Positions 1 to 41,837 of a DNA stretch of 41,837 nt are shown here, one piece after another. Position 1 is the first letter of the stretch. Each line of letters opens with the position of its first letter. The translations under genes and the position numbers were made by a program. Source of the stretch: a virus; IMG/VR virus record IMGVR_UViG_3300003690_003729, positions 1-41,837 of that record; one strand, given 5' to 3'. Below the pieces are notes generated by a model. It saw only the letters and a list, made by a program, of their open reading frames with translations. It was not told where the DNA came from and ran no database searches.

Positions 1-258
1 TCATGGCGTCTCTCCGTTCTCTTCTAACCATTTGCGTATGCTGGCCACAGCGCCCTTATCGGTATCCGGTGATGGGTGCGGGCGATGAAAAACACGCACT
101 TCATCAAACAATACAACGGCTAATGCGGTCAAAGAACCGCCCTTGACGCGCTGGCTCTGCGAGCGGATTCGGATTTCAAACCAGGCGTAGTGGCCACCGT
201 TCGAATTCTGGCGTAGGCGGTAGGTGAAGCGGGTGAGCTTTTGCGATGACATTGCCAT
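1..258 (-). CDS. Small hypothetical protein, paralogue of the right-edge gene
   Basis: An 85-residue protein of unknown function. Its first 28 or so residues (SQKLTRFTYRLRQ followed by NGGHYAWFEIR) are nearly the same as those of the protein at 41571-41837, after which the two diverge completely, so the pair is mosaic. A good ribosome site (GGGAGG) lies just before the start at 258. It sits outside the tRNA fragment at 372-419, on the side away from the integrase. This is where the right end of a neighbouring prophage would be if two were integrated in tandem. No domain is recognised. Confidence 0.6.
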   Translation of the reverse strand: MAMSSQKLTRFTYRLRQNSNGGHYAWFEIRIRSQSQRVKGGSLTALAVVLFDEVRVFHRPHPSPDTDKGAVASIRKWLEENGETP

Positions 259-288
259 TAGCTACCTCCCTTCCAATGTTTTTATTTT

Positions 289-308
289 GCTACCTATTTG
301 CTACCTAG
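289..308 (+). repeat. Candidate integrase arm-type sites, left of the att core
   Basis: Two direct repeats of GCTACCTA at 11-bp spacing (289-296 and 300-307), with a further GCTACCT at 261-267. The 20-bp block matches 15 of 20 positions of the block at 548-567 on the other side of the tRNA fragment. Paired, helically phased direct repeats on both sides of a tRNA core are what tyrosine integrases use as arm sites. The role is inferred from position and repetition. Confidence 0.5.
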
Positions 309-323
309 AACCTCTCCCAACAA

Positions 324-361
324 AAAACGGCCACTTGCTGTATTAGCTAAGTGGCCGTTTT
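324..361 (-). terminator. Bidirectional terminator downstream of tRNA-Pro
   Basis: Perfect 13-bp inverted repeat (AAAACGGCCACTT at 324-336, its complement at 349-361) with a 12-nt loop and A/T runs on both sides. It lies just past the 3' end of the tRNA-Pro fragment and would end tRNA transcription as well as transcripts arriving from the other direction. Confidence 0.75.
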
Positions 362-371
362 CCGGAATTTT

Positions 372-419
372 TGGTCGGAATAGCAGGATTCGAACCTACG
401 ACCTCTGCCTCCCGAAGGC
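372..419 (-). other. Attachment site: 3' half of a tRNA-Pro gene
   Basis: Read on the minus strand this is a tRNA 3' half: anticodon loop TTCGGGA (anticodon CGG, proline), 3' anticodon stem GGCAG, T-arm GGTTCGAATCC, acceptor strand TATTCCG, then ACCA. The match to a tRNA stops at about 419, inside the 5' anticodon stem; there is no D-arm or 5' acceptor strand beyond. This is the usual scar of a tyrosine integrase that crosses over at the anticodon stem-loop, with the integrase gene next to it. The intact tRNA should lie beyond the right edge of the window. Confidence 0.85.
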
Positions 420-420
420 T

Positions 421-477
421 TGTGGATAAAATAACTCGATATATCCCCAGAAATGTGTGGATAACTAGAGTTATTTT
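421..477. promoter_or_regulatory. Two perfect DnaA-box 9-mers and an inverted repeat beside att
   Basis: TGTGGATAA (reverse complement TTATCCACA, the consensus DnaA box) occurs at 421-429 and again at 456-464, 35 bp apart. A perfect 10-bp inverted repeat, AAAATAACTC (428-437) and GAGTTATTTT (468-477), brackets the second copy. The segment lies between the att core and the integrase start. It could bind DnaA, integrase or another architectural factor; the function is not known. Confidence 0.45.
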
Positions 478-572
478 GAATCAATCACTTACGCACTAAA
501 CTTCTTTTCTGCTTGTCGACGCATTGCCCCTCTTTTATCCTCCGCTTAGAACCTATTTGGAACCTAGTTTTT

Positions 573-1946
573 ATGGGCAAGACTACAGCGAAGCTTACAG
601 CGCGACTCATGGAGCGTCTGGCCAAAGAGCTGGCGGAAGGTGATGAGGTTTGGGATTCGGATCTTGGAGGTTACCACGTACGCGCTGGCAAGCGAGGCTT
701 GTCGATCCGGCTCTCTTATTACAACACGCTGAATAAACGGCGCGTGCTTACAATTGGCAAGTTCGGTGTCTATACCGCTACCCAAGCGCGTGAATCAGCA
801 AAGGATGCGTTGGCCATTATTGCCCAAGGTGGCGATCCCCGCGCGGTGATTGAAGAGACGAAAGCCGAAGCGCAACACCAGCAGCAACAAACGCTTAGAT
901 CTTACCTGCGGACTGATTATGCTGATCACCAGAAGCGCCGCAAGGATGGCGACGCCACCCTACGACGTATCGAAAATAGCTTTACCGATTGGCTTGATAA
1001 GCCAATGGAAACCCTCGGCCTCGCCGATGTTGAACGCTGGCAATCTCAAAAAGAGGCGGGAGCCCCGGATGCAGACCCACCGGTAAAACCCCAGGCTTAC
1101 CAAACTCTGAAACGCTCCTATGGCGCACTGCAAACACTGCTTAACCACGCGGCTAAGCGCGGCGTCATTACTCAAAATCCGCTAAAAGATATCAAGCTTC
1201 AAAAGCCAGCGCTTACGGACGATCAGCTCGAAGCGGACGAGGGGCGTCGTTACCTGGAAGCTAGTGAGCGTGAAGCCTTTTTTGCTGGTCTGGACGCCTA
1301 CCAAGAGGAAAAGCGGGTGCAACGCAGAAGCAGCCGAGCCCATGGTAAGCGGTATTTACCCGACCTGGATGGAGTGGCCTATGTCGATCATGCCGCGCCG
1401 TGGCTACTGCTCATGTATTACACCGGGTTTCGACCAGGTGATTTATTTGGTCTTCGTTGGCCGCATGTGAGTTTCGAGTTTAAGAGCATCCGCAAAATCA
1501 TCGAAAAAACCGCGCACCAATCCCCCGAGCCGCAGACTTTCCCGCTTTCAGATCCGGCCATGGAAGTGCTGGAAACGTGGTGGGAGCAGCAAGGGAAGCC
1601 CAGCAGTGGCTATGTGTTCTCATCACCTGTTACAGGCAAGCGGCTGGGCAAAGATGCAATGCGGAAACCTTGGAAGCGGGTACGTGAACTGGCAGGGCTA
1701 AACGATGGAATGGTGCTATATACGCTGCGCCATAACTTTGCGAGTCAGTTGGTCATGGCGGGAGTGGATCTTCTCACGGTGAGCAAACTGATGGCTCACT
1801 CGGATATTCAGACGACGATCAAATACTATGCCCACCTCCAGCCCGACCATAAGCGTAATGCGGTACAGCTTTTTGCTCAGATCGGGCAGGGGAAAGAGGT
1901 CATAGGCAAGGAGTTACGAGGCGATGGAAGTAGCGCTGCGCATTGA
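573..1946 (+). CDS. int: Tyrosine-recombinase integrase
   Basis: Site-specific recombinase that would integrate the phage at tRNA-Pro and excise it with the Xis-like partner. The 457-residue form starts at MGKTTAKLT; an upstream ATG at 513 adds 20 residues that look non-coding and overlap the arm-type repeats. Residues 1-100 resemble the phage-integrase N-terminal arm-binding domain. The catalytic domain has Arg287 in YYTGFRPGD, the box II motif YTLRHNFAS, LMAHSD, and the nucleophile Tyr419 in IKYYAHL. The first histidine of the usual box II HxLR is a tyrosine here. The gene converges on the Xis-like gene and overlaps it by 33 bp. Arm repeats just upstream suggest autoregulation. Confidence 0.93.
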   Translation: MGKTTAKLTARLMERLAKELAEGDEVWDSDLGGYHVRAGKRGLSIRLSYYNTLNKRRVLTIGKFGVYTATQARESAKDALAIIAQGGDPRAVIEETKAEAQHQQQQTLRSYLRTDYADHQKRRKDGDATLRRIENSFTDWLDKPMETLGLADVERWQSQKEAGAPDADPPVKPQAYQTLKRSYGALQTLLNHAAKRGVITQNPLKDIKLQKPALTDDQLEADEGRRYLEASEREAFFAGLDAYQEEKRVQRRSSRAHGKRYLPDLDGVAYVDHAAPWLLLMYYTGFRPGDLFGLRWPHVSFEFKSIRKIIEKTAHQSPEPQTFPLSDPAMEVLETWWEQQGKPSSGYVFSSPVTGKRLGKDAMRKPWKRVRELAGLNDGMVLYTLRHNFASQLVMAGVDLLTVSKLMAHSDIQTTIKYYAHLQPDHKRNAVQLFAQIGQGKEVIGKELRGDGSSAAH

Positions 1947-2231
1947 GGCTTCAGCGGTGCTTGAATAGCTCTCGCTTGATTCCAGCCAGGCGTATACGTC
2001 AGATAAGCGATAGCGCACATGGTGGCCACGCTTCACGAATCGTGGCCCAGGCCTACCGAGTAGGATGCCGGTGCTGCGTGCTTTTCGCGCCGTCGCGGGC
2101 ATTGCCGGAATTAGCCGGGGAAACACCACCACATCCGGCAGCTCAATCTTCGTCAGATCTACCCCTGCTTTTGCGCGGGCCAAAGCATCGGCTAGCTCTT
2201 TATCGATATCACGTTGATCGTTAATACTCAT
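1914..2231 (-). CDS. Excisionase/AlpA-like DNA-binding protein
   Basis: A 105-residue protein whose middle part (GRPGPRFVKRGHHVRYRLSDV then YAWLES) has the shape of the winged-helix 'helix_turn_helix_17'/AlpA-excisionase fold: a Gly/Pro turn, a basic wing with VRYR, and a final helix ending WL. It is the last gene of the leftward early operon and lies tail-to-tail with the integrase, whose 3' end it overlaps. That context fits excisionase or a directionality factor made only after repressor loss. It could also be a general AlpA-type regulator. Confidence 0.65.
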   Translation of the reverse strand: MSINDQRDIDKELADALARAKAGVDLTKIELPDVVVFPRLIPAMPATARKARSTGILLGRPGPRFVKRGHHVRYRLSDVYAWLESSESYSSTAEASMRSATSIAS

Positions 2232-2533
2232 TGGTTCTTTTCTCCCTTCTGTTTAGCCCGCCAGCGGTTGAAGCGGTTGCGAATGATGCGAAACGTTTGG
2301 CGCGCGGCTGGGTTGCTGTCCAGCTCGGCGCGGCTGTTGATTTGGCAGGCGGCACATAGCCAGTCCCGGGCGTCCTGTTCGTTGTGGGTGCCGTCGGGTA
2401 AGGCGCTGGGCTCAATGCCAAACTTGGCCCGGCGGCGGCGATCCAGGTAGAGCTGGAAGGCTTGATCCTGGCAGAGCATGGCGGCTTGCCTTGCTACGGT
2501 GCCGCCTTTGGGTGGTGCGTGATTTTTCTCCAT
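2228..2533 (-). CDS. Small phage early-operon protein
   Basis: A 101-residue, strongly basic protein of unknown function. The C-terminal half (DARDWLCAACQINSRAELD, then a helix ending RFNRWRAK) looks like a short family common in P2-like phage early operons. ATGA overlap with the next gene (start at 2231) indicates translational coupling. No catalytic motif is seen. Confidence 0.7.
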   Translation of the reverse strand: MEKNHAPPKGGTVARQAAMLCQDQAFQLYLDRRRRAKFGIEPSALPDGTHNEQDARDWLCAACQINSRAELDSNPAARQTFRIIRNRFNRWRAKQKGEKNQ

Positions 2534-2541
2534 GCTTCCCC

Positions 2542-2730
2542 CTAAAACTCGAACCGCTGGGCGATGCCCTTGGGCACCGCTTTTGCTTGAGTGCGGATCT
2601 CGATCACCTCAACGCGGGGTTTGAAGTGGCTAACGGTGCTCACGCCTAGCTGGAAAGCGGCGCCCAGGCCAAAACCTGCGGCGAGCAAGGTAATGGCCAA
2701 ACGATGGTTGACGGGTATTGGGTTTTTCAT
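2542..2730 (-). CDS. Small single-pass membrane protein
   Basis: A 62-residue protein with one predicted membrane segment (about residues 11-29, LAITLLAAGFGLGAAFQLG) preceded by a few basic residues and followed by a polar tail. It lies in the leftward early operon between the zinc-finger gene and the 101-residue gene, with only a few bases on each side. The role is unknown. Confidence 0.6.
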   Translation of the reverse strand: MKNPIPVNHRLAITLLAAGFGLGAAFQLGVSTVSHFKPRVEVIEIRTQAKAVPKGIAQRFEF

Positions 2731-2733
2731 CGT

Positions 2734-2949
2734 TTACCGTCCTTGCTTGTTTTTCAGCTCACGAATGCCCTGGCACTCGATGCAGGTGGTGGCCCAGGGC
2801 GCGGCTTTGCGGCGCTGGGTGGGGATCTCGTAGCCGCAATCAACGCATTCATCGTTGGCGGCCTGGGTGGCGAGCGTGGCGCGGCGTGCCAGCGTGGCCT
2901 CCAGGCTTTGTTGGATGGTGACCGCGGCGCGGTCGGCGTTATCTGCCAT
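2734..2949 (-). CDS. TraR/DksA-type zinc-finger protein
   Basis: A 71-residue protein of the short phage TraR/DksA C4 family. Cysteines are arranged CVDCGY...CIECQG (residues 35, 38, 56, 59) after an N-terminal helix, as in P2 Orf82-type proteins. Members bind the RNA polymerase secondary channel and alter promoter choice. I start it at MADNADRAAV because a clear ribosome site (GAAGGAAGA) precedes that codon; the longer reading frame would run into the replication gene. It follows gpA in the early operon. Confidence 0.8.
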   Translation of the reverse strand: MADNADRAAVTIQQSLEATLARRATLATQAANDECVDCGYEIPTQRRKAAPWATTCIECQGIRELKNKQGR

Positions 2950-2963
2950 CGTTCTTCCTTCGG

Positions 2964-5267
2964 TTAGCAAAGTTCGGGCGGGAAGTACTCTTCCTGCTGG
3001 GTAGGTTTGGACGGCGCGAAGAGTTTTCGCGCGGCTTCTCTGGCTTCCTGGGCTTCGCGGTAGGCGTCTTCCGCTTCGGCCCGGTAAATTTCTGAGCGCT
3101 TCCACTCTTCGAGACGTTCGCGCTGGGCGTTTTTCTCTTCAGGTGAAGGTTCTCGGGGCTGGATATCTGGCCCCTGCGTACAGTTAGTGACACGAGTCCA
3201 AGGGGACGCGGCTTCGCCGCCTCCCGAAACCCCCTGGTGCCGCTGCGACTTGCCGCGCACTTGCCAGCGGTAGAAGCGGGTCAGGTATTCGTGTTCGTTG
3301 CCCCGGCCGTCGGATACGACGATGCCGAAAGTGCCCAGCTTGCTTTCGCCGTGGCGGCCTTTGGCCTCGATGCCTTCGCGTACTTCGCCGGTGGCGTGGC
3401 TGAAGTCGGCGCGGTCGAGATCCACGCGTGGCATCGTCCAGGGTTTAACCGGGCGCTGTTTGCGGGGCAGGTTGGGGCCGCCCATCAAACGTAAGAACTG
3501 ATCCCACTGGCCTGCGTTGGCCACCTTGCGGATTTCTGCCAAGCGACTGGCGATGCGTTGGTCTGGCCGGGTGGCTTGCTCCCAGCTTTCCAGCTCATCG
3601 ATGTGCTTTTCGTTCAGGCGTCGCACTTCCCGCCACACGGTGACGCTGGGCAGGCCGACGAACTGAAACTGGCGGATGCCCCACACTGCCGCCCAAGATT
3701 CAATGCGCGGCGCGACGCTGTTTAGCTCGTGGCCATAGCGGTCTTTGTCATCGTTTTGCACGCCATCGCGGACGAACTGCTCGCCGTTGATGTTCTTGCT
3801 GATGTACTTGGCCACGTAGCCCGCGGCGGTGCCTTTCGCGTAGTCGATCTTTTCCACTTTGAAGCGAGCGGTGGTCTTGTTGCCGCGACGGTCGAACAGC
3901 TCCTCGGGGGTGTCCGCTTCCGCGTGGCTGCGCAAGATCTCGTTTACGCGCTTTGTGTGCTCCGGCTTCATCCACAGCAATAGGTGCCAGTGGGGCGTGC
4001 CATCGTGGTGGGGTTCCACCACACGAATGCCGTAAATGCCCAGGTTCTCGCGGGCTAACGCCGCGCGGGCGCGTGCCCATACCTGCTGCAGATGGGCTTG
4101 GGCTTCGCGCGGGGTGCTGCCGTCATACTTCGGGTTGCTGACGCTGTTTTCGGATATCACCGGGTGGAAACGGCTGGGCGCGGTGATGGTGTAGAACATG
4201 CCCACGTGGCCCATGCGGCGGGACTCCGCTTCGGTGTCGCTGATACGCAGCATCAATTCAGCACGGCGGTGGTCGGGGTTCGATAAGCCCAGCTCGGCGA
4301 GCTCGGCGAGGGTGTAAACCTGTCCTTCCTGGTTGATGGCTTCCAGCGCTTCGAGCAGGGCGCGGTTGCGGTTCTTCTGTGCGCGGCGGCGGTCGAGCGT
4401 GACGTTGCTGCAGTAGATGCCCGCGCGCTTGTGCACGCGGTGGGCTTCCCGCTGCACCTGTTCCAACCGGCGGCCGCCCAGGCGGCGCAGCTGCCGACGC
4501 CACCAGTCAGGGGCGGTGAGTTTGGCCAACTGCACGGCGCTTTTCAGCTTGAGGCTGGGTGGGTTAATGCCGTGCAGGCGCGCACGGTGGCGGGCTTTGA
4601 CGAGCGCCATTTCATTGACGACGGATAGGCTCATGACCGGCGCACGGTGCCAGTTGAACACTGCCATCAATGGAATGACGCCCAGCGGCGGGCTTAACGG
4701 GTTGCGGGAATCGGCGATTTGCAGGGCGACTTCCCGCGCTTGGCCGGAAAGGGTGCGTGCCTTGGGCGTTTTCAGGTTCAGCGGCGGTGGCAGCAAGCCC
4801 AGGCGCAGGCGGCGGTTATGCTCGGCGATGCCGCCGATCAGCTTGCTGCGTTCTCGCTCGATGGCCGTGGCCTGGGCATCGGCATGGTTGATAAACGCTT
4901 CATCGTCGTGGGTGACGTTCAGGCCGTGCAACACCAGATTCTTTTCGACGCTGGCCAGCCACTGGCAGCCCAGCTGCAAGCCTTCGATGGTGGTGGGTGC
5001 GCGTTTGACCAGCCCGTTAAAGCCGCGCTCCAGATCCTTGGTGATGGCAGGAAAGCGGCGGTACACGCTGGCGGGATCGATGAGCTCGCGGGTGTTGCGC
5101 GCTAACCAGCGGTTAGCGGCGGCGTGGCCATGGCGTTTGGAAACGTGCACATAGCCACCCGCCAGTTTTTCCGCCAGAGAGGGCAGGCGCTCAAAATGGC
5201 CCTTTAAGTACAGGTAGCAATCTTTGGTGCCAGAGCTGTGGCCAAAGGCGAGTTCAAGCGCGCTCAT
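2964..5267 (-). CDS. A: P2 gpA-type rolling-circle replication initiator
   Basis: A 767-residue HUH endonuclease that nicks the phage origin and becomes covalently linked to the 5' end to start rolling-circle replication. The HUH motif is PHWHLLLW (His426, His428). The nicking tyrosines are Tyr484 and Tyr488 in GYVAKYISKN, the same four-residue spacing as Tyr450/Tyr454 known in P2 gpA. The N-terminal 300 residues match the gpA N-terminal domain; the last 100 residues are charged and low in complexity. ATGA overlap links it to the upstream gene. The C-terminal coding part holds a hairpin that may be the origin. Confidence 0.95.
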   Translation of the reverse strand: MSALELAFGHSSGTKDCYLYLKGHFERLPSLAEKLAGGYVHVSKRHGHAAANRWLARNTRELIDPASVYRRFPAITKDLERGFNGLVKRAPTTIEGLQLGCQWLASVEKNLVLHGLNVTHDDEAFINHADAQATAIERERSKLIGGIAEHNRRLRLGLLPPPLNLKTPKARTLSGQAREVALQIADSRNPLSPPLGVIPLMAVFNWHRAPVMSLSVVNEMALVKARHRARLHGINPPSLKLKSAVQLAKLTAPDWWRRQLRRLGGRRLEQVQREAHRVHKRAGIYCSNVTLDRRRAQKNRNRALLEALEAINQEGQVYTLAELAELGLSNPDHRRAELMLRISDTEAESRRMGHVGMFYTITAPSRFHPVISENSVSNPKYDGSTPREAQAHLQQVWARARAALARENLGIYGIRVVEPHHDGTPHWHLLLWMKPEHTKRVNEILRSHAEADTPEELFDRRGNKTTARFKVEKIDYAKGTAAGYVAKYISKNINGEQFVRDGVQNDDKDRYGHELNSVAPRIESWAAVWGIRQFQFVGLPSVTVWREVRRLNEKHIDELESWEQATRPDQRIASRLAEIRKVANAGQWDQFLRLMGGPNLPRKQRPVKPWTMPRVDLDRADFSHATGEVREGIEAKGRHGESKLGTFGIVVSDGRGNEHEYLTRFYRWQVRGKSQRHQGVSGGGEAASPWTRVTNCTQGPDIQPREPSPEEKNAQRERLEEWKRSEIYRAEAEDAYREAQEAREAARKLFAPSKPTQQEEYFPPELC
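3190..3240 (-). other. Candidate origin/nick region inside gene A
   Basis: Within the 3' part of gene A a GC hairpin (GCGGC 3208-3212, loop TTC, GCCGC 3216-3220) is followed on the minus strand by a segment encoding PWTRVTNCT. In P2-like phages the plus origin lies inside gene A. The matching peptide motif after a glycine-rich stretch is common in homologues, which suggests the DNA rather than the protein is conserved. The nick position cannot be set from sequence alone. Confidence 0.35.
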
Positions 5268-5509
5268 GCGGGCACCGTCGCTTGATCGATGCCTTTGGCC
5301 TGCCGTGCGGGCAATTGGGCGGCCGCAATATCGATCCGGTAGTCATCCAGAACGCTTTCGATCTGCGTTAGCTGGCAGCCGAAGTGATGCGCCTCGCGTT
5401 TTAGCTCCTCGGCGGCCATGCGGTTGCCTGCCTGCTCTAATTGCTTGGCCAGATAGTCGAAACGCGCCTTCACCACGTAAAGGGTGTGCATTGTGTTGGT
5501 GAGGTTCAT
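5264..5509 (-). CDS. Small early-operon protein, helical
   Basis: An 81-residue protein of unknown function, predicted largely helical (VVKARFDYLAKQLEQAG then MAAEELKREA). It is joined to gene A by an ATGA overlap, and to the preceding gene by another overlap (5506-5509), so it belongs to a tightly coupled replication cassette. The family is not recognised. Confidence 0.65.
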   Translation of the reverse strand: MNLTNTMHTLYVVKARFDYLAKQLEQAGNRMAAEELKREAHHFGCQLTQIESVLDDYRIDIAAAQLPARQAKGIDQATVPA

Positions 5510-5916
5510 GCCACCCCCTTTTCGATCAGGCTGAGCCAGTGCAGGGCGGCCTTGGTGTTCCCTTCTGCCAGGGCTTGGCGGGCGTGGCTAGCCAGTTCGC
5601 AGCTAGGGTGCTGGGCGCGGTTGCGCAGTTGATCCTTCAGTCCGCTGGCGTAATCGCTCATGCGGTGGATGGCGGCACGCACAGCGGCGCGTTCCGGCTT
5701 GGCTAGTTGGCTGATTTGTTGGGTGGCATCGGCGGTTAGCCCGGCGCTTTTCAGCACTAAGCGGCGTTCTGGGAAGGGGAGATCCGCCCAGACGGTGATC
5801 AAGTCTTGATCCGCCGCGCGGCTGTGCAACTCGGCGCGGAGTTCACCAAAGCCCGCCCGGTCGGATTGGACGCGGGGAGGCGCTTTGCGTGTGGGGAGTG
5901 GGGTCACGTTGGCCAT
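5506..5916 (-). CDS. Hypothetical early-operon protein
   Basis: A 136-residue protein of unknown function. Start MANVTPLPTR is chosen because AAGGAAAG lies eight bases upstream; the frame stays open for ten more codons. It has a disordered N-terminal 30 residues, then a helical body. The C-terminal part (CELASHARQALAEGNTKAAL) looks like a small helical repeat. It lies two genes upstream of gpA in the leftward operon. Confidence 0.65.
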   Translation of the reverse strand: MANVTPLPTRKAPPRVQSDRAGFGELRAELHSRAADQDLITVWADLPFPERRLVLKSAGLTADATQQISQLAKPERAAVRAAIHRMSDYASGLKDQLRNRAQHPSCELASHARQALAEGNTKAALHWLSLIEKGVA

Positions 5917-5952
5917 GGTGCTTTCCTTAGTTGCTTCGCTCAGCAATTCAGC

Positions 5953-6330
5953 TCAGTGCTCGAGGACGACAGGGCGGCGGGTATCGGCATCGACCACCTG
6001 GGCTAGGCCAATATCGCGGGCCTGCTGGATCATGCGGTCGAGGTCGCGGGCGGTGAACACCACCGGGCAACCGTTGCGAGTGCGCAGCACCACTACATGG
6101 GAGGTGCTGGCGTTTAGGTCGATGCATGAATCCAGATTGACGCTATCCAGATCCGCAAAGGCTTGGATGGCGGCCACTTCGGCGGTGGCTTCTGAAATGC
6201 CGTAGTCGTGCACTAGCGTGCCGATGGTGATTCGCAGCGCTTCGGCGCGGCTATCCCAGCGGTTTTGCCAGAGCACTTCGGTGGCGATATCGAAGGGAGT
6301 TTTTGCAGCGTTAATGGGTGCGACGTTCAT
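5953..6330 (-). CDS. Hypothetical early-operon protein
   Basis: A 125-residue acidic protein of unknown function with a good ribosome site (AAGAAGGAACC) before ATG. The central helices (ALRITIGTLVHDYGISEATA) and the C-terminal strand-helix part (VVFTARDLDRMIQQARD) suggest a small alpha/beta fold. It overlaps the 3' end of the ogr-like gene by 20 bp, so the two are likely coupled. Confidence 0.6.
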   Translation of the reverse strand: MNVAPINAAKTPFDIATEVLWQNRWDSRAEALRITIGTLVHDYGISEATAEVAAIQAFADLDSVNLDSCIDLNASTSHVVVLRTRNGCPVVFTARDLDRMIQQARDIGLAQVVDADTRRPVVLEH

Positions 6331-6706
6331 GTTGTGGTTCCTTCTTGGTTTGATCTTCGATACCCAGACGCATCTGGCCTTGTTTCTCCAAACGGTTGTG
6401 CCGCTTGAACCAAGGTGAGTACGGAAGATCTACTTTTGGGTTTGGCCTGAAACTGGGGGCCAGCACATGCTTTAACGAAAGGTCGGCTGTGGTACGGAAG
6501 CCACAACCAAATACGTTGCTACAGTGCAGGTAGAGCACCCGGAAGATGGGTAGATGCGTCTTCGAAGTTCGCACCCACATATGTGATCCGCAGTGAGGGC
6601 AATCGAACCGAAGTCGACTGTCCTGGTGTTCTACGCCTTCTGCTTCTTCTCCTTCGAGGTATTCCCCTTCGATGGAGCCCTGTTTCACATCTGTTTTTTC
6701 AGTCAC
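6311..6706 (-). CDS. ogr: Ogr/Delta-type late-gene activator
   Basis: A 131-residue zinc-finger transcription activator of the P2 Ogr family. These proteins bind dyads upstream of late promoters and contact the RNA polymerase alpha subunit. Cysteines 36, 39, 62 and 68 give Cx2C-x22-Cx5C, with the 22-residue gap of P2 Ogr and the HCSNVFGCGFRTTAD block where P2 has a QCQNVNC-like one. Here the domain is preceded by an acidic extension of about 30 residues, and the protein is longer than P2 Ogr (72 residues). GTG start with AAGGGGG upstream. In P2 ogr follows D; here it has moved into the early operon, so late activation is tied directly to repressor loss. Confidence 0.85.
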   Translation of the reverse strand: MTEKTDVKQGSIEGEYLEGEEAEGVEHQDSRLRFDCPHCGSHMWVRTSKTHLPIFRVLYLHCSNVFGCGFRTTADLSLKHVLAPSFRPNPKVDLPYSPWFKRHNRLEKQGQMRLGIEDQTKKEPQHERRTH

Positions 6707-6887
6707 TCGGCCCCCTTATTTCGTAAAGGGCGCGGCCTCGGCCGGTGAGGCTGGCCGTGCCCTTGCGCAGTCGTCGGCGGGCGAGCCATTCGGCGGCCTG
6801 GTCGATCGTTTCCAGGCCAAGTTGTTGCCGCACCGCCTCAAGCTGGCGTTCGAGTTCGTCATCCAGCACTAGGTGGTTCTGGGGCAT
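6699..6887 (-). CDS. Small basic helical protein, possible DNA binder
   Basis: A 62-residue protein (MPQNHLVLDDELERQLEAV onward) with a helix pair and a basic ARRRLRKG segment. Start chosen at 6887 with AAGGAGC seven bases upstream. Length and the polar strand-helix-helix order could fit a ribbon-helix-helix regulator, but similarity is weak. It overlaps the ogr-like start by 8 bp. Confidence 0.55.
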   Translation of the reverse strand: MPQNHLVLDDELERQLEAVRQQLGLETIDQAAEWLARRRLRKGTASLTGRGRALYEIRGPSD

Positions 6888-6924
6888 TTTGGGTGCTCCT
6901 TTTGGGCCTTTTTTGTGCCTGTTT

Positions 6925-7128
6925 TTACGATGCACGTTGGCCCACACTGGTGTTCACAAGGTCGCTAACGCCGAGTGTTTCGAGCGCTTCTTTCAGCACC
7001 AATTGGCGCAGCAAGGTGGCTTTCGACATGCCGGTGTAGTCGACCAGGGCGTCAATCAACTTGGCTTCGTAGTCGTCCAAATTGATGGCGGCATAGCGTT
7101 GACGGATGCGACGGGTGTCTTGGTGCAT
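6925..7128 (-). CDS. Ribbon-helix-helix-like regulator
   Basis: A 67-residue protein with a basic N-terminus, a short strand (AAINLDD) and two helices (EAKLIDALVDYTGMS, then KATLLRQLVLKEAL), the arrangement of MetJ/Arc ribbon-helix-helix proteins. Ribosome site AAGGAA. It is one of up to three such small proteins in a row near the start of the early operon. Confidence 0.6.
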   Translation of the reverse strand: MHQDTRRIRQRYAAINLDDYEAKLIDALVDYTGMSKATLLRQLVLKEALETLGVSDLVNTSVGQRAS

Positions 7129-7163
7129 GACGGCATTCCTTATGCAGAAGCACGAACAACGGC

Positions 7164-7367
7164 TTATTCAGCGGAGAGGGTGTCTTGGTCGTATTGGGCG
7201 ATGCCGCGCAGCATGAGCATGCGAGCGGTGGCCGACATCGAACGCATTTCCAGCTGGGTGATACGTTCGAGATTGGTTCGCTCGGCCTCGGTGAGGTAGG
7301 TCATGATGGGGCTGTTGCAAGCAGCGGCAGCCAATGGCTTTTGGGCGATGGTGTTAGCGGTGGCCAT
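7164..7367 (-). CDS. Small ribbon-helix-helix-like protein
   Basis: A 67-residue protein with the segment YLTEAERTNLERITQLEMRS followed by a helix MSATARMLMLRGI, resembling ribbon-helix-helix regulators. Ribosome site TAAGGAAG. It is the second gene of the leftward early operon. Which operator it might bind is unknown. Confidence 0.55.
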   Translation of the reverse strand: MATANTIAQKPLAAAACNSPIMTYLTEAERTNLERITQLEMRSMSATARMLMLRGIAQYDQDTLSAE

Positions 7368-7413
7368 GGGTTAGGCTTCCTTAGTAAAGTGAAAGGCTTT
7401 AAAAGGGTTGGGT

Positions 7414-7683
7414 TCAGACTGAAATGAGGGTTAGCGTCCACGACATTTTTTGAGCCCCTGACTGATTGGGTAGGAAAGAGGCGGTGATGTCGGTGGCGCC
7501 AAAGCCGTTGAGAATCAGCAAGATGTTGATGAACTCTTGGAAGGGCATTGGCTTTGCCTGACAACGGGCATTGAAGCTTTCGAGGCCTTCTTGAGCGCTC
7601 TCAACGGTAAGCACCCCTTGGGTTTTGTTTACAGTCAGTTTTTCCACCGTGATTAGCGGTGGCATATCAGAAGGTATGGCCAT
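7414..7683 (-). CDS. First early-operon protein, unknown
   Basis: An 89-residue protein beginning MAIPSDMPPLITVEKLTVNK. Start chosen for AAAGGGAGCC eight bases upstream; the frame is open further but enters the promoter/operator. Being first behind the repressor-controlled promoter it occupies the place of cox in P2, but I see no helix-turn-helix and no similarity to Cox, so no function is assigned. Confidence 0.6.
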   Translation of the reverse strand: MAIPSDMPPLITVEKLTVNKTQGVLTVESAQEGLESFNARCQAKPMPFQEFINILLILNGFGATDITASFLPNQSGAQKMSWTLTLISV

Positions 7684-7710
7684 GGCAGTGGCTCCCTTTT
7701 GAAGTGAAAG

Positions 7711-7758
7711 AATGTGCATTGCTTGACGAAAGATAATGCACGTATGTGCATTAGTCAA
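7711..7758 (-). promoter_or_regulatory. Leftward early promoter with embedded repressor operator
   Basis: On the minus strand: -35 TTGACT (7753-7758), a 17-bp spacer, and -10 TATCTT (7730-7735). The spacer holds a perfect dyad, AATGCAC-GTAT-GTGCATT (7735-7752). A second semi-palindromic AATGTGCATT lies at 7711-7720, just downstream of the start. The placement means repressor binding would block polymerase. The dyad also sits just ahead of the repressor gene and probably autoregulates it. Confidence 0.75.
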
Positions 7759-7777
7759 AGGGTGATGAGGAGATTTT

Positions 7778-8443
7778 GTGCCTATTAATGATCGCTTGAA
7801 GGAAGAAAGACTCAGATTAGGCCTGTCTCAGGAGGACTTCGCCCGCTTGGCTGGTGTGTCCAAACGTGCACAAGCTAATTATGAAAAAGGTGAAAGAAGC
7901 CCCCAGGCGGAATACTTGGAAGCTCTTCAGGGTGAACAAGTAGATATCTACTACATTCTGACGGGACACCGTTCCGGCACACCTGACGCCCAACCCCTTG
8001 GCCTACCTGTCGTTGAACCGGGGCCGGATCTCTCCCCCGTTAAGATGTACGACATCGAAGCGGCAGCGGGCGCTGGCCGCAGCTTTGAAGGCGAACCGGT
8101 AAAAACCACGCTGTACTTCTCCACTGCTGAGCTTTCTGAGCAGGGACTAGACCCTGCCCAGGTAGTGGGCATTAAAGTGCGTGGCGATTCGATGGACGGC
8201 ACGCTGGCCGATGGGGATTGGGTGCTGGTGGATCGCAGCAACCGCGACCCGAAACAGGAAGGGGTGTTTTTATTGTTGGTGAGCGGGGAGCGCCGGATAA
8301 AACGGGTGCAGCGCCTGGCGGGCGGCGCTCTGTACTTGATAAGCGATAACGACCATTACCAGCCGGAAATGATCAAGCCGCAGGATATGCATGATGTGGA
8401 GATTCTTGGTCGCTGCGAAATTCGTATTGGGCGGGTTGTGTAA
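7778..8443 (+). CDS. CI/LexA-type prophage repressor (HTH + S24 peptidase)
   Basis: A 221-residue repressor that would hold the lysogenic state. Residues 4-60 form an XRE helix-turn-helix (RLRLGLSQEDFARLAGVS). A linker follows, then a LexA-fold S24 self-cleavage domain with Ser138 in RGDSMDG and Lys175 in RRIKRVQRL; the cleavage site is likely in the AAAGAGR segment near 95-101. GTG start with GAGGAG upstream. P2 itself has a short non-cleavable C repressor, so this phage carries a lambda-like, probably SOS-inducible switch on a P2-like chassis. It is divergent from the early operon and shares its operator. Confidence 0.92.
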   Translation: MPINDRLKEERLRLGLSQEDFARLAGVSKRAQANYEKGERSPQAEYLEALQGEQVDIYYILTGHRSGTPDAQPLGLPVVEPGPDLSPVKMYDIEAAAGAGRSFEGEPVKTTLYFSTAELSEQGLDPAQVVGIKVRGDSMDGTLADGDWVLVDRSNRDPKQEGVFLLLVSGERRIKRVQRLAGGALYLISDNDHYQPEMIKPQDMHDVEILGRCEIRIGRVV

Positions 8444-8510
8444 CTGTAAAACCATAAAGGCAGTTTTGTGGTTTTGAGGCTGCTAAAAAGAAAAGTGGGG
8501 AGAGTGGGGG

Positions 8511-9638
8511 ATGGAGTTAATCGCACTGGGAATTTTAGGGCTAGCGATATTTGGTTTCTTCATTGTGGCCATTGAAGACCGCAAGGAGGCGAGAAAAGCA
8601 GGGGAGCCGACGGGGTCATTGCGTTGGCACTTTCAACAGCACATAGCTAAAGATAAGGCAAAGAAGAATACGCGTAAGGATGCTAAATTAGCGAAAAAAC
8701 AGCAAAACTTTGATGACAATTCCAACGATTCCCCACCATCACTAGCTCCTGAGACTGCACCAGAAGAACCACCTTCTAAGCCAGTACCTGTCGAGAAGCG
8801 ACCACCACCAGAGCCACACACTACCACCGAACATGCGCCAATAGGCCCATGGAAAGCGGTCGATACCGCATTAGTTGAGTTTGAATATCAGGGTGAAGAA
8901 GAGCCTATCGCCATTTATGTCGCTAGGGTATGTGATACCCATGTGGCTGGGACGCTTGAAGGCGAAAATTTCGATGCATTAGAGCGTGAGTATGCTTTTA
9001 GTGAATTCAAAAGCGCGGTAATGCTACCGCTTGAAGATGACCTTGAACTACCGGTTGACCAGCTACGTGGCTACTTACTAGCCAACTACCCTGATGATTT
9101 GAGTAATGACGATAGTGATTGGGAGGAAGAACTACCGTCCAAAGAGGTTGAATCGGTGCCCAGTTCTACCGGCACTCTGCGTTTTGTGTATCGAGATGCG
9201 GACGGTAATGAGAGTACTCGCGAGCTAACCAACTTCAAAATGAGCGCAGATAAGGTGCGTGGTATTTGTCTCGATCGTAATGCGATACGCACTTTTCGCC
9301 TTGAACGCATCGTGGAGTTCTTGGAAGGCGAGGAGCAGCTTTATGCATCCAAGGCTACGCCACGCGCCCGCCCTGAAATACCGGACTCAGTGCGCTCTGG
9401 CAATCCTGAAATCGCTTTCTCAGGCTTTGATGCCAAAACCCGCGCTTCGCTAGAGAAAACTGCCCAGGCGCATGGGTTTGTGGTGCGTAAGTCGGTAACA
9501 AAAAACCTGGATTATTTTGTGGCAGGCCAAAGGCGTAGTGGTGCCAAGCTTGCTGAGGCTGAAGAAAAACCAGGCTGTAGTGTGATAGATAAAGAGGGGT
9601 TTCTTTGGCTCGTGGCTACGGGTGAAGTTAAGAACTAG
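8511..9638 (+). CDS. Membrane-anchored WYL-like and BRCT domain protein
   Basis: A 375-residue protein with an unusual build. One membrane segment at about residues 3-22 is followed by a lysine-rich stretch and a proline-rich linker (about 66-110). Then come a region resembling a WYL-type small barrel (VEFEYQGEEEP...), a second clearer WYL-like segment (LRFVYRDADGNESTREL... RTFRLERI, about 223-275), and a C-terminal BRCT domain (about 299-375: IAFSGFD...GFVVRKSVTKNLDYFVAG). BRCT modules occur in DNA-repair proteins and WYL domains sense ligands or nucleic acid. It is in the cargo position next to the repressor. Domain calls are by eye; function is unknown, perhaps DNA-damage or phage sensing. 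Confidence 0.65.
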   Translation: MELIALGILGLAIFGFFIVAIEDRKEARKAGEPTGSLRWHFQQHIAKDKAKKNTRKDAKLAKKQQNFDDNSNDSPPSLAPETAPEEPPSKPVPVEKRPPPEPHTTTEHAPIGPWKAVDTALVEFEYQGEEEPIAIYVARVCDTHVAGTLEGENFDALEREYAFSEFKSAVMLPLEDDLELPVDQLRGYLLANYPDDLSNDDSDWEEELPSKEVESVPSSTGTLRFVYRDADGNESTRELTNFKMSADKVRGICLDRNAIRTFRLERIVEFLEGEEQLYASKATPRARPEIPDSVRSGNPEIAFSGFDAKTRASLEKTAQAHGFVVRKSVTKNLDYFVAGQRRSGAKLAEAEEKPGCSVIDKEGFLWLVATGEVKN

Positions 9639-9664
9639 CTAGATCGGCCCCAATGGAGAACAGA

Positions 9665-10418
9665 ATGGTTGATCCAGAACAGCAGCTGATTAAGTTATTG
9701 AATAATATTAATAACTGCCATTCAAGAAACGCTTTTCAGTCAGCGTTAATTCATGTTGATAAAGCCGAAAAGCTCTATGCAATGGACAAGGAAATGTGTG
9801 TTCTTCGGGGCATTACAGCAGAAGAGGAAGCAGCATCTGGTTTGATGCTTTGCCTTAAGGAAAGAGGTTATAAACTATCAAATAAACTCAAACATCGTGA
9901 CCATGTTTACAAAAGTTCTATATATCCATTCATTTGCTTGGTTCAGATGGCGTTTGGTGGTGTGCTTCAAAATAGTGGGATTCAGTTAGGATTAGCAATT
10001 GTTGATAATAAAAAGGAGTTCTCGTTAAAAAACTTATCATACTATTCCTGGCTGCGACCTTTATTCGTATCCGATTCCACCTTTAAATTTTGAATTTAAG
10101 TTAAATGGAGTGCATGTTGGCTATGACGAACAAATTGATGCTTACTTGAAGCATGTGGGGAGTGATGACATCATAAAGTATAATAAAAATCTAGCTAATG
10201 TGAGGAATCAGGTGTTATATGCTAGTGCTGAAGGTTGTCCGAATGTGGAAATAAAAAAGAGTTTTGTAGAGGCAAAAAAGAGGAAAGTTTTAGAGATTTT
10301 GAAAATATACCTTTTAGTTAAGCCGCATCACGAAAATCAACTTTTTGTACAGCAAAGTATTTATGCTTATCTAAAGATGATGAGAGTTATTTCTAAAGAT
10401 GTAACTGGCTTGTATTGA
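9665..10418 (+). pseudogene. Frameshifted AT-rich cargo gene, possible HEPN/AbiV-like
   Basis: Two open frames read as one protein if one base is skipped at about 10058-10064. The first half ends WLRP then a stop at 10091-10093; after the shift the frame continues SYPIPPLNFEFKLNGVHVGYDEQID and runs to 10418. No good start exists for the second half alone, so one gene of about 250 residues is likely. Start at MVDPEQQ (GGAGAA upstream). Segments such as HVDKAEKLYAMDKEMC, then ITAEEEAASG and HRDHVYK, faintly resemble HEPN/AbiV abortive-infection proteins. The shift could be mutation, a sequence error or programmed +1 frameshifting. Confidence 0.55.
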
Positions 10419-10448
10419 CTTTATTGGGTTTTAATTCTGGGAGGGGGT

Positions 10449-11657
10449 ATGAGTGATTTTTTTTCTTTTTTTGGCGACCTTGTAGAGAGTTTTTTTTCAA
10501 CTTTAAAAATACCTATTGGCGTTTATATAACATGGTTTCTTCTAAGAGATAAAATTAGGCTTTATTTGGTAAGAGATATCGTAGTTGCAAGGTTGAAAGA
10601 GATACAGGATATAAAGGCTAGTGTTAGAAAAAAGATTGCAAAAGAAATTAGTTGTTTTATAAGGAATGATTTTAAAAAAGGGAGTAAGTGGGTTGGTAGC
10701 TCTGATGTAACATATGGTGCACGAATTATTAAAGAGATTTCAGATGAGTCTTTTCATGCGGAAAGAGGCTTGGCAACTCTAACTTATTTGTCAGAATATG
10801 TTTTTAGTGGTATAGAAGCTGAAGTGAAAGGCTCTTTAGAAGAAGGTATTGAAATTAATCGTAGTCGGATGTCTAGAAGATATTACTGTAATCTTCTATT
10901 TAGAAATCTTTCCCTTATTGATTCCTATGCTGCACGTTCTATTGAAATACCTAAAAATTTCTCAACTAGAAATAACGATAAAATTGGGCACTCTTCTGCA
11001 GCCTACGTTGGAAAGGGGGGAATCAGTTCTTTTAATGGTTTAGAGCAAGGGCCAAGATTTGACCCAATGGGCTTTTATTGTATTGAGTACCTTTTTGATA
11101 TTTTAGGAGTTGAAGTTAATAAGATGAATTTTATTAAGAATAAATATTTTTTTAAAGCACTTGGCGGCAGCGATACATTTTATATTTGGTTTATTGAGAG
11201 AAAAGTTTGTGCACCTATTAATATTGATTTGGGGGAGGTTATCTTCGGTAGGAAGATGATGAACTTAATTGGTGTTGAAATTTTTAAGGGGGTCAAGCCA
11301 GGTAATGAGGGGAAGTGTATTCATTTTTACTATTGCAATTTGAGTGGGTTTTTTGGTTTTGTTGATTCTGTTAAAGACTCAGAAGTTAAGGGGGTTTTTT
11401 TTAATTTTTTCGGTAATAATGATTTTGCTGTAGAGGTTATAAAGGGTGCAGAAGTTGTTGTTGTAAAAGTTCCTTATGCTTGTGCTACAGAGGCATATAG
11501 ATTAAAAAGAGGTGAGATTGCATATAAAGCATATAAAGCATCTCGAAAAAAAGCGCTTGCTTTTGTTAGAGAGTGTCTATTATCAAGTCCGTCATCATTG
11601 TTGGATATATTGCTTTATAGGTTTTGTTTTCGATTTAAAAGGTTTTGGGGGGGGTAA
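10449..11657 (+). CDS. Unknown membrane-anchored cargo protein
   Basis: A 402-residue protein I do not recognise. It has an N-terminal hydrophobic segment (about residues 15-32, FFSTLKIPIGVYITWFLL) followed by a basic helix (VARLKEIQDIKASVRKKIAKE). The large cytoplasmic-looking body is rich in Phe, Tyr and Lys and ends FRFKRFWGG. Base composition is far more AT-rich than the phage genes around it, with many homopolymer runs, a sign of recent transfer. Strong ribosome site GGGAGGGGGT. It follows the frameshifted gene by 30 bp in the same direction, suggesting a two-gene cargo operon, plausibly defence or exclusion. Confidence 0.6.
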   Translation: MSDFFSFFGDLVESFFSTLKIPIGVYITWFLLRDKIRLYLVRDIVVARLKEIQDIKASVRKKIAKEISCFIRNDFKKGSKWVGSSDVTYGARIIKEISDESFHAERGLATLTYLSEYVFSGIEAEVKGSLEEGIEINRSRMSRRYYCNLLFRNLSLIDSYAARSIEIPKNFSTRNNDKIGHSSAAYVGKGGISSFNGLEQGPRFDPMGFYCIEYLFDILGVEVNKMNFIKNKYFFKALGGSDTFYIWFIERKVCAPINIDLGEVIFGRKMMNLIGVEIFKGVKPGNEGKCIHFYYCNLSGFFGFVDSVKDSEVKGVFFNFFGNNDFAVEVIKGAEVVVVKVPYACATEAYRLKRGEIAYKAYKASRKKALAFVRECLLSSPSSLLDILLYRFCFRFKRFWGG

Positions 11658-11780
11658 TGTGGTAATTGGTGTGGTTGAGATGATTTAGTGGTTGTCGCAA
11701 GAAATATATCATTTCCACTCAATTGAAAAGCAACCATTAACTTTCGAGAAGTAATTATCAGGAGGCTATTACCCCGTTTT

Positions 11781-12284
11781 CTATCCACCTAAAATTGCTC
11801 CTAGCGCTGCAACAAGAGCAGGGTGCTTAGACATCTCCGATAAATTAGATTTCCACTTGCCCTTCTGTTCTGAAGGAATGCTGCTCGATTGATCAATCGC
11901 CATCTCCAGCTGTTGGAAGTAATTATTCACTTCTGTGTTTTGTACTGAGACGTGTGCATCGCCTGCCGCAGAAATGGCTGACTGGCTGAAGTGACCACTG
12001 AAATAGGTATTATTAGTAACATTTGTCGGGGGATGTTTTGAAACTCCTATATCCTGTGGTTTAAGTGTCTTGACGCCATATGGAGTTAGTCGCGCAGAAG
12101 TACAATTAAGAGCAAGTATGAGAATTTCTTGTTCATGAAGCATTTCAGCGGCGCTTGCAATGCTATGCCATGGTGCGCCTAGTTCACTTTCTAACGACCT
12201 AAGATCCACCATGCCATTGTTGCCGAGCTCGTACTCATTGAGCATTCTATCGGCGATAGCTTTTTTAATGTCTTGTATGTTCAC
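11781..12284 (-). CDS. Winged-helix-like cargo protein with repetitive linker
   Basis: A 167-residue protein. Residues 1-75 look like a winged helix (IKKAIADRMLNEYELGNNG... LESELGAPWHSIASAAEML... RLTPYG). The middle is an Asn/Thr/Gly-rich strand-like linker (NVTNNTYFSGHFSQSAIS, GDAHVSVQNTEVNNY). The C-terminal helices (FQQLEMAIDQSS...HPALVAALGAILGG) resemble short helical tails seen in accessory and defence proteins. GTG start with GAGGTG. It stands alone, divergent from the UmuD-like gene. Function unknown. Confidence 0.55.
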   Translation of the reverse strand: MNIQDIKKAIADRMLNEYELGNNGMVDLRSLESELGAPWHSIASAAEMLHEQEILILALNCTSARLTPYGVKTLKPQDIGVSKHPPTNVTNNTYFSGHFSQSAISAAGDAHVSVQNTEVNNYFQQLEMAIDQSSSIPSEQKGKWKSNLSEMSKHPALVAALGAILGG

Positions 12285-12394
12285 CCGTACACCTCATGAA
12301 TATTTTTAATATTGACCTAAGTAAGATTATACAGTCTGTGAGCTAGCAGCACACATCCACCAGCAACCATCAAAACTATACCTCTTGTTTTATG

Positions 12395-12410
12395 CTGTCA
12401 ATTTATACAG
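12395..12410. promoter_or_regulatory. LexA (SOS) box
   Basis: CTGTCAATTTATACAG matches the LexA consensus CTGT-N8-ACAG exactly, with an AT-rich centre and TA after it. It lies 75 bp before the UmuD-like gene and about 110 bp upstream of the divergent winged-helix gene, so DNA damage should induce the former and perhaps the latter. Confidence 0.75.
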
Positions 12411-12484
12411 TATTGACTGCAGGGAAGGCGACAAGAAAACGTTAATTTACGTCGCTTAATATGGAGTAGGCATAGGGTAACAGC

Positions 12485-12835
12485 ATGCGAGTGAACTACT
12501 TGGGGCCGGTGGTGGTGGGCGTGGAGCACCCAGCGGTGGCAGAGATGGATAGCCGAAAATTTCCACCTAGCTGCTTTCTGGTGGAGATAAGCGAGGACGC
12601 ACGCCCCGGCGGGCCGTGGATGGAGGGCGATGTGCTGGTGGTGGATGAGGCGCGCTCGTTTGGCCACGGGGATCTGGTAGTCGCTGAGGTGGAAGGTGAG
12701 TACCGATTGTTTAAATCCCATCGCGTGGGGAGCCGGTGCCGGTTATTGCCAACCAGCGGCGGGCAGGGGTGTTTTATCACTGCCAAACAGTATCGAGGTG
12801 TGGTGGTGAGGCAGGCCAGGTGTTGGGCGGTGTAA
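12485..12835 (+). CDS. UmuD/S24-like protein lacking the catalytic serine
   Basis: A 116-residue protein with the LexA/UmuD peptidase fold: MEGDVLVVDEARSFGHGDLVVAEV matches UmuD's DGDLLIVDSA...HGDIVIA block, and the Lys side is present (EYRLFKSHRV). The Ser-Met dyad that normally precedes the GD motif is replaced by ARPGGPWM, so autocleavage and peptidase activity are probably lost. There is no DNA-binding domain and no umuC partner. Phage proteins of this kind (such as HumD of P1, which mimics processed UmuD) modify the SOS mutagenesis response. A LexA box lies upstream. Confidence 0.75.
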   Translation: MRVNYLGPVVVGVEHPAVAEMDSRKFPPSCFLVEISEDARPGGPWMEGDVLVVDEARSFGHGDLVVAEVEGEYRLFKSHRVGSRCRLLPTSGGQGCFITAKQYRGVVVRQARCWAV

Positions 12836-12848
12836 GATATTTCTTACA
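12831..12848 (+). promoter_or_regulatory. TGT-N12-ACA dyad upstream of a small-RNA-like module
   Basis: TGTAAGATATTTCTTACA, a near-perfect dyad that fits the reported P2 Ogr site pattern TGT-N12-ACA. It overlaps the stop codon of the UmuD-like gene. A -10-like CATAGT (12892-12897) lies 55 bp to the right, so it may drive a rightward positively controlled transcript. The same half-site TGTAAGA is found at 15884-15901. Confidence 0.5.
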
Positions 12849-12903
12849 ATGAGATGGCAAAATGCTTACATGCTTTGCTCATTTAATTTGGCATAGTGGT
12901 GTG

Positions 12904-12991
12904 GTCGCCTAATAGCACGCGTGGCGGAAACGCTTCGTCAGAAGATTGCGACAGCAAAAACCCCCGGCTATTTGGAGTGGCCGGGGGTTTT
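12904..12991 (+). ncRNA. Candidate structured small RNA
   Basis: Between the dyad-controlled promoter and a strong terminator there is no open reading frame, but the sequence folds. A closing stem GTCGC/GCGAC (12904-12908 with 12948-12952) brackets two short hairpins (GCGT/ACGC at 12919-12933 and CTTC/GAAG at 12933-12944), followed by the terminator hairpin. The predicted length is about 90 nt. It could also be a leader for the KAP gene with attenuation at the terminator. This is inference from sequence only. Confidence 0.4.
12957..12991 (+). terminator. Strong intrinsic terminator
   Basis: Perfect 12-bp stem AAAACCCCCGGC/GCCGGGGGTTTT (12957-12968 and 12980-12991) with an 11-nt loop and T-run. 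It works in either direction and separates the UmuD-like/small-RNA unit from the KAP gene, which starts 50 bp further on. Confidence 0.85.
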
Positions 12992-13041
12992 GTGTTAGTG
13001 AAGTAGGATGCGGTAACAATAATTACTAGATAGGGGAAGTC

Positions 13042-14469
13042 ATGAGTGCTTGGGAAGGTGATTTGCTTGGACGTGCTGAAGTAGCTGAATTTCTTCAAAA
13101 TTTATTAGAGAATGGTAATGACGACATAAAGGTCGTCAATATCGATTCCCCTTGGGGGACTGGAAAAACCTTTTTCTTAGAGCGTTGGTGTAAGCACTTA
13201 CGTGAAGGAAGAGGCGTGGTCTACTTTAATGCATGGGAAAAGGACTACACCGGTGATCCTTTCGTCTCTTTGGTGTCGGCGATTCGTGACCAACTGAAAG
13301 CGCAGAGAAACTTGTCAGATGACATAGAGGACACGATCAACGATTTCACGGTTAAAGCCAAAAATGCCATTGTCAGCACAGCACCGGCCTTGACCAAGGT
13401 GCTTAGTAAAGGGCTATTGAAAAAGCTTATCGCTGTGGAAGGGGAGGAGCTTGCAGCAGCGATCCAAGCTGCCACTGATGAAGTAGCGGATAAGGCAGTA
13501 GAGGCCTTGATTGTTAATAGTGAGAAAGATCAAGAAGCCGTTAAGCAATTTAGAGATGTTTTTGAAAAGCTTGTAAGAGAGGTCTCTGTAGCAAAAAGTG
13601 GTGAAGATGATGATTTTCCTGTCTATGTGTTCATTGACGAGCTTGATCGTTGTAGACCAACGTATGCGATAGAGTTATTAGAGCGTATAAAGCATTTTTT
13701 TGATGTCCCTGGTTGTACATTCATCATTGCTACTGATACGAAGCAGTTAGGGCATTCGATTAAAGCAGTTTATGGAAGTGAGTTTAATTCTTTTGAATAT
13801 CTAAAAAGGTTTTTTGATATAACATATTCACTTGATAACTCAGATGTTGAAGCTTGGGTGAGCGTAAATTTCGACATTCCAACAAGTCAATATTTTTATT
13901 GTCTAGGGTTAACCAGAGATTATCAAACAGATGGATACAATATGGCATGGGTTACTAATACAAACCAAGTCCCCCCTGACGAAAATGCAGTGATATGTAA
14001 AAGTGTTGATCTAAATGATATGCAAGTGATTTTTGTATCTTTGTTCAAAACTTTTGGTGTTTCATTGAGAGACTTGATGAAAATACAGAAACACCTTAAA
14101 GCTTCAATTGCGAATGCAAGCATAAGAGAGCTTCACTTTTTTTTATTATGTTATTTGATTTTTTTAAAAAATGCAGATGCTGAATTGTTCAGAGCTTTTG
14201 TTAAGGGCGATGAAAAATATTTTCTTGGTACTGCAAATAGGAAGTTCTCTCCTTGGAGTCTTTACTTTACGACGGAATCAATATCAGTGCACGATATAGC
14301 TCTTTTATATTTAAAAGCATGTCAGATGACAAGAGCTGACTTGAGAGAGAATTTAAAACAAGAAGATAGTACATTGAGCTATCAAACTAAAATCATTTTA
14401 GACGCTTGTAACGGAGCAGATTTTGCAAAATATTTTAAGCTGGTAAATCTAGCTATTCAGATCAAGTGA
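13042..14469 (+). CDS. KAP-family P-loop NTPase
   Basis: A 475-residue KAP NTPase. Walker A is DSPWGTGKTFF (residues 35-45) and Walker B is VYVFIDELDRCRP (about 195-207), with the KAP-typical YFNAWEKD and FLERWC segments between. The insert after Walker A (about 95-150) is helical and may be membrane associated (APALTKVLSKGLLKKLIAVEG). KAP proteins include PifA of plasmid F, which blocks T7 infection, and many occur in prophage cargo loci. Composition turns AT-rich in the second half. It is alone between a terminator and the toxin-antitoxin pair, so it is probably a self-contained exclusion gene. Confidence 0.8.
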   Translation: MSAWEGDLLGRAEVAEFLQNLLENGNDDIKVVNIDSPWGTGKTFFLERWCKHLREGRGVVYFNAWEKDYTGDPFVSLVSAIRDQLKAQRNLSDDIEDTINDFTVKAKNAIVSTAPALTKVLSKGLLKKLIAVEGEELAAAIQAATDEVADKAVEALIVNSEKDQEAVKQFRDVFEKLVREVSVAKSGEDDDFPVYVFIDELDRCRPTYAIELLERIKHFFDVPGCTFIIATDTKQLGHSIKAVYGSEFNSFEYLKRFFDITYSLDNSDVEAWVSVNFDIPTSQYFYCLGLTRDYQTDGYNMAWVTNTNQVPPDENAVICKSVDLNDMQVIFVSLFKTFGVSLRDLMKIQKHLKASIANASIRELHFFLLCYLIFLKNADAELFRAFVKGDEKYFLGTANRKFSPWSLYFTTESISVHDIALLYLKACQMTRADLRENLKQEDSTLSYQTKIILDACNGADFAKYFKLVNLAIQIK

Positions 14470-14534
14470 TTGGAGCGTGGGGTTAGCTTGTTCCTGATCC
14501 TTCAGGCAACTACCCCCGGTTCATTGGTCGGGGC

Positions 14535-14957
14535 TTACTTCGCATTTTTCCTACGACCCCTTAGCTTGGTAGCTCTTACCCAGGTCAGGTCGTAGTGCAT
14601 GGGCCCTGGGGTCAGTAAAACTTCTTTTGATATGACGGGCCACCATTCAATCAAGCGCAACGCTGTTTCCCATACGTTTTTCTTTTTCCAGTCGTTACCC
14701 AGGTTAATCGTGGTGATTCCGCAATGCTCGAAGGCCAACCTTTCAGGATCACCTTTTTGAAAGCGATCCTTGGAAAGGATAACCCAGGTTTTATCAGACC
14801 GTTTGAGCTGCTCTAGCCATACTTCATCCGGCATGCCAGGGCCGCCGTTGACCTCACGGGCGTGCATGACGGTGTGGCTTTCACTGCAGAGTTTGGCTAG
14901 GTGGTTAAGTGCGTTGGCAATGTGGGGACTGAGATTTTCGTCAATGAAGAAGTGCAC
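14535..14957 (-). CDS. PIN-like toxin (VapC45/DUF5615 type)
   Basis: A 140-residue protein starting HFFIDENLSPHIANAL, the signature of PIN-like/Mut7-C type nucleases (acidic Asp at position 6, Asn, Pro, then helix). A second acidic cluster, PDEVWLE, and SKDRFQKGD follow; these residues fit the PIN active site. These toxins are expected to cut RNA. The gene overlaps the antitoxin 3' end by 17 bp, in the order antitoxin then toxin. The C-terminal 30 residues are basic. A weak GC hairpin (about 14506-14530) follows. Confidence 0.75.
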   Translation of the reverse strand: MHFFIDENLSPHIANALNHLAKLCSESHTVMHAREVNGGPGMPDEVWLEQLKRSDKTWVILSKDRFQKGDPERLAFEHCGITTINLGNDWKKKNVWETALRLIEWWPVISKEVLLTPGPMHYDLTWVRATKLRGRRKNAK

Positions 14958-15621
14958 CCGATAAAATCCTTTCTTCGAATTTTACGGCACGCTCTACTTC
15001 TTCTTGCGTCACATCATACGCACGGGCTGCATCTTCTGCGCTGCCTTCTACTTCGGCTGCTTGGGCCAGTGTGCTGGTGGGCATGTGACTAGGCATCACG
15101 ATAGGCTTGCCGAAGGCAAAGCGTGGGTCGATCACGATGCTGGGATCTTCGGGATCTGGATGCCAGCGCACAGGATCTCCCTCTGCATCGAATTCGATGC
15201 CTGCCCTGAACGAGGGCACTATCACATCTTCGAACACGTTTTGGCGCTTAACCAGGTCAATCACTGCTGTTTCGCCGCTTTCCTCCAGTGCTTTGAGGAA
15301 TACTTTTTGGCCATCGGTACACAGCTGGGGATTGATGAGTGGGTAATCCCGCTGTAGAAGCTCACTTAATTCATGCAATGCTTCACGGATGACCGATAAG
15401 CTCACATTGTGGCTACGGAATTTAGCCACGGCACGGAGTTCGAGCAGATCTTTAAAGCTGAGAGTGTCTTCTGCGCCTAACGCTTGGGGTTCGGGCTCCC
15501 ATAGAGGCCCCTTTTTCGACCGTGCAGGCATGAGCCAGCGGCGAATCTTATCCGCTTCTACGCCAATCAGGCGCTCTGCTTGCTTGGGGCTGTAAAGCCC
15601 GATGTTGGTGAATGCGGTCAT
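14941..15621 (-). CDS. DUF433 antitoxin with MerR-like HTH
   Basis: A 226-residue antitoxin. The N-terminal helix-turn-helix (YSPKQAERLIGVEADKIRRW, residues 10-29) and FKDLLELRAVAKFR resemble MerR/VapB45 DNA-binding domains. The C-terminal DUF433 domain (about 150-220) has SIVIDPRFAFGKPIVMPSHM, a proline turn, and the EEVERAVKFEERI helix. It would neutralise the downstream PIN-like toxin and repress the operon. A TGTACATGG inverted repeat upstream is a candidate operator. Confidence 0.8.
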   Translation of the reverse strand: MTAFTNIGLYSPKQAERLIGVEADKIRRWLMPARSKKGPLWEPEPQALGAEDTLSFKDLLELRAVAKFRSHNVSLSVIREALHELSELLQRDYPLINPQLCTDGQKVFLKALEESGETAVIDLVKRQNVFEDVIVPSFRAGIEFDAEGDPVRWHPDPEDPSIVIDPRFAFGKPIVMPSHMPTSTLAQAAEVEGSAEDAARAYDVTQEEVERAVKFEERILSGALLH

Positions 15622-15720
15622 TGCTTACCCCCCAGCGTGTCGCTAGGTGCTGACAAAAGCTTAATCAATCGAGTCTGTGATGCGATCAGGATTGATGCCT
15701 TTTGGAGTGTTTCACTCTGT

Positions 15721-15755
15721 TGTACATGGCTGTAGTTTGACACTTTCCGTGTACA
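15721..15755 (-). promoter_or_regulatory. Inverted repeat upstream of toxin-antitoxin operon
   Basis: TGTACATGG (15721-15729) and CCGTGTACA (15747-15755) form an 8-of-9 inverted repeat with a 17-bp centre, about 100 bp before the antitoxin start. It is a candidate autoregulation operator; the promoter within it is not clear by eye. Confidence 0.35.
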
Positions 15756-15819
15756 TCGCAAGCGATATCCGTCACATATCGTGTTATGCCGTTTCGTTCT
15801 GTGGCGGCTTTTTCCGCGC

Positions 15820-15863
15820 CTGCAGGTATATCCCCGCTCCGTGACATTGTGGGTCACTTCATC
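15820..15863 (-). pseudogene. Duplicated 3' fragment of tail gene D
   Basis: These 44 bp match 16130-16173 inside gene D at 38 of 44 positions with no gap, and encode DEVTHNVTERGYTC against DEVTHNFTERGYTC in gpD. An 86-codon open frame (15618-15878) runs through it, but beyond the match it reads as non-protein sequence. It is best seen as a remnant of another D allele left when cargo was inserted downstream of D. Confidence 0.75.
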
Positions 15864-15883
15864 AAAGACCCTAGTCATAAAGT

Positions 15884-15924
15884 TGTAAGAGATCTCTTAC
15901 AAATCTTGTCGGCGATTTCTTACA
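15884..15924 (+). promoter_or_regulatory. Two tandem TGT-N12-ACA dyads
   Basis: TGTAAGAGATCTCTTACA (15884-15901, a perfect palindrome, extended to 20 bp by flanking T and A) is followed by TGTCGGCGATTTCTTACA (15907-15924). A -10-like TATGCT (15946-15951) lies 56 bp right of the first dyad centre. The same half-site and spacing occur at 12831-12848, where the -10 is 55 bp away, so both are likely the same kind of activated rightward promoter. Confidence 0.5.
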
Positions 15925-16014
15925 AATGGCGGCTTTTGTTTGGTCTATGCTGACTATGACGCTTGGATGCGCGGGCTGGAAGGAATCAGCTTTTCTGTAA
16001 GGAGACGGATACCA

Positions 16015-16046
16015 AAAGCCCTCGGCCAACGGACGACCGGGGGTTG
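16015..16046 (+). terminator. Terminator after the second dyad module
   Basis: CCCTCGG (16019-16025) pairs with CCGGGGG (16037-16043), with A- and T-rich arms. From the TATGCT promoter this would give a transcript of about 90 nt that has a good SD-like AAGGAG but no start codon at the right distance. It faces the end of gene D and may also close the leftward tail operon. The gene-less stretch 15879-16107 holds only the dyads, this promoter and this hairpin. Confidence 0.45.
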
Positions 16047-16107
16047 TTAGGTACGGCTTTTTAAGAGCTACTCTCGATAATTCCCACCGTCACATCTGCG
16101 TTAATAC

Positions 16108-17073
16108 TCACCGCGTCTCCATCCGAATACTGCAGGTATACCCTCGCTCCGTGAAGTTGTGCGTCACTTCGTCAATGATCCAAGGCGTGGCGTCGATCTC
16201 TGGCTTGTAACCCTGTGCGGTGACCGGGGTTTCGGGGTAGATGTCGGCGCGGCCTTCGGCCAGTTCCAGCGTTAGTTCTGAATGTTTTCTCTGCAGGCGC
16301 TTGAGTTCGGCGCTTGCCTCTTCAATCGCGTGGGCCTCGCTTGCGTAGGTGTGGCGCAGGCGCTTGGTATTGTCGCTGCTGCCCACCAGCACTTCTTTTC
16401 TCTCTGCACTTTCCAGGTCGCTCCAGTAGGCAAGCACGCCGGTGAACTCTTCACGGTCGGCGATGAGATAGCGGTGGGTGTCGCCGACGCCGCGCTTGAG
16501 GGTGAGCATGGGGATGGGCGTGCCGCCTGCGGTCACGCCGCCATTCATGGGCATAAACAGCAGGTTGCCGTTTTTGGCCATGCATAGGGCGTCATAGCGT
16601 TCGGCTAGGCGGTGCAAAAAGTGCAGGTCGCTTTCGTCGGTTTGGTCGATGTGGTCGATAAAGATGCCTGCCAGCGCATTGGCGATGTTAGGGGCCAAGC
16701 CTAGTCGGCCAGCAGCGGTGGCCACGATCTCTTCGAGGGTTTTTTCGTGGTAGCTTTCGCAGCGCTTGGCGGGGTTCTCTTTGCGCAGGTCGGCACTGCG
16801 GGCGCGGATCGTGAGCACATCCGGCGCGCCTGAGTGTTCGACCTCATCCACGGTAAAGCTGCCGCGATCCACCAGGACTTCACCCTCCCAGCCCAGGGCC
16901 ACAGTCAGGATCTTGCCGCGCGGGGGGATGGCGAGGCGGCCGTCGTGATCTTCCAGCGTCATGGTGAGTTCGTCGGTGGTGGTGCCGCGCCGGTCGGTGA
17001 TGGTCAGGCTTTGCAGGCGGCCGGTGGCGGCCATGCCACCGATGGCGTAGGCGGGGCGTCGGGCGGGAATCAT
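16108..17073 (-). CDS. D: Tail protein gpD
   Basis: A 321-residue late tail protein of the P2 gpD family (baseplate/tail-tip component, phage late control D). Features are the conserved N-terminal strands (LQSLTITDRRGTTTDEL), the FIDHIDQTDESDLHFLHRLAERYDAL block at about 140-165, and a C-terminal EVTHNFTERGYT strand. It overlaps the U stop by one base (TAATG). It is the last gene of the FI-FII-E-T-U-D operon, as in P2, but the ogr gene that follows D in P2 has been replaced by cargo. Confidence 0.93.
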   Translation of the reverse strand: MIPARRPAYAIGGMAATGRLQSLTITDRRGTTTDELTMTLEDHDGRLAIPPRGKILTVALGWEGEVLVDRGSFTVDEVEHSGAPDVLTIRARSADLRKENPAKRCESYHEKTLEEIVATAAGRLGLAPNIANALAGIFIDHIDQTDESDLHFLHRLAERYDALCMAKNGNLLFMPMNGGVTAGGTPIPMLTLKRGVGDTHRYLIADREEFTGVLAYWSDLESAERKEVLVGSSDNTKRLRHTYASEAHAIEEASAELKRLQRKHSELTLELAEGRADIYPETPVTAQGYKPEIDATPWIIDEVTHNFTERGYTCSIRMETR

Positions 17074-17522
17074 TACACGAGCCTCGGCACGGCGCGCATG
17101 GCCATACCGGCCAGCGGGCCGAGCATGGCCAGGAGGTTGCCGTTATCGTCTTCTACCCGGTGCAGCACCATATCAAAATCAATTTGCTGGGCGGCGCCGT
17201 CGCGCATGAGTGCGAGCTTGCGCTCCTTTAGGCTTTCCATGACAAAAAAGCCGTAGTTTTTGCCGGTGCCTTCGATCAATGGCCAGGCGTGGCCTTGGCT
17301 GGCCATGTCGCGCAGTTGATCCAGGTGGGGTTGGCCACCGGTGAATTGGGGGTGAAGGGTGCCGGTAAGCGTGAAAGTGTCTTCGCCTGGGCCGAGAAAC
17401 TGCCGGGCGGGCAGCAGGCCGACGCGGCCTTGGGCTTCCTGCCGCCAGTTGGTTTGGCGCTGTAGTTCCTGATAGGCGGCGGTGTCGAGTGAGAACACGA
17501 ACATGCCGTAAATCATCATCAT
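17073..17522 (-). CDS. U: Tail protein gpU
   Basis: A 149-residue P2 gpU-type tail terminator/assembly protein: MFVFSLDTAAYQELQRQTNWR, then GRVGLLPARQFLGPGED, TLTGTLHPQFTGG, PLIEGTGKNYGFFVMES, all typical of the family. GAGG precedes the start. It lies 11 bp after T. Confidence 0.93.
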   Translation of the reverse strand: MMMIYGMFVFSLDTAAYQELQRQTNWRQEAQGRVGLLPARQFLGPGEDTFTLTGTLHPQFTGGQPHLDQLRDMASQGHAWPLIEGTGKNYGFFVMESLKERKLALMRDGAAQQIDFDMVLHRVEDDNGNLLAMLGPLAGMAMRAVPRLV

Positions 17523-17533
17523 CTGTCAGTACC

Positions 17534-20500
17534 TCAATCAATGTCGTGGAAGGCGCTGCGGTGGTTTGCCTGGGCGCGGCGCTCGGCATCGCGCAGGGCG
17601 CGCTGTACTTCGGCGTTTACCAGCCGCGCCAGTGCTTGTTCATCCATGCCCGGGGCGGCGTTAATCTCGATATTGATGCCGCCGTGAATCACCAGCCCGC
17701 CGCTGGGCTGGCTGGCGTGGCTTTGCAGCGGCGGCCGGGCGTCGATCTGTATGCCGCTGGTGTCGATGCGTAGCGGGTCGAATTGGGGAAGTTCTGGCCA
17801 CTCAATGCGAAGGGCATCAAGCGTGGGCATTTCCGGCTTGGCCACCTCGCTATAGAGCGTGGGCAGTTCGGGGCGCTGGATCTTTAACGCCCCCAGCTCG
17901 GGTAACGTGGGCAGCGTTGGCCGCTCGATGCGCAGCGCATCAAGGGCGGGCATGTCCGGCTTGGCCACCTCGCTATAGAGCGTGGGAAGCTCGGGGCGTT
18001 GGATCTCTAATGCACCTGGCTCGGGTAACGTGGGCCGTTCCACTTCCAGGGCGATTGCGGGGGATGCGACCCCGGCGCCCAGCATGAGCCCGGCGGCCGC
18101 ATTGCGTAGGTGGGTGGCAAGGCTGCGCACTTGCTTAACGGGGCCATCGGCGTCGGCTTCAATACCGTTGGCCAGGCCTTGGGAGACGTAGTTACCAATG
18201 GTGGCAAACACGCGGCTGGGGGAGTGGATATCCAGCCAGCCGCGTACCGTATCGGTGACGCCGATGGCGAGATTGGCGGCGCTTTCCGTGGCGCGATTGG
18301 CGCCGTCGCGTATGCCTTGTCCTAAACCGGCGGCGGTATCCTTTCCTAGTTGGATAGCACGGTTGGCACCGTTGCTGAGTGATTCCAGCGCGCTACCCAT
18401 GGCGTCCTGTACCCAGCCTGCGATATTGCCCGCCATGCCCATCACTTGATCGCGCAGGGCGCCGATCATGCTGCCGATGCCGTTGATCATGCCTTCAACG
18501 ATATTGACGCCGAAGCCTTCAAACACGCGGCTGGGGGAGTTGATGCCCAGCACGCCTTTAAACCAGTTGGCCACGCTGGTGGCGATACTGGTCATGCGTT
18601 CGCGCAGGGCGGTGAGCTTTTCAGTCAGCCCGCCGAGCAGGCTGTCGATAATAAAGCCGCCCAGGCTGCGGAAGTTTTCCGGCACTGAAATGCCCAGGCG
18701 TTCGAGGGTATTGGTGAAGGCGCTATAGAGCAGCCCAAGCGGTGACCAGCTGATAAGCAGGCGCGACACGCCGCTGATGCCATCGCCAAAGGCGTCGTTG
18801 ACCGTTGACCATACGCTATCCGCTGATTGACGCACCCAGCCCATAGCGCTGTTCATGCCGTTGGATAGGCCGCTGATCATCTTACTACCCAGCTCGGCCA
18901 GTGAACCGGGCAGCTCAATCCCCAGGCGGCCTAACGCGGAGGAAATGCCGCCATAGAGCAAGCCAAGCGGTGACCAGTTGACCAGCAGGCGGGTAACGCC
19001 GCCGATGCCGTCACCAAAGGCGTCTTTAACCTGCTGCCATAGGCCCAGGAAAAAGCCTTTGATGGGTTCCCAGTATTTGTAAACCACCAGCGCGGTGGCG
19101 GCGATGGCGAGGATGGCCCAGCCAATGGGGTTGGTGGCCAGGAATACCGCCGTGGCTTTGAGTGCGCCGAGTAGGCCAACCGTGAGCGCTTTGCCCACGG
19201 CAAACAGGGCGGCGCCCGCGGTTTTTAACACCGGGGCTAGCACGCCTGCTTGTATGCCCAGGGTGGACATGGCGAAGCGGGCGAACAGCAGCGGGGAGAG
19301 AATGCTGGCGAACGTCATGGTGACGGCGCCGCCGATGGTGGCCAGGGCGATCATGCCCGCGGCCACTTTGGCGATGGTGCCTGCCAGCTCGGGGTTGGCT
19401 TTGATCCAGTCGCCGACGCTTCGCGTGATGGCGGTGATGTTCTGCACCAGGTCGCGCAGGGGGCCGTCATTGGTGTCGGTGATACTGATGCCGACTTCTT
19501 CCCAGGCGCTGCGCAGGTTCTTTAAATCGCCACCGATGTTGTCGGCCATGACTTCGGCCATACGGGCGTTTTCGCCCATGTTGTCGCCCAGGGCATTGAT
19601 GATGTCATCCAGCTGGCCACCGCCCATGGCGTCGACCAGTTCCGCCATGCCGGAGCCCGCTTCTACTCCGAAGATATCCTGCATGATGGCTTTGCGTTCG
19701 ACGTTGCCCAGATCCGCCGTGGCCTGGCTGATATCACGCAGAATATCGGGCATGGCGCGCATGTTGCCGTTGGCGTCGGATATTTGGAGCCCGATGTTTT
19801 CAATCGCGGCCGCGCCCTTGGCGGCGGGGTTGGTGAGTCGGTTCATCATGGCGCGCATGGTGGTACCGGCCTGGCTGCCTTGGATGCCGATGTTGCCGAG
19901 AATGCCCGACATCGCGGCGGCTTGTTCCATGGTGAGCTTGAGGTCTTCGGCGCCGCCCAGGTACTTCATGGTTTCGCCGAGCATTTCCAGGTTAACGTTG
20001 GCGCGGCTGGCGGTACCGGAAAGAATATCCCCGACACGGGCCATGGCGCCTTCCGCCTCCATATCGACCTTGAACGCCCCGGCGATGTTGGAGGCGATAT
20101 CCGCCGCGCGGGCCAGCTCGGTATTGTTGGCCAGAGATAGCGCGAGCACGTCTTTCATTGAGGCCTGAATGGCCCCGGCGCTCATACCGGCGCGCAGTAG
20201 AAACTCTTGGCCTGCACCCACTTCGGTTGCGCTGAAGGCGGTGGTTGATCCTAGGTCGCGGGATTGCTGCCGTAGCCCTTGGTAGCGTTCGTCGTCTGCA
20301 TCGAAGCGGCCAACGGCCTGTAGGGTGCTCATCTGTTCCGCCCAGGCAACGCCAGGCGTTAACAGGCGAGAGGCGGCGTAGCCTTGGGCGATGCCGGTGC
20401 CGAACATGCCCATGCCCACCCCTTGGGCGCGGGCGACGTTGGCCATGCCATTCTGGTAGCGATCGCGGGCTTGGGTTAAGCGGCGCTGGCGTTCGGCAAC

Positions 20501-21154
20501 TTCGGAAAGGTGGCGCTTTTGTTCCTGCAGCGCGGTGTTTAAGCGTTCCTCTTTGGTGCGCAGCTCTCGGGCGCTGCGCCCGAGGTTGTCGGTGCTGATG
20601 CCCGCTTCATCCAGCCGCGTTTTTAGCCCGCGGATTCGCTCGGTTTGGGTGGCGTGGTTCTGGGTGAGGCGCTTGATCTCTTCGCCTGCGTGCCGGGTTC
20701 GGTTGCGGTATTCCCGCATGGCGCGGGCGGAGCGGTCGAACTCAGTCTGCTGGCCGTGCAGGCGCACGCGGGCGCGTTCCAGCGAGGCGGTCAACTGGTC
20801 GCTGGGCTGCTTGGTTTTGAGTAGCTCGCGGGCGAGGCGGTCGTATTCCCGGCGGGCAACGGTCAGACCGGATTTAATACCGGCGTGGGCTTCCCGCTGG
20901 CGTTCCAGTGCCTGGGTGTACTGCTGGTTGCGCGTGCGGGCGTCGCGCATCGCGCGGGTGTTGGTGCGCAGTGCGGCGTTGGCTTTGCGGTAACTGGTGA
21001 GGTCGCTTTGTTGCCGCTGCAGGTCTTTTAACTGGTCGCGGGTTTCGCGCATGGCTTGGGCGGTTTGCCCGGCACCTTGGCGCATTCGCTTTAGGGGGCC
21101 GGTGACGCGATCTACCGCGTTCAACATGACTTGCAGACGTAGATTACGCGACAT
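17534..21154 (-). CDS. T: Tail tape-measure protein gpT
   Basis: A 1206-residue tape-measure protein, which sets tail length and helps DNA entry. The N-terminal 220 residues are coiled coil (repeated RxxLxxLxRQ heptads). Residues about 250-560 are the conserved TP901-type tape-measure core (AGMSAGAIQASMKDVLAL, AMSGILGNIGIQGSQAGT). Hydrophobic segments follow at about 585-700, then near-repeats of the NSPSRVFEGFG type (about 870 and 980). Near the end there are proline-rich repeats (RIERPTLPTLPELGALKIQR pattern). It follows E/E' as in P2. Confidence 0.95.
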   Translation of the reverse strand: MSRNLRLQVMLNAVDRVTGPLKRMRQGAGQTAQAMRETRDQLKDLQRQQSDLTSYRKANAALRTNTRAMRDARTRNQQYTQALERQREAHAGIKSGLTVARREYDRLARELLKTKQPSDQLTASLERARVRLHGQQTEFDRSARAMREYRNRTRHAGEEIKRLTQNHATQTERIRGLKTRLDEAGISTDNLGRSARELRTKEERLNTALQEQKRHLSEVAERQRRLTQARDRYQNGMANVARAQGVGMGMFGTGIAQGYAASRLLTPGVAWAEQMSTLQAVGRFDADDERYQGLRQQSRDLGSTTAFSATEVGAGQEFLLRAGMSAGAIQASMKDVLALSLANNTELARAADIASNIAGAFKVDMEAEGAMARVGDILSGTASRANVNLEMLGETMKYLGGAEDLKLTMEQAAAMSGILGNIGIQGSQAGTTMRAMMNRLTNPAAKGAAAIENIGLQISDANGNMRAMPDILRDISQATADLGNVERKAIMQDIFGVEAGSGMAELVDAMGGGQLDDIINALGDNMGENARMAEVMADNIGGDLKNLRSAWEEVGISITDTNDGPLRDLVQNITAITRSVGDWIKANPELAGTIAKVAAGMIALATIGGAVTMTFASILSPLLFARFAMSTLGIQAGVLAPVLKTAGAALFAVGKALTVGLLGALKATAVFLATNPIGWAILAIAATALVVYKYWEPIKGFFLGLWQQVKDAFGDGIGGVTRLLVNWSPLGLLYGGISSALGRLGIELPGSLAELGSKMISGLSNGMNSAMGWVRQSADSVWSTVNDAFGDGISGVSRLLISWSPLGLLYSAFTNTLERLGISVPENFRSLGGFIIDSLLGGLTEKLTALRERMTSIATSVANWFKGVLGINSPSRVFEGFGVNIVEGMINGIGSMIGALRDQVMGMAGNIAGWVQDAMGSALESLSNGANRAIQLGKDTAAGLGQGIRDGANRATESAANLAIGVTDTVRGWLDIHSPSRVFATIGNYVSQGLANGIEADADGPVKQVRSLATHLRNAAAGLMLGAGVASPAIALEVERPTLPEPGALEIQRPELPTLYSEVAKPDMPALDALRIERPTLPTLPELGALKIQRPELPTLYSEVAKPEMPTLDALRIEWPELPQFDPLRIDTSGIQIDARPPLQSHASQPSGGLVIHGGINIEINAAPGMDEQALARLVNAEVQRALRDAERRAQANHRSAFHDID

Positions 21155-21165
21155 CGGCTTTTTCC

Positions 21166-21698
21166 CTATTTGTTGCGTTTACCGTTTGGTTTGCTGCCTT
21201 CGTGGCGTTTGCGGGCGCGTTCGCGCCACTGCATGAGTTCTTCGAGTTCCATGTTGTCCATGGCGCTGGGTTCCCAGTGGAACACCATGGCGAGATCCGC
21301 CATGGCGTCTTCTACGAACTCGGGCAGGGCTAGGCTTCGGTTTCCTTGAATTTCTTTGGGATCAAAAAACCGTTGAGCGCCGTGCCGAGCTGAATAAGGT
21401 CGACGATATCGAGCGTTTTCACCTCGGCTTCGGTGAGCGGTGGCGTAGTGATGCGGGGCAACACTTTATGCAGGGCGGTAACTTCGAAGTTCATGATGTC
21501 GACCAAGCTGACGCCGCGCATACCGCCGGACATGGGTTTACGCACGGTGATTTCAGTCACCGTGGCGCTTCCACGCTTTAGCGGGGTTTCCAGTGGCACT
21601 ACTTCGGTCGGCACGCCTGGGGCGGTAGCGGTGGTTTGCTCTTCGTTTTCCTCAACTGCTTGGGTGTCGGTGCTTTGGTTTTCGATCTTAGTGGTCAT
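21166..21698 (-). CDS. Tail assembly chaperone gpE+E' made by -1 frameshift
   Basis: The E frame contains T TTT TTG (21363-21369, minus strand), the same slippery heptamer used in P2 E. A -1 slip continues DPKEIQGNRSLALPEF...MADLAMVFHWEPSAM...LMQWRERARKRHEG to a stop at 21166, giving about 177 residues. The extension matches the E' part of P2 (VFHW, SAM, WRER). It acts with E as the tape-measure chaperone. The extension ends 12 bp before T. Confidence 0.85.
21330..21698 (-). CDS. E: Tail assembly chaperone gpE
   Basis: A 122-residue P2 gpE-family protein (mu-like gp41 type): a disordered acidic/Thr-rich N-terminus of about 35 residues, then TEITVRKPMSGGMRGVSLVD and LPRITTPPLTEAEVKTLD. Produced without frameshifting, it binds the tape measure with the E-E' form. 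Confidence 0.9.
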   Translation of the reverse strand: MTTKIENQSTDTQAVEENEEQTTATAPGVPTEVVPLETPLKRGSATVTEITVRKPMSGGMRGVSLVDIMNFEVTALHKVLPRITTPPLTEAEVKTLDIVDLIQLGTALNGFLIPKKFKETEA

Positions 21699-21759
21699 GG
21701 TCGTGTCCTATAAAAGAAAAGGGGTATGGCCACCGGGGTGGCCGTTGGGTGGAGGTGCT

Positions 21760-22269
21760 TTACACACCCAGGGCGGCGCGGCGCTCTGCCAAGCGATCCT
21801 TGCCACGTACTTTGAAGATGAAGCCAGGCACGTCGCGCTCGATGACCTCTTCGCCATCGACGATTAATTTGAAGTACGAAAGGGTGGTGGTGACGCTGAT
21901 TTGGTTGTTGTCGCCTTTGCTGGCATCGCCCATGGCGATGGTTTTGTGGCGGCCGCGCATGACGATCTCGACCGGGATAACCCCGCCGTCTTCATCGGAT
22001 TCGTAAGAGCCGGTCATACGCAGCATGGCGGCGTCGTGGATGGGGCTGCCGTAGCTGTCGTAGATATCGACAATCATGCCGCCGGCCGTCCATTCGAATT
22101 CCTGCAGTTCGTTGCCCTGGTCGACCTCGATCGGGCCTTCCATACCGCCGCCTTCGTACTCGACCATGCGGCGGGCCAGCTCGGGCAGGGTGAGTTCGGG
22201 AATTTGGCCCTGCCAGTTGTTGCCGTCGCCGAACAGGTTGAAGTCTTTAAGGATGTGGGGGAGTGCCAT
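21760..22269 (-). CDS. FII: Major tail tube protein gpFII
   Basis: A 169-residue tail tube protein of the P2 FII family: MALPHILKDFNLFGDG at the start, LPELARRMVEYEGGGM, then the Y-FKL-I-GEEVIERDVPGFI block near the C-terminus. It forms the inner tube within the FI sheath and lies directly after FI in the operon with AGGAGC-type ribosome signals. Confidence 0.95.
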   Translation of the reverse strand: MALPHILKDFNLFGDGNNWQGQIPELTLPELARRMVEYEGGGMEGPIEVDQGNELQEFEWTAGGMIVDIYDSYGSPIHDAAMLRMTGSYESDEDGGVIPVEIVMRGRHKTIAMGDASKGDNNQISVTTTLSYFKLIVDGEEVIERDVPGFIFKVRGKDRLAERRAALGV

Positions 22270-22284
22270 TGTCAGTTGCTCCTG

Positions 22285-23457
22285 TTAGGCGTTGATGCGG
22301 TCGGCAAAATCGACCAGATAGCGGTCGGTAATGCGCTGCTGAAGCATGAGGTTTTCTAGCGGGGGCACCGGCGTGTAGTCGTAGTCGATGTAGAGCTTGC
22401 CGCTCTTCAGCACTTCCTTACTGTTCAGCTCGGGGTCGAACCAGGCTTCACCGCCCAGGATGTAGCCTTTGCGGGTGAGCTCGCGGAACTTGGCGTTGAT
22501 GCCTTCGATAATGTCGCGCACCAGGCTGGGGTGCATCGGCTTATCCACTGCCCACAAATGCGCTTCGGCGATGGTGTCGGCCAGCACCTGGGCGGTGCGG
22601 GTGTAGGATTCAAACGCGAACAGCGGGTCTTCAGTGCAGGTGCGGGAGCCCCAGAAACGGAAGCCGCTTTTGTTAATGAGCGTGGTGACCTCGGCGGCAT
22701 TGAGGTAACCGGCATCAGTGGCGGGGTCTTGGAGATCCCAAAACACATCGTGGGTAATGCCGGTGACGCTATTCACTGGCATGTTCGAGAGGGTTTTGTG
22801 CCAGCCGATTTCGTTATCCAGCCGGGCGCGGTGGCCAAGCGCCTTGGCGACGGCGGAGAGCGGGCGGCTTTCCTGGGCGTTAACGTCGAAGTTTTGGAAG
22901 TTGGGCCAGATCACCATGGCTTCACGTTCGCCGAAGTTCTCCCGGTACATCACCGCTTCTTCTTTGGTTTCACAGCCGTGGGCGGCGACATAAGCGAAGG
23001 CGCGCAGCTTGATGGCCACGCTGATCAGGGCGGTGGCGACGTTTTCGTTATCCAGTTCCGGCACGCCGAGGATGCGCGGTTTCACACCAAAGCGCTGCTC
23101 GGCGGCTAGCAGTGCTTGGATGCCGGTCTTTTGCCTGGTGGGGGTCACGCTGCCAATCACGTTGGCGGTGGTTTCTCCTTCGTCTTGGCCTTCAGCTACG
23201 CGCACGACCACACATAGGGCGCGGGTTTCTTCGACAATAGCGCGTAGCGAGCGGGCCAGGGTGCCGGTGGTACCGGCCGCGCCAATGGCGCTGTAAATAT
23301 CGGTGACCAGCACCGGGGTATCGAGGGGGAAGCGTTCGGCGTCTGCCTCCGGGCCAGTGGCCACCAGCCCGATAACGGCGGTGGCCACGGTGCGAATGGG
23401 GCGAGTGCCTTCGTTGATTTCGACGACGCGGACGCCGTGATGGTAATCCTGGGCCAT
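22285..23457 (-). CDS. FI: Major tail sheath protein gpFI
   Basis: A 390-residue contractile sheath protein. Start MAQDYHHGVRVVEINEG is chosen because AGGAGA lies seven bases upstream; the open frame extends 71 codons into the promoter. Typical blocks are TDIYSAIGAAGTTGTLARSL, NVIGSVTPTRQKTGIQALL, LSNMPVNSVTGITHDV and FWGSRTCTEDPLFAF. P2 FI is 396 residues. It heads the FI-to-D operon, behind a late promoter at 23504-23566. Confidence 0.96.
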   Translation of the reverse strand: MAQDYHHGVRVVEINEGTRPIRTVATAVIGLVATGPEADAERFPLDTPVLVTDIYSAIGAAGTTGTLARSLRAIVEETRALCVVVRVAEGQDEGETTANVIGSVTPTRQKTGIQALLAAEQRFGVKPRILGVPELDNENVATALISVAIKLRAFAYVAAHGCETKEEAVMYRENFGEREAMVIWPNFQNFDVNAQESRPLSAVAKALGHRARLDNEIGWHKTLSNMPVNSVTGITHDVFWDLQDPATDAGYLNAAEVTTLINKSGFRFWGSRTCTEDPLFAFESYTRTAQVLADTIAEAHLWAVDKPMHPSLVRDIIEGINAKFRELTRKGYILGGEAWFDPELNSKEVLKSGKLYIDYDYTPVPPLENLMLQQRITDRYLVDFADRINA

Positions 23458-23503
23458 GCTTGTCTCCTGCGCAGGTTCAAGCGGGGTTCTGTTGAGGTGT
23501 GCT

Positions 23504-23566
23504 GCTATGGTGGGCAGGCTTCGCGGGGGAGGGTAGTGGTGGGCGTTGTGCCAGAGGTGGGGGACA
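23504..23566 (-). promoter_or_regulatory. Late promoter of the FI operon
   Basis: Dyad element TGT-N14-ACA (23547-23566) sits in TTGTGCC...GGGGACA. The -10-like CATAGC (minus, 23504-23509) lies 50 bp from the dyad centre. A block of about 23 bp beside the dyad (GGGTAGTGGTGGGCGTTGTG and on) is nearly identical to that upstream of V at 31244-31267. Probably the Ogr target. Confidence 0.65.
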
Positions 23567-23588
23567 GAAGGCGGTGAAGAGCAGACAT

Positions 23589-23616
23589 AAAAAAAGCCCG
23601 CCGAGGCGGGCTTATG
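23589..23616 (-). terminator. Leftward intrinsic terminator
   Basis: AAGCCCGC/GCGGGCTT stem (23594-23601 with 23606-23613), loop CGAG, followed on the minus strand by seven Ts. It must close a leftward transcript starting right of it. That fits the small ORF at 23627-23722 and not FI, which starts further left. Confidence 0.85.
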
Positions 23617-23626
23617 TGGAGCTGGC

Positions 23627-23722
23627 TTACAAAAGAGTCCAGTAAGGCCAGAGCAGAAATGCCATATCAATCAGCTTTGATGTTACTTCTAGCATCAACA
23701 AACTGAGATCCAAATACCTCAT
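23627..23722 (-). CDS. Hydrophobic 31-residue peptide, candidate type I toxin
   Basis: A short reading frame with a textbook ribosome site: AAGGAG six bases before ATG (23720-23722). The peptide is 31 residues, starts MRYLDLSLLMLEVTSKLID and ends MAFLLWPYWTLL. It has only a few charges and is otherwise Leu/Met/aromatic-rich, long enough for one membrane helix, like TisB, ZorO or ShoB toxins. A small hairpin (ATCGC-GAAT-GCGAT, 23735-23748) lies just upstream of the ribosome site, and a T-run terminator lies 14 bp after the stop. A divergent small-RNA unit sits in its presumed leader. I do not recognise the peptide family. Confidence 0.6.
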   Translation of the reverse strand: MRYLDLSLLMLEVTSKLIDMAFLLWPYWTLL

Positions 23723-23800
23723 ACACTGCTCCTTATCGCATTCGCGATTGCAGCGAGGCTAAGCAGAATCTTCAACTGATACTTGAATAAAGCATCATTT

Positions 23801-23828
23801 TTGATATCTTGGACTTGAGAGATATAAA
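23801..23828 (+). promoter_or_regulatory. Strong sigma70-like promoter for antisense RNA
   Basis: TTGATA (23801-23806, 5 of 6 to consensus), 16-bp spacer, TATAAA (23823-23828, 5 of 6). It points right into a 55-nt unit ended by a terminator, with no start codon. It is one of the best constitutive promoter matches in the window. Confidence 0.65.
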
Positions 23829-23834
23829 ATCCTT

Positions 23835-23891
23835 GGCCTAGCCTCTGGTTTTATCGGAACGAAAGCCCTGGTCCCACAACCAGGGTTTTTT
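23835..23891 (+). ncRNA. Candidate antisense antitoxin RNA
   Basis: Predicted transcript of about 55 nt from the promoter at 23801-23828 to an intrinsic terminator (GAAAGCCCTGG 23861-23871, paired to CCAGGG 23880-23885 and the following T-run/TTTC). It is fully complementary to the presumed 5' leader of the leftward hydrophobic-peptide mRNA, about 110 bp upstream of its start codon. The layout resembles IstR-1/TisB. No protein is encoded in it. Confidence 0.5.
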
Positions 23892-23898
23892 CGTTTGC

Positions 23899-23958
23899 CT
23901 GTACAACGTGTACAGACTAGAACAGATACTATATATAGGACAATGGAAAATCAATTCA
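23899..23958 (-). promoter_or_regulatory. Leftward promoter and TGTACA palindrome for the peptide unit
   Basis: On the minus strand TTGAAT (-35, 23953-23958), 16-bp spacer, TATATA (-10, 23931-23936) predict a start near 23924. Just inside the transcript is the perfect palindrome CTGTACA-ACG-TGTACAG (23899-23915). It is one base too long for the LexA consensus (CTGT-N9-ACAG rather than N8). The promoter is a by-eye call; the palindrome is certain. Confidence 0.45.
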
Positions 23959-24155
23959 AGCATATGTGGTATTTTTCATCCACAGGATATTGACTGATAA
24001 GCCCCCGCACTGCCCCTGAAAGTAAAAAACCGTCTCTATTGATTAGCAAACAAAAGCTTGATTCTTCCTGAGTTTAAAAAAAAGCAATAAACTACAGTCA
24101 GGACGCTTGTTTTGATATTTCAGATTTCTTAGCCAAACCAATAAAATATGAGGCC

Positions 24156-24230
24156 ATGTTTTTATTTATAGCCTTTCTTGGTTTGGCGATACTGTTTCTA
24201 TGGCCTGTTAAATTAGTTTTTGTCATATGA
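24156..24230 (+). CDS. Possible 24-residue membrane peptide
   Basis: A very hydrophobic frame (MFLFIAFLGLAILFLWPVKL and four more residues) in an AT-rich gap. The frame is open upstream for 24 codons without an ATG (SDFLAKPIKYEA). GAGG lies only two bases before the ATG, so initiation is doubtful. A 69-codon frame on the opposite strand (24098-24307, AAGGT before its ATG) is an alternative reading. Either may be a relic. The rest of 23959-24375 shows no other feature I can support. Confidence 0.25.
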   Translation: MFLFIAFLGLAILFLWPVKLVFVI

Positions 24231-24375
24231 AGCGTTCTATCGGCAAGCGATGAGCTATTCATTGTTGTCGGCTTGCTGCATGTGCCCGAAATATATTGAC
24301 TAACCATAATTTACCTTTAAGGTTTCCCGGCAAACTAAACCTCAAAACTAAAAAACGATGTCGCAAGGGGAACAC

Positions 24376-24993
24376 ATGAAGTGCTTGAAAATTATCGGGT
24401 TATTGGCTGGTTTAGCTCTGTTGCACGGCTGTGCTGCTGTACCTGAGTCTCATAAGCTGGCTTATGAACCGCAACCAGACGTTACCCCTGTTGAGGGTGC
24501 TTCGCAGGTCGCGGTCAATGTTGTGGTTGAGGATGCGCGTGAAGATCAGCGCCGTATCAGTCATAAACGACACAGCTGGGGCTTTCCGATGGCATCGATT
24601 CATAGTGAGGAGCCAGTAGAAGAAGCCGTGAAAGCTGCCATCGAGCAGGAGTTGTTAGCCAGAGGGTTTGGGTTAGACGGTGATGCTTCTGTCATTATTC
24701 AAGGCGATATCACCGAGCTGTACTCGAACTTACACCTGATAGACACCTTCTTTACAGGCAAGGCGGTAGGTAAGTCTACGATTCAGCTAGAGGTGATGTC
24801 AGAAGCCGATGAGGTGCTGTTCAGCAGAGAAATATCCGTTGCCCCTGAACATAAAGGCCTGATGTACCAGTCTGCGTCTAACCTAGCCAGGCCAGTAGAA
24901 TTGGCGATTGAAGAAACGCTTGATGAGCTGTTTGATGATCCGCTGTTTATGGATGCTTTGTTGAGCGATAGCCACGCCAGTAGCGTTAGGTAA
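24376..24993 (+). CDS. YajG-like lipoprotein (lysogenic-conversion candidate)
   Basis: A 205-residue lipoprotein. Start MKCLKIIGLLAGLALLHGCA has a signal peptide and lipobox LLHG-C (Cys19). Ribosome site AGGGGAA precedes this ATG, so the six upstream codons are left out. The body (VAVNVVVEDAREDQRRIS...EEAVKAAIEQELLARGFGL...VIIQGDITELY) matches the pattern of YajG-family envelope lipoproteins. It is on the plus strand among leftward late genes and bounded by a terminator, so it is a moron probably expressed from the lysogen and changing the host outer membrane. Confidence 0.75.
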   Translation: MKCLKIIGLLAGLALLHGCAAVPESHKLAYEPQPDVTPVEGASQVAVNVVVEDAREDQRRISHKRHSWGFPMASIHSEEPVEEAVKAAIEQELLARGFGLDGDASVIIQGDITELYSNLHLIDTFFTGKAVGKSTIQLEVMSEADEVLFSREISVAPEHKGLMYQSASNLARPVELAIEETLDELFDDPLFMDALLSDSHASSVR

Positions 24994-25016
24994 CGACAGT
25001 TCCAGCGCAGCAATGT

Positions 25017-25040
25017 GAAGCCCGCCAATTGGCGGGCTTC
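25017..25040. terminator. Bidirectional terminator
   Basis: Perfect 24-bp palindrome, GAAGCCCGCCAATT and its complement, between the convergent lipoprotein gene and the last tail-fibre gene. It would end both transcripts. Confidence 0.85.
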
Positions 25041-25059
25041 ATTCGTTCTGGCTAGAGGC

Positions 25060-25542
25060 TCATACTTCCGGCGGCCGGTAACGGTTGAGCTGTTCGATGG
25101 CTTGCTGGGCCGCCTCCTCTGCGGCTTCGATGGTGTCGGCGCGTTGCACCGCTGCTTTACCACCCAGGCGCAAGTTGCGGATATCGCGCAGGGCGGTTTC
25201 CCATTGCTCGGCGGTGGCGACGATCTCTTGGGCGGCAGCTTCGGCGCTGACCTCAAACATGGCCATGTGGTCGCTGACGCTGGAAGGGATGGCCGTTTCA
25301 TCCTTGCCGCCTGCTAACCACTCGCTGGCTTCCTGCTTGGCCAGCAGGTACTCCTGATCGATATAGCTACCGGGGCTGACGAAGGCGGCGCGAGCACGGC
25401 CTGCGGCATTATCAATGTCGATACCAAGCTGGCCATGCGCGGCATTCATTACAACTTCTAACGGCACGCCTTTTTCCAAAAGATCGACAGATAGGAAGTC
25501 TGAATAAATGACTTCATTGTGTTTGAGCTGCTTAATCTTCAT
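25060..25542 (-). CDS. Tail-fibre-associated protein, likely assembly factor
   Basis: A 160-residue protein at the end of the fibre cluster. It starts MKIKQLKHNEVIYSDFLSVD and has a long helical C-terminal half (EQWETALRDIRNLRLGGKAA... AQQAIEQLNRYRPPEV), a shape common in tail-fibre assembly chaperones encoded after the fibre gene. No clear family motif is seen; the call rests mainly on position. Confidence 0.5.
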   Translation of the reverse strand: MKIKQLKHNEVIYSDFLSVDLLEKGVPLEVVMNAAHGQLGIDIDNAAGRARAAFVSPGSYIDQEYLLAKQEASEWLAGGKDETAIPSSVSDHMAMFEVSAEAAAQEIVATAEQWETALRDIRNLRLGGKAAVQRADTIEAAEEAAQQAIEQLNRYRPPEV

Positions 25543-25554
25543 GTTAGCCCCTTA

Positions 25555-26403
25555 TTACAGTAGGTTAGAGGTGATATTGGCGTGATTGACGCGAACAGCA
25601 TCCGCCCAAGAAGCAAAACCGATAAGCTCGACACTGGTGCCGTATAGCTCATAAGGCACCGCTTCCTCGCCATTCTGGTCGACAAGATAGCGAAGGCCTG
25701 TGTAAGCGCTCCCCGAAACGTCCCCTTTAGTGGTAGTGACCGCACGCATACGTAGATCACAGGTGCCAAAGGAGCCTCCGTCATGCTGGTGCATGAAGGG
25801 ACCGTGATTAACTTCAATAATCGAGTGTTGCAGTAAAACCATCCCGTGTGCGCTTTGGCTGGAAACAAGGCTTCCTGAGTAAGCGCGCATGGCTGGCGAG
25901 GAACCGTCTTCAACGAAGAGCGTCTTGAAGGTAACTCCCGCAGCAACCAGATAACCTCTCAACCCCATCGCAAACGAGGTTGAATAAGTAAAGGTTGCGC
26001 CGCTACTACTCTCTGCAAGATACGGCATGCCTCGAATAGCGTAGTCCGCCTTCTCCGACGTATTGCCTATCAACGTTATTACTTTGCCTGCGATACTGGC
26101 ATCTCGATCCAGTACATGCTCACCCTTTGACAGCCGAATAACGCCTAGAAATGAGTCAGGAACCGCAGCACACGCGCCGCTAATCGTTCGCTTGGCGTTC
26201 GCCCAAGACACGCCACTATTGCCATCATCCCCATTGATTGCGTCAACATAGAGCTGACGAGACGTTGAGGATTTAAGAAACTCATCAACGGCTGTCGTCG
26301 CTTTATCAACCTTCTGATCAATGCCACTCATCTTGTTAGCGACTTCACTGGTCAGGTTATTGGCCGCGTTAACCAGCGCGGTGATTTGGGTTTCTAGGCT
26401 CAT
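25555..26403 (-). CDS. Tail fibre/tip protein with beta-helix-like body
   Basis: A 282-residue protein. The N-terminal 50 residues are a coiled-coil stalk (ALVNAANNLTSEVANKMSG). A body follows that starts RQLYVDAINGDDGNSGVSWA, a motif that often begins right-handed beta-helix/pectate-lyase-like fibre domains. It is probably the distal receptor-binding part. ATGA overlap with the previous fibre gene (26400-26403). There is no intramolecular chaperone. Confidence 0.6.
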   Translation of the reverse strand: MSLETQITALVNAANNLTSEVANKMSGIDQKVDKATTAVDEFLKSSTSRQLYVDAINGDDGNSGVSWANAKRTISGACAAVPDSFLGVIRLSKGEHVLDRDASIAGKVITLIGNTSEKADYAIRGMPYLAESSSGATFTYSTSFAMGLRGYLVAAGVTFKTLFVEDGSSPAMRAYSGSLVSSQSAHGMVLLQHSIIEVNHGPFMHQHDGGSFGTCDLRMRAVTTTKGDVSGSAYTGLRYLVDQNGEEAVPYELYGTSVELIGFASWADAVRVNHANITSNLL

Positions 26404-26774
26404 GTGGCCTCCTGTTCGTTGGTGGTGCTGTTTTGGATATTGGCGGCGCCTTGGGTGAAGGCGTCGGTTAAGGCGGTGAGGGCTTCGCCGAACTGGGTTT
26501 CGATTTCACCGACCTGGGCCTTGGTGGCTTTCTTGGCCAGCTCTTCAGTGATGGTGGTAGCGAAGTTGGGGTTATTGCCCAGGGCTTCGGCGAGCTCGGC
26601 GAGGGTGTCCAGGGTTTCCGGCGCGCTACCGGCCAGGGCACTGAAGCGCTGGTCGATCTGCTCGATGGTGGGCACGTCTGCCTTATTCGCCTTGTTGCGC
26701 AGCTTGCCGTCGATTACCCCCAGGGTGTGGGTGACGGCTTGGCGCAGGGCGATGAGGTTTTTATCAAAGCTCAT
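26400..26774 (-). CDS. Tail fibre shaft protein
   Basis: A 124-residue protein with the repeat ALAGSAPETLDTLAELAEALG then NNPNFATTITEEL, the classic phage tail-fibre shaft motif, and helical ends. It is linked by ATGA to its neighbours, suggesting that the P2 H gene has been split into several small fibre proteins in this phage. Confidence 0.75.
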   Translation of the reverse strand: MSFDKNLIALRQAVTHTLGVIDGKLRNKANKADVPTIEQIDQRFSALAGSAPETLDTLAELAEALGNNPNFATTITEELAKKATKAQVGEIETQFGEALTALTDAFTQGAANIQNSTTNEQEAT

Positions 26775-27025
26775 GGGGTGGCGTCCTCCTGGGCGGCGAT
26801 CATGCCGCCGTGGTAGCTAATGGCGTCGGTGAGCGCGGCCATCATGCTGTCGATTCGATGAGTGGCTTTGCTGGCCTCTGCGACTTGGGCAAGGGTTTCA
26901 GGCGATAGCGTGCCGGGCGGCCCTTGGGTGCCGTGGCTAATGACTTGAAAGCGCGGCGGTGCGGGTAGGTGCACCGTGACCGAGCGCGCAGGCATTTGAA
27001 CGGTGAGGCGAGTGGCGTTAGTCAT
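26771..27025 (-). CDS. Small fibre-cluster protein
   Basis: An 84-residue protein: strands at the N-terminus (RLTVQMPARSVTVHLPAPP), a short GTQGPPGTL collagen-like stretch, then a helix. The collagen-like Gly-X-Y and location suggest a fibre linker. Overlaps both neighbours. Confidence 0.55.
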   Translation of the reverse strand: MTNATRLTVQMPARSVTVHLPAPPRFQVISHGTQGPPGTLSPETLAQVAEASKATHRIDSMMAALTDAISYHGGMIAAQEDATP

Positions 27026-27377
27026 GAACTACCCCCGGCGTTAGCTGAAAGTGGCCACGCAGTAGGCTGTACACATCGCCGGACGGGAACGTGATGCGCA
27101 GCTCGTAACGGGCGCCCGACCACTCCGGCGATACGGCGCCCGCTGTTTGCTCAGGGCGGATATGCACGTTGATGCCGCCTTCGCTGGGTACCAGCTCGAT
27201 ACCGTTGCCGGTTTCACAGTTAAGCAGCGGTGCGCCTTGAGTCGTGGCCACCACGAACGTGGCTTCGCAACCGGTGAGATCCACCGGGGTCGCGGCCGCG
27301 TCTTCACTGGCCCACGCCGCGCTAAAGCGGTAGGTGGTACCGGCCACCATGCTGATCGTGGGGGCCTGGGTACTCAT
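27018..27377 (-). CDS. Beta-rich baseplate/fibre-cluster protein
   Basis: A 119-residue protein, mostly strands (YRFSAAWASEDAAATPVDLTGCEATFVVA, YELRITFPSGDVYSLLRGHFQL). Its pattern of DLTG-C-A...G...LT...I...SGxY-L recalls BppU-like N-terminal domains of baseplate upper proteins, so it may connect fibres to the baseplate. Confidence in that comparison is moderate. Confidence 0.55.
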   Translation of the reverse strand: MSTQAPTISMVAGTTYRFSAAWASEDAAATPVDLTGCEATFVVATTQGAPLLNCETGNGIELVPSEGGINVHIRPEQTAGAVSPEWSGARYELRITFPSGDVYSLLRGHFQLTPGVVHD

Positions 27378-27901
27378 GCGCGTTTCTCTAACTCATGCAC
27401 GCGATAGAGCAGATTGACCTGGCGTGCCATGTTCTCAACGATGGCCGCCGCATTGGCGGTGTACTGCTCGCCCCAGGCGGCCAGCGAGAGGTTCGCGCCG
27501 GTGCCTTCCACGGTGACGGATTCGGCGGGCAGGGCGTCCAAGCGTAAGTCGAACGCAAGCAGCAGCGGTACCGCGTTGGAGATGTAGGCTAGCGGCTGGG
27601 AGTCAGACCAGACCGCTAGCAGCGTGCCGTCTTCAAGAAAGAACCCCACTTCATGCACCCAAAACTCGGGGCCATCGCCATCCACTACGCCGGTGAGGTG
27701 AATTTGGTGGGGACTGACGCGTTGGCCATCGGCAATGCTGACGCGCCTGCGTTCGTTAACCAGCCCGAATTCGTTCTTGCTGGGATTGCGGGCGTTGTCA
27801 CCGATGGCGATATGCGTAATACGTGCGGCTAGGCCATCGCTCTCGGCATTGAATACGGCGGCGAGGCCCGCCGTGGTAATAACGGGTACAAGAGCTGTCA
27901 T
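27374..27901 (-). CDS. Tail-collar fibre protein (P2 gpH N-terminal type)
   Basis: A 175-residue protein beginning MTALVPVITTAGLAAVFNA, the DUF3751 tail-collar domain of P2 gpH (ITHIAIGDNARNPS, VHEVGFFLEDGTLLAVWSDS, LLLAFDLRLDALPAESVTVEG). Only this collar domain plus a short helix is present; P2 H has 669 residues, so the rest of the fibre is provided by the following small genes. I start it at 27901 because of ATGA overlap with gpI; the longer frame upstream is a shadow of the gpI repeats. Confidence 0.85.
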   Translation of the reverse strand: MTALVPVITTAGLAAVFNAESDGLAARITHIAIGDNARNPSKNEFGLVNERRRVSIADGQRVSPHQIHLTGVVDGDGPEFWVHEVGFFLEDGTLLAVWSDSQPLAYISNAVPLLLAFDLRLDALPAESVTVEGTGANLSLAAWGEQYTANAAAIVENMARQVNLLYRVHELEKRA

Positions 27902-28848
27902 GTGGTGCTCTCCATGGTGTGATGAGTAACGGCAAATCCGCGGCAGGCACCGGCGACTAACAGCGAAGCCGCCGGGAGGTTGGCTTGGGCCACAGCATCG
28001 GGCAGGTCGGTATCGGGGGCGTTGGCCATGAGCCGACGCGTGACGGCCAGTCCGCGATAGGCACCGGCGACTAACAGCGAAGCCGCCGGTAGGTTGGCTT
28101 GGGCCACAGCATCGGGCAGGTCGGTATCGGGGGCGTTGGCCATGAGCCGACGAGTGACGGCAAGCCCACGGCAAGCACTGATAATGGCGAGCCATGCCGG
28201 TGCAAGCGTGGCGTCAGCCGTTACCTGTGCCGCGCGACGAGCTAGTCCACCGGCCTGATGCGTTGCGGTAACGGCCATGTCGGCGGCAATCTCAAGTGGT
28301 GGTTGGGTCGGGCGGGCATCGTTGCGGGCTAAACCGGCGGCATTCTGGGCGCTGGCCACGCCAATACGGCCAGGGCCGAAGTCAGCGGAAAGCGAAAAAT
28401 CGTAGTGGCTGCGCAGGTTCTTGGCGCTTTGAATGGCGTGGTGAATCTGCTGGTAAAACGTGCCGCTGAGCTGATCGGCTACTTCGCGGTTGTCGTTCAG
28501 GTGCAGGCGCGCACGGAAGGTGCCTGGCTTGGTAGTCGGTTGCTGTTCGAACCATTCGGTGAGCGTGACCTTGATGCCCATGGCGGCCAGGGCTTTTTCT
28601 ACCGCTAAGCGAGTGCCTTTGATGCGGTGGACAGCAAAGCTATCAGCGATAACGCGGCGCTTGGTGGTCTCTGGCCAATCGGCTTCCCATACGTCGACTG
28701 AAAACGCCCAGGCGAGGAACGGCAGCAGTTCCGCCGGGCAGGTGGCCGGGTTCCACAGCGTGCGCAGCGGTACCGGCAGGGCGAGCGGATGCGAGGCGGC
28801 AACGCGGGCTTCCAGTGGGCTACGGTTGGGCGGTAGCAGATGCATCAT
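27898..28848 (-). CDS. I: Tail protein gpI with a repeat extension
   Basis: A 316-residue P2 gpI-family baseplate protein. The first 170 residues match gpI (LPFLAWAFSVDVWEADWPE, RRVIADSFAVHRIKGTRLAVE, FRARLHLNDNREVA, NLRSHYDFSL). P2 gpI ends at about 176 residues. Here an extra 140 residues follow, with degenerate and then two nearly identical 38-residue repeats (RGLAVTRRLMANAPDTDLPD and on). The extension may be a fibre-contact or variable module. ATGA overlaps on both sides. Confidence 0.9.
   Translation of the reverse strand: MMHLLPPNRSPLEARVAASHPLALPVPLRTLWNPATCPAELLPFLAWAFSVDVWEADWPETTKRRVIADSFAVHRIKGTRLAVEKALAAMGIKVTLTEWFEQQPTTKPGTFRARLHLNDNREVADQLSGTFYQQIHHAIQSAKNLRSHYDFSLSADFGPGRIGVASAQNAAGLARNDARPTQPPLEIAADMAVTATHQAGGLARRAAQVTADATLAPAWLAIISACRGLAVTRRLMANAPDTDLPDAVAQANLPAASLLVAGAYRGLAVTRRLMANAPDTDLPDAVAQANLPAASLLVAGACRGFAVTHHTMESTT
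27921..28173 (-). repeat. 114-bp tandem repeats in gene I
   Basis: Units 27946-28059 and 28060-28173 are about 98% identical over their first 100 bp. A partial third copy lies at 27921-27945, and degenerate copies continue upstream in the protein. Each unit is 38 codons, so copy-number change keeps the frame. Confidence 0.85.
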
Positions 28849-29744
28849 GGTAGCCGCTCCGTGGCGATGTGAATCGCAGTGCAGCGGGGTGCTTGGTGGG
28901 GTTGGCTGCGTAAGTCCTGCCAGCTATGAAGGGTGACGTTTTCGACGCCTTGCACGGTGAGCGCGGCGCTAATGCCGGAGCGGGTCACCCAGGTGCCCAG
29001 CTTGTAGCGGGCGTCGGTGTAGGTGTTTAGCTCCCGGCGGGCTTCCTCGATCACCAGCTCGGCATCGGGGCCGGGGCGCAGGGTTAGCGTGGCGTTGATG
29101 GTGTAGTCGTTGCGCTCGGCGGGCTGCAGGGTGAGCCGGTCGGTCAGTGGCCGGTAAGGTTCCAGGTAGTCGCGCACGGTATCGAGCAGCGCAGGGGTGG
29201 CGATGCCGTCGTTCTTACGGGATAGCACGGTGAGTACCACATCCACCGGTTCGGGGCTTTCCACCGCGACATCGCGCACGTCGGGGTGGGCGGCCGCGGC
29301 GTGGAATTGATAGGCGCCGATGGGGCCAGCCACGGATAGCCCTTCGAAGGCGAGCTGAATACGTGCGCGAAAGTCCCGGTCGTGTTCATAGGTGGGCGGT
29401 ACCGGCGGCACGGCGTCGGGGTCGCCGGGGTCGAGCATGAGACGCTTGACTTGGAAATTAGCACCTAGCTGGTCGAGATCCCCACCGGCGGCGTAGGCCA
29501 GCATGACGGCGCGGGCGGCGTCATTGATGCGTTCGCGCAGCAGCAGTTCACGGTAGGCGTTTTCCTGCAGCAGCTTGGTAAGCGGTTCGCTTTCAAGGGC
29601 CAAGGTATCGGCCAGGGCTTCCCGTTCATCGCTGGGGGTGAGTTCCAGCAGGCGCGCTTTGCGCTCGCTAAGCAGCGCTTCAAAGTCTAGCGGCTCGATC
29701 ACATCCGGCGGGGTGATCTGTGAGAGGTCGATGGGCGTGCTCAT
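28845..29744 (-). CDS. J: Baseplate protein gpJ
   Basis: A 299-residue P2 gpJ baseplate wedge protein: LDFEALLSERKARLLELTP, the LLRERINDAARAVMLAYAAGGDLDQL block, RARIQLAFEGLSVAGPIGAY and the C-terminal GTWVTRSGISAALTVQGVENV. Coupled by ATGA overlap to W and I, in the standard V-W-J-I order. Confidence 0.95.
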   Translation of the reverse strand: MSTPIDLSQITPPDVIEPLDFEALLSERKARLLELTPSDEREALADTLALESEPLTKLLQENAYRELLLRERINDAARAVMLAYAAGGDLDQLGANFQVKRLMLDPGDPDAVPPVPPTYEHDRDFRARIQLAFEGLSVAGPIGAYQFHAAAAHPDVRDVAVESPEPVDVVLTVLSRKNDGIATPALLDTVRDYLEPYRPLTDRLTLQPAERNDYTINATLTLRPGPDAELVIEEARRELNTYTDARYKLGTWVTRSGISAALTVQGVENVTLHSWQDLRSQPHQAPRCTAIHIATERLP

Positions 29745-30079
29745 GTAAACGGCACCTCGACGTGAAAGCGCTGGCCATCGTGGGTTTGGGCGTCGATCTC
29801 CAGCATGGCGCGGCCGTGCTGGCTGGCATCCACTTGGCGGTTTACGCGTAGCACGCGCACGCGGGGTTCCCAGCGGGTAATGGCCATCACGCTGGCGGCG
29901 TAAGCCTGTAGCAGCGTGGTGTCGTTTAGCGGCTGGTCGATCAGTTCCGGCAGTAGCGAGCCGTACTCCCGGCGCATCACGCGGGTGCCAATGGGCGTGG
30001 TGAGAATGTCGCGGATGCTTTGCTGGATATGGGCCAGCCCGCTAACAAGTTGGCCGTTTGATGTGCGCATGCCTGCCAT
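29741..30079 (-). CDS. W: Baseplate protein gpW (gp25-like)
   Basis: A 112-residue gp25/lysozyme-like baseplate wedge protein. It has IQQSIRDILTTPIGTRVMRREYGSLLPELIDQP and the C-terminal RVLRVNRQV strands typical of P2 gpW. Confidence 0.95.
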   Translation of the reverse strand: MAGMRTSNGQLVSGLAHIQQSIRDILTTPIGTRVMRREYGSLLPELIDQPLNDTTLLQAYAASVMAITRWEPRVRVLRVNRQVDASQHGRAMLEIDAQTHDGQRFHVEVPFT

Positions 30080-30081
30080 GA

Positions 30082-30357
30082 TTAGCCCCCTACAAAGACA
30101 TTGGGCGAGCCGGTGGCCACCAGCGAACCACAGGCGACCGGGTCGCCAACGCGGCCTTTTGGGCGGCCGTTGACGAATACCGTTTTGGAGCCCGCTGCTA
30201 AGACGGATTCATGAGTGCAGTGGCGCGCCCAGGCATCGGCCACGCGATGGCTGGGGATGCGGTTCACAAATACATTGGGCGATCCTGATACCGACGGTCG
30301 TGGTGAGCACGAGCCGTGGCCGGTACATATATCGCCTTGGCGGGTAGCAGCGGGCAT
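30082..30357 (-). CDS. PAAR-domain spike tip protein
   Basis: A 91-residue protein with Gly/Val-rich PAAR repeats (RQGDICTGHGSC, SGSPNVFVNRIP, SKTVFVNGRPKGRVGDPVAC, TGSPNVFVGG) and histidines/cysteines able to bind one metal at the tip. It would cap the gpV trimer. P2 has no such gene; it sits between V and W as in many other contractile-tail phages. Confidence 0.9.
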   Translation of the reverse strand: MPAATRQGDICTGHGSCSPRPSVSGSPNVFVNRIPSHRVADAWARHCTHESVLAAGSKTVFVNGRPKGRVGDPVACGSLVATGSPNVFVGG

Positions 30358-30366
30358 GGTGTTCTC

Positions 30367-30711
30367 CTATAGCGGCGTGGGGGCCGCCATTTCCTGGCGC
30401 ACGTTGTCGAGCTGGTCTGACTGTTTGAGCGCGTTGATCATGGCGGCGCGGCTTAGGCCGCCGTCGCCTTTCGTGATGGGGTGCGTGAAAATGCCCAGCT
30501 GCTCTTGGCTGGCCCGCTGCCGGATGTGCTCAATGGCTTGGGCGATGGCGTGGTGGCTGGTGGCCAGCGAATTACCGTCGGCTTGCTTACCGGCGTAGAG
30601 CGCCTCACGAATCAGCGTAAGTTCGTCGCGGATCTGCTCGCCGACGGCGATCATTTGCGCGAAGTCGTCGGTGTAGTCGATAGCGTTTTCATCGCTGGTT
30701 TTAACGCCCAT
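30367..30711 (-). CDS. Unknown protein between V and PAAR
   Basis: A 114-residue, mainly helical protein (FAQMIAVGEQIRDELTLIRE, HHAIAQAIEHIRQRASQEQL). No family recognised. Its position in the spike cluster suggests a chaperone or adaptor for the spike or tip, which is inference. Confidence 0.6.
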   Translation of the reverse strand: MGVKTSDENAIDYTDDFAQMIAVGEQIRDELTLIREALYAGKQADGNSLATSHHAIAQAIEHIRQRASQEQLGIFTHPITKGDGGLSRAAMINALKQSDQLDNVRQEMAAPTPL

Positions 30712-30737
30712 AGCGCGGTCCTCTCGTTTTTATCGAC

Positions 30738-31214
30738 TCAGTTTTCATAAATGTTGCGGCCTTTAAGGTGCATATCGCCGCTGGCGGTAATGCGAATCTC
30801 ACCGGTGGCGTTGATGGTGATGTCGCCAGGAATGTCGACCTTCAAGTGATGCTCAACGTGGTTGTAGTCGATGACTGCGCCGTCAGGCATCACGGCGTGG
30901 AAGTGGTCGCCGTTATCGCTGGGGGCGGGGTGCAGGTCACGAAACAAGCCGGTATGCACCACGCCTGCATTGAGATCCCCGCCGGGGGAAATAACGATGA
31001 CCTGTTCATCGACCGTTGGCGGGCACCAGGTGCGTGTGGTGCCCGCGCGGGTTTCGATCCAGCGCAGCCAGCCGGTTTTCATATCGCCAATGTCTACCCG
31101 CACGCGTGGCGGTATCGGCGGGTCGGCGGCGGGATTGCCGTGATCCACCTCGGCGATGGTGCCGAAGCGGATCAGGTTATGTATCAGGCGAAGTAGTTCG
31201 GCGGCGTTAGTCAT
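30738..31214 (-). CDS. V: Baseplate spike protein gpV
   Basis: A 158-residue P2 gpV central spike: LIRFGTIAEVDHGN...RVRVDIGDMKTGWLRWIETRAG, WCPPTVDEQVIVISPGGDLNAGVV, then a C-terminal beta-helix part (GDITINATGEIRITASGDMHL) shorter than in P2 (211 residues). The -10 of its late promoter ends only about 5 bp before the start codon, so a leaderless message is possible; no ribosome site is visible. Confidence 0.92.
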   Translation of the reverse strand: MTNAAELLRLIHNLIRFGTIAEVDHGNPAADPPIPPRVRVDIGDMKTGWLRWIETRAGTTRTWCPPTVDEQVIVISPGGDLNAGVVHTGLFRDLHPAPSDNGDHFHAVMPDGAVIDYNHVEHHLKVDIPGDITINATGEIRITASGDMHLKGRNIYEN

Positions 31215-31218
31215 GCCG

Positions 31219-31281
31219 CTAATGGTGGTGGCGTTACGCGCGGATGGGTAGCGGTGGGCGTTGTGCCAACTGGCTAGGACA
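31219..31281 (-). promoter_or_regulatory. Late promoter of the V operon
   Basis: Dyad TGT-N14-ACA at 31262-31281 (TTGTGCC...AGGACAA), with -10-like CATTAG (minus, 31219-31224) 50 bp from its centre, exactly as at the FI promoter. The neighbouring block of about 23 bp is shared with the FI promoter with one mismatch. The predicted start is within a few bases of the V start codon. Confidence 0.65.
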
Positions 31282-31289
31282 AGTGACGG

Positions 31290-31748
31290 TTAGCGGCCGG
31301 GCGGTGAAAGGTGGTTGAGCACGCTGTCGGCGATGCGTTCACGGTCGGCCGGTGTGATACCCACCAGCTCACGTCGAGCGTATTGGTGCTGGGGGCCGCC
31401 TTTCTCGACGCGGTCGCGCAGGCCGTAGTGGTGCACGCGGGCAATGCGGTTAATGCGGCCCAGGAACCCCACTTCGGCAGTGTCTGCCGAGGTTTTGATG
31501 CGCAGGTATTTGGCGGTGCGTAACTTGGTGAACATTGCTTTTCGGCGGATGCGGCCGCTTCGCCCGCGTATTTCGGAGCGCGGCTCATAGGGCGTGCCGT
31601 CGGGGTTGGTTTGGGCCTTGATGCGCTCACGGTTGGCGATGCGTAGATCCCGCGCGACTTCCCGGGCCAGCACGCGGCGCTCTTTGGGGCTGAGCTTGTT
31701 GATTAGCGGTGTTAGCCAGCTTTCTAGCTGCTGGAGGTCGTCACTCAT
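31290..31748 (-). CDS. S: Tail completion protein gpS
   Basis: A 152-residue P2 gpS-type virion morphogenesis/tail completion protein: LQQLESWLTPLINKLSPKE, RRVLAREVARDLRIANRERIKAQ and the C-terminal YARRELVGITPADRERI. ATGA overlap with R. Confidence 0.92.
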   Translation of the reverse strand: MSDDLQQLESWLTPLINKLSPKERRVLAREVARDLRIANRERIKAQTNPDGTPYEPRSEIRGRSGRIRRKAMFTKLRTAKYLRIKTSADTAEVGFLGRINRIARVHHYGLRDRVEKGGPQHQYARRELVGITPADRERIADSVLNHLSPPGR

Positions 31749-32239
31749 TCACCGCCGCCTGGGCTTTGCCATTCGCTTTTGAGTACGTGCTCTGCATCGC
31801 TTGGGCCTTTGACGTATAGCTGCCAGCTTTTCGCCGGGCAGGCGTCCACCGGGTATTCAGGCATGCGGTGTTCGGCGTTGATCTCGCCGGTTTGGCAATC
31901 GACCTTGGCGACGACCCGCTCAGTTAGTCGCACGGTTAAGGCGAGATCCCAATGGGTGTTGTTGAGGATCTCGGCTTCAATCTGGACGGCTTCGTCTTCG
32001 ACTAAATCGGGCTGGTAACTGTTGAGCCACTGCAGTAGCGGAATCATCACCGTGTCGAGGCTGCCGCTGTAGTCGGTGATGATGATTTGCGCGTCGACCG
32101 TGTATTGGTGGCTCAGGTTCTGGCCCCGCGCAAACTTGATCTTTCCGTCATTGACGAATGTATGGAGCTGCTCGGGGTTGCGCTTTAGTTCTGGGATAGA
32201 GGCGAGCAGGTGTTGGCGTAGGGACTGGAGTTTGATCAT
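31745..32239 (-). CDS. R: Tail completion protein gpR
   Basis: A 164-residue P2 gpR-type protein starting MIKLQSLRQHLLASIPELKRN; FVNDGKIKFARG, DYSGSLDTVMIPLLQWLNSYQPDL and the two-stranded LALTVRLTERV are family blocks. Start chosen for the ATGA overlap with lysC; the frame is open 17 codons further. Confidence 0.93.
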   Translation of the reverse strand: MIKLQSLRQHLLASIPELKRNPEQLHTFVNDGKIKFARGQNLSHQYTVDAQIIITDYSGSLDTVMIPLLQWLNSYQPDLVEDEAVQIEAEILNNTHWDLALTVRLTERVVAKVDCQTGEINAEHRMPEYPVDACPAKSWQLYVKGPSDAEHVLKSEWQSPGGGE

Positions 32240-32496
32240 TGCGGTGCTTCGCTGTGGCAAAGGATGATGGCATCCACTTCGGCGGCGCACTGTGCCCAGG
32301 CGGCTTCGGTGCTTTCCAACTGCAGGTGCAGTTCGCCGTTAGTTTGCGGGTTACTCGCTGGCAGGCTGCAGGGGCTCGGCGTCGCGCAGCGATTGATAGT
32401 AATCACTGGCACCGGTGACGGCGGGGCGCTTGCGCAGGCGGATAACAGCGCTAGGCAGGTGAGTGTTGGCCCAAGCGCGTAGCGTGGTGTTTTCAC
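32236..32496 (-). CDS. lysC: Outer-membrane spanin subunit (Rz1/LysC-like)
   Basis: An 86-residue lipoprotein: signal peptide with lipobox ALLSA-C at about 21, Pro/Ser-rich middle (SAPPSPVPV) and short tail. Most of the gene lies inside the lysB frame in a different phase, the classic nested spanin arrangement. It would join LysB to fuse inner and outer membranes at lysis. Confidence 0.88.
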   Translation of the reverse strand: MKTPRYALGPTLTCLALLSACASAPPSPVPVITINRCATPSPCSLPASNPQTNGELHLQLESTEAAWAQCAAEVDAIILCHSEAPQ

Positions 32497-32773
32497 GTTG
32501 CAGTTCCTCTATGGTGGCCAAGCGGTTGGCGGCGGTATGGCTAAGCGCCGCTTGCTGTTCATCCAGCGCACGGCGTTGGGCTTCCAGGCGGCGGGCGTTC
32601 TTCCAAAGCGCATCAATAATCACCAGGCTTTTTTGTTCCCGGTCGTGGGATTCAGCCAGCTGCTGTTCGGCTAATTCGGCGCGGGCATCCGCGGCGTTGC
32701 TGCGCTGCCAAAGCGCCCAGGTCACCAGCACGACCAGCACCAGAATGGCCAGGGCAGTGAGTAGGCGGGTCAT
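32351..32773 (-). CDS. lysB: Inner-membrane spanin subunit (Rz/LysB-like)
   Basis: A 140-residue protein with one N-terminal membrane helix (LLTALAILVLVVLVTWALW) and a long periplasmic coiled coil (ARAELAEQQLAESHDREQ, LEAQRRALDEQQAAL). Start MTRLLTAL chosen for the ATGA overlap with the endolysin stop. Confidence 0.88.
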   Translation of the reverse strand: MTRLLTALAILVLVVLVTWALWQRSNAADARAELAEQQLAESHDREQKSLVIIDALWKNARRLEAQRRALDEQQAALSHTAANRLATIEELQRENTTLRAWANTHLPSAVIRLRKRPAVTGASDYYQSLRDAEPLQPASE

Positions 32774-33255
32774 GGTGCTGGCTCCTGATCGATGCCTTTC
32801 AAGCACAGTTCACGTTCCGTGGCGCGGCGTTTGACCAGGCCGTTTAACTTTCTGCCACCGGCGTATACCCAGCGGCTTAGCTCATGGCAGGCGCCGCGTA
32901 GATCCCCGGCGTTGAGTTTGCGCAGCAGGGTGGAGCGGGCAAAGGCGCCTTCCCCCACGTTGTAAACAAAGGAGGCGAGCGCGGCACGGGTGGGTGGCGG
33001 AAGATCCACCTGGGCGCGGCGATCCACCGCCGAAAAGGCGTGGCCAAGATCCGCCTGCAGCAGTTGGGTGCAGCGTTCCTGGCTAAGCGTTTGCCCCATG
33101 CGTGCCGTGGCGGTGTGGCCAAAGCAGATGGTGGGCACGCCGACCGGGTCGCGGTAGGCGGTGGGCTGGTAGCCTTCGTAATAGGAGACCACGGCGGTGG
33201 CGATGCTGAGCGCGCCGGCTGTCGCGCCAATGGCAAGGCGGCGTTTAAGACTCAC
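32770..33255 (-). CDS. Endolysin, SAR-type GH24 lysozyme
   Basis: A 161-residue phage-type lysozyme. The N-terminal weakly hydrophobic segment (LAIGATAGALSIATAVVSYYE, residues 7-27) looks like a signal-arrest-release anchor. The catalytic block EGYQPTAYRDPVGVPTICFGHT carries the Glu and Thr of the E-x8-D/C-x5-T motif; FVYNVGEGAFARSTLLRKLN follows. It degrades peptidoglycan after depolarisation frees it from the membrane. It differs from the P2 K endolysin, which needs a large-hole holin. Confidence 0.92.
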   Translation of the reverse strand: MSLKRRLAIGATAGALSIATAVVSYYEGYQPTAYRDPVGVPTICFGHTATARMGQTLSQERCTQLLQADLGHAFSAVDRRAQVDLPPPTRAALASFVYNVGEGAFARSTLLRKLNAGDLRGACHELSRWVYAGGRKLNGLVKRRATERELCLKGIDQEPAP

Positions 33256-33451
33256 GGCGACGCTCCTCTAGGTAGTTACGGATGCGTTTTAAGTAGCGCG
33301 GCAATAGCAGGCCGATTTGCAGCGCGAGATAGAGCAGCGTGAGTACCGTGACCCAGTCGGCGGGTGTCATGCCGCCCATATGCAGTAGGGAGACGATGGC
33401 CGGTGGGGCGACTTTGACGCTCTCGGTGGTGATTTCATACGGGTGGCTCAT
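33245..33451 (-). CDS. Small holin/pinholin candidate
   Basis: A 68-residue protein with one clear membrane segment (ADWVTVLTLLYLALQIGLLL, about 31-50) and a positively charged C-terminus (RYLKRIRNYLEERRRES). The N-terminus is mildly hydrophobic and could be a second segment. Next to a SAR endolysin it most likely acts as the holin or pinholin that triggers lysis. The start is set by GCGACC weak SD and position. Confidence 0.75.
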   Translation of the reverse strand: MSHPYEITTESVKVAPPAIVSLLHMGGMTPADWVTVLTLLYLALQIGLLLPRYLKRIRNYLEERRRES

Positions 33452-33457
33452 GGTCGC

Positions 33458-33673
33458 TTAGTTCCAAAGCTGGATGGGCGGTTGGGTGGTGTCGCGTGCT
33501 TCCGGTGGCGGGGGCAGCGTGACCGGCGTGCCTTCGCGCAGTACTGGCCCCTGGCTGACCAGGTGCGGGTTTAGCTGCAGCGCCTGCTCGGTGATATCTG
33601 CGGTTTTGCCGTATACGCGGTAGAGCAGGGCGTCCAGCGTTTCACCCTGGTGGGCATATACGGTGCGCTTCAT
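33458..33673 (-). CDS. X: Tail protein gpX
   Basis: A 71-residue LysM-like tail protein of the P2 gpX family: YAHQGETLDALLYRVYGKTA, LQLNPHLVSQGPVLREGTPV and LPPPPE. Start at MKRTVYAH for the ATGA overlap with L. Confidence 0.93.
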   Translation of the reverse strand: MKRTVYAHQGETLDALLYRVYGKTADITEQALQLNPHLVSQGPVLREGTPVTLPPPPEARDTTQPPIQLWN

Positions 33674-34131
33674 ATCAGCTCGACCGTGGTATGGCTGCGG
33701 CCGGTGAGTTCGGCGATAGCCCAACGGGCGTCGGCGCGGTAGTCATCGGCGGCCAGGTCTTTGGTTTCGCCGCGTTCGTCACCTTTTCCAGTGGCGGAGG
33801 CGTCGCGGTAGCGCTCTAACAGATCTGCCTGGGCCTGGGCGTAAACCGCGCGCAGGTAGAGCAGTGGGATATCCCCTGGGCTTTGCCAGGGGTCCTGCGG
33901 TATGGCATCGCAGGCCATGCGGCCCGCTTGTTGGTGCGCGTGCTGGTAGTTGGCCAACTGGCGGTTAACATCGGCCACGGCGGCGCGCAGGGATTGGCGT
34001 AAACGCGGTGGCGTGACGTTGTGCACGCGCTCCTCTTCGCGGAAGTCGTTGGGGTCGATATCCGGCCAGAAGCCGTTGTTGATGATGATGTCCAGCGTCG
34101 GGCTGGGTGGGTTAGTGCTGTGGCCAAGCAT
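33670..34131 (-). CDS. L: Head completion protein gpL
   Basis: A 153-residue P2 gpL-type head completion protein: FWPDIDPNDFREEERVHNVT, RLRQSLRAAVADVNRQLANY, YLRAVYAQAQADLLERYRDAS and the C-terminal ADDYRADARWAIAELTGRSH. The 114-bp gap to M holds no recognised element. Confidence 0.94.
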   Translation of the reverse strand: MLGHSTNPPSPTLDIIINNGFWPDIDPNDFREEERVHNVTPPRLRQSLRAAVADVNRQLANYQHAHQQAGRMACDAIPQDPWQSPGDIPLLYLRAVYAQAQADLLERYRDASATGKGDERGETKDLAADDYRADARWAIAELTGRSHTTVELI

Positions 34132-34245
34132 AATGGCGACCTGTGGTTACCGACTGGGTTAAGAAGGGGGTGGACCGCTTCGCGCGAGGCTAAAAGCCCT
34201 TGCTGGGCGGTGCCCCCTTGCCGTCGGGGTGCGACTCGGTTGGTG

Positions 34246-34926
34246 TCAGGCCTTGGCCTGGCCACCCTGTTTTTTGAGTTGGCTTTCCAGCCGTTGGATG
34301 TCTTGCTTGACGCCAATACGTTCATCCAGCGCTAACGCGGCCTTGAGTTGATCAAGCGCGCCTTCAGCATCTTCGGCGGCGCGCAGGGCGTAGCCGTAAG
34401 TCTTGTGCAGCTTGGCTTTGATCTCATCGTGCATATCGTGGTTATCCACGATGGCGGCGGCGCGGGCCATGACGTTGGCGAGGGCATCGGCGTCGGCATC
34501 CTCCTTGGCCAAGGCGCTTTTGACGCCTTCGGCGATCTCTTCGGCCAGGATGCTGACGGTGTCCCGGGCGTAGCGGTCGGGGGTGTCGATGTTATGCTTC
34601 ACGGCATAGGCTCCAATGGCGAGCGCTTTTTCAAAATCGCCCACGTCGATGCACCAGACCATCATGGTCATGAGCACGTCGTCTTTGGCGCCGTTGCCTT
34701 CGCTTAATACGCCTTCCACATAGGGCATAAAGTCGGGCAGCAGCTCGCGCTTTTTCTCGATTTTGGCTTGGATCGATTTGATGCTTTTCAGCGTGCGCGT
34801 GGCGTCATAGAGCGCAGCGGCGTGGAGCTCGTACTGCTCGCCTGCCTGCTGTTGGCCGGGGGTGGCAGCGCCCGCCGCTTTCGCGGCGGTCACTTGCTCG
34901 TAGTGTTTACGGGCTGGGCTTTTCAT
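34246..34926 (-). CDS. M: Terminase small subunit gpM
   Basis: A 226-residue P2 gpM terminase small subunit (endonuclease subunit that recognises cos with gpP): SPARKHYEQVTAAKAAG, LLPDFMPYVEGVLSEGNGAKDDVLMTMMVWCIDVGD and the C-terminal ALALDERIGVKQDIQRLES block. Fits P2 order N-M-L. Confidence 0.94.
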   Translation of the reverse strand: MKSPARKHYEQVTAAKAAGAATPGQQQAGEQYELHAAALYDATRTLKSIKSIQAKIEKKRELLPDFMPYVEGVLSEGNGAKDDVLMTMMVWCIDVGDFEKALAIGAYAVKHNIDTPDRYARDTVSILAEEIAEGVKSALAKEDADADALANVMARAAAIVDNHDMHDEIKAKLHKTYGYALRAAEDAEGALDQLKAALALDERIGVKQDIQRLESQLKKQGGQAKA

Positions 34927-34935
34927 CGGTTCCCC

Positions 34936-35952
34936 TTATTCGGCTTCTGTCAGTTCGATGTTTTCAACCAGGCAGCCGAAGCCGTAATCCTCGACCACGT
35001 AGGCGTCGTTGCTGGATTCGTAGTTTTCGATGCGGTTGCGCTTGGGGTTGTCGATGACATGACGGCGGCGGCTGCCCAACTGCCAGTAGAGCGAGAGGTT
35101 GGCCAGTGAGGTGATGAGCAGGGAGCCGTCGGGCACGAAGGGGGCGCGCACGGCTTGCAGGCCACCGACCCGCTTTTGGCTGACCATCATGTCGAGGTCG
35201 CGGGCTTCGCTGGGCGTTTCGGCGTACTGCTGAATCATCGGGAAGTATTTATCGGCCAGCATTTTGCGGCCCATGATGGCCACCAGGGCGGTGTCTTCCC
35301 GGAACCAGGGGTCGATCATTTCGCTCACCGCATCGAATACCAGGGCGTCGAGGTTTTTGTAGTCGCCCGCCGGGCCAACGATGACTTTGCCCGCCGTGGC
35401 GCCGCCGGTAAGTACGCGGGCGGGGGCGTGAGTGCGGTAGTGGTGAAGCCAGCCTTTGTTGACGTCTTCCAGCATCGGGTGGGTAGTGCGGTCGGTTTCC
35501 ACGGCGGCACTGGTGCCGTTAAAACCGATCATGATGCGATCCAACGCCTGGCGTTTGATGATGGCGTTGCGGATGCGCGCCTGAAAATCCGGGAAGCGTG
35601 ACCAGGCGTCCAGCTGTGCCCAGCGAATGTGGGTATCAAATTCAGTGCTGACACATTCGTAAGTGGTATCGCTTAGCTCGGTGACATCGCGGGTGCTGCG
35701 GTCTTTTTCATCGACGTTGGTACGCCCGGCGATGGGGCCGGAGACGCCCAGGCCGACTTTCTGGCCTTTGATCTCATCCACGCCGATAACGTTGATTTGC
35801 CCCAGGAAGGCACTGGATTCCTGCATCTTGCTCTCCAGCGTCTGCTGGACGCTGGGCTCGACGTTGAACTGTTCGCCGGTGTTGTCGACGCCGTTTAGCT
35901 GGGCTAACCGAGTTTTGAAGGCATTAAAGGCTTTACGAGTATCGTTGCGCAT
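34936..35952 (-). CDS. N: Major capsid protein gpN
   Basis: A 338-residue P2 gpN-family major capsid protein (HK97 fold). Family blocks are AFNAFKTRLAQLNGV, NVIGVDEIKGQKVGLGVSGP, DTHIRWAQLDAWSRFPDF, GWLHHYRTHAPARV and a C-terminal NPKRNRIENYESSNDAYVVE. P2 gpN is 357 residues. The N-terminus is removed by gpO protease in P2. Confidence 0.96.
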   Translation of the reverse strand: MRNDTRKAFNAFKTRLAQLNGVDNTGEQFNVEPSVQQTLESKMQESSAFLGQINVIGVDEIKGQKVGLGVSGPIAGRTNVDEKDRSTRDVTELSDTTYECVSTEFDTHIRWAQLDAWSRFPDFQARIRNAIIKRQALDRIMIGFNGTSAAVETDRTTHPMLEDVNKGWLHHYRTHAPARVLTGGATAGKVIVGPAGDYKNLDALVFDAVSEMIDPWFREDTALVAIMGRKMLADKYFPMIQQYAETPSEARDLDMMVSQKRVGGLQAVRAPFVPDGSLLITSLANLSLYWQLGSRRRHVIDNPKRNRIENYESSNDAYVVEDYGFGCLVENIELTEAE

Positions 35953-36006
35953 TGGGTTTCCTTGAGGTGGTGGCGTTGGCTCTGGTTTCTACTGGTTGGC
36001 CAGCGC

Positions 36007-36828
36007 TTAGCAGTCGGTTAGCTGGGCCTCGCCGCCGGTGGCGGGGGCACGGCGTGAAGTGTCTGGCGTGTTGTCAAGCTGGGTGTATAGCTCGTCAAAA
36101 CGCTTTTTCAGATCGTCATGAGCCGTTTGCAGCTGGCTGAACTGGTCGGCAGTGGGGCGGGTTTCCAGTTCGTCGGCTAGGGCGTTGTAGTGCTCGGCGA
36201 CCACTTCCAAGGTGCCTTCCAGTTCGGTGCGGAAGGTTTCGAAGCCTTTGGCGGTTTTGGTGTCCTGGCGGCTGAACAGCGCGGCGATCTTGGCTTTCAA
36301 TCCTTCGGCGGCGGGTGGTTTCTCTTCGCTGAAGTCGAGTTCGATCTCTACCGCTTCGGTGAACACGTTTTCAGCGTGCTGCTTGCGGCTGGCCAGTGGC
36401 GAGGCGCTGCCCGCTTCGCGGCTGAACTTGATCATCTCGGTACCCAGTGAGGCGGGGGAGTCGGTGACCGCCAGCCCTTCCAGGTAGGCTTCGCCGGTGT
36501 CGCCAAACTTGGGGTTTACTTCGATGGAGCTGTAGACCTTTTGGCGCTTTTTGTTGATGGCCTTGAGTTCGTCGGTGGGGTCGATCTCGGCGAACAGGGC
36601 TAGCTTGCCGTCTTCGACTTCGCGGGCTTCTACCGAGAGCACATCACCGAGGGCGTTAAAAACGCTGTCGGCGGTCATGCCGCGAATGTGTTCCATCCAG
36701 ACGCGGGCGCCGTACTTATTGGGGTCGTAGTTGGCGGCCATCTGCTCGATCCATTCGCGCTGGATCTCGCGGCCGTCGGTGGTTGCGCCTTCGGTGGCGA
36801 CGCGGAATTTTTTAGTTTTTCCAGACAT
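36007..36828 (-). CDS. O: Capsid scaffold/protease gpO
   Basis: A 273-residue P2 gpO-type protein: N-terminal serine protease (Asp18 in TTDGREIQREWIEQM, His47 in VWMEHIRGM, serines near 100 in KVYSSIEVNP) and C-terminal scaffold coiled coil (LEVVAEHYNALADELETRP). It processes N, O and Q in P2. Start MSGKTKKF has AGGAAG upstream; the longer frame reaches into the divergent gene. First gene of the head operon. Confidence 0.94.
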   Translation of the reverse strand: MSGKTKKFRVATEGATTDGREIQREWIEQMAANYDPNKYGARVWMEHIRGMTADSVFNALGDVLSVEAREVEDGKLALFAEIDPTDELKAINKKRQKVYSSIEVNPKFGDTGEAYLEGLAVTDSPASLGTEMIKFSREAGSASPLASRKQHAENVFTEAVEIELDFSEEKPPAAEGLKAKIAALFSRQDTKTAKGFETFRTELEGTLEVVAEHYNALADELETRPTADQFSQLQTAHDDLKKRFDELYTQLDNTPDTSRRAPATGGEAQLTDC

Positions 36829-36854
36829 GTTGGGCTTCCTGAGCGGGGCGGCGG

Positions 36855-36927
36855 TTGATGTGCGCTCAGGTTCCGCGTGTAAGCGTTTTGGCTCAACGGT
36901 TGCGCGTTGTGCGGGCGGGTTAGCACA
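36855..36927. promoter_or_regulatory. Divergent late-promoter region between O and P
   Basis: Intergenic 36829-36973. A dyad TTGTGC-N10-GCACAA (36907-36928, inner TGT-N14-ACA) is of the same class as the FI and V promoters. Its minus-strand flank ACAACGCGCAACCG resembles the block at the other two (ACAACGCCCACCG), so it probably drives O leftward. TACGCT (36962-36967) could be a -10 for P, close to its start codon. A weaker TGT-N12-TCA is at 36878-36895. Confidence 0.55.
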
Positions 36928-36973
36928 AGGCGCTGCAGGCGTGGGCTTCGCGCGCGGCGGGTACGCTGGCGAC

Positions 36974-38773
36974 ATGACGACGACAGCCCTCGACACGATC
37001 CCAAGCACGATAGAAACGCCGCGACTCATGGCCCGCCATTTGTATTGGCAGGGGTGGCGAGTTGCGCGTATTGCCGAGCATATCGGTGAGAAACCGGCCA
37101 CGGTGCACAGCTGGAAAGCGCGCGACCGTTGGGAAGATGCCACGCCGACCGAACGCGTCGAGCACACGCTTGAAGCGCGCATGGTGCAGCTCATTGCACT
37201 GCCGGAGAAAGAGGGGAAGCACTACAAAGAGATTGATTTGCTTGGGCGGCAAATTGAGCGTCTGGCCAGGGTTCGCCACTATCACGAGACCGGCAGAGAG
37301 GCGGATCTAAACCCCAACATCGAACGCCGTAATGCCGGGCCGAAGAAGAAGCCTCGGCGCAATGCCTTGGAAGAAGAGCAGATCGAGGCGCTGGATGCGG
37401 CGTTTCTGGAATCGCTGTTTGAATACCAGGCGGTGTGGCTGGAAGCGGGGCAGAAGCACCGCATCCGTAACATTCTCAAAAGCCGCCAGATTGGGGCCAC
37501 CTGGTACTTCGCCCGGGAAGCGATCGTCGATGCATTCAAAACCGGGCGTAACAAAATCTTCCTTTCTGCCAGCCGCGCCCAGGCGCATATCTTCCGCAAC
37601 TACATCGTGCAGTTCGTCAAAGATGTGTGCGATGTGGAGCTTAAAGGCGACCCGATTGTTTTAGATAACGGCGCCGAGCTGCACTTTCTGGGTACCAACT
37701 CGAAAACCGCCCAGGGCTATCACGGTGATGTTTACCTGGATGAGTACTTCTGGATTCACCGCTTTGCCGAGTTCCGCAAGGTTACGTCTGGCATGGCCAT
37801 GCACAAGAAGTGGCGGCAGACGTATTTCAGCACGCCTTCCAGCGTTGGCCATGAGGGGTACCCGTTCTGGAACGGTGAGCTGTTCAACAAGCGGCGTAAA
37901 AAATCCGAGCGCGCCGAGTTTGATGTCAGCCATGAGGCGCTGAAAAACGGCAAGCTGTGCCCGGATGGCCATTGGCGGCAGATCGTGACGGTGCTGGATG
38001 CTATCGAGGGCGGCTGTGATCTGTTCGATCTTGAGCAGCTGCGCATGGAGTACTCGCCGGAAGAATTCGACAACCTGCTGATGTGTGGCTTTGTCGATGA
38101 CAGCCAAAGCGCCTTCCCGCTGGCGGTGATGAAAGCCTGCATGGTCGATAGCTGGGAAGTGTGGGACGACTACCGGCCCTTTGCGCCTCGCCCGGTGGGC
38201 GATCGGGAAGTGTGGATTGGTTACGACCCGACCGGCACCGGCGAAGATGGCGACGGCGCGGGGCTGGTGGTGGTATTGCCCGCGCGCTCGAGCAACGAAA
38301 AGCACCGGGTATTGGAGCGGCACCGCTTGAAAGGCCAGGACTACGAGGATCAGGCTGCGTTCATCGAATCTTTCCGCGACAAATACAACATTGGTCACAT
38401 CGGTATCGACACCACCGGCATCGGCGGCGCGGTGGCCGAGTACGTCGAGAAGTGGTTCCCCACGGTGGTGCGCTACCGCTATGACGTTTCGCTAAAAACC
38501 TCAATGGTGCTGCAAGCCCAGCAGATCATGCGTAAAGACCGGCTGGAATTTGATGCGGGCTGGTCGGATCTCGCCGCTTCGTTTATGGCGATCAAAAAAG
38601 AGCTGACCGGCAGCGGCCGCCAGTTCACTTATGTTTCCGGCCGCACCAAGGCGACCGGCCACGCGGATCTGGCGTGGGCAACCATGCACGCCCTACATTT
38701 TGAGCCACTCGACGGCCCAGCCAGTGAAGGCGCTGGGCGTTCCATCATGGAGTTTTCCGACGATGACGATTAA
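36974..38773 (+). CDS. P: Terminase large subunit gpP
   Basis: A 599-residue packaging motor. The N-terminal 60 residues carry an HTH-like segment (GWRVARIAEHIGEKPATVHSW). The ATPase has a deviant Walker A (LKSRQIGATWYF, about 168-179) and Walker B (GDVYLDEYFWI, about 248-258). The C-terminal nuclease (IGYDPTGTGEDGDGAG near 415, then IGIDTTGIGGAV) follows. Start MTTTALDTIP; the open frame reaches 81 codons further back, into gene O's shadow. No SD is visible, and a -10-like element sits just before the ATG, hinting at a short or absent leader. Confidence 0.95.
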   Translation: MTTTALDTIPSTIETPRLMARHLYWQGWRVARIAEHIGEKPATVHSWKARDRWEDATPTERVEHTLEARMVQLIALPEKEGKHYKEIDLLGRQIERLARVRHYHETGREADLNPNIERRNAGPKKKPRRNALEEEQIEALDAAFLESLFEYQAVWLEAGQKHRIRNILKSRQIGATWYFAREAIVDAFKTGRNKIFLSASRAQAHIFRNYIVQFVKDVCDVELKGDPIVLDNGAELHFLGTNSKTAQGYHGDVYLDEYFWIHRFAEFRKVTSGMAMHKKWRQTYFSTPSSVGHEGYPFWNGELFNKRRKKSERAEFDVSHEALKNGKLCPDGHWRQIVTVLDAIEGGCDLFDLEQLRMEYSPEEFDNLLMCGFVDDSQSAFPLAVMKACMVDSWEVWDDYRPFAPRPVGDREVWIGYDPTGTGEDGDGAGLVVVLPARSSNEKHRVLERHRLKGQDYEDQAAFIESFRDKYNIGHIGIDTTGIGGAVAEYVEKWFPTVVRYRYDVSLKTSMVLQAQQIMRKDRLEFDAGWSDLAASFMAIKKELTGSGRQFTYVSGRTKATGHADLAWATMHALHFEPLDGPASEGAGRSIMEFSDDDD

Positions 38774-39824
38774 CACCGCGGCGGCCAAGCCGCGCATTCG
38801 CGTGCCTGCGTATCAGGTTCAAAACGATACCGCCCCGGCGGTGGCCACCGGCAGCGGGCGGATGGAGGCGTTTACCTTTGGCGACCCGGAGCCGGTCACC
38901 AGCATGCGCGATGTTTGGTATGAAGGGGTGTGGCTAACGCCAGATGAGTGGTATGAGCCACCGATCCCGCTAAGTGTGTTGGCCAAGAGCTACCGCGCCA
39001 CCGCCCATCACGGCAGCGCCTTGCAGGTGAAGCGCAATATCCTGCTGAAAACCTTTATTCCCCACCCGCTGTTGAATCGCCGCACCTTTAGCTCGCTGGC
39101 TCTCGACTACCTGGTGTTTGGTAACGGCTATCTTGAGGACGTGCGCGGGCGGCTAGGGCGGCGGCTGGGTTTACAGCACCGCGGCGCCAAGTATATGCGT
39201 CGGGGTGAGAATGACCGCTATTGGTGGGTACCCAACTACATGGAGCGGGTGGAGCTGCCCAAAGGGCGCACCGTTCATCTGCTTGAGCCGGATATTGATC
39301 AAACCATCTATGGCGTGCCCGACTATATCGGCAGCCTGCAAAGCGCCTGGCTCAACGAATCCGCCACCCTTTTCCGCCGCCGCTACTACCTCAACGGCAG
39401 CCACGCGGGTTTCATCATGTACGTCAACGACCCGGCCCACGATCAAAAAGACATCGACGACATGCGTAAGGCGCTTAAACAGAGCAAAGGGCCGGGCAAC
39501 TTCCGCAACCTGTTCCTTTACTCCCCTAGGGGTAAAAAGGACGGGGTTCAGATCATCCCAGTCTCAGAGGTCGCGGCGAAAGACGAGTTCTACAACATCA
39601 AAAACATCACCCGCGACGACCAGCTGGCAGGGCACCGCATCCCCCCACAGCTAATGGGCGTGGTGCCGCAAAATGCCGCCGGATTTGGCGACGCGGAAAA
39701 AGCCGCCAAGGTATATGTGGCCAACGAGCTAGAGCCACTCCAAGCCACATTCAAAGAGATTAACGATCACGTGGGAGAAGAGGTAGTGAGGTTCGATCCG
39801 TATTTGTTGGATCTTCAGGCATAA
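38763..39824 (+). CDS. Q: Portal protein gpQ
   Basis: A 353-residue P2 gpQ-family portal: MEAFTFGDPEPVTSMRDVWY, YEPPIPLSVLAKSYRATAHH, SSLALDYLVFGNGYLEDV, IKNITRDDQLAGHRIPPQLM and VPQNAAGFGDAEKAAKVYVA are signature blocks. It overlaps the P stop by 11 bp. Followed at once by a terminator. Confidence 0.96.
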   Translation: MTINTAAAKPRIRVPAYQVQNDTAPAVATGSGRMEAFTFGDPEPVTSMRDVWYEGVWLTPDEWYEPPIPLSVLAKSYRATAHHGSALQVKRNILLKTFIPHPLLNRRTFSSLALDYLVFGNGYLEDVRGRLGRRLGLQHRGAKYMRRGENDRYWWVPNYMERVELPKGRTVHLLEPDIDQTIYGVPDYIGSLQSAWLNESATLFRRRYYLNGSHAGFIMYVNDPAHDQKDIDDMRKALKQSKGPGNFRNLFLYSPRGKKDGVQIIPVSEVAAKDEFYNIKNITRDDQLAGHRIPPQLMGVVPQNAAGFGDAEKAAKVYVANELEPLQATFKEINDHVGEEVVRFDPYLLDLQA

Positions 39825-39828
39825 AAAA

Positions 39829-39850
39829 AGCGCCTGGTTGCCCAGGCGCT
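39829..39850 (+). terminator. Terminator after Q
   Basis: AGCGCCTGG/CCAGGCGCT perfect 9-bp stem with loop TTGC, preceded by seven As. The T-run is best on the minus strand, but it also closes the P-Q operon. Confidence 0.8.
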
Positions 39851-39950
39851 AATCGCGCTTTCATCCTTGAAAACAAAGGGAGCATCCGGCCCCGCAGCGA
39901 TAAAAAAACTATACCCTAAAACTGTATATATGAACAGGTATTCAAGGATG

Positions 39951-40709
39951 ATGAATCGACCGATTTTGCCCTGGATGGGCGGCAAACGACGCTTGGCCAA
40001 ACAGATCTTACCGCTGTTTAAACCGCATACTGCCTACGTGGAACCGTTCTGCGGTGGGGCAGCGCTCTTTTTTATGAAGGCACCCAGCAAAGTGGAAGTG
40101 ATCAACGATGCGCACGGGGAGTTGGTAAATCTCTACCGCATCGTGAAGCACCACCCTGATGAACTGGTGAAGCAGTTCAGGTGGGGGCTGATTAGCCGTG
40201 AAGAGTACCTCACTCAAAAAGAGATCGACCCACGCCACCTAACCGATATCCAACGGGCAGCGCGTTTCTTTTACCTGCAGAAGCTGGCGTTCGGTGGCAA
40301 AGTCAGCGGCCAGACGTTTGGCACCTCTGCAGTATCACCGCCGCGCATGAACCTGCTGCGCATTGAGGAAGATCTGAGCGATGCCCACCTACGCTTATCC
40401 AGGGCGGTGGTTGAGCATCTGGATTGGGCAGAGTGCATCCGGCGTTATGATCGGGAAGGCACGCTGTTCTATCTCGACCCGCCATACTGGGGCACAGCCG
40501 GATACGGCTGTGACTTCCCGCTTGAGGAGTACTACCGCATGGGCGAGCTAGCCCGAAAAGGGCAAGGGCAGTTTGTGGTCAGCGTCAACGACACGCCGGA
40601 GATGCGCGATGCGTTCAAGGGGTTAATCCTAAAAACAATTTTAATTAGGTATACTGTGGGTCAGCAAGCGACCGAGCCACGCGGTGAGCTCATCATCACC
40701 AACCGCTAA
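39951..40709 (+). CDS. Dam-type (D12 class) DNA adenine methyltransferase
   Basis: A 252-residue N6-adenine methylase. The order of motifs is PILPWMGGKRRLAKQILPLF (motif X), YVEPFCGGAALFF (motif I, SAM binding), and LFYLDPPYWGT (motif IV, DPPY at 176-179). It probably methylates GATC or a related site and could protect phage DNA or affect regulation. Start chosen at MNRPILPW; MM at 39948 and MNRYSRMM at 39930 are alternatives (AAGG at 39944-39947 is tight for 39948, loose for 39951). A promoter-like TATATA at 39924-39929 suggests its own transcription as a moron behind the Q terminator. Confidence 0.9.
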   Translation: MNRPILPWMGGKRRLAKQILPLFKPHTAYVEPFCGGAALFFMKAPSKVEVINDAHGELVNLYRIVKHHPDELVKQFRWGLISREEYLTQKEIDPRHLTDIQRAARFFYLQKLAFGGKVSGQTFGTSAVSPPRMNLLRIEEDLSDAHLRLSRAVVEHLDWAECIRRYDREGTLFYLDPPYWGTAGYGCDFPLEEYYRMGELARKGQGQFVVSVNDTPEMRDAFKGLILKTILIRYTVGQQATEPRGELIITNR

Positions 40710-40732
40710 ACCTCTAGCCAGCTACCCATGCT

Positions 40733-40756
40733 AAGCCGCTCCGAAAGGGGCGGCTT
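40733..40756 (+). terminator. Terminator after the methylase
   Basis: AAGCCGCTCC, loop GAAA, GGGGCGGCTT, then TGTTTTTC. A ten-pair stem with one G-T, followed by a T-run, just beyond the methylase stop. Confidence 0.88.
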
Positions 40757-40784
40757 GTTTTTCGATAGATGCAGGAAAAGCCAA

Positions 40785-41396
40785 ATGATTACACTTAGCC
40801 TCCCAGGGGTATCATTGCCAGTTAAAGCGAAGGATTATAAGAATTTAGAGGATGCTTATGATAAGTACCTCTTTGACCCCAAACACCGACCATCACAATT
40901 TGGTCTAGAGACGGCCTACTGGCGCTGCTATAAAAAAAGAGCCTCTGCAAAGCTTATAGATGACCTTGCTCAAGTGTCATGGGGGCCGATGAATGCCTGG
41001 GAAGTTTTCGGAAAATCAAGCCCGGCGCTGATTCAGTGGAATCATGCAAACCATTCAGTTAAAGAAAAGTGGGGTTTTAAGCACCCAAAAATTTGGAAAG
41101 CTTTTTCCGTTTTCTCAACTCCTATCCTATTTTTTGCATCCGCGTTTTTGCTATACGCAGGTTTTTTTGCTGTAGCCGAAGTAGTCGTGCTGTGGGTTGA
41201 GGCCTCGCTTAGCGACTTCCACGACTCAAAAGAAATACTCTTATTCGCTACTTTTATCTTTGGGACATTAGGCCCTGCACTTATCGGAATCGGGGCAGGT
41301 GGTATCTATACCTCTGTTATAACGACTAAAAGCGCTTCATTGGAATCACACGTTCAGGAATTGAAGAGCTTGGTGGATGAATACCAGGCGACCTAA
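40785..41396 (+). CDS. Two-pass membrane protein near cos
   Basis: A 203-residue protein starting MITLSLPGVSLPVKAKDYKN, chosen for the SD AGGA; the longer frame overlaps the terminator hairpin. It has a polar N-terminal 110 residues, two hydrophobic segments (about 113-135, FSVFSTPILFFASAFLLYAG, and about 156-180, LLFATFIFGTLGPALIGIGAG) and a C-terminal helix (LESHVQELKSLVDEYQA). Composition is more AT-rich than Q. Unknown function. Its position between Q and cos is a moron site in P2-like phages, so exclusion or host modification is possible. Confidence 0.7.
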   Translation: MITLSLPGVSLPVKAKDYKNLEDAYDKYLFDPKHRPSQFGLETAYWRCYKKRASAKLIDDLAQVSWGPMNAWEVFGKSSPALIQWNHANHSVKEKWGFKHPKIWKAFSVFSTPILFFASAFLLYAGFFAVAEVVVLWVEASLSDFHDSKEILLFATFIFGTLGPALIGIGAGGIYTSVITTKSASLESHVQELKSLVDEYQAT

Positions 41397-41397
41397 A

Positions 41398-41416
41398 GCT
41401 TTCCCCACGCCGCGCC
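41398..41416 (-). other. cos site (P2-like cohesive end)
   Basis: On the minus strand GGCGCGGCGTGGGGAAAGC closely resembles the P2 cohesive end as I recall it (GGCGAGGCGGGGGAAAGC). It lies on the Q side of the packaging genes, where P2 cos is. The gene-free stretch 41397-41570 around it is GC-rich, with small inverted repeats (TAGTG/CACTA at about 41448-41466), probably terminase binding. The cut position is inferred by likeness. Confidence 0.7.
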
Positions 41417-41570
41417 ATCGTCACCCCGCCCCGCCCGCGCGCTAAATGTAGTGGTTTTTATGCACTATTGCGGCAGCGGCTCAAGCCACGCCAGTGCTGG
41501 GCGGAAGGGCAGTTTTAAGGGAGCAGTTTTTTATGCGTTTTCATGCGCATTTTTGCAGTTTTAGGGGTGA

Positions 41571-41837
41571 TCAGTGAGATGGCGGGAGGTAGTGAGCCGC
41601 AAGCATTCCTAAGATAGGTTTTCGGTGGGCATCCCAGGTTCGATCATCAACCATATGAGCCAGGGAGTGGGGCATTTCAGCGTAGGTAATCCACAGCTCT
41701 TCAGTTTCTGAAGGTAGTAAACCGATCTTGGCGCGCCGGTTCTGTGAGCGGATTTCAAACCAGGCGTAATGGTCGCCGTTCTTATCCTGGCGTAGGCGGT
41801 AGGTGAAGCGGGTCAGCTTTTGCGATGGATTAACCAT
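41571..41837 (-). CDS. Small hypothetical protein, right-end paralogue
   Basis: An 88-residue protein between cos and the expected right attachment site. The N-terminal 28 residues (SQKLTRFTYRLRQ, NGDHYAWFEIR) match the protein at 1-258, after which the two differ. Start at the window edge, so the upstream region is not visible. It is unlikely to be structural; its place corresponds to the tin/old accessory end in P2. Confidence 0.6.
   Translation of the reverse strand: MVNPSQKLTRFTYRLRQDKNGDHYAWFEIRSQNRRAKIGLLPSETEELWITYAEMPHSLAHMVDDRTWDAHRKPILGMLAAHYLPPSH

What the first reader, a model, noticed from the sequence alone, without database searches (positions are those of the whole stretch)
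23580..23960. Candidate new type I toxin-antitoxin locus between tail gene FI and the fibre genes
Seen: a minus-strand 31-codon frame with AAGGAG six bases before ATG, a strongly hydrophobic peptide, and a T-run terminator just after it. On the plus strand, TTGATA-16-TATAAA precedes a unit of about 55 nt ended by an intrinsic terminator and without a start codon. A leftward promoter-like TTGAAT-16-TATATA further right would make a peptide mRNA with a leader of about 200 nt that is fully antisense to the small RNA. Established: TisB/IstR-1, ZorO/OrzO and ShoB/OhsC have this layout. Inference: a phage-borne addiction or exclusion module. I do not recognise the peptide.
Basis: partly seen in the sequence, partly recalled or inferred. 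Interest (0 to 1): 0.88.

Follow-up and report, generated by a model that had tools for sequence, protein, structure and literature searches.

The report
Toxin-like phage peptide under NrdR-type promoter
A phage of salt-loving bacteria (and some host chromosomes) carries a tiny membrane-peptide gene with an opposing small RNA, and its promoter is a copy of the host's ribonucleotide-reductase promoter, so the peptide is probably released when the cell runs short of DNA building blocks.

Summary
The 31-codon frame at 23722-23627(-), its Shine-Dalgarno site and its terminator are present. Comparison gives 14 distinct members in Halomonadaceae genomes and phages: diverged 31-39-aa peptides (core LWPYWP), with synonymous change far above non-synonymous. 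An antisense-strand terminator sits 157-190 nt upstream of the start codon in 12 of 14 members (0.33 expected by chance); its stem sequence changes but pairing is kept. The layout is therefore type I toxin-antitoxin-like, and the family matches no known model.

The 'leftward promoter' is a copy of the host's nrdH promoter (class Ib ribonucleotide reductase), with two NrdR-type boxes 16 bp apart. This promoter occurs once, before nrdH, in most genomes of one Halomonadaceae clade. Eight of those genomes hold a second copy, and in seven of them it precedes this peptide. In three, it is closest to that genome's own nrdH promoter.

Best reading: a TisB/IstR-1-like module switched by the dATP sensor NrdR instead of LexA. 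Toxicity, transcripts and NrdR binding are untested.

The parts
23627..23722 (-). 31-aa hydrophobic amphipathic peptide ORF (toxin-like), MRYLDLSLLMLEVTSKLIDMAFLLWPYWTLL
   Evidence: 14 distinct family members. Codon-position differences 0.45/0.29/0.63 and dS much above dN. Predicted single helix, residues 2-30, mean pLDDT 87.
23729..23734 (-). Shine-Dalgarno AAGGAG of the peptide
   Evidence: An SD-like purine run is seen in all 14 members.
23589..23613 (-). Intrinsic terminator after the peptide
   Evidence: also found right after the ORF in 12 of 14 members.
23925..23940 (-). NrdR-type box 2 of the captured nrdH promoter, containing the -10 (TATATA, 23937-23932)
   Evidence: matches the nrdH promoters of the clade.
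23957..23972 (-). NrdR-type box 1, overlapping the -35 (TTGAAT, 23959-23954); 16-bp spacer to box 2
   Evidence: The spacing fits published NrdR sites: 31-32 bp (PMC2892513) and 14-17 bp spacers (PMC12051234).
23922..23996 (-). Whole nrdH-type promoter block (nhmmer match), including DnaA-box-like TGTGGATGA at 23977-23985
   Evidence: nhmmer with the nrdH promoter profile: E 3.4e-20, 73 bits, the only match in the window.
23783..23810 (+). Conserved antisense-RNA promoter TTGAAT-16-TATCTT
   Evidence: Kept in window, L175, L176, L177; TTGAAx-16-TAATTT or similar in the second subtype.
23801..23828 (+).
23817..23891 (+). Predicted antisense small RNA (about 75 nt), fully complementary to leader nt about 35-109 of the peptide mRNA
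   Evidence: Promoter/terminator inference; folds with z -2.9. The transcript has not been shown.
23863..23891 (+). Terminator of the antisense RNA
   Evidence: Antisense-strand terminator in 12 of 14 loci (0.33 expected); stem varies with compensatory changes, 100% pairing versus 67% with arms swapped.
23723..23925 (-). About 200-nt structured leader of the peptide mRNA, long stem GAGGCTAGGC/GCTTAGCCTC and a small hairpin just before the SD
   Evidence: mRNA z-score -5.1; 11 of 42 consensus pairs with two-sided changes in four loci.

Best explanation
A type I toxin-antitoxin-like module. An antisense RNA from the plus strand (predicted constitutive) pairs with the leader of a peptide mRNA and holds down translation of a 31-aa amphipathic membrane peptide. 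The mRNA is transcribed from a copy of the host nrdH promoter, which the host repressor NrdR should keep shut while dATP is plentiful. When dATP falls (hydroxyurea, replication stress, or a replicating phage draining the pool) NrdR should let go, mRNA should outnumber the antisense RNA, and the peptide should act on the membrane to slow or stop the cell. Shown by sequence comparison: coding constraint, antisense terminator and promoter, nrdH-promoter identity, presence of NrdR in carrier genomes. Inferred: transcripts, RNA pairing, NrdR binding, toxicity, biological role.
For: (1) Coding: 14 distinct members with diverged sequence and intact frames, dS near saturation against dN 0.13-0.62. (2) Antisense RNA: terminator at the same place in 12 of 14 loci (0.33 expected), with compensatory stem changes; conserved antisense promoter; in four subtype 2 loci its predicted start falls 2-5 nt from the ATG of a leader ORF that overlaps the toxin start as ATGA, as in mok/hok. 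(3) NrdR-type promoter: the motif is in 68 of 275 family genomes with 0 reversed-pattern controls; in the 67 examined the expected copy precedes nrdH, and NrdH and NrdI were confirmed by NCBIfam in one. Window copy E 3.4e-20. Two boxes, 16-bp spacer, as published. NrdR present in 9 of 9 carrier genomes. (4) Specificity: 8 genomes have a second copy; in 7 it drives this peptide. (5) In G221, G269 and G267 the peptide promoter is closest to that genome's own nrdH promoter among 68; about 1e-4 by chance if genomes were independent. (6) Peptide predicted helical, D5, E12, K16, D19 on one face, as described for TisB (PMC8309996).
Against: No expression, toxicity or binding data. The peptide is only moderately hydrophobic (GRAVY 0.94, charge -1). 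Three members (L172/L099, L280, L182) lack the nrdH-type promoter, and L182 lacks a recognisable antisense terminator. Box 1 is an imperfect palindrome. The leader ORF of subtype 2 is not found in the window's subtype.
Confidence: 0.66

Rival explanations
1. The peptide is a regulatory or accessory membrane small protein of the dNTP-stress response (for example acting on replication, transport or ribonucleotide reductase) and not a toxin; the antisense RNA merely tunes its level.
For: It shares a promoter with nrdHIEF and in G269 sits next to the nrdH site itself. The peptide is not very hydrophobic and is net negative.
Against: Sporadic distribution (8 of 275 family genomes with strong peptide matches), mobility between phage and chromosome, rapid divergence of the peptide and a conserved antisense RNA fit a toxin-antitoxin-like element better than a housekeeping regulator.
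Confidence: 0.2
2. A phage-specific exclusion or abortive-infection gene: it sits in the accessory slot upstream of FI and serves the prophage against competitors, with NrdR as the sensor of the incoming phage's DNA synthesis.
For: The slot varies among related phages and holds a cytosine methylase, an AT3-SGNH acyltransferase, a HigB toxin and unknown proteins. E. coli P2-like phages carry defence genes in a comparable slot, at a different site (PMC9122126). L002 has a related nrdH-type promoter in the same slot driving a different protein.
Against: Several copies are chromosomal without phage neighbours, so the role is not only phage competition. No phage test done. PADLOC recognised only the methylase among ten slot proteins.
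Confidence: 0.3
3. Chance ORF and chance hairpins in a non-coding gap next to a promoter remnant.
For: Short ORFs are common: 219 ATG ORFs of 25-45 aa in the window, 3 of them with an SD and GRAVY of at least 0.9.
Against: Conserved frame with synonymous bias, conserved SD, promoter, antisense terminator and post-ORF terminator in independent loci.
Confidence: 0.02

Closest known systems
tisB/IstR-1 (E. coli)
   Same: Peptide of about 30 aa with charges in a narrow polar strip; long structured leader; small RNA acting far upstream of the SD; toxin promoter under a stress repressor (LexA in tisB; PMC8309996, PMC4147584).
   Different: Here the repressor inferred is NrdR, not LexA; the antisense RNA is encoded opposite the leader (full overlap) whereas IstR-1 is divergent with 21 nt of complementarity; no detectable family match.
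hok/mok/Sok
   Same: Cis-encoded antisense RNA within the long leader; in subtype 2 relatives a leader ORF overlaps the toxin start (ATGA) and the small RNA begins at its start codon.
   Different: Unrelated peptide; the window's subtype lacks that leader ORF; Hok's Cys and C-terminal features are absent (own knowledge).
zorO/OrzO, shoB/OhsC, dinQ/AgrB
   Same: Short hydrophobic peptide with a small RNA encoded nearby; DinQ is also LexA-controlled (PMC8309996).
   Different: No match in NCBIfam, Pfam, PHROGs or PDB sequences; different promoter control.
nrdHIEF operon promoter and NrdR regulon
   Same: Promoter block and NrdR-type boxes are those of the host nrdH gene.
   Different: Described NrdR targets are ribonucleotide reductase operons and topA (PMC4409342); no paper in the library links NrdR to a toxin-antitoxin or phage gene.
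P2-like phage accessory hotspots (Rousset et al. 2022, PMC9122126)
   Same: Variable cargo between conserved genes of a P2-like phage.
   Different: Site is upstream of the tail sheath gene FI, not between A and Q; cargo under a host metabolic promoter.

Membership tests
Type I toxin-antitoxin system | Short, hydrophobic, translated toxin ORF | tested here: met
   31-39 aa, SD present, synonymous bias, predicted helix. Translation itself not shown.
Type I toxin-antitoxin system | Small antisense RNA complementary to the toxin mRNA | tested here: inconclusive
   Promoter and terminator conserved with compensatory changes; no transcript data.
Type I toxin-antitoxin system | Peptide toxic on over-expression and neutralised by the RNA | not testable with these tools
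   Needs a growth assay.
TisB, ZorO, ShoB, DinQ, Hok, Ldr, Ibs families | Sequence homology to the family | tested here: not met
   No NCBIfam or Pfam match at E<=1 for any of 14 members, no PDB sequence at E<=10, only weak PHROG matches (E 0.13 or worse, one member each). Very short peptides limit such searches.
tisB-like stress-repressor control | LexA box at the toxin promoter | tested here: not met
   The promoter is the nrdH promoter with NrdR-type boxes; the nearby CTGTACA-CGT-TGTACAG palindrome (23898-23914) has N9, not the LexA N8, and is not kept in relatives.
NrdR regulon | Two NrdR boxes about 31-32 bp apart overlapping the promoter | tested here: met
   Boxes at 23957-23972 and 23925-23940, spacer 16 bp, over -35 and -10. 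Assigned through identity with nrdH promoters; the published consensus was not scored here.
NrdR regulon | NrdR protein in the host | tested here: met
   TIGR00244 over cut-off in 9 of 9 carrier genomes; the window's own host is unknown.
NrdR regulon | NrdR binding and derepression | not testable with these tools
   Needs EMSA and reporter assays.

The most novel reading that the evidence does not exclude
A dNTP-sensing toxin-antitoxin module: mobile elements have captured the host's own ribonucleotide-reductase promoter, so that a membrane toxin is released when replication (including that of an invading phage) drains dATP. The promoter is renewed by recombination with each new host's nrdH locus.
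Probability: 0.35. Interest if true: 0.9.

Novelty: new variant of a known kind. Interest (0 to 1): 0.77.

Why it matters
Type I toxins are known to be wired to SOS (LexA) but, in the library searched, none is wired to the dNTP sensor NrdR, and no mobile-element gene has been placed in the NrdR regulon. A toxin-like module that takes over the host nrdH promoter, with signs of renewal from the host's own copy, would be a new trigger for dormancy or abortive infection and a new way for phage cargo to listen to host metabolism. It is directly testable with hydroxyurea and an nrdR deletion.

Tried and rejected
The search for related loci refuses a 31-aa query; tblastn of the peptide in phage and plasmid records found nothing. 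Distant blastn of the whole gap in phage records gave only terminator-like matches. Rfam: no match in the window or in nrdH loci. The order-level search (392 genomes) found no strong member outside the family already seen. Considered and rejected: the upstream inverted repeat TGTGGATGAAAAATACCACA as a phage late-activator (Ogr) site, because it is part of the host nrdH promoter in 60-odd chromosomes; LexA control (see membership test); TTGATA-16-TATAAA as the main small-RNA promoter (not kept in relatives). The WPYWP DNA pattern scan of viral contigs brought in unrelated hits; a profile search showed which were real. Pfam and PADLOC did not name most of the slot proteins.

Full report
What is there. 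The window is a 41.8-kb virus record of a P2-like phage; the tail sheath gene FI runs leftward from 23457. Between FI and a rightward YajG-type lipoprotein gene (24358-24993, Pfam Lipoprotein_16) lies the reported locus. The 31-codon frame 23722-23627(-), the SD, the terminator behind it, the plus-strand promoter-like site and hairpin, and the leftward promoter are all as described.

A real, diverged peptide family. tblastn against 171 fetched loci found a 39% identical peptide in the same place, upstream of FI, in a Billgrantia aerodenitrificans prophage (L099). A two-row profile over 275 genomes of that family found further members; the nine-row profile separates 8 genomes (E below 1e-12) from noise (E above 0.05); one of the noise-level matches (L189, E 0.0502) proved real because it carries the same promoter. 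Viral contigs added L193/L196, L194, L280 and L006. There are 14 distinct members of 31-39 aa, typically M[RK]xxE...D...LIEL...LWPYWP. Differences per codon position are 0.45/0.29/0.63 and dS is near saturation while dN is 0.13-0.62, so the frame is under selection. An order-wide search of 392 genomes found no strong member beyond those known; the family looks confined to Halomonadaceae and their phages. No NCBIfam, Pfam or PDB-sequence match exists, and PHROG matches are at noise level.

The antisense RNA. In 12 of 14 loci the strand opposite the leader carries an intrinsic terminator 157-190 nt upstream of the toxin ATG; 0.33 would be expected from shuffles, and the sense strand has one in only one locus. 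The thirteenth, L189, has a hairpin further upstream in a longer leader, seen by eye. The outer seven stem pairs are always complementary within a locus but only 67% when arms are exchanged between loci, with three or four pair types per position; the stems were chosen by eye around the terminators, so this is descriptive. An antisense promoter is conserved: TTGAAT-16-TATCTT (or TATATC) in the window's subtype, TTGAAx-16-TAATTT and variants in the other. In four subtype 2 loci the predicted RNA start falls 2-5 nt from the ATG of a leader ORF (MxKxNT...) whose stop overlaps the toxin start as ATGA, the mok/hok/Sok arrangement. The window's subtype lacks that ORF but has a structured leader (z -5.1) with 11 pairs changed on both sides in four loci.

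The promoter. The block ATACCACATATGCTTGAATTGATTTTC...TATATATAGTAT is nearly invariant between phage and chromosomal copies. A pattern search found it in 68 of 275 family genomes, 0 for the reversed control. In 67 of these the copy was read and precedes nrdH, apart from second copies; NCBIfam confirms NrdH and NrdI in a representative, with a superoxide dismutase gene just upstream. The window copy scores E 3.4e-20 against a profile of nrdH promoters and is the only such site in the window. It holds two 16-bp boxes with a 16-bp spacer over the -35 and -10. Published NrdR sites are two palindromic 16-bp boxes 31-32 bp apart (PMC2892513, PMC12051234). Box 2 (core CTATATATAG) is a good palindrome, box 1 an imperfect one. 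[quoted passage not shown]), and hydroxyurea induces nrd operons through NrdR (PMC2892513). NrdR is encoded in all nine carrier genomes tested.

Capture from the host. Eight genomes have a second copy of the block; seven of these drive this peptide, and the eighth (G199, L237) is a rearranged fragment next to a phage-type integrase. In G221, G269 and G267 the peptide's promoter is closest, among 68 nrdH promoters, to that genome's own one (upstream part 0.87, 0.91, 0.83 identity against 0.80, 0.80, 0.75 for the next); chance of three or more in seven is about 1e-4 if genomes were independent, which is an approximation. In the other four genomes this is not so (ranks 5-20), so capture or conversion is recurrent but not universal. 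In G269 the module follows the sod gene and its terminator, the normal place of nrdH, while a second promoter copy precedes nrdH at the end of another contig; that they are neighbours is inference. Three members (L172/L099, L280, L182) lack the nrdH-type promoter, so the peptide and RNA can live under other control.

Genomic settings. Upstream of FI, same strand: window, L200 (G221), L206/L099, L194, L193, L196, L006 and the more distant L204. Chromosomal, next to dusA and on its strand: L199, L203, L201; L203 also has a 75% identical relative of the window's lipoprotein. The FI-upstream slot differs among related phages: cytosine methylase, acyltransferase, HigB and unknown proteins. In L002 (98% identical sheath protein) a degenerate copy of the same promoter precedes an unrelated 198-aa protein, which has a 50% identical relative in L093.

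How it probably works. Shown by sequence: a translated-looking peptide, an antisense unit, an nrdH promoter. Inferred: NrdR keeps the mRNA off when dATP is ample; a small RNA absorbs leakage; when dATP falls the mRNA wins and an amphipathic helix (predicted 2-30, pLDDT 87; D5, E12, K16, D19 on one face) acts in the membrane. This is the logic of tisB/IstR-1 (LexA; PMC8309996) with another sensor. Whether it serves dormancy, addiction or defence against other phages cannot be told from sequence.

Verdict. Library searches found no paper joining NrdR with toxin-antitoxin or phage genes, with the limit that only open-licence papers are held.

Noticed in passing
L002:5114-5836: In a phage with a 98% identical sheath protein the same slot has a degenerate nrdH-type promoter before an unknown 198-aa protein (50% identical relative in L093), so several cargo genes may use this promoter.
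   Followed up: partly
L237 (G199:C22:311800-313000): A rearranged fragment of the nrdH promoter lies between a tyrosine-integrase end and an AlpA-like gene, without the peptide.
   Followed up: no
window 23480-25060 and FI-upstream regions of L003-L104: The gap upstream of FI in Halomonas P2-like phages is a variable accessory slot (cytosine methylase, acyltransferase, HigB, unknown membrane proteins beginning with a shared YLSGTVGV-type helix).
   Followed up: partly
window 24358-24993 (+): YajG-type lipoprotein gene carried by the phage; a 75% identical chromosomal relative lies near another copy of the peptide module and dusA in L203.
   Followed up: partly
window 23547-23566 and 31262-31281: Similar 20-bp motifs TGTGCC...GGACA before FI and before the genes left of 31262 may be the phage's own late-promoter boxes; the overall count of TGT-N14-ACA is not above chance.
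   Followed up: no
window 23898-23914: A 17-bp palindrome CTGTACA-ACG-TGTACAG just downstream of the toxin mRNA start, possibly an operator or leader hairpin; not kept in L176 or L177.
   Followed up: no
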